From assembly GCA_017853415.1 (NCBI GenBank), contig JAFMJQ010000165.1:1-34148 (forward strand): a stretch of DNA of 34,148 nt, read 5' to 3'. Shown here piece by piece: positions 1-34,148 of this stretch. Both the position numbers and the translations under genes were made by a program. Numbering within the stretch: the stretch's first letter is position 1; each line of letters opens with the position of its first letter. The notes below the pieces were generated by a model. That model was not told the DNA's origin. It saw only the letters and a list, made by a program, of their open reading frames with translations, and made no database searches. The DNA comes from Thermoleophilia bacterium (GTDB taxonomy: Bacteria > Actinomycetota > Thermoleophilia > Miltoncostaeales > Miltoncostaeaceae).

Positions 1-2
1 CA

Positions 3-728
3 AAAGCTGAGTTTAAAGAGTATTGCCTACGCAAATTGGGTAAGCCTGTAATTGAAATCAATGTCGATGATGATCAGGTTGATGATCGTATTGACGAGGC
101 TCTCCGTTATTACTATGACTATCACTTTGACGGTTCAGACAGAACCTATTATAAGCATATAGTAACCGTGGATGATGTCGCCAACAAGTACATCACACTG
201 CCAGAGAATATCATCGGAGCTGTAAGCGTCTTCTCTATCGGTGACCCGTCGATCCGTGCTGACGACCTCTTCAACATCCGTTATCAGATTGCTCTGAACG
301 ACCTCTATACACTGACAAACGTTTCGATCGTTCCATACTATATGGTTATGGAACATTTGTCGCTTCTGACAGAGATGCTGGTCGGCAAACAACCTATCAG
401 ATATGCCAGACACAAAGATAGACTATACATCGACACCGATTGGGGCAACCTAAGAGTCGGTTCATACTTGCTTGTAGAGGCGTATGAGATTGTGGATCCT
501 ACGGTTTATACCGATGCATGGAATGATCGTTGGCTTCAGAACTACGCGACTGCTCTTATCAAAAGACAGTGGGGTTCGAACCTGACTAAGTTTACAGGTA
601 TGAATCTCCCAGGCGGTGTGCAGTTCAACGGCGAAAAGATCTATAACGATGCGGTGGATGAAATCACTAAGATGGAAACAGAGATGATCTCTGGTTACTC
701 TCTTCCCGTCTTGGATATGATTGGTTGA
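3..728 (+). CDS. 13: Neck protein gp13 (5' end outside window)
   Basis: Structural protein of the T4 neck, which with gp14 closes the DNA-filled head and accepts the tail. The reading frame is already open at base 3 and runs without stop to TGA at 728, so the gene starts upstream of the window; the first TTG at 36 is not a credible start because the residues before it (FKEYCLRKLGKPVIEINVDD) continue the family sequence. The conserved N-terminal block KPVIEINVDDDQVDDRIDEAL and the following YHFDG segment are what I recall for gp13 of marine T4-like phages. Gene 14 and gene 15 follow in the T4 order, which supports the call. About 241 codons are visible, against roughly 309 residues in T4. The stop overlaps the start region of an inserted mobile-type gene. 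Confidence 0.82.
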   Translation, partial: KAEFKEYCLRKLGKPVIEINVDDDQVDDRIDEALRYYYDYHFDGSDRTYYKHIVTVDDVANKYITLPENIIGAVSVFSIGDPSIRADDLFNIRYQIALNDLYTLTNVSIVPYYMVMEHLSLLTEMLVGKQPIRYARHKDRLYIDTDWGNLRVGSYLLVEAYEIVDPTVYTDAWNDRWLQNYATALIKRQWGSNLTKFTGMNLPGGVQFNGEKIYNDAVDEITKMETEMISGYSLPVLDMIG

Positions 729-729
729 A

Positions 730-1224
730 ATGCATACTATGGACACCATTTCATTATTTCTTGGTCTTGACCCTCTTTTAAAAGAGGAAATTGATAATAT
801 TAATGATATCATATCAACACATAAACATTTAAATAGTGTACCCGGTGCATTTCCAGGCTGGAAATCTGAAGACTTTACAGATGAACATAAAAATAATATG
901 TCAATTGCTGCATCCAAAAGAATACGCACTCCTGAACACTTAGCCGCTTTACACCAAGGTAGAAGAAATTCTAAAAACTCTGCTGAACATAATGCAGCTG
1001 CATCAAGAATTGGCAGTAAACATACGACTGAAACTAAAAATAAAATGTCACTAGCTAAAATTGGAAAAGAAACCACAAAATTAACAGCTAGTAAAGCCGG
1101 TAAAATTTCTGCACAAAAAAGAAAAGAATCTGGTTACTATCAATCGGAAGAAGCCAAATTAAGGTATATAAAGATGTGGGAAACTAGAAGAGCAAGAAAG
1201 GAGGGATTTGTTAATGGGAACTAA
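730..1224 (+). CDS. NUMOD3-motif protein, probable mobile (homing-type) gene
   Basis: A 164-residue basic protein inserted between neck genes 13 and 14, which are normally adjacent. From residue ~50 it carries successive short NUMOD3-like helical repeats: HKNNMSIAASKR, PEHLAALHQGRR, NSAEHNAAASRIG, HTTETKNKMSLAKIGK. NUMOD3 is the modular DNA-binding motif of GIY-YIG and HNH homing endonucleases. I see no GIY-YIG or HNH catalytic core, so it may be a decayed or nuclease-less remnant, or a DNA-binding accessory. ATG 730 is chosen over the in-frame TTG 721; ATG 739 is also possible, and no strong ribosome binding site is visible. The base composition is markedly more AT-rich than the flanking structural genes, with many AAA, ATA and AAT codons, which suggests recent transfer. 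The 3' end overlaps the original ATG of gene 14. Confidence 0.7.
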   Translation: MHTMDTISLFLGLDPLLKEEIDNINDIISTHKHLNSVPGAFPGWKSEDFTDEHKNNMSIAASKRIRTPEHLAALHQGRRNSKNSAEHNAAASRIGSKHTTETKNKMSLAKIGKETTKLTASKAGKISAQKRKESGYYQSEEAKLRYIKMWETRRARKEGFVNGN

Positions 1225-1265
1225 TTTCTACTTTCAATAATTTCAGTAATAGCCAAGAGCAGCTA
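1214..1265 (+). other. 14: Out-of-frame 5' end of gene 14 (apparent +1 frameshift)
   Basis: ATG 1214 reads MGTNFYFQ and then meets TAA at 1238-1240. If one T of the TTT at about 1232-1234 is removed, the reading becomes MGTNFYFNNFSNSQEQLLIED and joins the long gp14 frame without a gap, matching the N-terminus I expect for gp14 of this branch. The gp14 frame itself has no ATG between the upstream stop at 1212-1214 and codon TTG 1266. Either the extra T is a sequencing or assembly error, or gp14 is made by ribosomal slippage or from an internal non-ATG start. Confidence 0.6.
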
Positions 1266-1943
1266 TTGATAGAAGATCTGATCCTAGAGTCTATCAAGAT
1301 CTATGGCCACGATATGTTTTATTGTCCTAGAACACTTATAGCAAAAGATGATGTCTACGGCGAAGATTCACTATCTGAGTATAACTCTAGCTATCCTATC
1401 GACCTATATATCAAGAGTTACGACTCCTACGAGGGTGATGGCACATTCCTGTCCAAGTTTAATCTTGAGATCAGAGATCAGGTAACTCTTACAATATCGA
1501 TCCGTAACTTCATGAACGAGATCGGTGGTATTGCTCTTCTAGATCGTCCACAGGAAGGTGATCTAATCTACGTTCCGATGCTGGATCGTCTACTTGTTAT
1601 CAAGTATGTCAGCAAGACATCTGTCTGGTACCAGATGGGTTCGATCCAGACTTATGATCTGGTATGCGAAACATTCGAGTACAGTTCAGAGCGCCTTAGA
1701 ACCGGTATCGATGCAATTGACAGTATCGAGAAGGAACGCAGTCTTGATCTTTCGATCTGGGGCTTCCTCACAAGCGATGGTTACTATATAACAGACAACG
1801 ATGGATACGAGATTATCCAAGGCAACTATAGCTTTGAACAGCAGGCAACCGATACGTTCGAAGATAACACCGAGATCCAGCTGGAAGGTGAAGTAATTCT
1901 TGACTGGACTCAGGTAGATCCTTTCTCAGAAGGCGAAGTATAA
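1266..1943 (+). CDS. 14: Neck protein gp14 (start uncertain)
   Basis: Second neck protein, forming with gp13 the connector between portal vertex and tail. The block LIEDLILESIKIYGHDMFYCPRTL followed by DDVYGEDSLSEYNSSYPIDLYI is typical of gp14 in T4-like phages, and the gene lies directly before gp15 as in T4. It gives 225 residues from the first possible start codon (TTG 1266), against about 256 in T4. The frame is open back to 1215 and the natural ATG is probably 1214, one base out of frame, so the annotated start is a placeholder. The C-terminus is acidic and ends one base before the ATG of gene 15. Confidence 0.8.
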   Translation: MIEDLILESIKIYGHDMFYCPRTLIAKDDVYGEDSLSEYNSSYPIDLYIKSYDSYEGDGTFLSKFNLEIRDQVTLTISIRNFMNEIGGIALLDRPQEGDLIYVPMLDRLLVIKYVSKTSVWYQMGSIQTYDLVCETFEYSSERLRTGIDAIDSIEKERSLDLSIWGFLTSDGYYITDNDGYEIIQGNYSFEQQATDTFEDNTEIQLEGEVILDWTQVDPFSEGEV

Positions 1944-1944
1944 C

Positions 1945-2775
1945 ATGTTCGGTAATACATTTTCACACGATATATTAAGAAAGTATGTCATCCTTTTCGG
2001 AACACTTTTTAATAATATCTACATCAACCGTCATGACAATACTGGTAAGACGATACAAACTATTAAAGTCCCGCTGTCATATGGACCTAAAGAAAAGTAT
2101 CTTGCTCGTCTTGAAGGCAACCCCGATCTAGACAACAAGATTGCTATGACAGTTCCACGTATTTCATTCGAGATGACATCGTTTCAATACGATTCGGAAC
2201 GTAAACTGAATACGTTGAACCGTAAGGTCAAGAGCAACAAATATCAATATCAGCCGGTTCCGTACAATATCACGTTCCAACTATCTGTTCTTGTCAAGAA
2301 TGCAGATGATGGAACTAAGATCGTAGAACAGATTCTACCGTACTTTACGCCGGAATGGACCGCATCGGTTCATTTGGTCCCGGACATGGAAGATGATCCG
2401 TGGGATATTCCTATCATCATGAATAGTATCTCTTCTGAGGATACGTACGAGGGTAACTTTGAAACCAGACGTGCTATCATCTGGACACTAGAATTTACTC
2501 TAAAGGGTTATGTGTTCGGTCCTACAAAGAGAATTGGATCCGGCGATGGAACTGACGGCGGAGTTATCAAATATGTCGATGTTAACATCAGACCGACTGC
2601 GAACGTCACAACCGCCAATACAACAAATACCGCTGCAACTGAAACGGTTCATGTCTATCCTGGTTTAACAGCCAATGGGCAACCAACATCTAATGCAGCA
2701 GAGTCTGTTAACTGGACTCTAATTAATGCAACTGATAACTATGGATTTATTCATGAGTTCGAAAGCAATGTGTAA
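1945..2775 (+). CDS. 15: Tail sheath stabiliser / tail completion protein gp15
   Basis: Forms the ring that caps the tail at its head-proximal end and lets the finished tail dock to the neck. It has 276 residues, near the size of T4 gp15 (272). The N-terminal region (MFGNTFSHDILRKYVILFGT, then NNIYINR, VPLSYGPKEKYLAR and PRISFEMTSFQYDSERKLN) is the conserved gp15 pattern. It lies between gene 14 and the terminase genes as in T4, and its stop codon overlaps the ATG of gene 16 (TAATG), indicating translational coupling. The C-terminal ~60 residues are Thr/Asn/Ala-rich and look like a variable tail. Confidence 0.88.
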   Translation: MFGNTFSHDILRKYVILFGTLFNNIYINRHDNTGKTIQTIKVPLSYGPKEKYLARLEGNPDLDNKIAMTVPRISFEMTSFQYDSERKLNTLNRKVKSNKYQYQPVPYNITFQLSVLVKNADDGTKIVEQILPYFTPEWTASVHLVPDMEDDPWDIPIIMNSISSEDTYEGNFETRRAIIWTLEFTLKGYVFGPTKRIGSGDGTDGGVIKYVDVNIRPTANVTTANTTNTAATETVHVYPGLTANGQPTSNAAESVNWTLINATDNYGFIHEFESNV

Positions 2776-3176
2776 TGAAAAAGCTAAATCAAATTTTAAA
2801 CATCCAACCAGATCCTGATAGACAATATCTTCCTATGGTCCAAGATAGACCAGAAGATCCTACTATACAGAATGACTTTGACTATGCCCGTGAAAATCTG
2901 ATGGATGTAATAGGCAAAGGCCAGGAAGCTTTGTTTGATCTGATGGATGTGGCCAGACAGTCACAACATCCTAGAGCATACGAAGTTCTTTCGACTATGA
3001 TGAACACTCTGGTTGGTGCTAACAAAGATTTGCTTGATCTACAGGCCAAGAAGAAGAAACTTCTTGAGACGGAACCAGAGGCCAATAATCAGCAGGTAAC
3101 CAATAACCTCTTTGTCGGATCTACTGCCGAACTACAGAAGATGATCGATCAAAGAAGAAACAATAGTGAAGAATGA
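2775..3176 (+). CDS. 16: Terminase small subunit gp16
   Basis: DNA-recognition and regulatory subunit of the packaging motor; in T4 it forms rings that stimulate gp17. It has 133 residues, shorter than T4 gp16 (164) but in the range of the marine relatives. The central part (about residues 35-110) is strongly helical and ends in a Lys-rich segment (AKKKKLLETE), consistent with the oligomerisation coiled coil of the family. The call rests largely on position: the start overlaps the stop of gene 15 and the end overlaps the start of the unmistakable large terminase. Confidence 0.8.
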   Translation: MKKLNQILNIQPDPDRQYLPMVQDRPEDPTIQNDFDYARENLMDVIGKGQEALFDLMDVARQSQHPRAYEVLSTMMNTLVGANKDLLDLQAKKKKLLETEPEANNQQVTNNLFVGSTAELQKMIDQRRNNSEE

Positions 3177-4834
3177 CAGTAGTAGACAAGCTTAAAAAGG
3201 CTTTTGATAAGGGTTACAACGGCAACCCACTTCTCAAGAAGGCCAGAAAAAAGATCGAATGGACGGCCGAACAGGTCGAAGAATGGCTTAAATGCGCCGA
3301 CGATCCCATTTACTTTGCTGAACGTTATATCAAAATCGTCCATGTTGACCGTGGCCTAATTCCGATTGTACTTTATGACTACCAAAAAGAAATCATTGTC
3401 AAGCTTACTAATAACCGCCGCGTCACGGTGGTCACCAGTCGTCAGGCTGGTAAGACTACTACGGCTGCTGCTATTATCTTACATTACATTCTCTTCAATG
3501 AACATAAGACAGTAGCACTTCTTGCCAACAAGGGTGATGCGGCTCGTGAAATCCTGGATCGTGTTAAGTTATCATACGAATCCCTTCCTGACTGGTTACA
3601 GCAGGGCGTTGTCGAGTGGAACAAGGGTTCGATCGAACTCGAGAACGGTTGTAAGGTTCTTGCTGCAGCGACAAGTTCATCGGCTATTCGTGGTAAGTCT
3701 ATCTCACTACTGTACATCGATGAAGCTGCGTTCGTTGAGAACTGGGACGAGTTCTTCGCCTCGGTTTTCCCTACGATTTCGTCTGGTGAAACAACCAAGA
3801 TTCTGTTCACATCTACTCCGAACGGTCTGAACCACTTCTATAAGACCTGTACCGGAGCCAAGGAAGGCAGCAACGGTTACCAATATGTCGAGGTTCCTTG
3901 GCAGATGGTTCCTGGCCGTGATGACAAATGGAAGCAAGAAACACTCGGTGCGATGGACTTCGACTACGAGAAGTTTGCTCAGGAATTTGAATGCGCATGG
4001 CTCGGTTCATCGGGTACACTTATCTCGGGTGCCGTTCTTAAGACGCTGACTGCACAACGTCCTCTATCATCGACTGATGGATTAACTACATACTTCCTTC
4101 CTGAGAAGGATCACCGTTATGTTATGACGTGTGACGTGTCTCATGGTAAGGGTCTTGACTACTCTGCATTCCAGGTGATCGATGTCACCCAGATGCCGTA
4201 TAATCAGGTCTGCGTATACAAGAGTAATGTCACGCCACCTGCCGAATACACCCAGACTATTCATCAGACATCTCTGCAATATAATAATGCCGTGATCCTG
4301 GTTGAAATTAATGACATCGGATTAACTGTTGCCGATGCACTATACATAGATTATGAATCTGATAACCTAATCTTTACCGAGAAGGCAGGTCCGAAAGGCA
4401 AGAGAATCTCTGCCGGTTTTAATAAGAATGCGGAACGTGGATTGAAACAAACGGCGGTTACTAAGACTGTTGGTTGTTCACTACTTAAATTGCTGATTGA
4501 ACAGTATCAGCTAATCATTAACGATCATGACACCATCTATGAACTATCCAGGTTCTCTAAGAAGAACGCCTCGTATGAGGCAGAACCTGGTGCACATGAT
4601 GACCTTGTCATGGCTTTGGTATTGTTTGCTTGGATGTCAAACCAACAATACTTCAAAGATTTTACAGATATTAACACACTTCTAAGATTAAGAAATAGAA
4701 CTGATGAAGATCTTGAGAATGAAATGTTCTCATTCTTTATGGATAACGGAAGAGAACTTGCAGATCCGGGCGCAGTTGAGGTCATCGATATGTCCCAGCA
4801 GTGGAATCCCGAGTTCAGAGGCCTCTTTTCGTAA
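3173..4834 (+). CDS. 17: Terminase large subunit gp17 (packaging ATPase and nuclease)
   Basis: Motor protein that docks on the portal, pumps DNA into the prohead with ATP and cuts the concatemer. It has 553 residues (T4: 610). Visible in order: ATPase domain with Walker A SRQAGKTT (residues ~89-96), Walker B LLYIDE (~179-184) and coupling motif TSTPNG (~213-218); then an RNase-H-like nuclease domain starting at VMTCDVSHGKGLDYS with Asp321, a later acidic site in LVEINDIG, and the C-terminal HDDLVMAL. All key residues are present, so it should be active. The ATG overlaps the gene 16 stop by four bases. Confidence 0.96.
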   Translation: MTVVDKLKKAFDKGYNGNPLLKKARKKIEWTAEQVEEWLKCADDPIYFAERYIKIVHVDRGLIPIVLYDYQKEIIVKLTNNRRVTVVTSRQAGKTTTAAAIILHYILFNEHKTVALLANKGDAAREILDRVKLSYESLPDWLQQGVVEWNKGSIELENGCKVLAAATSSSAIRGKSISLLYIDEAAFVENWDEFFASVFPTISSGETTKILFTSTPNGLNHFYKTCTGAKEGSNGYQYVEVPWQMVPGRDDKWKQETLGAMDFDYEKFAQEFECAWLGSSGTLISGAVLKTLTAQRPLSSTDGLTTYFLPEKDHRYVMTCDVSHGKGLDYSAFQVIDVTQMPYNQVCVYKSNVTPPAEYTQTIHQTSLQYNNAVILVEINDIGLTVADALYIDYESDNLIFTEKAGPKGKRISAGFNKNAERGLKQTAVTKTVGCSLLKLLIEQYQLIINDHDTIYELSRFSKKNASYEAEPGAHDDLVMALVLFAWMSNQQYFKDFTDINTLLRLRNRTDEDLENEMFSFFMDNGRELADPGAVEVIDMSQQWNPEFRGLFS

Positions 4835-4845
4835 TCTGGGCAAAT

Positions 4846-4853
4846 TATAAATA
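4846..4853 (+). promoter_or_regulatory. T4-type late promoter for gene 18
   Basis: An exact TATAAATA octamer in the 64-base gap between genes 17 and 18. This is the T4 late promoter element recognised by the sigma factor gp55, which is encoded in this window. The gene 18 ATG lies 46 bases downstream with a good ribosome binding site (AAGGGAG). Confidence 0.8.
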
Positions 4854-4898
4854 AAAGCAAAAGTACTGGTTAAACACCTTCGATTAAGGGAGATTACA

Positions 4899-7226
4899 AT
4901 GGCGTTTCAAGTCAGCCCTGGAATTAACGTTTCCGAGATTGATCTTACAACAACTGTACCGGCTTTAGCAACCACTATTGGTGCTATGGGCGGTGTATTT
5001 CGTTGGGGTCCTGTCGGCAAGTTTATTCTTGTAGATTCAGAAAATACACTGGCAGCGCGTTATGGCATGCCAACAAATAACAACTATGAAACATTTTACA
5101 CTGCAGCAAACTTCCTTGCATATGGTAATGCTCTTTATGTAAGTCGTGCAGCCGTTACAACCGGTTTCTCGAACACGGTTGCTTCATCAAGTGTTAACCT
5201 ACAGAGCAACTCGACCGTTGTTCTAACCGGCAACAACCATGCTGTTCAAGCAGGTCATGCAGTCTTTGGTGTTGGTATTCCAGACGGAACGTTTGTTTCG
5301 ACTGTAACAGCCAACTCGACTGCTCTTGCAGTTGTTCTGACTGCAAATGCTACCACATCGACAGATTCACAACTTAACTTCTTTGCAAATACACTTGCTC
5401 TGAACGCTGTGGCAAATAGTGGTGTTGTTGAACTTGCAGATTGCATTGTCAAGAACGCAGACGACTTTGAAGACAAGGGTCCAGCAAATGCTACCTTTGC
5501 AAGCACACAGTTCGTAGCTCGTTATCCAGGCGATCTTGGCAACTCGCTTCGTGTTTCTATGTGTGATTCTGCAGCTCAGTATAGCCGCACAATTAACCCA
5601 TTCAGCAATACTAGCGTTGGTGGTACTGCGGCAACATATCGTCTAGATCAGCTTGCTGCAGCCGGTATCGCAATCAATGTTAACGAATCAACTGCAAATG
5701 TCTTCCTTACATGGGATTCGGGTGCATCTACTCTGACATATGCTGAAACAAAGACTGCTGCAAACACTGTTCTTCAGTCTCTGTCGGTTGGTGACTACAT
5801 TGAACTAGGTAACACAACAACTGGTACTCAGACTCTTAAGATTAAGTCACTTCCAGCAGTAACCTCAGACGATACTGCTACGCAAGCATACTTCAGCATC
5901 GCGTTCGAAGATACTTGGAACCGTGCACAAAACTTTACATCTAATACAATCGCACGTAAGTGGGAATTCTTCAACACCATCCCAACAGCTCCAGGCACAT
6001 CACGTTATCTTTCAGAGCGTGGTCTAACTGTTGTTGACCAGGTAAGTGTTGTGGTTGTAGACGAAGATGGTATGTTCTCTGGTACTCCAGGAACAGTTCT
6101 TGAAGTTTACGAGAACCTTTCACGTGCTACAGACGCTATCGGTGAAGATGGTACTACATCCTTCTACAAGACAGTTGTCAATGACAACTCGCGTTATGTA
6201 TGGGCAACTAATGACCGCGCCGAAGCTCCAACAACAACTGCTGCAAGCCTTGCAAATTCTACAACCTCTCTTCCATACTTTGAATCATTCATCGGTGGTC
6301 GTGATGGTATCACAGAAAGCACTGCAACGGTTGCTGCTCTAGCATCTGCTTATGATCTCTTTGCTGATGCCTCTTCGGTTGACGTATCGCTAATCATGGC
6401 TGGTAAGTCGGTTGGTGCATCGAACGGTGCTCAGCTAGCTAACTATTTGATCGACAATATCGCCGATGTTCGTAAGGACTGTGTGGTATTCGTATCGCCT
6501 CAGAAGGAAGACGTTGTCGGTACTGCTGTTGAAGGTGCGCAAGCTTCAAATATCGTAACATTCCGTCAGAGTGTACGTAATAGCTCGTATGCATTCATCG
6601 ATTCTGGTTACAAGTATCAGTACGATAAGTACAACGATGTATATCGTTACGTTCCACTGAACGGTGATATTGCTGGTCTGACAGCTCGTTCAGACAACCT
6701 TCGCGATCCTTGGTACTCGCCTGCCGGTTACAACCGTGGTCAGATCAAGAACCTTGTAAAGCTCGCTTATAGCCCAAGCAAGACAGATCGTGATCTTCTG
6801 TACAAGAACGATATCAACCCAGTAATCACACAACCAGGTCAAGGAACGGTTCTGTTCGGTGACAAGACCGCTCTCGGTCGTGCAAGTGCATTCGATCGTA
6901 TCAACGTTCGTCGTTTGTTCATCGTTCTAGAAAAGACCATTGCTACTGCAGCAAATCAGATGCTCTTCGAATTCAACGACGAATTCACAAGAGCTCAGTT
7001 CCTAAACCTGATTGAACCATTCCTCCGTGATGTTCAAGGCCGTCGTGGTATCACAGACTTCCGTGTTGTTTGCGATGAAACAAACAATACTGCAGAAGTT
7101 ATCGATACAAACCGCTTTGTTGGTGACATCTACATCAAGCCTGCTAAGAGCATCAACTTCATCCAGTTGAACTTCGTAGCTGTTCGCTCAGGTGTAGAGT
7201 TCAATGAAGTTGTTGGCCAGTTCTAA
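4899..7226 (+). CDS. 18: Tail sheath protein gp18
   Basis: Contractile sheath subunit. The N-terminus (MAFQVSPGINVSEIDLTTTVPALATTIGA) and the C-terminal region (SAFDRINVRRLFIVLEKTI, FLRDVQGRRGITDFRVVCDETNN, then VGDIYIKPAKSINFIQLNF) are hallmarks of gp18. It has 775 residues against 659 in T4. Part of the excess is an inserted beta-rich Ser/Thr/Ala/Val segment at about residues 90-165, containing GHAVFGVGIPDGTFVSTV, which resembles small surface-exposed beta modules inserted in other marine T4-like sheath proteins. The ribosome binding site AAGGGAG is well spaced before ATG 4899, and a late promoter lies just upstream. Confidence 0.96.
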   Translation: MAFQVSPGINVSEIDLTTTVPALATTIGAMGGVFRWGPVGKFILVDSENTLAARYGMPTNNNYETFYTAANFLAYGNALYVSRAAVTTGFSNTVASSSVNLQSNSTVVLTGNNHAVQAGHAVFGVGIPDGTFVSTVTANSTALAVVLTANATTSTDSQLNFFANTLALNAVANSGVVELADCIVKNADDFEDKGPANATFASTQFVARYPGDLGNSLRVSMCDSAAQYSRTINPFSNTSVGGTAATYRLDQLAAAGIAINVNESTANVFLTWDSGASTLTYAETKTAANTVLQSLSVGDYIELGNTTTGTQTLKIKSLPAVTSDDTATQAYFSIAFEDTWNRAQNFTSNTIARKWEFFNTIPTAPGTSRYLSERGLTVVDQVSVVVVDEDGMFSGTPGTVLEVYENLSRATDAIGEDGTTSFYKTVVNDNSRYVWATNDRAEAPTTTAASLANSTTSLPYFESFIGGRDGITESTATVAALASAYDLFADASSVDVSLIMAGKSVGASNGAQLANYLIDNIADVRKDCVVFVSPQKEDVVGTAVEGAQASNIVTFRQSVRNSSYAFIDSGYKYQYDKYNDVYRYVPLNGDIAGLTARSDNLRDPWYSPAGYNRGQIKNLVKLAYSPSKTDRDLLYKNDINPVITQPGQGTVLFGDKTALGRASAFDRINVRRLFIVLEKTIATAANQMLFEFNDEFTRAQFLNLIEPFLRDVQGRRGITDFRVVCDETNNTAEVIDTNRFVGDIYIKPAKSINFIQLNFVAVRSGVEFNEVVGQF

Positions 7227-7232
7227 TAAATA
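7225..7232 (+). promoter_or_regulatory. Late promoter for gene 19
   Basis: The octamer AATAAATA, a one-base variant of the T4 late consensus TATAAATA, overlaps the stop codon of gene 18. An unusually strong ribosome binding site (TAGGAGG, 7241-7247) and ATG 7256 follow. Confidence 0.65.
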
Positions 7233-7255
7233 AAAGAAACTAGGAGGAAAAGCAA

Positions 7256-7792
7256 ATGGCTTTTAATATTAATGAGATGAGAAGCCAACTGGTCTACGGT
7301 GGCGCTCGTCAGAATCTATTCCAGGTGCGTATCAACAATCCTGCGAATGCTTCTGCAGATCTCAAGACACCATTTATGGTTCAAGCTGCCCAGATTCCCG
7401 AGTCACAACTTGGTGTGATCCCTGTGTTCTACTTCGGCCGACAGATGAAGTTGGCCGGGGACAGAACGTTCGGTGACTGGACTGTTACAATTATTAACGA
7501 TGAAGACTTCCTGATTCGTAACGCAATGGAAGAGTGGTCGAACCGCATCAACCGTCTAGAGCGTAACGTCCGTGAAATCAATCGTTATAAGTCCAATGCT
7601 ACTGTAATTCAGTATGCTAAGGATGGTACACCTATTCGTGAATATAAATTCGATGGAATCTTCCCAAGCGTTATTTCACCAATCGAACTAGATTGGGCAA
7701 ATACCGACCAGATTGAATCGTTCCAGGTTACCTTCTCGTACGACTACTGGACAGTCAGTGGTGGAAGTACAGACAGAGCCGGTGGCGCCTAA
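7256..7792 (+). CDS. 19: Tail tube protein gp19
   Basis: Subunit of the inner tail tube through which DNA passes. It has 178 residues (T4: 163). Conserved blocks are RQNLFQVRINNP near the N-terminus, KLAGDRTFGDWTVTIINDEDF in the middle, AKDGTPIREYKFDGIFP, and the C-terminal ESFQVTFSYDYW; the AGDRTFDDWTVTVMND signature of T4 gp19 is nearly identical. It sits directly behind gene 18 with its own late promoter and is followed by a strong intrinsic terminator, so it can be made in large amounts as a short transcript. Confidence 0.95.
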   Translation: MAFNINEMRSQLVYGGARQNLFQVRINNPANASADLKTPFMVQAAQIPESQLGVIPVFYFGRQMKLAGDRTFGDWTVTIINDEDFLIRNAMEEWSNRINRLERNVREINRYKSNATVIQYAKDGTPIREYKFDGIFPSVISPIELDWANTDQIESFQVTFSYDYWTVSGGSTDRAGGA

Positions 7793-7796
7793 TAAG

Positions 7797-7825
7797 TAAG
7801 GGGTAACCATTCCCCTTATTTTTTT
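7797..7825 (+). terminator. Intrinsic terminator after gene 19
   Basis: A 7-bp perfect stem TAAGGGG / CCCCTTA with an 8-base loop, followed by TT and five more Ts (through 7825). It lies four bases behind the gene 19 stop and separates the abundant tube mRNA from the portal gene. Confidence 0.85.
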
Positions 7826-7846
7826 GTTATTTAAATTGGAGAACCC

Positions 7847-9505
7847 ATGGCCGAATTATTTGGTTTTGAAATCAAGAGAAAAGTCGAACCAGTAGACATC
7901 CCTTCGTTTACACCTAAAGCAGCCGATGACGGTGCAATGGTTGTGGCCGAAGGCGGTGTTTATGGTACATTCGTCGATCTTGATGGTGCAGTTCGTACAG
8001 AAGCAGAGTTAGTAAATAAGTATCGTGAAATTGCAATGCATCCTGAGGTCGAGATGGCCGTCGATGATATTGTTAATGAGGCTATCGTTGCCGATCCTAA
8101 GAAAGAGATTGTCAGCCTTAATCTAGACGATCTTGAACAACCTGATAAAATTAAAAAATTAATTCAAGACGAGTTTGATAACGTTGTCGATCTTCTTGAG
8201 TTCAATCAGCATGCATACGAGATCTTTAAGAAGTGGTATGTTGATGGCCGTCTGATCTATCATGCAATGATCGATGAAGAAAATCCACGCGAAGGTATTA
8301 AAGAACTTCGATACGTCGATCCACGTAAGATCCGTAAAGTTCGTACCGTCAAGAAGAGAAAAGTTTCTAAGGGCTCTAACGTAACCGTTCCACAGACCGG
8401 TGAAGAGTTCTACATCTATAACGAGAAGGGATTCGCCAAAACAGCCGGCGTTCCTAATAACGTTGCTCCCTTCCAGGATACCGGTGCACAGGGTCTAAAG
8501 ATTGCTATTGACTCTATTGTCAACGTATCATCTGGTCTTGTCAACGTAAACGGTGACCTTGTTATTGGTTACCTACAAAAAGCAATTAAACCACTGAACA
8601 TGCTGAAGGCGATGGAAGACTCGTTGGTCATCTATCGTATCTCACGTGCTCCTGAACGTCGTATCTTCTATATCGATGTTGGTAACCTTCCTAAACCGAA
8701 GGCTGAACAGTATCTTCGTGATGTTATGACACGTTTCAAGAACAAGGTTGTGTATGACTCATCGACCGGTGAGATCAGAGATGACCGCAAACATATGACC
8801 ATGCTAGAAGATTTCTGGCTTCCACGTCGTGAAGGCGGTAAGGGTACAGAGATCACCACCCTCCCGGGTGGGCAGAACCTTGGTCAGATGGATGACGTAA
8901 CGTACTTCCAGAATAAACTCTATAAGTCGTTGAACGTTCCTATCGGCCGTATGGATCCATCTGCACAGTACAGCTTCGGTCGTGCTACAGAGATCACCAG
9001 AGACGAAGTTAAGTTTGCTAAGTTCATCACACGTCTAAGAATGAGATTCTCGGATCTGTTCACACGTATCCTTGAGAAGCAACTGATCCTGAAGGGTATC
9101 ATTACCTCAGAAGATTGGGCAGAGTTCAAGACCAACTTCAAGTTTGAGTATGCCGAAGACAACCACTTCGCCGAACTGCGTACTACTGAGATCCTTCGTG
9201 ATCGTGTTTCGATGCTTCGTGATGTGGATGACTATACTGGCAAGTACTTCTCACATGAATGGATCCGTCGTAATGTTCTTTATCAGACAGATGAGGACAT
9301 GAAGGAAATTGACGAGCAGATTGCACAAGAAGTAGATAATCCACAATACAACCAACCAGAGATTGGACCTGATGGTCAACCAGTTCCTGGAACCGGCATG
9401 CAGCCAGATGATGCAGGTACTCCACCTAGCGAACCTGCTGCTCAACCACCTAAGGATGCGGACTTTGGTCCTGCAGTACCTGATGTGGTGAAGAAACCGG
9501 CTTGA
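7847..9505 (+). CDS. 20: Portal protein gp20
   Basis: Dodecameric portal at the unique head vertex; nucleates prohead assembly and docks terminase and neck. It has 552 residues (T4: 524). Family features include the N-terminal LVNKYREIAMHPEVEMAVDDIVNEAIV, the core EDSLVIYRISRAPERRIFYIDVGNLPK, and WLPRREGGKGTEITTLPGGQNLG followed by YFQNKLYKSLNVPIGRM. The last ~60 residues are Pro/Gln/Gly-rich and poorly conserved. The start is preceded by TTGGAG. No late promoter octamer is visible between the gene 19 terminator and this gene, so transcription must read through or use a divergent site. Confidence 0.96.
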   Translation: MAELFGFEIKRKVEPVDIPSFTPKAADDGAMVVAEGGVYGTFVDLDGAVRTEAELVNKYREIAMHPEVEMAVDDIVNEAIVADPKKEIVSLNLDDLEQPDKIKKLIQDEFDNVVDLLEFNQHAYEIFKKWYVDGRLIYHAMIDEENPREGIKELRYVDPRKIRKVRTVKKRKVSKGSNVTVPQTGEEFYIYNEKGFAKTAGVPNNVAPFQDTGAQGLKIAIDSIVNVSSGLVNVNGDLVIGYLQKAIKPLNMLKAMEDSLVIYRISRAPERRIFYIDVGNLPKPKAEQYLRDVMTRFKNKVVYDSSTGEIRDDRKHMTMLEDFWLPRREGGKGTEITTLPGGQNLGQMDDVTYFQNKLYKSLNVPIGRMDPSAQYSFGRATEITRDEVKFAKFITRLRMRFSDLFTRILEKQLILKGIITSEDWAEFKTNFKFEYAEDNHFAELRTTEILRDRVSMLRDVDDYTGKYFSHEWIRRNVLYQTDEDMKEIDEQIAQEVDNPQYNQPEIGPDGQPVPGTGMQPDDAGTPPSEPAAQPPKDADFGPAVPDVVKKPA

Positions 9506-9506
9506 T

Positions 9507-9514
9507 TATAAATA
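9507..9514 (+). promoter_or_regulatory. T4-type late promoter before the prohead core genes
   Basis: Exact TATAAATA directly behind the gene 20 stop codon. ATG 9536 follows after the ribosome binding site TGGAGA. It probably drives the 67-like gene and the head genes up to gene 21. Confidence 0.78.
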
Positions 9515-9535
9515 AAAAGAATATGGAGAAAAGTT

Positions 9536-9841
9536 ATGCCAACTGTTGACGATTTAATTAATACAGCACTAGAACAGCAACCAACCAAGTTTGCTTCGGT
9601 GTTTAATGATATTATGGGGCAAAAAGCCACTGAAGCACTCGACGCGATGCGTACAGGTGTAGCGCAGGGCATTTATGCTTCGGAAGAAGATTTAGAACCA
9701 GAAGATCAAGACACTGAAGATCTTGACGATGACATTGACGACGACGAGTTCGATGACGTTGATGATCTAGACCTGGACGACGATTTAGAATTTGATGACC
9801 AAGATTTAGAAGGACTGGACGACGATGGCGAAGACGCTTAA
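9536..9841 (+). CDS. Acidic prohead core protein (gp67-like)
   Basis: A 101-residue protein with an N-terminal ~50-residue helical part (VDDLINTALEQQPTKFASVFNDIMGQKATEAL) and a C-terminal half made almost entirely of Asp, Glu and Leu. In T4, the gene behind the portal gene is 67, a small internal core protein with an acidic C-terminus that gp21 cleaves during head maturation. Position, size and charge pattern fit gp67; sequence identity is too low for me to assert orthology. The last 17 bases overlap the next gene in another frame. Confidence 0.6.
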   Translation: MPTVDDLINTALEQQPTKFASVFNDIMGQKATEALDAMRTGVAQGIYASEEDLEPEDQDTEDLDDDIDDDEFDDVDDLDLDDDLEFDDQDLEGLDDDGEDA

Positions 9842-10898
9842 GGATTTCTTAGAAGGTTACTTGAAAGTTAAGTCTGCCGATGAACAGAAGTTTATCGACA
9901 AGCACGTAACTGTAAAGAATCCGGATCGTAACGGCAACGGCGATGATGTCTTCAAAGGCAGCACCAAGGCTATTGACCGTCGTAAAGAACGCAAGGGCTA
10001 TAACCCAGGCGAAGACGAAAAGGTCTATGAAGAGCTAAAGGGTAACCAGCACAAGATCGATGCCAACAAGAACGGCAAGCTCGATGCTCATGACTTCAAG
10101 CTTCTTCGTAAGAAGAAGAAAGTTGCTGAAGAAGCTGAACAGATCGACGAGATTCTAGATACGCCAGAAAAGGTTGCCGATTATAAAGCCAAGGCTGAAA
10201 AATCTTTCAAGAAAAATATCTGGAAGGGTGGAGAAAAGGCACATAGAACTACTACAAAACGTCTCTATGGACTCTCTCATCCTAAGGTAGCGAATGAAGA
10301 AGCTGAGCAGATCGACGAGCTTTCGAAGAAGACTCTTGGGTCGTATGTGAAGAAAGCATCCGGCGCTGAACAGCCAAAGAATGTAATGTCACCAAAGAAC
10401 GTTCCTCTGACTAAAATCGCTGCATACCAAGGCGATAGTGAAACAGGACACTTCGGTAAAAGATTTAACCAAGCAACCTACGATAAAGCAGAACGTCTTC
10501 GTAAGAACCGTCAGACAGGAATTACAAGAGCTGCTGATAAACTTGCCAAGGAAGAAGTAGAGCTCGAAGAAAAGCTAACTGCCAAGACTCCTATGGGAAC
10601 ATACATCAAGGACTTCCAAAAGTCTGATGCTCCACAGTTCAAGGGTAAGTCACAAGAAAAGCGCCGTGCTATGGCAATTGCTGCTAAGCTCACTGCAGAA
10701 CGTGGTGGCAAACCACTTCGTAAGGAAGAGCGCCTGCAAAATAACCTAACTGATATCTCTGAATCACATCAGCGTATTATGCTAGAAGTATTTGAAAAGC
10801 TCAACGAAGACAACAAGTCAAAGTTCATGGAAGCATGCACAACTCCTGAAGGTGTTGAACAGATGCTTGACTTTGCTATCAGACACAGAGGTGAATAA
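9825..10898 (+). CDS. Putative prohead core / internal head protein with EF-hand-like loop
   Basis: A 357-residue, Lys/Glu-rich, mostly helical protein placed between the gp67-like gene and the gp21 protease, where T4 has core gene 68. I do not know its function. Three features stand out. (1) A canonical EF-hand-type loop, DANKNGKLDAHD (residues 79-90), with ligands at positions 1, 3, 5, 9 and 12 and Gly at 6. (2) Repeated acidic motifs EEAEQIDEI (~102), EEAEQIDEL (~155) and EEVELEEKL (~240), which contain the (I/L)-x-E pattern cut by T4 gp21 protease. (3) The segment DELSKKTLGSYVKKA, which I recall from head-region proteins of other marine T4-like phages. A precursor cut into peptides inside the prohead is plausible. 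Its stop overlaps the next ATG (TAATG). Confidence 0.6.
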   Translation: MAKTLKDFLEGYLKVKSADEQKFIDKHVTVKNPDRNGNGDDVFKGSTKAIDRRKERKGYNPGEDEKVYEELKGNQHKIDANKNGKLDAHDFKLLRKKKKVAEEAEQIDEILDTPEKVADYKAKAEKSFKKNIWKGGEKAHRTTTKRLYGLSHPKVANEEAEQIDELSKKTLGSYVKKASGAEQPKNVMSPKNVPLTKIAAYQGDSETGHFGKRFNQATYDKAERLRKNRQTGITRAADKLAKEEVELEEKLTAKTPMGTYIKDFQKSDAPQFKGKSQEKRRAMAIAAKLTAERGGKPLRKEERLQNNLTDISESHQRIMLEVFEKLNEDNKSKFMEACTTPEGVEQMLDFAIRHRGE

Positions 10899-11296
10899 TG
10901 GCCGTAACAATTTCTAGCAGAAAAAATACATCGTTCGTTATTCACGTATCTTCTGCCAATAGCGGAAATATCGTTCTTGCTGGTAACAGTACTACGACTA
11001 ATGTCAATGGTACGTCTACATGTGTAGCTATCGATAACGAAATCTTTTCCGGTGCTTATATCACACAGGCATTCTGGGGCTGTGATGGAACTGGAACTAT
11101 CCAAGTTCTAAGAGGATCTACACTAGTTGCCGAATATGATTCGACAGGACAAAAGGATTATGCTGGTTGCGGTATGCCACTGAATGTTAATCCTACTGCA
11201 AACCTGGTAGTTAACTTCGTAGGTTCATCTAATGCATATTGCATGCTTGAACTACAGAAGCAAGGCACATTCACTTCAGAATATAACCTTAGGTAA
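10898..11296 (+). CDS. Small beta-rich protein of the head gene cluster, unknown function
   Basis: A 132-residue protein dominated by Ser, Thr, Asn, Gly and Val with alternating hydrophobic strands, including GNIVLAGNST and TIQVLRGSTLVAEYDS, ending LQKQGTFTSEYNLR. No signal peptide or membrane segment. The start codon overlaps the preceding stop and gene 21 begins five bases after the end, so it is cotranslated with head-assembly genes. The composition suggests a beta-sandwich, perhaps a virion decoration or internal protein, but this is inference from composition and position only. Confidence 0.6.
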   Translation: MAVTISSRKNTSFVIHVSSANSGNIVLAGNSTTTNVNGTSTCVAIDNEIFSGAYITQAFWGCDGTGTIQVLRGSTLVAEYDSTGQKDYAGCGMPLNVNPTANLVVNFVGSSNAYCMLELQKQGTFTSEYNLR

Positions 11297-11301
11297 GAAA
11301 A

Positions 11302-11955
11302 ATGAAACTAATTACTGAACTTACTGAAGACGTCACAGTTGTTACCGAAGCCCGTGAAGACGGGAAGAAGAACATGTACATCGAGGGTATCTTCCTCCAA
11401 GGTGGTATCAAGAACCGCAATGGTCGTATGTATCCTGTAGAGACTCTTGCCAAGGAAGTAGAGCGTTATAACGAAGCCTACGTCAAGTCTGGTAGAGCTC
11501 TTGGTGAACTAGGTCACCCAGACGGTCCTCAGATTAATCTTGATCGCGTATCACACGTAATCACAAATCTTCGTCAAGAAGGTCAGAACTGGATTGGTAA
11601 GGCAAAGCTGACAGATACCCCAATGGGTAATACTGCTAAGGGTCTTATTGAATCGGGTGTTCGCCTTGGTGTTTCCTCACGTGGTATGGGATCACTTCGC
11701 CTTAATAAAGAAGGCATCAACGAAGTTCAAGACGATTTCCATCTAGCAACAGCAGCCGACATCGTTGCTGATCCTTCAGCCCCTGATGCATTCGTTAATG
11801 GCATTATGGAAGGTGTCGAATGGATCTGGGAAAACAGCATGTTGGTAGCTCATAAATCTAAGTTGCAGGTTGAATCTGCTGTAAGATCACGTGAGCTTGA
11901 AGAACGTAAATTACAGATCTTTGAGAACTTTCTCAACGAAATTTCCAAATCTTAA
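11302..11955 (+). CDS. 21: Prohead maturation protease gp21
   Basis: Serine protease that digests the scaffold and trims the capsid proteins at (I/L)-x-E sites during head maturation. It has 217 residues (T4: 212). The conserved His lies in GELGHPDGP (His72) and the nucleophile region in GVRLGVSSRGMG (Ser125/126); the N-terminal GIFLQGGIKNRNGRMYP segment is also typical. It is followed by a late promoter and the scaffold gene, as in T4. Confidence 0.93.
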   Translation: MKLITELTEDVTVVTEAREDGKKNMYIEGIFLQGGIKNRNGRMYPVETLAKEVERYNEAYVKSGRALGELGHPDGPQINLDRVSHVITNLRQEGQNWIGKAKLTDTPMGNTAKGLIESGVRLGVSSRGMGSLRLNKEGINEVQDDFHLATAADIVADPSAPDAFVNGIMEGVEWIWENSMLVAHKSKLQVESAVRSRELEERKLQIFENFLNEISKS

Positions 11956-11960
11956 TCAAA

Positions 11961-11968
11961 TATAAATA
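11961..11968 (+). promoter_or_regulatory. T4-type late promoter for gene 22
   Basis: Exact TATAAATA in the 37-base gap between genes 21 and 22. The gene 22 ribosome binding site AAGGAG (11981-11986) and ATG 11993 follow. Confidence 0.8.
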
Positions 11969-11992
11969 AATAAAATTCACAAGGAGTGTACA

Positions 11993-12982
11993 ATGTCAGA
12001 TAAAGATACAACCGAAATCGTTGAGACTGCTCAAGACGAAATCGTAGAATCTGCAGGTTCGGATACGCTTAAGCCGAATCCAACAACTGTTGAAAAGCTT
12101 GCTACTTTCACATCACTGCTAGCACAACTTAAGGGTGAAGATCTTTCTCACTTCCTTAATGATGCGCTTGCACAGATCGGTAAGGAAGCTGCTCTAACAC
12201 CTTCAGCAACCGCTCCTGGTAAAACAGGTATGGGCCAGATGCCACGTGCAACTCTTGGTGCTGTCAAGGAAGACATCAGCGCAATGTTCGCTGGTGAAGA
12301 TCTTACAGAAGAATTCAAGGAAAGTGCATCGACACTTTTCGAAGCTGCTCTTACAGCTCGTATGAATCTTGAAACTGTTCGTCTTGAAGAAGAATTTGCT
12401 GAAGCACTTTCTGAAGAAGTTGAAACAATCAAGGAAGAAATGACAACCAAGATCGATCAGTATCTTGATTATGTTGTTGAACAGTGGGTTGAAGAAAACA
12501 AGCTTGCTATCGAAACCTCACTTCGTTCAGAAATTGCTGAGAACTTCATGGAAGGTCTCCGTAACCTGTTTGCAGAATCATACATCAACGTTCCTGATGA
12601 AAAGATTGACGTTCTTGGTGAACTGCATGCAGAAATTGAAGAGCTTACAGCTAAGCTTGACGAATCGATCAACACAACACTTGAGCTTCAAGCTGTAATC
12701 GACGAAGCAACTCAAGAAGCCACATTCGACGAAGTAAGCGAAGGTCTTGCAGCCACTCAGGTTGAAAAGCTTCGTACACTTGCCGAAGGCATTGAATTCA
12801 GTGACGCTGAAACATATGCCAAGAAGTTGAACATCATCAAGGACAAGTACTTTACCGAAGGTAAGAAGGTTGTCTCAACTGGTGTTATTGCTGAAGAAGC
12901 TGAAGAACTAACTGAACAGGCCGCTCCGGTACCTGCTCACATGGCTCACTATGCTGCAGCAATTTCAAGAACTTTAAAATAA
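11993..12982 (+). CDS. 22: Prohead scaffold protein gp22
   Basis: Major internal scaffold (core) around which the gp23 shell assembles; it is later digested by gp21. It has 329 residues (T4: 269), very rich in Glu, Leu and Ala, with long predicted coiled-coil stretches between residues ~100 and ~290 (for example LHAEIEELTAKLDESINTTLEL) and several (I/L)-x-E sites. The assignment rests on the helical, acidic composition, the C-terminal AHMAHYAAAISRTLK and the position between 21 and 23. The start is supported by an excellent AAGGAG ribosome binding site. Confidence 0.9.
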   Translation: MSDKDTTEIVETAQDEIVESAGSDTLKPNPTTVEKLATFTSLLAQLKGEDLSHFLNDALAQIGKEAALTPSATAPGKTGMGQMPRATLGAVKEDISAMFAGEDLTEEFKESASTLFEAALTARMNLETVRLEEEFAEALSEEVETIKEEMTTKIDQYLDYVVEQWVEENKLAIETSLRSEIAENFMEGLRNLFAESYINVPDEKIDVLGELHAEIEELTAKLDESINTTLELQAVIDEATQEATFDEVSEGLAATQVEKLRTLAEGIEFSDAETYAKKLNIIKDKYFTEGKKVVSTGVIAEEAEELTEQAAPVPAHMAHYAAAISRTLK

Positions 12983-12988
12983 TAAATA
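12981..12988 (+). promoter_or_regulatory. Late promoter for gene 23
   Basis: AATAAATA overlapping the gene 22 stop codon, the same one-base variant that precedes gene 19. It lies 45 bases before the gene 23 ATG, whose ribosome binding site is AAGGGG. Confidence 0.65.
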
Positions 12989-12991
12989 AAA

Positions 12992-13014
12992 ATACCAAAA
13001 CCAAGATACCAAAA
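12992..13014 (+). repeat. Tandem ATACCAAAA repeat in the gene 23 leader
   Basis: The 9-mer ATACCAAAA occurs at 12992-13000 and again at 13006-13014, within what should be the 5' untranslated leader of the capsid mRNA transcribed from the late promoter at 12981. Confidence 0.5.
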
Positions 13015-13032
13015 AGGTAAGGGGAAAATACA

Positions 13033-14385
13033 ATGTTAGCTGAGGAAGTCCAAAATAAGTGGAAGCCCGTTCTTGAGCACGCCGATCTCCCAACGATCGA
13101 CTCTGCCCACAAGCGCGCTGTCACAGCACAAATTCTAGAAAACACCGAAAATGCTCTTCGTGAAGATGCACAGAACGGTAATTCACAGCAGCTTCTTGGC
13201 GAGTCGCCAACGAACGTTGCTGGCAACGTTTCAAACTTCGATCCAGTGCTTATCTCACTTGTTCGTCGTTCGATGCCAAACCTGATCGCATACGATGTCT
13301 GCGGCGTTCAGCCAATGACAGGTCCAACAGGACTTATCTTCGCAATGCGTTCGAAGTATGCTAACTCAACCGCTCTGGGTGATGAAGCATTCTACAACGA
13401 AGCAAACACAGGTCACTCTTCGCGTCTAGGCGCTGGTGTTGACGCTGCCAACACTGGTGCAGCTTCTGCAACTGCTGTTGGTGCCAACACTGTTGGTACA
13501 GCTCCTGGTTCTTCGAACAACGCAGGTAACTCAACGTATAACTATACAATGGGTCTTCTGCTTGGTACTGGCGAACTTCTTGGTTCGAACAGCACTTACA
13601 TCTTCCCAGAAATGGGCTTCAGCATCGAGAAGGTTACAGTATCTGCAAAGACACGTGCCCTTAAGGCTGAATACTCGCTTGAACTTGCACAGGATCTGAA
13701 GGCAATTCACGGTCTTGACGCTGAAACAGAACTCAGCAACATCCTTTCGGGTGAAATCCTTGCTGAAATCAACCGTGAAGTTGTTCGCTCGATCATCATT
13801 ACCGCTGAAAAGGGTGCAACCGATGGTACCACAACTGCTGGTATCTTCGATCTTGACACTGACTCAAACGGTCGTTGGTCGGTTGAAAAGTTCAAGGGTC
13901 TTCTGTTCCAAATCGAACGCGAATGTAACCAGATTGCTAAGCAAACTCGTCGTGGTAAGGGTAACATCATCATCTGTTCGTCAGACGTAGCGTCTGCTCT
14001 TCAGATGGCTGGTGTACTTGACTACGCTCCTGCGCTTAACAGCAACAACCTGAACATCGACGACACAGGCAACACATTTGCTGGTGTTCTTAACGGTCGT
14101 ATCAAGGTTTATATCGATCCATATGCAGGCACCAACTTCCTGGTTGTTGGCTACAAGGGTTCGAATGCCTTTGACGCTGGTCTGTTCTACTGCCCATATG
14201 TTCCACTTCAGATGGTTCGTGCAGTTGATCCAAACAGCTTCCAGCCAAAGATCGGCTTCAAGACACGTTACGGCATGGCTCCAAATCCATTCGCTAAGGG
14301 TACTACAGCTGCTAACGCAACTGCAACTCTTGAGCAGGATTCGAACAAGTACTACCGTCGCGTTCTTGTTAACAACCTTATGTAA
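13033..14385 (+). CDS. 23: Major capsid protein gp23
   Basis: Hexamer-forming HK97-fold capsid protein. It has 450 residues against 521 in T4, like the shorter capsid proteins of marine T4-like phages. Family blocks include NKWKPVLEHADLPTI and KRAVTAQILENTENAL near the N-terminus, SLVRRSMPNLIAYDVCGVQPMTGPTGLIFAMRSKY, and the C-terminal FYCPYVPLQMVRAVDPNSFQPKIGFKTRYG. The N-terminal part contains LLGE (residues 54-57); cleavage after Glu57 would fit the (I/L)-x-E rule of the gp21 protease. It is transcribed from its own late promoter and ends at a very strong terminator. No gp24 vertex paralogue is present in the window. Confidence 0.97.
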   Translation: MLAEEVQNKWKPVLEHADLPTIDSAHKRAVTAQILENTENALREDAQNGNSQQLLGESPTNVAGNVSNFDPVLISLVRRSMPNLIAYDVCGVQPMTGPTGLIFAMRSKYANSTALGDEAFYNEANTGHSSRLGAGVDAANTGAASATAVGANTVGTAPGSSNNAGNSTYNYTMGLLLGTGELLGSNSTYIFPEMGFSIEKVTVSAKTRALKAEYSLELAQDLKAIHGLDAETELSNILSGEILAEINREVVRSIIITAEKGATDGTTTAGIFDLDTDSNGRWSVEKFKGLLFQIERECNQIAKQTRRGKGNIIICSSDVASALQMAGVLDYAPALNSNNLNIDDTGNTFAGVLNGRIKVYIDPYAGTNFLVVGYKGSNAFDAGLFYCPYVPLQMVRAVDPNSFQPKIGFKTRYGMAPNPFAKGTTAANATATLEQDSNKYYRRVLVNNLM

Positions 14386-14415
14386 TCATAAGAGTTGGGT
14401 AACCAACCAAAAACT

Positions 14416-14451
14416 AAGGGAGGGGGATCGAAAGGTCCTCCTCCTTTTTTT
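14416..14451 (+). terminator. Strong intrinsic terminator after gene 23
   Basis: An 11-bp GC-rich stem (arms 14419-14429 and 14434-14444, with two G-T wobbles) closed by a GAAA tetraloop, then seven Ts (14445-14451). It ends two bases before the promoter of the next transcription unit. Confidence 0.93.
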
Positions 14452-14452
14452 A

Positions 14453-14481
14453 TGTACAATATAAATAGAACAGTATATAAT
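14453..14481 (+). promoter_or_regulatory. Overlapping early-type and late promoters before the gp3-like gene
   Basis: TGTACA (14453-14458), 17 bases, then TATAAT (14476-14481), the early/middle promoter pattern found throughout the window. The T4 late octamer TATAAATA (14460-14467) lies inside its spacer. The unit downstream has a tail gene followed by uvsY and uvsW, so a promoter usable both early and late would make sense. Confidence 0.75.
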
Positions 14482-14507
14482 GCTAATTAGCAGCTCAGAG
14501 GTATATA

Positions 14508-15008
14508 GTGGCCAAATCGATTAATCCAAACTTCCTGTCACCACTAAGCTTTAAGTTCGTGTTGTCACGTACACCGAATCTTAACTTTAATGTGCAGACT
14601 GTTCGTTTACCTGGCATGTCATTGTCATCGACTGACACTGCTACTCCATTCGTTACAATTCCTAACTCTGGAAAGATCACGTATGCACCTCTGACAATCA
14701 CATTTCGTCTTAATGAAGACATGGCCGATTATCTCGAGATTCACAACTGGATGGAAGGTCTTGGCGCGCCATCGACTTTTAGCCAGTATGCAGATCAAAA
14801 GAACAGTCTAGAAGGTCTTTACTCAGATGCTACGTTGGTGATTAACAATAGCAGAAAACTTGGCAACCTGTCAGCAACCTTCTATGATATATTTCCAATA
14901 GAGATCTCTGATCTGCAGTTTACTACCATGGATACAGATGTGAACTATATTGAATGCACGGTAGATTTTCGCTATCTACGACGCGAAATAGGTGTACTTA
15001 ATTCGTAA
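14508..15008 (+). CDS. 3: Tail completion / tail-tube-fold protein (gp3-like)
   Basis: A 166-residue protein whose N-terminal SFKFVLSRTPNLNFNVQTVRLPGM and following strands (ITYAPLTITFRLNEDMADYLEIHNWMEGL) resemble the gp19 tail-tube fold. In marine T4-like phages the gene between 23 and uvsY is usually gene 3, the tube-terminating tail completion protein, which is related in fold to the tube. I assign gp3 from position and fold type. A second gp19-like tube protein is the alternative. The ATG follows a weak AGAGG ribosome binding site (14497-14501 region); GTG 14508 is the start. Confidence 0.72.
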   Translation: MAKSINPNFLSPLSFKFVLSRTPNLNFNVQTVRLPGMSLSSTDTATPFVTIPNSGKITYAPLTITFRLNEDMADYLEIHNWMEGLGAPSTFSQYADQKNSLEGLYSDATLVINNSRKLGNLSATFYDIFPIEISDLQFTTMDTDVNYIECTVDFRYLRREIGVLNS

Positions 15009-15028
15009 ACCGTGATATAAAGGTTATT

Positions 15029-15463
15029 ATGAAGATTGATGACATATACGCCCAATGGGAGCAGGATTCCCATATCGACCGTTCAGAACTTGGCAACGAG
15101 GCTCTGAATATCCCTAAACTCCACCACAAATACTTCAAGATATTCACGAACGAACGACTGGTTCTTCGGAAGTACGAAGCTGAACTCAAGCAACTGAAAC
15201 TTGCCAAGAATGAGTTCTTTACTATGGGACCAACGGAGGATACACATGCTAAGGGATGGAGACTTCCACCTCAGGGCAAAATCATCCGTTCTGACGTGAA
15301 TAACTATATAGAGGCAGATCAAGAGGTGATCGATATGTCATTGCGTATTGGTGTCCAACAAGAAAAGATTGAGCTTCTAGAGTCAATCATCAAATCCCTG
15401 ACTGGCCGTGGCTTTAATATTAAGGCAGCGATTGAATGGGAGAAATTTAAAGTTGGTATTTAA
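15029..15463 (+). CDS. uvsY: Recombination mediator UvsY
   Basis: Loads the UvsX recombinase onto gp32-coated single-stranded DNA. It has 144 residues (T4: 137). The N-terminal MKIDDIYAQWEQDSHIDRSELGNEALNIPKLHHKYFKIFTNERL is characteristic (T4-like YxxWExD...I....L..E....P.LH.KY), followed by a helical, Lys/Glu-rich C-terminus. It is immediately followed by uvsW with overlapping stop and start (TAATG), an arrangement known from T4-like phages. Confidence 0.92.
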   Translation: MKIDDIYAQWEQDSHIDRSELGNEALNIPKLHHKYFKIFTNERLVLRKYEAELKQLKLAKNEFFTMGPTEDTHAKGWRLPPQGKIIRSDVNNYIEADQEVIDMSLRIGVQQEKIELLESIIKSLTGRGFNIKAAIEWEKFKVGI

Positions 15464-16938
15464 TGAGTGATGTCCACCTAAAATACATCAATAGTGTACA
15501 TATTAAGGTTATTGCAGATCCGTCGACCATCATGGAGTTGTCGGATCATTTAACATTCTATGCAGACAACTATAAATGGCATCCTAAGTACAAAGCACGG
15601 ATGTGGGATGGCAAGATACGTCTTCTGAACAATCTGTCTGCAATCGTCTATGGTGGTCTGGCGCAGAGAATCAAGAAGTTCTGTGATGCACGTGGTTACA
15701 CACTAACCTTTGATGATGAGCTCACCTATGCCAACGTATCTGAGTATGAACTGGCTGAGTTCATTAAGTCACTGAACATTCCTGAGAAGTACAGCAGCCG
15801 TGACTACCAGATCAAGTCAATTCTTAAATGTATTCGTTCAGGTCGTAGAACACTTATAAGTCCTACGTCATCAGGCAAATCTCTCATGATCTACATTATC
15901 ATGAGATGGTATCAACAACACAAAGGACTGATCGTCGTTCCTACGATTGGTCTAGTCGGACAGATGGAAAGTGATTTTAGAGATTATGGGTACACTGGTA
16001 ACATACATGTTAGTACTGATGGGCTTAGCAAATCTAATGCTATTGATTGCGATATTGTTATTACTACTTGGCAGTCTCTTAACAACGGAAAAACCAAAAT
16101 GCCAAAGCAATGGTACGCCCAATTCGGGTGCGTGTTTGGAGACGAAGCTCACGGATGCAAGGCAACGAGCCTCATACAAATCCTATCTAGCCTCGAAACC
16201 TGTAAATACCGTTTCGGATGTACAGGAACGTTGGACGGACATGTTCTCAACGAAGCAACCATCGAAGGACTCTTCGGACCGCAGTACAGATCCACAACAA
16301 CCAGACAGTTAATGGAGGATGGTTACGTAGCCAAACTCAAGATTAAATGTATTGTACTGAAGTACCCAGATGAAGTTAAGAAACAGTTCCATACAACTGT
16401 AAACAAGAAGAAGAAAACGTACCAGGAAGAGATTGACTATCTTGTAAACAACGAGAAACGTAACAAGTTTCTCAAGAATCTGACTTTGTCACTCAAGGGA
16501 AACAAACTACTATTCTTCAGGATTATTGACCATGGAAAACTATTACATACCGCCATTAGTGCAAGCCATGACCATAATGTTTTTTATATTGATGGTTCTG
16601 TATCAGGCGTGGACCGGGAAAGTATCCGTCGCGCTATCGAAGATGAAGAGAATGCTGTCCTCATTGCGTCGCTAGGTACTACATCGACCGGTGTAAGTAT
16701 TAACAAGCTGCACCATATGATTGCTGCATCTCCGTCCAAGTCAAAGATTAAGGTGCTTCAATCCATTGGCCGTATGCTACGTATGCATGAAGACAAGGAA
16801 GAGGCAGTTCTCTACGATATTGTCGACGACCTGTCATATAAGTCACAGCCAAACTTTACTCTTAACCACTTCCTGGAACGTTGCAAGATCTATGACGCCG
16901 AGAAGTTTGAATATGAAATCTACAACGTGAGGTTATAA
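15463..16938 (+). CDS. uvsW: UvsW recombination helicase (ATP-dependent, SF2)
   Basis: Branch-migration helicase that resolves recombination intermediates and switches T4-type replication from origin- to recombination-dependent mode. It has 491 residues (T4: 503). After an N-terminal substrate-binding domain (~1-110) come SF2 motifs: RDYQ (~113-116), Walker A SPTSSGKS (~133-140), GDEAH (~226-230), FGCTGTLDG, and motif VI QSIGRMLRMH near residue 430. All catalytic motifs are intact. It overlaps uvsY and the following gene by stop/start codons. Confidence 0.95.
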   Translation: MSDVHLKYINSVHIKVIADPSTIMELSDHLTFYADNYKWHPKYKARMWDGKIRLLNNLSAIVYGGLAQRIKKFCDARGYTLTFDDELTYANVSEYELAEFIKSLNIPEKYSSRDYQIKSILKCIRSGRRTLISPTSSGKSLMIYIIMRWYQQHKGLIVVPTIGLVGQMESDFRDYGYTGNIHVSTDGLSKSNAIDCDIVITTWQSLNNGKTKMPKQWYAQFGCVFGDEAHGCKATSLIQILSSLETCKYRFGCTGTLDGHVLNEATIEGLFGPQYRSTTTRQLMEDGYVAKLKIKCIVLKYPDEVKKQFHTTVNKKKKTYQEEIDYLVNNEKRNKFLKNLTLSLKGNKLLFFRIIDHGKLLHTAISASHDHNVFYIDGSVSGVDRESIRRAIEDEENAVLIASLGTTSTGVSINKLHHMIAASPSKSKIKVLQSIGRMLRMHEDKEEAVLYDIVDDLSYKSQPNFTLNHFLERCKIYDAEKFEYEIYNVRL

Positions 16939-17318
16939 TGATTAGAATTTATACGTTAGTCAACGGTGAACAGATTATCGGCGAGTTTGCAGACAGTGCC
17001 GCCTACAGCGAAAGTACTATCAAAGATCCGTTCTACATTATGGAAGCACAAGATGAATACGGAAATAGTGGCATGAAGCTAATAAATGTGTGTACATTTT
17101 CTGAAGAACAGTGTATCATAGTAAGTAATAAGCACATTGTATTCTCTATAAAAGCAAATGAACCCATGACTCGCTACTATGAAAAGGTAGTAGCTGCTCA
17201 TAGCAAATCTTCAGTCAAGAAGATGATCGACGATGCTATCCAAGAAATGGATGATATGGAAAACACACTGCTTGAAGTTGTCTCAAAAAGACTCGTAGGC
17301 GGGTCAACGATTAACTAA
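16938..17318 (+). CDS. Conserved small protein, possibly Sm-like fold
   Basis: A 126-residue protein of unknown function. The first ~70 residues form alternating beta strands with MIRIYTLVNGEQIIGEF, reminiscent of the Sm1 motif (hydrophobic-x-NG-x-x-hydrophobic-x-G) of Lsm/Hfq proteins; the rest (KSSVKKMIDDAIQEMDDMENTLLEVV) is helical. Genes of this kind lie between uvsW and gene 55 in other marine T4-like phages as I recall. It overlaps the uvsW stop (TAATG). A promoter for gene 55 lies inside it. Confidence 0.55.
   Translation: MIRIYTLVNGEQIIGEFADSAAYSESTIKDPFYIMEAQDEYGNSGMKLINVCTFSEEQCIIVSNKHIVFSIKANEPMTRYYEKVVAAHSKSSVKKMIDDAIQEMDDMENTLLEVVSKRLVGGSTIN
17091..17119 (+). promoter_or_regulatory. 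Internal early-type promoter upstream of gene 55
   Basis: TGTACA (17091-17096), 17 bases, TATCAT (17114-17119; 5 of 6 to TATAAT). It lies inside the preceding coding sequence about 210 bases before gene 55 and would allow the late sigma factor to be expressed before late transcription begins. Confidence 0.5.
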
Positions 17319-17327
17319 GGAAATATC

Positions 17328-17909
17328 ATGAAAGATTCACAGCCAAATCCGGTTAAGAAAAAGAAAACCACTAACTATATTGACAACAAGAAGTTCTACA
17401 CAGAGATGGTAGTCTATCGTCGTCTATGTGAGGAAGCGACTGCTGCCGGTGAACCACGTCCTGTTGTATCTAGATATGTCGGTGAATGTATCATGATGAT
17501 TGCCACCCGCTTGGCGACACGTCCCAACTTTGTCGGCTACTCATATAAAGACGAGATGATCTCAGACGGTATCGAGAACTGTCTGGCATATATCCACAAC
17601 TTCAATCCGGATAAGTCTACCAACCCGTTTGCATACTTTACACAAATCATCTACTATGCATTCCTTCGTAGAATTCAAAAGGAAAAGAAGCAGCTGTACA
17701 TCAAGCACAAGAGCTTTGAGAACAGCATGATTATGAACACACTGGTTGACATGGCACCAGAAGACAAAAGCCATTACTCTGCCGCCTTTATAAATGTATC
17801 TGAGAAACTTGGTGAACTTGTAGAGAAGTTCGAAGCTAAGAATCCGGTTACACCGAAGGCCAAGAAAGGCATAGAGAAATTTATCGAGGACGATACAGAT
17901 GAGACTTAA
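17328..17909 (+). CDS. 55: Late-transcription sigma factor gp55
   Basis: Replaces the host sigma on RNA polymerase and recognises TATAAATA late promoters, with the sliding clamp gp45 as co-activator in T4. It has 193 residues (T4: 185). The sigma region-2-like block DEMISDGIENCLAYIHNFNPDKSTNPFAYFTQIIYYAFLRRIQKEKK is clear. Six TATAAATA-type promoters in the window match this activity. The ribosome binding site AAGGAA precedes ATG 17328. The end overlaps a small gene by a few bases. Confidence 0.94.
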   Translation: MKDSQPNPVKKKKTTNYIDNKKFYTEMVVYRRLCEEATAAGEPRPVVSRYVGECIMMIATRLATRPNFVGYSYKDEMISDGIENCLAYIHNFNPDKSTNPFAYFTQIIYYAFLRRIQKEKKQLYIKHKSFENSMIMNTLVDMAPEDKSHYSAAFINVSEKLGELVEKFEAKNPVTPKAKKGIEKFIEDDTDET

Positions 17910-18069
17910 TATTCCACCCCTGCTGGAACAGATCAGAGAGAACATGCTTGATGCCAAGGCATCACCAACTGTCAGATTTAACTACAGCCAAACGATGCGT
18001 TCTATTAAAGAGTACGCCGAACAATCCATAAAAGAGTACGAAAAGGCAGAACTCAAGAGGACCCGTTAA
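17899..18069 (+). CDS. Small helical protein between genes 55 and 47
   Basis: A 56-residue ORF, MRLNIPPLLEQIRENMLDAK at its start, ending AELKRTR. It overlaps the gene 55 stop by eleven bases and its TAA overlaps the ATG of gene 47, so it fits the coupled operon. Charged and helical, with no recognisable domain. Its codon use looks like that of its neighbours and it fills the gap exactly, which supports a real gene. Confidence 0.7.
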   Translation: MRLNIPPLLEQIRENMLDAKASPTVRFNYSQTMRSIKEYAEQSIKEYEKAELKRTR

Positions 18070-19130
18070 TGAAAATTGCTTTGATAACTGATACACACTG
18101 GGGTGCACGTGGGGATAGTCCTGCGTTCGCCGAGTACTTCAATAGGTTTTATTATGAACACTTCTTCCCATATCTTTCTGAACACGGCATTACTAACATT
18201 TTCCATCTTGGCGATATTGTTGATCGCCGAAAATATATCAACTTTGTTACCGCCCGCCACCTACGTAAGTTCGTCGAGCATTGTGACGTATCAGGCATCC
18301 GACTCGATGTAATCATCGGGAACCATGACACCTCGTTCAAGAATACGAACGAGGTCAACTCTATGAGGGAGCTCTTTGAGCATTCAACCTATGATATCCA
18401 CTATTATTCTGATCCTGGTGTTGTTAGTCTTGGTGGCACCGACATCGCAGTCATTCCCTGGATCTGCTCAGGCAACTACGAAGAGTCGATGCAATTCATC
18501 AAAGACACTAACGCGCAGATCCTTTTTGGGCATCTCGAGCTTGCCGGCTTCGAAATGTACAAAGGAGCAATAAATGACCATGGGTTCGATTCTAAGATCT
18601 TTGATAAGTTTGATCTTGTTTGTTCCGGCCATTTTCATCACAAGTCTACTCGTGGCAACATTAATTACCTGGGCGCTCCTTATGAAATGTCTTGGTCGGA
18701 CTACAATGATCCACGCGGCTTTCACGTCTTTGATACAGAAACCAGAGAAATAGAGTTCATCCGTAATCCGCTGACTATGTTCAACAAGGTACATTATCAC
18801 GATCAGGATAAAACTATTGACGAGATCATGGACATGGACTTCGACCACTACAAGGGTTCGTATGTCAAACTGATCGTTCATACCAAGACGAATCCTTACT
18901 GGTTCGATATGTTCGTCGACAAGATCGAGAAGGCTGGTGTGCTGGATCTTCAGGTCGTAGACGATAACCTGAACCTGCAGCTTGAGGATGATGGTGACAT
19001 TGTCAATGAAGCTGAGGATACATTGACCGTCCTGAACAAAGTAGTCGATCAGGTAGAGTCACGAGTGGATAAAAAAGTGTTGTACAATTTCTTAAGTTCG
19101 CTGTATAATGAAGCTTTAAGCGTGGAGTAG
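18069..19130 (+). CDS. 47: Recombination nuclease subunit gp47 (Mre11/SbcD family)
   Basis: Nuclease of the gp46/gp47 complex, which resects double-strand ends for recombination-dependent replication and helps degrade host DNA. It has 353 residues (T4: 339). Metallophosphoesterase motifs in order: DTHWG (Asp8, His10), GDIVDRR (Asp49), GNHD (84-87), GHLE (His155) and GHFHH (His188, His190). All metal ligands are present. A promoter for the next unit is embedded in the 3' end. Confidence 0.95.
   Translation: MKIALITDTHWGARGDSPAFAEYFNRFYYEHFFPYLSEHGITNIFHLGDIVDRRKYINFVTARHLRKFVEHCDVSGIRLDVIIGNHDTSFKNTNEVNSMRELFEHSTYDIHYYSDPGVVSLGGTDIAVIPWICSGNYEESMQFIKDTNAQILFGHLELAGFEMYKGAINDHGFDSKIFDKFDLVCSGHFHHKSTRGNINYLGAPYEMSWSDYNDPRGFHVFDTETREIEFIRNPLTMFNKVHYHDQDKTIDEIMDMDFDHYKGSYVKLIVHTKTNPYWFDMFVDKIEKAGVLDLQVVDDNLNLQLEDDGDIVNEAEDTLTVLNKVVDQVESRVDKKVLYNFLSSLYNEALSVE
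19081..19109 (+). promoter_or_regulatory. Early-type promoter at the 3' end of gene 47
   Basis: TGTACA (19081-19086), 17 bases, exact TATAAT (19104-19109), preceded by TTG so that the upstream half reads TTGTACA. It lies inside gene 47 and points at the small gene at 19133 and gene 46. Confidence 0.8.
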
Positions 19131-19132
19131 GT

Positions 19133-19345
19133 ATGACAGAAAACGATTCATATACCTGGCCTGGTAAACTCTATGAGTGGTTGCACGAATATGAGGAATA
19201 TGGCCTTAGATCAGAACGTCTATTAAATGATATTGCACAAGGTGATTCCAAGAGAATATTGGAATGGATCAAGGCTGCATATCAAATTGGTCGAGAACAT
19301 GAGAACCTTGGCTGGATTGAATCGCACTGGGATGATGGCAAATAA
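19133..19345 (+). CDS. Small acidic protein between genes 47 and 46, unknown
   Basis: A 70-residue Trp/Tyr/Glu-rich protein (YTWPGKLYEWLHEYEEYGLRSERLLNDI). No known domain recognised. It starts three bases after gene 47 ends and its TAA overlaps the gene 46 ATG, so it is expressed with the exonuclease complex, and it would be the first gene read from the promoter at 19081. T4 likewise has small genes between 47 and 46, but I cannot match them. Confidence 0.7.
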   Translation: MTENDSYTWPGKLYEWLHEYEEYGLRSERLLNDIAQGDSKRILEWIKAAYQIGREHENLGWIESHWDDGK

Positions 19346-21060
19346 TGATTCTATTTAAAACAATTCGTTGGCAGAACATGTTGTCCACCGGTAACCAGTT
19401 TACCGAGGTGGCACTTGATCGTAGTAAGTCGACATTGATCGTCGGGGAAAACGGGGCTGGCAAGTCTACGATCCTCGACGCATTGTCGTTTGCTCTCTAC
19501 GGCAAGCCGTTCCGTAACATCAACAAACCACAACTGCTCAATTCTATGACACAGAAGAATTTAGTCGTAGAATGCGAGTTTATGGTAGGTTCTAAGCATT
19601 TCCGTGTAAAACGCGGCATTAAACCTCAAATCTTCGAAATCTATCAAAATGGTGAAATGATAAATCAAAATTCATCCGCCAGGGATTATCAAGAGTACCT
19701 TGAGAAGAGTATTTTGAAATTAAGTTTCAAGAGTTTTGGCCAAATTGTCATCTTGGGCAGTGCCAATTATCTCCCGTTCATGCAATTACCTGCACATGCT
19801 CGCCGTGAGGTCATTGAGGATCTTCTGGACATCCAGATCTTTACCACAATGAACAACCTACTCAAGGAAAAGATTGCTACAAACAAGGCAGCTATCAATG
19901 AGGTTGGCTTTCAGATAAACCTGATCGAGAACAAGATCGAGTTGACAAACAAGCATATTGATTCTTTGAAGTCGAACAACGATCATCTGATTAAGCAAAA
20001 GCAGGATCTGATCCGGGAACTGTCTAATTGTGTAACTGAAACAGCAGCTAGTATTACCGTAGCAAATATTAAGCTTATGGACAAGGCTAATCTGATTGTT
20101 GACAGTGAGAAGGTGATCTCAAAGCGTACAAAGTTGATTGAACTTGAGAGTCAGCTTGAAACCAAGATCCGCAGTCTCAAGAAGGAAATCACCTTCTATC
20201 ATGACAATGATAGTTGCCCGACTTGCCGTCAGGGTATCGACCACGATTTCAAGAATGAAACTATCGGTGATCGTGAAACAAAGCAGAATGAAATTACTGA
20301 TGCTTTACAAAAGATCGAGGCAGAGATTAATGCTATCAATGATCGTGTCAACGAGATCACAGAGATCAACAAAGAGATTACGGCTATTAACACCAAGATC
20401 ACCGAACTGAACTCTGATATCCGCTCATGGGATAATAGCATCAAGACTCTGCAGACTGAGATTGATGGTCTGAAGAAGAATACCACAGTTATCAATGAGA
20501 GCAAGGATGATCTTCACGTCCTAAACGATCAGTTGGCTGCACAGCAGAAACACAAGGAAGAACTGGCCAATGAACGGTCAGTGATTGAAGTAGCTGGTGT
20601 ATTACTCAAGGACTCTGGTATCAAGACCAGGATCATCAAGCAGTATGTTCCTATCATGAACAAACTGATTAATAAATACCTCGCGGCTATGGACTTCTTC
20701 GTCCAGTTCGAACTGGACGAAAACTTTAATGAAAAGATTAAATCACGCTTTAGAGACGAGTTCTCTTATGCATCTTTCTCCGAGGGCGAGAAAATGCGTA
20801 TTGATCTTGCTCTTATGTTTACCTGGAGGGCTATTGCTAAGCTTCGCAATAGTGCTTCTACTAATCTTCTCATCATGGATGAAGTCTTTGACTCATCGCT
20901 TGACGTCGGCGGCACGGAAGAGTTCCTCAAAATCCTTGAAGGGCTGACTGGCGATACGAACACATTCATCATCAGCCACAAGGGCGATCAGCTCTATGAC
21001 AAGTTCCATAGCGTAATCAAGTTTGAGAAGCACGCCAACTTTAGCAGGATTGCAGCATGA
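19345..21060 (+). CDS. 46: Recombination ATPase subunit gp46 (Rad50/SbcC family)
   Basis: ATPase partner of gp47. It has 571 residues (T4: 560). Seen in order: Walker A GENGAGKST (~34-42), a long coiled coil interrupted at the apex by the zinc hook CPTC (Cys291, Cys294), signature SEGEKMRID starting at Ser479, and Walker B LLIMDE with Asp512/Glu513, followed by the D-loop SSLD and switch His in ISHKGDQ. Complete and apparently functional. The stop overlaps the next small ATG (ATGA). Confidence 0.96.
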   Translation: MILFKTIRWQNMLSTGNQFTEVALDRSKSTLIVGENGAGKSTILDALSFALYGKPFRNINKPQLLNSMTQKNLVVECEFMVGSKHFRVKRGIKPQIFEIYQNGEMINQNSSARDYQEYLEKSILKLSFKSFGQIVILGSANYLPFMQLPAHARREVIEDLLDIQIFTTMNNLLKEKIATNKAAINEVGFQINLIENKIELTNKHIDSLKSNNDHLIKQKQDLIRELSNCVTETAASITVANIKLMDKANLIVDSEKVISKRTKLIELESQLETKIRSLKKEITFYHDNDSCPTCRQGIDHDFKNETIGDRETKQNEITDALQKIEAEINAINDRVNEITEINKEITAINTKITELNSDIRSWDNSIKTLQTEIDGLKKNTTVINESKDDLHVLNDQLAAQQKHKEELANERSVIEVAGVLLKDSGIKTRIIKQYVPIMNKLINKYLAAMDFFVQFELDENFNEKIKSRFRDEFSYASFSEGEKMRIDLALMFTWRAIAKLRNSASTNLLIMDEVFDSSLDVGGTEEFLKILEGLTGDTNTFIISHKGDQLYDKFHSVIKFEKHANFSRIAA

Positions 21061-21197
21061 ACCAATGGGTTCAGAAAAAAGATGACAAGTGGTACTGGTA
21101 TCAAGAGTACTCAAAAGAAGAAGTGACGCTTCTTCGAAAGTATCATGTAGCCATTAGTAGAATGACAAAACTAAACTTTGATAGGATTGTGAAATGA
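21057..21197 (+). CDS. Very small basic aromatic protein, unknown
   Basis: A 46-residue ORF (MNQWVQKKDDKWYWYQEYSK at the N-terminus) rich in Trp, Tyr and Lys. Its ATG overlaps the gene 46 stop (ATGA) and its stop overlaps the next ATG, so it lies in a chain of coupled genes. No function can be suggested. Confidence 0.62.
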   Translation: MNQWVQKKDDKWYWYQEYSKEEVTLLRKYHVAISRMTKLNFDRIVK

Positions 21198-21406
21198 CAA
21201 GATTTATTTGGATAAGAGATCGTGATAAAATTGACCACTACGTTAATGTAGATCATATTATTAAGGTGACAAAAGTTCCGGCGCACGGGCAATTTTCTGC
21301 AGCTGCATATGTTGTTCTTCGTGATAAAAAAGAAATTGGTTTGTCACTTGATAATTTTGATACAGCCGATGATGTGATTGCCAAAATCCAAGTGGCATCT
21401 GTATGA
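21194..21406 (+). CDS. Small protein of unknown function
   Basis: A 70-residue protein (MTRFIWIRDRDKIDHYVNVD at the start) with a probable beta-beta-alpha pattern: strands through IIKVTKV, AYVVLRDKKEIGLSL, then a helix DTADDVIAKIQ. It overlaps both neighbours by four bases (ATGA type), so it is probably coupled to the deformylase gene. No family recognised. Confidence 0.68.
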   Translation: MTRFIWIRDRDKIDHYVNVDHIIKVTKVPAHGQFSAAAYVVLRDKKEIGLSLDNFDTADDVIAKIQVASV

Positions 21407-21957
21407 TTAAAGAAATCCTAGGCAAGGACGATCCGATCCTCAAGGAGAAGATGCCGGCATTCGACTTCAATAATCCGGTTATGGATTCTGTTGAACTGTA
21501 CACTATTCTTGCAGAGACCATGCGTGAGAATGAAGGCATGGGTCTATCTGCTAACCAGATCGGTGTGCGTACACGCGCATTCGTAATGAGGGGTGAAGAG
21601 ATCCTTGGTGTCTTCAATCCTCGTGTAGTTGACGAATCATCGGAGACTGTGACACTGGAAGAAGGCTGCCTTTCGTATCCTAATCTTTTCGTAAAGATCA
21701 AGAGACCGAAGAGCATCAAGGTTCGTTTCACGACTCCGGATGGCCAGACGACTACCAAGACATTTACTGGTATGACGGCTCGTGTGTTCCTGCATGAACT
21801 GGACCATCTTGACGGCATTGCACATACATCACGTGCCAACCGTTACCATCTCGAGCAGGCCAAGAAGCTTGTAAAGAAATTGAAGAAGCGCCCGCTGAGT
21901 GTCCTGCCGGCTATCAGTGACGAGGCACTAGATCTTATGCATGCGTTGCAAAACTAG
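21403..21957 (+). CDS. def: Peptide deformylase
   Basis: Removes the formyl group from the N-terminal Met of nascent proteins; Fe/Zn metalloenzyme of the ribosome exit. It has 184 residues, close to bacterial enzymes and longer than typical cyanophage versions. All three motifs are present: GMGLSANQIG (G-x-G-L-[AS]-A-x-Q, Gln52), EGCLS (Cys89) and HELDH (His131, Glu132, His135). Virus-encoded deformylases are known from marine T4-like phages, where they are thought to keep protein synthesis going during infection. It is not part of the T4 core. Confidence 0.94.
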   Translation: MIKEILGKDDPILKEKMPAFDFNNPVMDSVELYTILAETMRENEGMGLSANQIGVRTRAFVMRGEEILGVFNPRVVDESSETVTLEEGCLSYPNLFVKIKRPKSIKVRFTTPDGQTTTKTFTGMTARVFLHELDHLDGIAHTSRANRYHLEQAKKLVKKLKKRPLSVLPAISDEALDLMHALQN

Positions 21958-21986
21958 TGTACATTAATGGCCACGTGTGATAGATT
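21958..21986 (+). promoter_or_regulatory. Early-type promoter before the MazG-like gene
   Basis: TGTACA (21958-21963) begins at the base after the deformylase stop codon; after 17 bases comes TAGATT (21981-21986) preceded by TGTGA. The same TGTGnTAGATT extended -10 recurs before the gene at 23183. Confidence 0.6.
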
Positions 21987-22010
21987 GAGAATATCAACAA
22001 GGAGAATATT

Positions 22011-22418
22011 ATGAGTGAAGATTGGGTACGTGACATCGCCGGTATGCATCGGTATTATGGTGTAAATGAAAAGGTACAGGAGTTTGATAAGCAGACTCTT
22101 AAGCAGTTCCTTCAATTTCGTATGTCATTCCTGACAGAAGAATTGGACGAAACCAAGAATGCAGTTAAGAACAATGACGCCGAAGAGATTGTAGATGGCC
22201 TAATCGATCTGTGTGTCGTTGCTATCGGTACACTGGACTCCATGGGCATTGATTCGTACGAAGCGTGGAACCGTGTTCTACGTGCTAATTTGGCCAAGGA
22301 AGTCGGAGTAAAGCCTGAACGGCCAAATCCTCTTGGGTTGCCGGACCTTATCAAACCGGCCGGATGGAAGGCACCATCCCATGATAAAAATCATGGTTTG
22401 TTGTCAAAACTAAAATAA
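22011..22418 (+). CDS. MazG-like nucleoside triphosphate pyrophosphohydrolase
   Basis: A 135-residue all-helical protein with the metal-binding pattern of the MazG/dUTPase-like superfamily: EELDE (residues 44-48) and, after a short loop, EEIVDGLIDL (58-67). Such enzymes hydrolyse NTPs or dNTPs to the monophosphate and pyrophosphate. In phages they are proposed to cleanse modified or unwanted nucleotides or to adjust (p)ppGpp, and the substrate cannot be told from sequence. A clear ribosome binding site (AAGGAG) precedes ATG 22011. It has its own promoter upstream and a hairpin in its 3' end. Confidence 0.72.
   Translation: MSEDWVRDIAGMHRYYGVNEKVQEFDKQTLKQFLQFRMSFLTEELDETKNAVKNNDAEEIVDGLIDLCVVAIGTLDSMGIDSYEAWNRVLRANLAKEVGVKPERPNPLGLPDLIKPAGWKAPSHDKNHGLLSKLK
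22379..22396 (+). terminator. Hairpin in the 3' end of the MazG-like gene, possible weak terminator
   Basis: A perfect 7-bp stem CCATGAT / ATCATGG with an AAAA loop, followed by TTTGTTGT. It lies about 22 bases inside the coding region and just before the next promoter. The T-run is short and interrupted, so termination would be inefficient. Confidence 0.35.
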
Positions 22419-22421
22419 CTG

Positions 22422-22450
22422 TGTACAATTAATTCAAGTGGGTGTAAGGT
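22422..22450 (+). promoter_or_regulatory. Probable early-type promoter before the nuclease-like gene at 22482
   Basis: GTGTACAATTAATTC-type upstream half with TGTACA at 22422-22427 and a poor -10 (TAAGGT, 22445-22450) at the standard 17-base spacing. If used, transcription would start near 22457, downstream of GTG 22449, which favours ATG 22482 as the start of the gene. Confidence 0.5.
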
Positions 22451-22481
22451 GACTTATATCCACTTGAAAGGTATTTACATC

Positions 22482-23144
22482 ATGATTGCACAAATCTTAA
22501 CCGATATAGTTGAAGCTCTCACTGTAGAAAAAATTAAAATTGCTGAGAAAGTTGAAGGGGAAGGCCGAGTAGCTTCTCTTAGTGACGAAGGCACCATCAT
22601 CCGCTTTCTGCAAGCACATCCAGTTTTTGGAAAATATATTTCATCTGGAGAAACCCGCGGTCATGCCGATATGCTTGTTACAGATTATAACTTGGTGACA
22701 ATTCATCCTGTAAATATCAAAACTTCTATCGGCAGCTCTGACAATGCCACTTCGAAGGGCGGATTTCTTTATGCCTTGACTGATATGACTTTAGATGAGA
22801 TTCCATTTGCTATGGGATGGAATAAGTTTTATAATCTTCTCGAGTCTCGTAAAGCCGATATTGAAGGTAAAGATTATTGGTTTTTATCTGTTGACAAAAA
22901 TGATTCTTCAAATGTCATGATACGTGGCGCTAAGCAAATCTCTAAATATGTAGAAAACGCTAATCCAGCCAACTTGCTGCAAATTAATTGGAAAAAAGAA
23001 AAGCTTGCTGAACCAGTAAATCGTACATATGAAGAATCACATGATACTTTGGTGAATGGGATTTTGCGCTGTTATATAAAAGCACTCAATAACCTTCCTC
23101 TGGCCTGGCGAAAAGCTATAGTGGCAGCATTGGATGTCAATTAA
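22482..23144 (+). CDS. Putative restriction-endonuclease-fold protein
   Basis: A 220-residue protein. The central GHADMLVTDYNLVTIHPVNIKTS (residues 60-82) has the shape of a PD-(D/E)xK active site: Asp63 at the end of one strand and N-I-K (Asn78, Lys80) in the next, with Asn replacing the usual Asp/Glu. It is followed by SDNATSKGGFLYALTD. This resembles type II restriction enzymes as I remember them, but no specific family is proven. No methyltransferase gene is adjacent. Start ATG 22482 is preferred over GTG 22449 because GAAAGG precedes it. The gene is clearly more AT-rich than its neighbours and has its own promoter, so it looks like an acquired moron. A role in cutting unmodified host DNA is a hypothesis. 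Confidence 0.5.
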   Translation: MIAQILTDIVEALTVEKIKIAEKVEGEGRVASLSDEGTIIRFLQAHPVFGKYISSGETRGHADMLVTDYNLVTIHPVNIKTSIGSSDNATSKGGFLYALTDMTLDEIPFAMGWNKFYNLLESRKADIEGKDYWFLSVDKNDSSNVMIRGAKQISKYVENANPANLLQINWKKEKLAEPVNRTYEESHDTLVNGILRCYIKALNNLPLAWRKAIVAALDVN

Positions 23145-23147
23145 CTG

Positions 23148-23176
23148 TGTACATATAATGAAAACTGTGGTAGATT
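23148..23176 (+). promoter_or_regulatory. Early-type promoter before the gene at 23183
   Basis: TGTACA (23148-23153), 17 bases, TAGATT (23171-23176) preceded by TGTGG. The expected start site is only a few bases before ATG 23183, so the mRNA would have a very short or no leader. Confidence 0.6.
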
Positions 23177-23182
23177 TAAATT

Positions 23183-23734
23183 ATGACTGAACTATTAGAA
23201 GAACTAAAATCCATCTTTTCTGTAACCGAACCGGGTCTAGTAATTGACAGAGAGTTTATTGAACTCCGTGATAACATGAAAACTCGCCTGAATCAAGGCG
23301 GTAGAAATGACTTTAAATTTACCAAAGACATTGACTGCTTGATGCTCGAAGAATGGCTCATCAAAAAGAATATTGTTCTTGGTCCATTGGATGAACACCT
23401 TACAAAAGGTGGAGCATGTGTCTATGACTGCCGTATTGAGTTGCTAAATAGCACGGCATATGTCGACTTCAAATGCATCGATCAAAACCTGTATTATAAC
23501 GTTTCTGAGCAGAAAATGGTAACCCATCCATGGGTACAAGAAGGCATTGACAAAGGTCTTCTGACTCATTACTGTTTTTATCAAATGATTCGACCTGAAG
23601 ATCGTCCGTTGCAAGAAAACGATGTAGTGACATTCAAACTTATCAATGTACTTAATTCTCAATATGTGTTAGATTCGTTAATGCCCTCACAATATGAAGG
23701 CAAATATTATAAGGTGAACAAGTATGACCAATGA
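23183..23734 (+). CDS. Unknown protein, possible second nuclease-fold gene
   Basis: A 183-residue protein. ACVYDCRIELLNSTAYVDFKCID (residues 78-100) contains Asp82 and, after a beta hairpin, D-F-K (Asp95, Lys97), a spacing compatible with a PD-(D/E)xK core; a C-terminal helix-strand segment follows. The motif is short and this may be chance. It lies between the putative restriction-fold gene and the modification operon, and its end overlaps the next gene. No ribosome binding site is evident, consistent with a near-leaderless mRNA from the adjacent promoter. Confidence 0.55.
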   Translation: MTELLEELKSIFSVTEPGLVIDREFIELRDNMKTRLNQGGRNDFKFTKDIDCLMLEEWLIKKNIVLGPLDEHLTKGGACVYDCRIELLNSTAYVDFKCIDQNLYYNVSEQKMVTHPWVQEGIDKGLLTHYCFYQMIRPEDRPLQENDVVTFKLINVLNSQYVLDSLMPSQYEGKYYKVNKYDQ

Positions 23735-24092
23735 ACGTGAATCAGTAAAAGTCCTGCAAGAATGTATCGACCTGCAGATTAGAAAGTCGCAAGACTATCA
23801 GAACCCCAACTCGAATGTAGTGCAGGCAATGCACTATCGCCGTGGCGTAGACTCTATCCATGACACCATGCATGGCAAGATGCTTCGTGCCCAGTCTCTT
23901 CTCGAGTCTGGTTCTGCAGCCAACTTCGAATCTCTCGAAGACACCTACAAAGATCTTATCAACTATGCCAGCTTTGCTGTCTCGTACATCCGTGGCAAGA
24001 TGGAAGGCCAAGATCCTAATCGTGACTTCCTCAACCGTCCAATTATCGACGGCTCAAAGATTGGTGGCAACTCCAGCGTGGCAACTAAGTAA
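23724..24092 (+). CDS. Nucleotide-modification-associated protein (DUF1599/Nmad1-like)
   Basis: A 122-residue helical protein: an N-terminal helix (VKVLQECIDLQIRKSQDYQNP), then RRGVDSIHDTMHGKMLRAQSLLES and FESLEDTYKDLINYASFAVSYI. The K-x-x-DY...KMLR...ES-x-xDT-x-xDLxNYA pattern matches DUF1599 (nucleotide modification associated domain 1) as I recall it. That family is typically found beside thymidylate-synthase/hydroxymethylase genes in phages; its biochemical role is not established. It overlaps the preceding gene by 11 bases and its TAA overlaps the ATG of the gp42 homologue. Confidence 0.68.
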   Translation: MTNERESVKVLQECIDLQIRKSQDYQNPNSNVVQAMHYRRGVDSIHDTMHGKMLRAQSLLESGSAANFESLEDTYKDLINYASFAVSYIRGKMEGQDPNRDFLNRPIIDGSKIGGNSSVATK

Positions 24093-24742
24093 TGCTTAAG
24101 GTTGAACACATTCGTGAACACTTCATTGAAGAACTGAATTATGGTCGGTTTGTCACCGACAAGACAGGTGTCAAGACCATCGAGATGATTGGTGCCACAT
24201 TCGAAGCCAATCATCCATCAATCTTCGGCGATGTAAATGAGGATTACATTCAACGCGAACTTGACTGGTACAAGTCAATGTCGCTGTATGTTGATGATAT
24301 TCCTGGTGTTACTCCTGCTATCTGGAAACAGGTTGCTTCGACTGAAGGTAAGATTAACTCCAACTATGGTTGGGCAATCTATAGTGAAGACAACGGATTG
24401 CAGTATCTCAATGTCCTCGATGAATTGACTGCCAATCCTAACAGTCGTCGTGCTGTGATGATCTATACTCGTCCTACTATGTGGTCTGACTATAATCATA
24501 ACGGCATGAGTGACTTCATGTGCACCAATGCTGTACAGTACATGATTCGTGATGGTCAGCTGGTTGCCGTAGTTCAGATGCGTTCTAATGACGTTGTCTT
24601 CGGCTATCGTAACGACTATGCATGGCAAAAGTATGTTGCAGATATGCTGACTAAAGATTTAGGTCTTGACGTAGAACCAAAGATCATCTGGAATGTTGGT
24701 AACCTTCATGTCTATGAACGTCACTTTGATAAGGTAGTCTAA
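24092..24742 (+). CDS. 42: dCMP hydroxymethylase (T4 gp42 family)
   Basis: Converts dCMP to 5-hydroxymethyl-dCMP with methylene-tetrahydrofolate, so that the phage can build DNA with hydroxymethylcytosine. Similarity to T4 gp42 runs along almost the whole length: VTDKTGVKTIE, IQRELDWYKS, INSNYGWAIYSEDN, MSDFMCTNAVQYMIRD and MRSNDVVFGYRNDYAWQKYV. Catalytic Cys144, Glu56 and the cytosine-selecting Asp175 correspond to T4 Cys148, Glu60 and Asp179 with a constant offset of four. Asp rather than Asn at that last position argues for dCMP over dUMP as substrate. It has 216 residues; the C-terminal ~30 residues of the T4 enzyme (246) are absent. It is coupled by overlap to both neighbours. Confidence 0.92.
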   Translation: MLKVEHIREHFIEELNYGRFVTDKTGVKTIEMIGATFEANHPSIFGDVNEDYIQRELDWYKSMSLYVDDIPGVTPAIWKQVASTEGKINSNYGWAIYSEDNGLQYLNVLDELTANPNSRRAVMIYTRPTMWSDYNHNGMSDFMCTNAVQYMIRDGQLVAVVQMRSNDVVFGYRNDYAWQKYVADMLTKDLGLDVEPKIIWNVGNLHVYERHFDKVV

Positions 24743-25185
24743 TGAATAAATGGTCTGAACGTTATATGGATATCGCCAAGTCGGTTGCTACTTGGTCAAA
24801 GGATCCATCCACAAAGGTCGGAGCCGTGGTGGTAGGAGACAAAGGTCAGATCCTCAGTCAGGGATACAATGGCTTTCCTCGTGATGTCAAGGATACTAAA
24901 GACCGTTATGAAAACCGTGAAGAGAAGTACAAGTACATCGTACATGGTGAGATGAATGCAATCTATAATGCATGTCATTCGGGTGCTTCTCTGAACGGTG
25001 CAACTTTGTATGTGACGGGTCTGCCTGTCTGTTCTGAGTGTGCAAAGGGTATCATTCAGGTCGGCATCAAGAAGGTAATCATGCAGTATCCTAAGGATAT
25101 CAGTAAGACATGGAGAGACTCAATGGTTATAACACTGAAGATGTTCCAGGAAGCTGGTGTTACCTTTATTTGTCATGAGGAATAA
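24742..25185 (+). CDS. cd: dCMP deaminase
   Basis: Zinc enzyme that turns dCMP into dUMP, feeding dTTP synthesis and setting the C/T precursor ratio. It has 147 residues (T4 Cd: 193). Motifs: HGEMNA (zinc His and proton-shuttle Glu; Gly instead of the usual Ala in HAE) and PVCSECAKGIIQVGIKKV (PxxC-x-x-C zinc ligands), with DPSTKVGAVVV near the N-terminus. It competes for the same substrate as the hydroxymethylase encoded directly upstream, and the two genes overlap (TAATG). Confidence 0.93.
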   Translation: MNKWSERYMDIAKSVATWSKDPSTKVGAVVVGDKGQILSQGYNGFPRDVKDTKDRYENREEKYKYIVHGEMNAIYNACHSGASLNGATLYVTGLPVCSECAKGIIQVGIKKVIMQYPKDISKTWRDSMVITLKMFQEAGVTFICHEE

Positions 25186-25528
25186 GGTACTAGTTGTCGG
25201 TATCAATCCTTCTTTCAAGAAGAAAAAGAATCCGACACTTATCCGTCTTCATCGCTGGATGGAAGAACTTGGTTGTAAACCATTCTCATTCACGAATGTA
25301 ATACACAAAGAAGGTGTGTACAATAAGTCGGATATAGATTATAATTGGATTAATGAATGCAGCCGAGGCTATGACAAGATCATATGCCTCGGTGGTTTCG
25401 TATCATCGGCTATGGCCGATATCCCACATCACATGATGCCTCACCCATCTCCTCTGAACAGACGGCTAAATAGTCCCGAGTATGAGAGACAACAACTAGA
25501 TCTGGCAATGGAATATCTATGGAACTGA
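25175..25528 (+). CDS. Small uracil-DNA-glycosylase-superfamily protein
   Basis: A 117-residue protein with two signatures of the UDG fold: VLVVGINPS (residues 6-13, the first glycosylase motif region) and MPHPSPLN (88-95, like the HPSPL motif of UDG/MUG enzymes). The middle (YDKIICLGGFVSSAM) fits the strand that carries the second motif. It is half the length of a normal UDG, so it is a minimal version and may not be a classical uracil glycosylase. The ATG at 25175 lies inside the end of the dCMP deaminase gene; the earlier TTG 25157 is less likely. A promoter is embedded inside the gene. A role in editing or processing modified bases is inferred from context only. Confidence 0.65.
   Translation: MRNKVLVVGINPSFKKKKNPTLIRLHRWMEELGCKPFSFTNVIHKEGVYNKSDIDYNWINECSRGYDKIICLGGFVSSAMADIPHHMMPHPSPLNRRLNSPEYERQQLDLAMEYLWN
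25317..25345 (+). promoter_or_regulatory. Internal early-type promoter for the downstream modification genes
   Basis: TGTACA (25317-25322), 17 bases, exact TATAAT (25340-25345). It lies within the UDG-like coding sequence, about 175 bases upstream of ATG 25519, and can express the following genes separately from 42 and cd. Confidence 0.75.
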
Positions 25529-26667
25529 CACAATACTATGATGAATATCTTCGTTACTTTGAACTGGCCAAGGACCAACAGGCAAAGTGTAACCTAGGCA
25601 CAGTTCCCTATCTTGAAAGTAATATGAACGACGATCTGTTGGAGAACGTCGAACTCTATGATGTCGTCGAACGTAAGTTCGCCGGCTTTTCTCAGATTGT
25701 AAATGATGTGTTCTATGGTTGGACTCCTGAACATCCATACTTCCATAAGATGAAACAAGGCTTCCACACACGTGAGCGTGGGTACATCGCCCGTGACTGG
25801 ACTGGCAAGCATGCCGACTTCAGTCTGCCAGAGTGGCTGTACGTATTTCTTCTTCACCGCATAACCGGTTCTGGCATTAACTATTCGAGGAAGCCATCCG
25901 GATATCACAACACAATCTTGCCTCATCTCTATGAAGCTGACTCGATTGAATGGATGGTTCGTAAGTTAAACCACTATCCACATCCATTCTATACCTCAGT
26001 CGGTTATCAGTTTCCTTCCTTCCCAAAAATCCCGGCAGGTACAAACTATCAAAGAGGTGGCGACTACTATCTCTCAGAATATGCTCCGAAGCTTTGCCGT
26101 GAGTTAGCCGAATGGCTTGAGCAGTCAAATGCCAAGAAGGACATGCGTGAGATTGGTGAATGGTTGTTCGAATGGAATACCAGGCACGGTCTTAGAGTCT
26201 ACCGTTTCCAGTATGCTGCATTTGTTGCCGATATTGCTGACTGGTACCCGCAATATGTTAATCTGGATAGCATGTTCTACTATGGCACGAATGCGGTGGA
26301 ATGCATATCATATTTGGCTGTCAACACCGATAAGTTGAAGAAGGAAGCCTTCCTTGATAAAGTGATGGATAAGATCTACGCCGACACTGGTGCGTATCCA
26401 TACAATGCAGAAGATGTGTGCTGCGACTTTATCAGATGGGTTGAGAACTATGTCAAGCCAGGAGCAGACTATAACCATCTTGACTTCGACTCTGTTTGGT
26501 CCTCGTGTAAAATTAAAGACCATCCGTATGGACGTCAACGTGCGATGTTGGACCTGGGCCTAATAAAAACATTTAACTTGATGACATCACATCCGTCCGA
26601 TGATACTGTTATTAAAGCCGCCGGTATATCTGTGGAACAATACAAAGAAATGGTGAAAGCGCTATGA
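25519..26667 (+). CDS. Unrecognised 382-residue protein, candidate DNA base hypermodification enzyme
   Basis: A 382-residue, mainly helical protein rich in Tyr, Trp and His. Distinct blocks: SLPEWLYVFLLHRITGSGINY (~94-114), YHNTILPHLYEADSIEWMVRKL (~122-144), FPSFPKIPAGTNYQRGGDYYLSEYAPKLCRELAEWL (~166-200) and a C-terminal ICCDF-like / WVENYVKPGADY region. The helical layout recalls the DNA-glycosylase-like families (amino acid:DNA transferase and aGPT-pyrophosphorylase types) described in phage base-hypermodification loci, but I cannot confirm membership from sequence alone. Its place between 42-cd and a PLP enzyme, with overlapping starts and stops on both sides, is the main reason for the suggestion. 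Confidence 0.45.
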   Translation: MELTQYYDEYLRYFELAKDQQAKCNLGTVPYLESNMNDDLLENVELYDVVERKFAGFSQIVNDVFYGWTPEHPYFHKMKQGFHTRERGYIARDWTGKHADFSLPEWLYVFLLHRITGSGINYSRKPSGYHNTILPHLYEADSIEWMVRKLNHYPHPFYTSVGYQFPSFPKIPAGTNYQRGGDYYLSEYAPKLCRELAEWLEQSNAKKDMREIGEWLFEWNTRHGLRVYRFQYAAFVADIADWYPQYVNLDSMFYYGTNAVECISYLAVNTDKLKKEAFLDKVMDKIYADTGAYPYNAEDVCCDFIRWVENYVKPGADYNHLDFDSVWSSCKIKDHPYGRQRAMLDLGLIKTFNLMTSHPSDDTVIKAAGISVEQYKEMVKAL

Positions 26668-27566
26668 GTCATGATAAACACATAACCGATGGTTATAACC
26701 AGGATGTAGGTTACCGTTCTTGGGAAGAGGCCAAGGACTACTATCTAAACCTTGCTGCCACATGGACCGATCCCTATCCAGATCCGGTTGTAACTGTGCA
26801 TGATGGTGTGCGTTGTGTACGTGACGATCTTATCACAGGAACTAAGGTGCGCGGCGGTGACTGTCTAATTTCAAGAATCAATCAGTCGACTATTGTATAC
26901 GTACAGCCACGTACGGGTCTTGCAGGTGTATCCATCCTTGATGTTGCTAAACGTCATAATAAGAAGGTGAAGTTGTTCATGCCTTCTGCTCAACGGATTT
27001 CACACCACCAGGCATGTTGTATCGAACAGGGTGCAGAGGCATCATTCCATCGTATCGCTGCAATGCCGAACCTGAACAAGATCGCCAAGGAATGGGCAGA
27101 CCAGAACGACGATGCATTCTTCGTTCCGCTTGGCCTAAAGCATGAACTCGTCACTGCTGGTATCGTCAAGGCTGCATCAAAGATTGAAGCACCAGATGAA
27201 GTATACGTAGCCATCTCGACTGGCGTTCTTTCGAGAGCAATGCAGATTGCATGGCCGAATGCCAAGTTCTACTCGGTTGCTGTATCACGTAACCTGAAAG
27301 CTGGTGAACTCGGTCGTGCTGATGTTATCTCTGACCCTATGGCATTCCAGCAGAGTGAGAAGCCTGAGAATCTGCCACCGTTTCCATGCATAGATACATA
27401 TGATGGTAAGGTATGGAAGTACATTCCAAAGAATACCGGCCGCAATATCCTGTTCTGGAACGTTGGCGCAGAACCGGTTCTCAACGATCCTACCATCTAT
27501 GATCGCGTAAATAGTTATCGCGATTGGCCAAAAAAATGTGTACATTTTGCCCAACTTGATGTATAG
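26664..27566 (+). CDS. Putative PLP-dependent enzyme, fold type II
   Basis: A 300-residue protein resembling the tryptophan synthase beta / cysteine synthase / ACC deaminase fold. The segment VRDDLITGTKVRGGDCLIS (residues 52-70) mirrors the KRDDL...GxNKxRK motif of the ACC-deaminase and D-cysteine-desulfhydrase group, making Lys61 the likely PLP-binding lysine. SILDVAKRHNKKVKLFMPSAQRISHHQACCIEQGAEA follows the pattern 'leave the cofactor domain, MPxx...GA' of the family; EVYVAISTGVLSRAMQIAWP may be the phosphate-binding region. It could supply or alter an amino-acid-derived substituent on a modified base, by analogy with PLP enzymes in other hypermodification clusters. The substrate is unknown. 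ATG overlaps the previous stop. Confidence 0.55.
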   Translation: MSHDKHITDGYNQDVGYRSWEEAKDYYLNLAATWTDPYPDPVVTVHDGVRCVRDDLITGTKVRGGDCLISRINQSTIVYVQPRTGLAGVSILDVAKRHNKKVKLFMPSAQRISHHQACCIEQGAEASFHRIAAMPNLNKIAKEWADQNDDAFFVPLGLKHELVTAGIVKAASKIEAPDEVYVAISTGVLSRAMQIAWPNAKFYSVAVSRNLKAGELGRADVISDPMAFQQSEKPENLPPFPCIDTYDGKVWKYIPKNTGRNILFWNVGAEPVLNDPTIYDRVNSYRDWPKKCVHFAQLDV

Positions 27567-27567
27567 T
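27539..27567 (+). promoter_or_regulatory. Early-type promoter before the SGNH-like gene
   Basis: TGTACA (27539-27544), 17 bases, TATAGT (27562-27567; 5 of 6). The -10 overlaps the stop of the PLP gene and ends seven bases before ATG 27575, so a transcript from here would be leaderless or start inside the next gene. Confidence 0.6.
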
Positions 27568-27574
27568 GAATAAT

Positions 27575-28606
27575 ATGAGCATACTAATCACATCCCCATT
27601 CACCCACATATCGTCTAACATCCATTCGCATCGTGCAGCCCAGGCGGCAATATATGCAGACCAGTTAGAGGATGCCGGATACACTGTACATCTAGACCGT
27701 ACTGGTGATATCCATCCTGATATCAATTCATTCGATACTATCTGTGTCTATCACGGCAATGACTGGGGTGGATCTCTTAACCTATTTGGTGGAATGAAAA
27801 ACTACGGTAATATCGACAACCTGATTCGCTACTCTCAATTTAAGGGTATTGTGAAATCGTTGTGGATCGATCATCCTAAATATTCTGAGATGCTCGAGCC
27901 ACGTATGAAGGGTGATATCCATCCTGACTGGGCAAAGGTTGACTGGGAAAACCTGAAGCGTATCGAGAATACTGCTGTGACTCTTAGGCAGATGACGGCA
28001 ACAACAAAGGTGGTTGCCGGTGATAGCCATGCTATCTGCATGTATCGTCCAGGTTGGTTTGTTAACTCAGTGCCTTTCAAGACTCTACACGGTGCACTCA
28101 AGGAAGGTCTGAGTACGTTCATTCAACCGCATCATGAGATTGCTGAGTTCTACTTTGGCAACATCGATGTGCGTCACCATCTGATGCGTCAGGCAAATCC
28201 TGAAGAGGCAACTCGTGATCTTGCTAAAAGATACTATGAGCAACTATCTCAACTAGATCTGGCCAAGGTATATGCCTATGAACTGCTACCTATCGAGAAT
28301 GAGTCTCGTGCATTGCCGAAGACTGGTTACTATAAGGGTACACCGTTCTACGGTGCATGGGAACATCGTGAGACTGTTCGCCTGATCTTCAAGGATGAGA
28401 TGAAGAAACTTTGTGCACAAGGTAGTGTCAACTTCATTGAATGGGTTGACTACCTCATGAATGATAAGGGTGAACTTGACTTTGCTCACATGGAGAAACC
28501 AAAGTCTGTCCATCTTTCCCGTGATTCCTATCCACACTGGCAAGGTCGTAAATGGAGCGGCTTGTCTGAAACTAAACCATCAACACTAGAGGACTTTTTT
28601 ATATAA
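27575..28606 (+). CDS. SGNH-hydrolase-like protein of the modification operon
   Basis: A 343-residue protein. An N-terminal part (to ~100) has a Rossmann-like look (ILITSPFTHISSN, then FDTICVYHGNDWGGSLN). The middle carries KVVAGDSHA (GDSH at ~149-152), the usual nucleophile block I of SGNH proteins, then EFYFGNIDVRHHL (~192-205), similar to the FGEIDxRxH block seen in some acyl-ester hydrolases/transferases, and a C-terminal KSVHLSRDSYPHW that may supply the Asp/His pair. It could add or remove an acyl group on a sugar or base substituent; this is speculation. ATG 27575 is chosen; GTG 27566 is in frame but lies within the stop and -10 region. Confidence 0.5.
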   Translation: MSILITSPFTHISSNIHSHRAAQAAIYADQLEDAGYTVHLDRTGDIHPDINSFDTICVYHGNDWGGSLNLFGGMKNYGNIDNLIRYSQFKGIVKSLWIDHPKYSEMLEPRMKGDIHPDWAKVDWENLKRIENTAVTLRQMTATTKVVAGDSHAICMYRPGWFVNSVPFKTLHGALKEGLSTFIQPHHEIAEFYFGNIDVRHHLMRQANPEEATRDLAKRYYEQLSQLDLAKVYAYELLPIENESRALPKTGYYKGTPFYGAWEHRETVRLIFKDEMKKLCAQGSVNFIEWVDYLMNDKGELDFAHMEKPKSVHLSRDSYPHWQGRKWSGLSETKPSTLEDFFI

Positions 28607-29043
28607 TGAGCGCAAAAAGGATTGAAGAAGAAATGAGCGATGCAGGAAAACTTACAATAGGACATGGATCTACTTTGAATGCAACTGGTATACCTGGAAC
28701 CGAAGGCCCTCCTGGTAAAATGGGAACCATTGCAACTTTTATTCCAGGAATTAAAGCAAAGCATTTAATCGAGTATAAATACAATGAAGGCGAATCACTC
28801 AAAGAAATTCAGTCTTACATTGATGCTACGTACGATCAGCATTATTCCCGAAATAAATTCCAAGCAACAGAATTCATCATTGATGCAGGCCACGGCACCG
28901 GTTTCAATATCGGGAATATGATGAAGTACACACAGCGTTACGGTCGCAAAGGCGATCCAGCCGAATGGCGCAAAGACCTGATGAAGGTTATCCACTATGC
29001 AATTATGCAACTCCACGTCCATGACACAGAAAATAAGGATTAA
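28606..29043 (+). CDS. DUF3310-type protein with a collagen-like N-terminal stretch
   Basis: A 145-residue protein. The C-terminal half, YSRNKFQATEFIIDAGHGTGFNIGNMMKYTQRYGRKG followed by WRKDLMKVIHYAIMQL, is the DUF3310 pattern (helical; family that includes the T7 gp1.7 nucleotide-kinase region). The N-terminal ~60 residues are unlike it and contain GIPGTEGPPGKMG, four Gly-x-y triplets as in collagen-like phage proteins. The N-terminal half is also more AT-rich, so this may be a fusion. TAATG overlap with the preceding gene. A nucleotide-metabolism role is likely but the reaction is unproven. Confidence 0.68.
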   Translation: MSAKRIEEEMSDAGKLTIGHGSTLNATGIPGTEGPPGKMGTIATFIPGIKAKHLIEYKYNEGESLKEIQSYIDATYDQHYSRNKFQATEFIIDAGHGTGFNIGNMMKYTQRYGRKGDPAEWRKDLMKVIHYAIMQLHVHDTENKD

Positions 29044-29045
29044 TT

Positions 29046-29906
29046 ATGGGAATTGAAATTAACGTACCAATTGAAAAGTTGCGTGAGCGCAAGCTCTTTG
29101 TAGCGGCTCCTATGTATGGCGGACAGTGCGCCGGCATGTTCACTCGCTCAATCGCCGATCTCTCGGCACTATGTACCCACTACGGTATTCAGGTTCGATT
29201 CTACTTCCTCTTCAATGAGTCGCTGATTACTCGTGCACGTAACTACTGTGCTGACGAGTTCATGCGTTCAGGTGACACCCACCTGATGTTCATCGACTCG
29301 GATATCGGTTTCAACGCCAACGACGTGATTGCATTGCTTGCTCTACAGTCGCAGAATCCAGAAGATGATGACTATGATATCATCGCAGGTCCTTATCCAA
29401 AGAAGTGTATCAGCTGGGAAAAGATCAAGCTTGCAGTTGACAAGGGCTTCGCCGATGAAGATCCTAATCAGCTTGAGAAGTATGTAGGCGACTATGTCTT
29501 CAATCCTGCTGGTGATCGTGGTGAGATTCCACTCGGTGAACCGGTTGAAGTTCTCGAAGCTGGTACCGGATTCATGATGATCCGTCGTAACACTTTCGAC
29601 AAGTTTGCTGAAGCTTATCCTCAGCAGATGTACAAGCCTGACCATGTTCGCACAGAACACTTTGATGGTTCACGTGAGATCATGGCCTTCTTCGATACGC
29701 CTATCTGTCCAGACACGAAGCGTTACCTGTCGGAAGACTACATGTTCTGTCAGTGGACACGTAATGCTGGTATGAAGGTATGGTTCTGCCCATGGATGCA
29801 ACTACAACACGTCGGCATGTATGTCTTCGGTGGTAGCCTTGTTGACCTGGCTCAGATCGGTGCAGCAGCCACGGCTGATGTCGGTCAATTAAAGAAGAAA
29901 AAGTAA
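29046..29906 (+). CDS. GT-A type glycosyltransferase, candidate DNA-base glucosyl/arabinosyl transferase
   Basis: A 286-residue protein of the family-2-like GT-A fold: KLFVAAPMYGGQCAG at the N-terminal strand, NYCADEFMRSGDTHLMFIDSDIGF with the DxD metal/nucleotide-sugar motif (residues 84-86), EAGTGFMMIRRNTFDKF, and SEDYMFCQWTRNAGMKVWFCP with the catalytic-base region (ED). It ends in a basic KKKK tail. No membrane segment or signal, so it acts in the cytoplasm. In a phage with dCMP hydroxymethylase, a soluble GT next to the clamp genes could glycosylate hydroxymethylcytosine; modification of a virion protein or host polysaccharide precursor is the alternative. Confidence 0.7.
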   Translation: MGIEINVPIEKLRERKLFVAAPMYGGQCAGMFTRSIADLSALCTHYGIQVRFYFLFNESLITRARNYCADEFMRSGDTHLMFIDSDIGFNANDVIALLALQSQNPEDDDYDIIAGPYPKKCISWEKIKLAVDKGFADEDPNQLEKYVGDYVFNPAGDRGEIPLGEPVEVLEAGTGFMMIRRNTFDKFAEAYPQQMYKPDHVRTEHFDGSREIMAFFDTPICPDTKRYLSEDYMFCQWTRNAGMKVWFCPWMQLQHVGMYVFGGSLVDLAQIGAAATADVGQLKKKK

Positions 29907-29914
29907 AATAGTGA

Positions 29915-29943
29915 TGTACACTTATCCGCAGTCATGCTATACT
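29915..29943 (+). promoter_or_regulatory. Early-type promoter of gene 45
   Basis: TGTACA (29915-29920), 17 bases, TATACT (29938-29943) with an extended TGC before it. It lies in the 80-base gap before the sliding-clamp gene and drives 45, probably with 44, 62 and regA. Confidence 0.8.
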
Positions 29944-29963
29944 GGTAAATGACTACGGATAAG
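29921..29963. repeat. 15-bp inverted repeat around the gene 45 promoter, putative operator
   Basis: Arms CTTATCCGCAGTCAT (29921-29935) and ATGACTACGGATAAG (29949-29963) are complementary at 14 of 15 positions, with a 13-base centre that contains the -10 TATACT. The left arm fills the -35/-10 spacer and the right arm covers the expected start site, so this is better placed for a dimeric DNA-binding regulator than for an RNA hairpin. Confidence 0.78.
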
Positions 29964-29986
29964 TCATTATAACATGGAGATATATT

Positions 29987-30646
29987 ATGAAGCTTAATAC
30001 GAATACTACTCAGATCCTTAAGAACTTCTCGTCTATTAATCAGAACATTATGATTAAACAGGGCAACCAAGTAAGAACGATCTCACCTACTAAGTCTGTT
30101 CTTGCACGTGCATTCCTCAATCAAGAATTCGATTCGACGTTTGCAATCTACGACCTCAGCCGTTTCCTCGGTACTGTCTCACTCTTCAATGAGCCTGAAC
30201 TGACTCTTAAGGAATCGTATGTTGAGATCTCTGAGGGTGGTAACAAGTTTAAGTATGCGTTCAGCGATCCGTCACTTATCATGGTTGCACCTGATAAGGA
30301 AATCGAACTGCCCAATCCTGAAGTTCGTTTCACTCTCACCGAGGATGCTCTTAACCGTGTCATGAAGGCACTGAGTGTATCACAACTTCCTGACATTGCA
30401 GTGACCGGCATCGAAGGTCGTATCCTGCTTCAGGCTGTTGACACCAAGGGTGCAACCAATGACTCGTTCAGCGTTGAGGTCGGTGAGACCGATGCAAACT
30501 TCCGTATGGTATTCCGTTCGGATAACATCAAGTTGATTCCTGGTAAGTATGACGTATCCATCTCGTCAAAGGGTCTTAGCCACTTCAAGGGTGAAACTGT
30601 AGAATATTGGATTGCCGTCGAATCTAACTCCAAGTACGACGGTTAA
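29987..30646 (+). CDS. 45: Sliding clamp gp45
   Basis: Ring-shaped processivity factor of the DNA polymerase and, in T4, mobile activator of late transcription through gp55. It has 219 residues (T4: 228). The N-terminal MKLNTNTTQILKNFSSINQNIMIKQGNQVRTISPTKSVLARA and the C-terminal GKYDVSISSKGLSHFKGETVEYWIAVE are clear family hallmarks. The GGAGA ribosome binding site before ATG 29987 is well spaced. First gene of the 45-44-62-regA cluster, as in T4. Confidence 0.95.
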   Translation: MKLNTNTTQILKNFSSINQNIMIKQGNQVRTISPTKSVLARAFLNQEFDSTFAIYDLSRFLGTVSLFNEPELTLKESYVEISEGGNKFKYAFSDPSLIMVAPDKEIELPNPEVRFTLTEDALNRVMKALSVSQLPDIAVTGIEGRILLQAVDTKGATNDSFSVEVGETDANFRMVFRSDNIKLIPGKYDVSISSKGLSHFKGETVEYWIAVESNSKYDG

Positions 30647-30672
30647 ATGGTTTGCTGGTCCTCTAAGCCAGA

Positions 30673-30702
30673 GTCCGTGGATGCTAAGACTTCGCGACGG
30701 AC
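30673..30702 (+). other. Possible hairpin in the gap between genes 45 and 44
   Basis: GTCCGT (30673-30678) and ACGGAC (30697-30702) are complementary over 6 bp with an 18-base loop, preceded by a smaller CTGG/CCAG pairing. There is no T-run, so it is not an intrinsic terminator. It could be an mRNA-stability or translational-control element for gene 44. Confidence 0.3.
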
Positions 30703-30729
30703 ACTTTACTTTATGATGGAGATTATATT

Positions 30730-31665
30730 ATGTTAGAAGAATTCCTCTGGACCGAACGTTTCCGTCCAAAGACTATTGCGGACACTATCCTTCCCACACA
30801 TCTGAAGACTGTATTCCAACAGTTTGTCGATCAGAAGAATATCCCTAACCTCATCCTGTCCGGTTCTGCTGGCGTCGGAAAGACAACAGTAGCTAAGGCC
30901 ATGTGTGAGGAACTGGGATGTGACTATATCGTTATCAACGGTTCTATGAACGGTGGTATCGATACACTACGTAACGACATTGCTCGTTTCGCCTCCTCCA
31001 TCTCTCTATCCGGTGGTCGTAAGTATGTTATCCTCGATGAGGCTGACTATCTTAACGCACAGTCTACCCAACCGGCTCTTCGTAATTTTATGGAAGAGTT
31101 CTCGGCTAACTGTGGTTTCATCCTGACCTGCAACTTTAAGGATCGTATCATCGAGCCTTTGCAGTCACGGTGTTCGGTCATCAACTTCAAGATCTCTAAG
31201 GCAGAGATGGCAACCCTCGCAGCTCAATTCATGAAGCGTGTGGTTGTTATCCTCGAGAAGGAGAACGTGCCGTTCGAGAAGGCGGTTGTTGCTCAGGTCC
31301 TGACCAAGCACTTCCCCGACTGGCGTCGTGTTCTCAATGAACTCCAGCAGTATTCGGCTACTGGTAACATTGACTCGGGTATTCTATCCAACTTCTCAGA
31401 TACTGCACTTGCCAAACTCATTAGCTATCTAAAGGATCGTAACTTTAGTGCAATGCGTAAATGGGTTGCAGAGTCTGACATGGATACGACCGAGTTCTTC
31501 CGTGCCTTCTTTGACAAGGCGGAGGACTATATAAAGCCAGACTCCATACCGGTTTTAGTCCTCCACCTTGCAAAGTACCAGTATCAGAATGCATTTGCAG
31601 CTGATCCTGAAATCAACCTGACTGCCTGTCTCACCGAAATCATGGCGGACTGTGAGTTCCTATGA
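30730..31665 (+). CDS. 44: Clamp loader large subunit gp44
   Basis: AAA+ ATPase that with gp62 opens the gp45 ring and loads it at primer ends. It has 311 residues (T4: 319). Motifs: LWTERFRPKTIADTILP at the N-terminus, Walker A GSAGVGKTT (~45-53), Walker B VILDEAD (~100-106) and the arginine-finger SRC (146-148) in EPLQSRCSVINF. Complete. The stop overlaps the ATG of the small gene behind it. Confidence 0.95.
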   Translation: MLEEFLWTERFRPKTIADTILPTHLKTVFQQFVDQKNIPNLILSGSAGVGKTTVAKAMCEELGCDYIVINGSMNGGIDTLRNDIARFASSISLSGGRKYVILDEADYLNAQSTQPALRNFMEEFSANCGFILTCNFKDRIIEPLQSRCSVINFKISKAEMATLAAQFMKRVVVILEKENVPFEKAVVAQVLTKHFPDWRRVLNELQQYSATGNIDSGILSNFSDTALAKLISYLKDRNFSAMRKWVAESDMDTTEFFRAFFDKAEDYIKPDSIPVLVLHLAKYQYQNAFAADPEINLTACLTEIMADCEFL

Positions 31666-31856
31666 CCTGGTTCAACTGGAACAAAACATGTGCCGTGTGT
31701 GAAGATAAGTATCTCAAGTGTGTGCCGTTCCATGAAATGCGGTTGAATACCGATGATGGCGTGGTCTCTCTTGAGATCTGTGAGAAATGTGCAGACTTCT
31801 TTGATAAGTCTGCCGAAATTATTATGAAGGGCAGAAAACAGGATGACACCGTTTGA
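31662..31856 (+). CDS. Small four-cysteine zinc-ribbon-like protein between genes 44 and 62
   Basis: A 64-residue protein with CAVC (Cys10, Cys13) and CEKC (~40-43), a spacing typical of a zinc ribbon or knuckle, and a Lys/Asp-rich C-terminus. It is inserted between the two clamp-loader genes, overlapping gene 44 by four bases and gene 62 by fourteen, so its product is made together with the loader subunits. No function known; zinc binding is an inference from the cysteine pattern. Confidence 0.7.
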   Translation: MTWFNWNKTCAVCEDKYLKCVPFHEMRLNTDDGVVSLEICEKCADFFDKSAEIIMKGRKQDDTV

Positions 31857-32247
31857 TTTTGTAAACTCTATTAACTCTTCTAAGAAGAATCTTATGAAGG
31901 GTACCGAGAATGACCAGTTAGCAGAGAAAAGCTACAACGCATTCATTACCAACAAGTCACTATCCTACTTCCAGGATACCATTCAACTGGCCAACATGAT
32001 GAACTGCAATCATGGTCTGGACAACAAGTTACAATATTCGTTTCTAATAAATATTGTACGACCCAGTAAGCGGTATTCAAAATGGGTGAAAAAAGATAAG
32101 GATAGTGATTTAGAACTGGTAATGTCTTACTACGGCTATAACCGTCAAAAGGCCAAAGCCGCAATTAAGTTACTTTCCCCGGATCAAATGAAAACAATAA
32201 AAAATAAACTTGATAAGGGTGGAGTTAGAAATGAACGTAGTCGATAG
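31843..32247 (+). CDS. 62: Clamp loader small subunit gp62
   Basis: Non-ATPase subunit of the clamp loader. It has 134 residues, shorter than T4 gp62 (187) but as expected for the marine T4-like group. The N-terminal MTPFDFVNSINSSKKNLMKG and the C-terminal helical region (LVMSYYGYNRQKAKAAIKLLSPDQMKTIKNKLDKGG) fit, and the position between 44 and regA is diagnostic. It overlaps regA by 17 bases. Confidence 0.85.
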   Translation: MTPFDFVNSINSSKKNLMKGTENDQLAEKSYNAFITNKSLSYFQDTIQLANMMNCNHGLDNKLQYSFLINIVRPSKRYSKWVKKDKDSDLELVMSYYGYNRQKAKAAIKLLSPDQMKTIKNKLDKGGVRNERSR

Positions 32248-32635
32248 TTTAATTGAAGTAAAGCTGGGTGAGGAAGACGATTTCCTTAAGGTCCGTGAGA
32301 CGCTGACACGTATTGGTGTCGCATCACGCAAAGACAAGACACTGTACCAATCGTGCCACATCCTGCACAAGCAGGGCAAATATTACATTGTGCACTTCAA
32401 GGAGCTCTTTGCTCTGGACGGCAAGCCATCAAACTTCTCTGATGAGGACAAGGGCCGTAGAAATGCAATCACGAATCTCCTGGTTGATTGGCAACTGATT
32501 AAGCTGGCAGAGGAAGGTTCGACCAACGAACCACTGACTCCACTAAGCCAGATCAAGATCCTTCCGTTCAAGGAGAAGGATGAGTGGAATCTCGTGACCA
32601 AATATAATATTGGAAGACGTGCACCTACTAAGTAA
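32231..32635 (+). CDS. regA: Translational repressor RegA
   Basis: RNA-binding protein that shuts off translation of many early phage mRNAs by covering their start codons; in T4 it also represses its own gene. It has 134 residues from ATG 32231 (T4: 122). Similarity is strong along the whole length: EDDFLKVRETLTRIGVASRKDKTLYQSCHILHKQGKYYIVHFKELFALDG, and KEKDEWNLVTKYNIG near the end. ATG 32231 is preferred to TTG 32210 because GGTGGAG lies just upstream and the T4 protein begins at the equivalent point. The start lies inside the 3' end of gene 62. Confidence 0.94.
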   Translation: MNVVDSLIEVKLGEEDDFLKVRETLTRIGVASRKDKTLYQSCHILHKQGKYYIVHFKELFALDGKPSNFSDEDKGRRNAITNLLVDWQLIKLAEEGSTNEPLTPLSQIKILPFKEKDEWNLVTKYNIGRRAPTK

Positions 32636-32700
32636 ATGCTGCGCCATTCTTTTTAAGATAATAAATGCATTAGATTAATATCGGTCGCAAAAAATAAGAT

Positions 32701-32729
32701 TGTACAAATATCAATAGCTATGGTAGAGT
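32701..32729 (+). promoter_or_regulatory. Early-type promoter before the gene at 32759
   Basis: TTGTACA with TGTACA at 32701-32706, 17 bases, TAGAGT (32724-32729) preceded by TGG. It lies in the 123-base gap after regA; nothing else recognisable is present in that gap. Confidence 0.65.
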
Positions 32730-32758
32730 GGTCTTTCAACTAGGAAAGGTTCTCTATC

Positions 32759-33031
32759 ATGGCTATTTTTTATGACTCCGGATCGGCAAAAAACTCGGAT
32801 TTCAATCCGTCTTTAATTCATCGTCTTAATCCGAACTCACAATGGGCTAAACATTCGTACAATTATATCGCCCTCGAACATATCGCGAAAGCCTCAACTG
32901 ACTTCAACGAACGGCAACAGGCTCGAAAAGAACTCGATCTCGCCGAACGCAAAATGAAATTCTGGTCTCGTCATCCTGACTTCGACGATTCCATTGCGTA
33001 CTCATTCCGTAAAAAATTCTACCGATTCTAA
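32759..33031 (+). CDS. Small basic protein of unknown function
   Basis: A 90-residue protein (MAIFYDSGSAKNSDFNPSLI at the start, ending SFRKKFYRF), helical in the middle (FNERQQARKELDLAERKMKFW) and basic at the C-terminus. It forms a one-gene unit with its own early-type promoter, an AGGAAAGG ribosome binding site and a strong terminator 9 bases after its stop. Such isolated small early units often encode host-takeover proteins, but nothing in the sequence identifies a target. Confidence 0.75.
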   Translation: MAIFYDSGSAKNSDFNPSLIHRLNPNSQWAKHSYNYIALEHIAKASTDFNERQQARKELDLAERKMKFWSRHPDFDDSIAYSFRKKFYRF

Positions 33032-33039
33032 TCAAAATT

Positions 33040-33074
33040 AAATGCGCTTGGATTGACTCTGAGCGCATTTTTTT
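33040..33074 (+). terminator. Intrinsic terminator after the gene at 32759
   Basis: A perfect 9-bp stem AAATGCGCT (33040-33048) / AGCGCATTT (33062-33070) with a 13-base loop, running into TTTTTTT (33068-33074). The next promoter starts two bases later, the same terminator-promoter tandem seen behind gene 23. Confidence 0.9.
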
Positions 33075-33075
33075 A

Positions 33076-33103
33076 TGTACATTAATCTCAAACTGTATAT
33101 AAT
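33076..33103 (+). promoter_or_regulatory. Early-type promoter before the gene at 33137
   Basis: TGTACA (33076-33081), 16 bases, exact TATAAT (33098-33103) within CTGTATATAATGG. The only copy with a 16-base spacer. Confidence 0.75.
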
Positions 33104-33136
33104 GGTTATATCAAATGTGATTGAGGATTTTTAATT

Positions 33137-33529
33137 ATGCTTACTCTTCGTGATATCAACACTGCCACTAACAGCCGTGATGGTGACATCTATTCAGACC
33201 TGTACAAGGACGTGTATGGTTTCCGTCCTCGTGGTACTACGTTTGAGTCGGTCGAAGCTTTCGATGCTGACTTTAAATATCTTTCTGATAAGCTCGACAA
33301 GCAGATCGAGCAAGAAGCTATCGAACAGCAGAACAACTTTTATGAATTTGTTTGCTGTGTAGATGACATGCAAAAGGTAATGAACGGTTGTACACGTGAG
33401 CGTGCAATTGAACATATGGCTTTTGGTGAAGGTATCAGTAAGGAAGAGTTCGACCACTATGGTCTTGAGATCCTCGAGCACAGACTCAACCTTAAGTATG
33501 GTTCAATCGCCAAGTGGTTATCGGAGTAA
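33137..33529 (+). CDS. Conserved-looking protein of unknown function
   Basis: A 130-residue acidic protein starting MLTLRDINTATNSRDGDIYS, with a helical middle (FKYLSDKLDKQIEQEAIEQQNNFYEFVCCVDDMQKVM) and a C-terminal RERAIEHMAFGEGISKEEFDHYGLEILEHRLNL. No known domain recognised. It has its own promoter and a GAGG ribosome binding site, and is followed by another early-type promoter. Confidence 0.75.
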   Translation: MLTLRDINTATNSRDGDIYSDLYKDVYGFRPRGTTFESVEAFDADFKYLSDKLDKQIEQEAIEQQNNFYEFVCCVDDMQKVMNGCTRERAIEHMAFGEGISKEEFDHYGLEILEHRLNLKYGSIAKWLSE

Positions 33530-33537
33530 AATAGTTG

Positions 33538-33566
33538 TGTACAATTAACCCATAATAGGTTATATT
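33538..33566 (+). promoter_or_regulatory. Early-type promoter before the last small genes and tRNAs
   Basis: TGTACA (33538-33543), 17 bases, TATATT (33561-33566). It probably drives the two small genes at 33594 and 33758 and possibly the tRNA cluster, since no terminator is visible between them. Confidence 0.7.
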
Positions 33567-33593
33567 GGCATATATACTAAAGGAGATTATGAT

Positions 33594-33758
33594 ATGCAAA
33601 TAGAGATGTTTTCGCTGCCTACATTGAATGATGGTGTGCTTGCTGTAGAACAAAAGTTCTGCGAAGTATACAGCGCATATCGTAACGGTGAGAGTCTCGA
33701 TCCGGAGGTTCTTGACTGGATGGATACAGCCAATACGTGGTTAATGGAGTCGAAGTAA
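33594..33758 (+). CDS. Very small protein, unknown
   Basis: A 54-residue ORF beginning MQIEMFSLPTLNDGVLAVEQ and ending DTANTWLMESK, acidic and helical. A good AGGAGA ribosome binding site lies 7 bases before ATG 33594, and TAA overlaps the next ATG. Promoter, ribosome binding site and coupling together support a real gene; the function is unknown. Confidence 0.7.
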   Translation: MQIEMFSLPTLNDGVLAVEQKFCEVYSAYRNGESLDPEVLDWMDTANTWLMESK

Positions 33759-33934
33759 TGATTAAAGAGACAAAGGGTGGCACATTTGCTCCTGCAGATA
33801 TTCCGGTGATTAAGCGTGCTTTGCACAGTTATCTCATCGATATCCAGCGAATCGAAGGATATAGTGACCGCGATCCTCATCCTGATCTTTCTTCGGTTGC
33901 TAATCTTCTGCATCGACTAGGTCGTATCTCCTAA
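33758..33934 (+). CDS. Very small protein before the tRNA cluster, unknown
   Basis: A 58-residue protein (MIKETKGGTFAPADIPVIKR at the start, ending VANLLHRLGRIS). ATG 33758 overlaps the preceding stop (TAATG), which is preferable to the in-frame GTG further upstream. It ends five bases before the first tRNA. No domain recognised. Confidence 0.65.
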   Translation: MIKETKGGTFAPADIPVIKRALHSYLIDIQRIEGYSDRDPHPDLSSVANLLHRLGRIS

Positions 33935-33939
33935 TTAAT

Positions 33940-34016
33940 GCGCCCGTAGCTCATCTGGATAGAGCGCGAGACTTCTAATCTTGAGGCAGTAGGTTCGAGT
34001 CCTACCGGGCGCACCA
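33940..34016 (+). tRNA. tRNA-Arg (UCU anticodon)
   Basis: Complete cloverleaf: acceptor GCGCCCG / CGGGCGC, D stem GCTC/GAGC, anticodon loop CTTCTAA giving anticodon TCT, T arm with GGTTCGAGTCC, and an encoded 3' CCA. It would decode AGA. Confidence 0.93.
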
Positions 34017-34021
34017 ATTTT

Positions 34022-34097
34022 ACTCCTGTAGCTCAACGGTCAGAGCTGACCGCTCATAACGGTTAGGTTGGGGGTTCGATTCCCTCCGGGAGTACCA
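34022..34097 (+). tRNA. tRNA with CAU anticodon (Met or lysidine-type Ile)
   Basis: Cloverleaf with acceptor ACTCCTG / CGGGAGT (one T-G pair), D stem GCTC/GAGC, anticodon arm GACCG-CTCATAA-CGGTT (anticodon CAT), T arm with GGGTTCGATTCCC, and encoded CCA. The sequence alone does not decide between elongator Met and Ile2. Confidence 0.9.
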
Positions 34098-34098
34098 A

Positions 34099-34148
34099 GC
34101 CACGATGGCGGACCGGTAACGCGCGGGATTGCAAATCCCAGGCCTCGT
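34099..34148 (+). tRNA. tRNA-Cys (GCA anticodon), cut by the window end
   Basis: 5' part of a tRNA: acceptor strand GCCACGA, D arm GCG/CGC, anticodon arm CGGGA-TTGCAAA-TCCCA with anticodon GCA (one mismatch at the base of the stem). The T arm and acceptor 3' half are outside the window. Confidence 0.75.

Follow-up and report, generated by a model that had tools for sequence, protein, structure and literature searches.

The question raised by this locus is whether a coupled run of phage genes around a T4-type hydroxymethylase gene encodes a hypermodification pathway that starts from hydroxymethylcytosine (hmC). Well-studied amino-acid-type hypermodifications of phage DNA begin at hydroxymethyluracil (hmU), and the known cytosine handles are hmC carrying sugars or carbamate, and carboxymethylcytosine. 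The window (the whole analysed stretch of 34,148 nucleotides) originates from a T4-like environmental phage; a megablast comparison of the whole stretch with phage records gave no match. In this T4-superfamily contig, nine closely coupled genes occupy the + strand between positions 23724 and 29906 (Table 1), and the successive gaps from the gene at 23183 onward are −11, −1, −1, −29, −10, −4, −1, −1 and +2 bases. The ORF calls and the gap sizes, mostly overlaps, confirm that the ORFs are real and coupled, as the preliminary description had stated. More than 100 IMG/VR contigs keep the same genes in the same order, so the arrangement is not a product of chance. The earlier assignments of the Nmad1-like protein, gp42, dCMP deaminase, type II PLP enzyme and DUF3310 protein are upheld by Pfam and PHROG matches. 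For the ORF at 25157, previously called a small UDG-fold protein, the UDG assignment is weak, both of its Pfam matches being below the cut-off; the protein contains GINPS and HPSPLN motifs.

Table 1. Coordinates and principal matches of the genes of the locus
Feature	Position	Strand	Evidence or remarks
MazG-like nucleotide pyrophosphohydrolase, backbone gene	22011..22418	+	PHROG 671 E 2e-21
Nmad1/DUF1599 protein, MazG-associated	23724..24092	+	PF07659 E 1e-6
dCMP hydroxymethylase gp42 (predicted)	24092..24742	+	PHROG 160 E 3e-56; Cys144 nucleophile, Asp175 dCMP selector
dCMP deaminase	24742..25185	+	PF00383 E 1e-23; PHROG 174 E 8e-48
Small UDG/DUF1643-like protein, accessory, variable	25157..25528	+	PF03167 E 0.019, PF07799 E 0.044
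HEL382 (HEL), helical protein	25519..26667	+	AlphaFold pLDDT 71.5; Foldseek BFVD matches
Fold type II PLP enzyme, catalytic Lys61	26664..27566	+	PHROG 7093 E 6e-39
Beta-GT-type DNA-acceptor domain (~1-142) + SGNH domain (~145-340) (predicted)	27566..28606	+	hhalign; Foldseek
DUF3310 protein, usually adjoins cassette	28606..29043	+	PF11753 E 3e-7
Putative glycosyltransferase, phage-backbone gene	29046..29906	+	PHROG 1574 (unknown function)

Judged by its sequence, the gp42 of the window is a true T4-type dCMP hydroxymethylase. It is 66% identical to T4 gp42, and its Cys144 and Asp175 correspond to T4 Cys148 and Asp179, the catalytic cysteine and the dCMP-selecting aspartate; the first enzyme does retain this Asp, as proposed at the outset. 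The Cys-Thr-Asn motif and the Asp are kept in all 111 readable gp42 genes of the relatives, and the dUMP-selective (Asn) hydroxymethylase that is the hallmark of the M6/ViI-type pathway is absent from this set. Each of the six longest relatives has a single ThyA-family gene, of the gp42 type. In metagenomic data, contigs carrying modified cytosine are associated with thymidylate synthases whose residue at this site is Asp (PMC8670742). Among the neighbouring nucleotide-level genes, the Nmad1/DUF1599 gene is found in 50 of 59 testable loci, and its product shares PHROG 18404 with the MazG-like protein, for which a dCTP-clearing role is possible. No homologue of the T4-type dCTPase gp56 was seen in the six long relatives, and full replacement of cytosine is therefore uncertain.

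Wherever the sequence extends far enough downstream, in 75 of 75 related loci, the genes for HEL, the PLP enzyme and the SGNH protein occur together; they constitute the invariant core of the cassette. The DUF3310 gene is found in 53 of these 75. A survey of the neighbourhoods of HEL homologues, suggested earlier, located gp42 in 51 of the 59 loci with enough upstream sequence; the eight loci in which it is missing from the upstream stretch are mostly short contigs. The pattern named at the outset as a refutation, homologues residing consistently in hydroxymethylase-free phages, is thus not what HEL shows. A search of named phage records gave no match for HEL.

Profile comparison indicates that the PLP enzyme has a homologue in the thymidine-hypermodification cassette of phage M6, namely the PLP enzyme encoded there (hhalign, 95.3%, E 2e-8), and Lys61, the Schiff-base lysine, is invariant in 14 sequences including that of M6. 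The PLP-enzyme profile also matched cysteine synthase structures (E 1.5e-5); searches of Pfam and PDB sequences with the single protein gave no match.

The protein encoded at 27566, which starts with GTG at 27566 or ATG at 27575, is not the plain SGNH-like protein first described; it is predicted to be a fusion of two domains. The N-terminal part, roughly the first 120 residues, matches the T4 beta-glucosyltransferase (beta-GT) family over T4 residues 1-115 (hhalign, 96.3%, E 1.6e-9) and keeps the N-x-F-G-G motif of the acceptor domain. The beta-GT HMM matches all 173 members of the fusion-protein family, and Pfam finds PF09198 in 12 of 19. Foldseek against the PDB returned SGNH enzymes (E 1e-5) and 1qkj (E 1.7e-3). 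The C-terminal part has no match to the UDP-glucose-binding C-terminal domain of beta-GT and folds as SGNH, with Ser154 (the GDS serine), Gly198-Asn199 (block III G/N) and His316 conserved; the Asp usually located three residues before the SGNH His is not conserved in the family. On the evidence of the profile alignment and the modelled fold, the SGNH domain stands in place of the UDP-glucose domain of beta-GT. No separate beta-GT was seen in the six longest relatives. The SGNH homologue of Aeromonas phage 44RR, which also has gp42, carries a fused C-terminal domain weakly matching HMUDK_hel; Aeromonas phage 25 likewise has gp42 and the SGNH fusion. A Tenacibaculum phage has an SGNH homologue, with gp42 not found.

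By fold likeness only, HEL is a candidate member of the amino-acid:DNA-transferase/5-hmdU-kinase-helical superfamily. In a Foldseek search of BFVD its predicted structure matched proteins bearing an amino-acid:DNA transferase annotation (E 7e-35 for a homologue with 65% identity, and E 4e-4) and, only at E 0.28 and 0.56, the kinase-helical proteins of RSL1 and phiW-14; the fold search against the PDB gave no match. Single-protein searches of Pfam and PDB sequences, and Pfam searches with alignments of 20 or 19 members, were negative, so that the Pfam/ADDT profile search suggested for this protein in the preliminary description left it without a match. The ADDT model PF18724, which matches M6, ViI and phiW-14, is silent in the six long relatives. 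When HEL was compared directly with ADDT, HMUDK_hel and X332, neither hhalign nor HMMER nor a test with a chain of five motifs gave a significant match, and the known ADDT set failed equally; the HMUDK_hel HMM ranked X332 first among the families, yet only at E 0.077. Since the ADDT and HMUDK sets failed to match each other, these tests are powerless and neither support nor refute a relationship. Colinear motifs that visual inspection suggested HEL might share with M6 HMUDK_hel (INY/INW, FYTSVGY/VYTGAY and AEDVCCDF/IEHTLCEF) were dropped, as shuffled sequences score alike (z 0.03).

M6-like cassettes comprise a hydroxymethylase, two aGPT-PPlases, a kinase, a radical SAM enzyme and a PLP enzyme, the M6/SN1 cassette consisting of aGPT-PPlase1 + kinase, aGPT-PPlase2/ADDT, PLP and radical SAM (PMC9476957). 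The present cassette resembles that thymidine cassette in having a ThyA-family hydroxymethylase followed by one or more helical transferase-like proteins and a homologous fold-II PLP enzyme, and differs from it in the predicted starting base (hmC rather than hmU), in the constant presence of the SGNH/beta-GT fusion and in a HEL protein without an ADDT Pfam match. A search for M6-kinase homologues found none in the six long relatives, the window itself being a fragment; PF18723 (the 5-hmdU kinase helical partner) matches M6, ViI and phiW-14 and none of the relatives; and the genes of the cassette do not include one for a radical SAM enzyme. M6 chemistry is, on account of the missing kinase and radical SAM gene, not simply transferable. 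The T4 system makes hmC with gp42, as is predicted here, and likewise has an enzyme with the beta-GT acceptor domain to follow; with the UDP-glucose-binding half exchanged for SGNH, sugar transfer is not expected from the fusion. The hmC carbamoyltransferase found by MetaGPA also uses hmC as a handle for O-modification in environmental phages and has an Asp-type thymidylate synthase homologue nearby, but it is unrelated to the present enzymes and no PLP or HEL genes are reported beside it (PMC8670742). The CmoX/CmoY carboxymethylcytosine pathway yields an amino-acid-type hypermodified phage cytosine; in place of gp42 it employs an amide ligase and a C5-methyltransferase that works with carboxy-SAM (PMC12783734).

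Taken together, it is fairly probable that the locus is an hmC hypermodification cassette acting at the DNA level, with protection from host nucleases as its likely role. The linkage to gp42, the M6-type PLP enzyme, the beta-GT domain and the 44RR fusion indirectly favour the hmC-based pathway originally outlined, from which the plain SGNH protein and the GT-A gene have to be removed. In such a pathway gp42 would form 5-hydroxymethyl-dCMP for incorporation into phage DNA, a step strongly supported by homology. The fusion would bind DNA and offer the hmC hydroxyl to the SGNH site, most likely for O-acyl transfer; HEL, from its fold, may add an amino-acid-type nucleophile, and the PLP enzyme, from its homology, may remodel this amino acid once attached, decarboxylation being one example. 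A specific kinase-free route, in which the fusion esterifies a flipped hmC hydroxyl, an amino acid brought by HEL displaces the ester and the product is trimmed by the PLP enzyme, is put forward only tentatively; activation by O-acylation in place of phosphorylation agrees with the 44RR fusion, with the strict linkage of HEL, PLP and SGNH and with the failure to find a kinase.

A simpler decoration of hmC, with the SGNH domain acylating or deacylating the hydroxyl, HEL and the PLP enzyme making a small-molecule donor or acting elsewhere, and the base bearing no amino acid, is rather unlikely. In Aeromonas phages that have gp42 the fusion does occur by itself or beside sugar genes, and carbamoylation is a proven, related O-modification of hmC (PMC8670742), but HEL and the PLP enzyme are never apart from SGNH in the 75 loci, and the fold matches of HEL are DNA transferases. 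The homology of the PLP enzyme to one that works on hmU-derived bases and the resemblance of HEL to families from hmU pathways might suggest M6-like action on thymidine or uracil, gp42 being an independent neighbouring hmC enzyme; the sole Asp-type ThyA-family gene of the six long relatives, the failure to find the M6 kinase in them and the hmC-glucosyltransferase acceptor domain on the SGNH protein make this improbable. Participation of the core and adjacent genes in nucleotide-pool metabolism or another aspect of host takeover has little likelihood, because the beta-GT acceptor domain, the M6-type PLP enzyme and the transferase-like HEL point to modification of DNA, even though MazG, Nmad1 and dCMP deaminase nearby are all nucleotide-level enzymes.

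If the favoured hmC cassette does employ an M6-type PLP enzyme, it would combine hmU-type and hmC chemistries and give a definite place to look for a new DNA base. As for the beta-GT-acceptor/SGNH fusion, it hints at an hmC-reading module that can be reused with varied catalytic domains, which may help in understanding restriction evasion and might serve as an hmC-specific labelling tool.

At the downstream edge, the gene described as a GT-A glycosyltransferase of the pathway is present and starts 2 bases past the DUF3310 gene; its GT-A fold is unconfirmed, the protein having no match in the PDB. The gene takes the equivalent slot upstream of gp45/gp44 in DLP6, Cr30 and phiM12, phages in which gp42 was not found. 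Being a backbone gene in phages without gp42, it was ruled out as a pathway member and probably does not belong to the cassette. A C5-methyltransferase homologue, absent from the window, accompanies the cassette in some relatives only, and its phage matches are confined to S-TIM5-type cyanophages, one Pseudoalteromonas phage and one Anabaena phage.

The cassette is probably a novel form of phage pyrimidine hypermodification; no earlier description was found in the literature searched, of which coverage was incomplete. The nine coupled genes lie on the same (+) strand and overlap or almost abut (gaps of −11, −1, −1, −29, −10, −4, −1, −1 and +2 bases), in agreement with the coupled operon proposed in the preliminary description. 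The window is a fragment of a T4-superfamily myovirus with the gene order terminase, sheath, portal, gp23-like capsid, UvsW helicase, late sigma, gp47/gp46, cassette, gp45 and gp44; host assignment is uncertain because the contig belongs to a 1.97-Mb metagenome-assembled genome. A phage-encoded peptide deformylase gene, kept in relatives, lies upstream of the cassette, and the contig end carries one tRNA gene each for Arg (TCT) and Met (CAT).

Searching with the helical 382-residue protein (HEL382, HEL) revealed 104 related stretches in IMG/VR, and three pooled scans with a genome scan gave 115 distinct HEL loci, a sample that is not independent, the scans being seeded with the cassette proteins themselves. 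The PLP and SGNH genes are both present in all 75 loci having ≥4.5 kb downstream, usually in the order HEL-(X332)-PLP-SGNH; a C5-methyltransferase homologue is found in 19 and X332 in 51 of these. The dCMP hydroxymethylase gene gp42 lies ≤3.5 kb away in 51 of the 59 loci having ≥2.5 kb upstream, so the HEL homologues do not consistently occur without a hydroxymethylase, the pattern that the preliminary description would have taken as refutation. Locus L204, from an actinobacterial genome bin, carries HEL-X332-PLP-SGNH in a different phage background with no gp42 found near the cassette; the core therefore behaves as a module. X332, a second conserved family between HEL and PLP in many relatives, is absent from the window phage and had no Pfam match above cut-off. 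The methyltransferase homologue (PF00145, E 2e-17) follows SGNH in L062 (also in L055, L064, L169 and L203); its presence in about a quarter of loci is odd where the phage is expected to have a substituted C5. In L023 and L072, RecA-like and DnaB-like helicase genes follow the cassette, replacing DUF3310 and the putative glycosyltransferase.

The putative GT-A glycosyltransferase is probably not a pathway member, since its gene occupies the same slot, before gp45/gp44, in DLP6, Cr30 and phiM12, which have no gp42. The cassette seems to have been inserted on the upstream side of this gene.

Coordinates of features in the window and in related loci
Feature	Sequence	Position
Coupled genes	window	23724-29906
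Peptide deformylase	window	21403-21957
MazG	window	22011-22418
Nmad1	window	23724
gp42	window	24092
HEL382	window	25519
PLP enzyme	window	26664
SGNH fusion	window	27566
GT-A gene	window	29046-29906
tRNA genes	window	33940-34097
HEL-X332-PLP-SGNH	L204	5635-9502
X332	L005	9139-10137
C5-cytosine methyltransferase homologue	L062	12075-13274
44RR ORF233c	L082	8004-10391
Phage 25 UDP-galactopyranose mutase and possible glycosyltransferase genes	L086	5782-7963
PTm1 SGNH-fusion homologue	L083	7557-8576
ZS04 PLP-domain protein	L084	2326-4764

The hydroxymethylase is 66% identical to T4 gp42, of which Cys148 and Asp179 align with its Cys144 and Asp175. The dCMP-selecting Asp noticed earlier is thus retained, and Cys-Thr-Asn and Asp are shared by all 111 relatives with a readable motif, 16 further relatives unreadable by the pattern being left out. 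Through this Asp, dCMP is preferred over dUMP. Modified-cytosine contigs are associated with Asp-type enzymes (PMC8670742). In six long relatives (117-167 kb), the sole ThyA-family gene is of gp42 type and no gp56 dCTPase of T4 was found; we infer that its role might be taken by MazG and Nmad1.

In a Foldseek search of the PDB, the AlphaFold model of the SGNH protein (pLDDT 84) matched SGNH enzymes with E about 1e-5 (platelet-activating-factor acetylhydrolase, sialate O-acetylesterase); T4 beta-glucosyltransferase (beta-GT; 1qkj) came 42nd, with E 1.7e-3. The profile of residues 1-142 matches a six-member beta-GT family (probability 96.3%, E 1.6e-9); neither the C-terminal part nor any of five further protein families matched in this comparison. 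The beta-GT HMM matches 173/173 SGNH-fusion members, the best other family being no better than E 0.49, and Pfam T4-Gluco-transf matches 12 of 19 diverse members (best E 3.4e-4). The "SGNH-like protein" of the preliminary description keeps its SGNH fold and is not a plain SGNH protein; sequence and model identify it as a fusion of a beta-GT-type N-terminal domain with an SGNH domain. Asn72-x-Phe74-Gly-Gly is the counterpart of T4 Asn70-x-Phe72-Gly-Gly, of which Phe72 enters the DNA when the base is flipped, Asp100 being the T4 catalytic base. The motif is variable (Ser replaces Asn in Aeromonas phage 25; absent in L204); no variation occurs at Ser154 or His316 in the SGNH domain.

Cysteine synthase profile matches and an invariant Lys61 uphold the fold type II assignment of the PLP enzyme. 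The PLP enzyme encoded beside the amino-acid:DNA transferase (ADDT) of M6, a phage with a thymidine hypermodification cassette, is homologous to it (hhalign 95.3%, E 2e-8) and matches relatives by blastp (E 1e-5). Lee et al. in 2022 reportedly assigned decarboxylation to the M6-type PLP step. M6-like cassettes contain hydroxymethylase, Nmad5, aGPT-PPlase1, kinase, radical SAM, PLP and aGPT-PPlase2 (PMC9476957). In Erythrobacter phage ZS04, a PLP domain related to that of the window is embedded in a protein whose N-terminus is ParB-like and which also carries DNA methyltransferase domains (PF01555).

HEL probably belongs to the amino-acid:DNA-transferase/5-hmdU-kinase-helical superfamily, judging from a moderate model (pLDDT 71.5, pTM 0.74). 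Its best BFVD match, a homologue with 65% identity, bears the name 'amino acid:DNA transferase domain-containing', a second 'amino acid:DNA transferase' protein gave E 4e-4, and the kinase-helical proteins of RSL1 and phiW-14 gave E 0.28 and 0.56, these names being probably automatic annotation. HEL had no Pfam match, and none in sequence-profile comparisons with ADDT and kinase-helical (HMUDK_hel) sets, tests that lack power.

Most likely, gp42 would make hydroxymethylcytosine (hmC), which would be incorporated into DNA and there undergo modification through the SGNH fusion, HEL and PLP; the atom modified and the order of steps we can only infer. No M6-type kinase was found in the six long relatives, which allows an acyl-based activation and does not demonstrate it.

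A distant SGNH-fusion homologue with an N-F-Y-G-G motif occurs in Tenacibaculum phage PTm1, in which no gp42 was detectable. Aeromonas phages 44RR and 25 have gp42 (60% and 59% identical to that of the window), gp56 and an SGNH-fusion homologue. That of 44RR runs on into a C-terminal domain with a weak HMUDK_hel match (E 0.0036), not confirmed by hhalign, and its gene adjoins a sodium/sugar symporter gene and motA. Directly upstream of the phage 25 homologue are a UDP-galactopyranose mutase gene and a possible glycosyltransferase gene, which suggests galactofuranose decoration of hmC.
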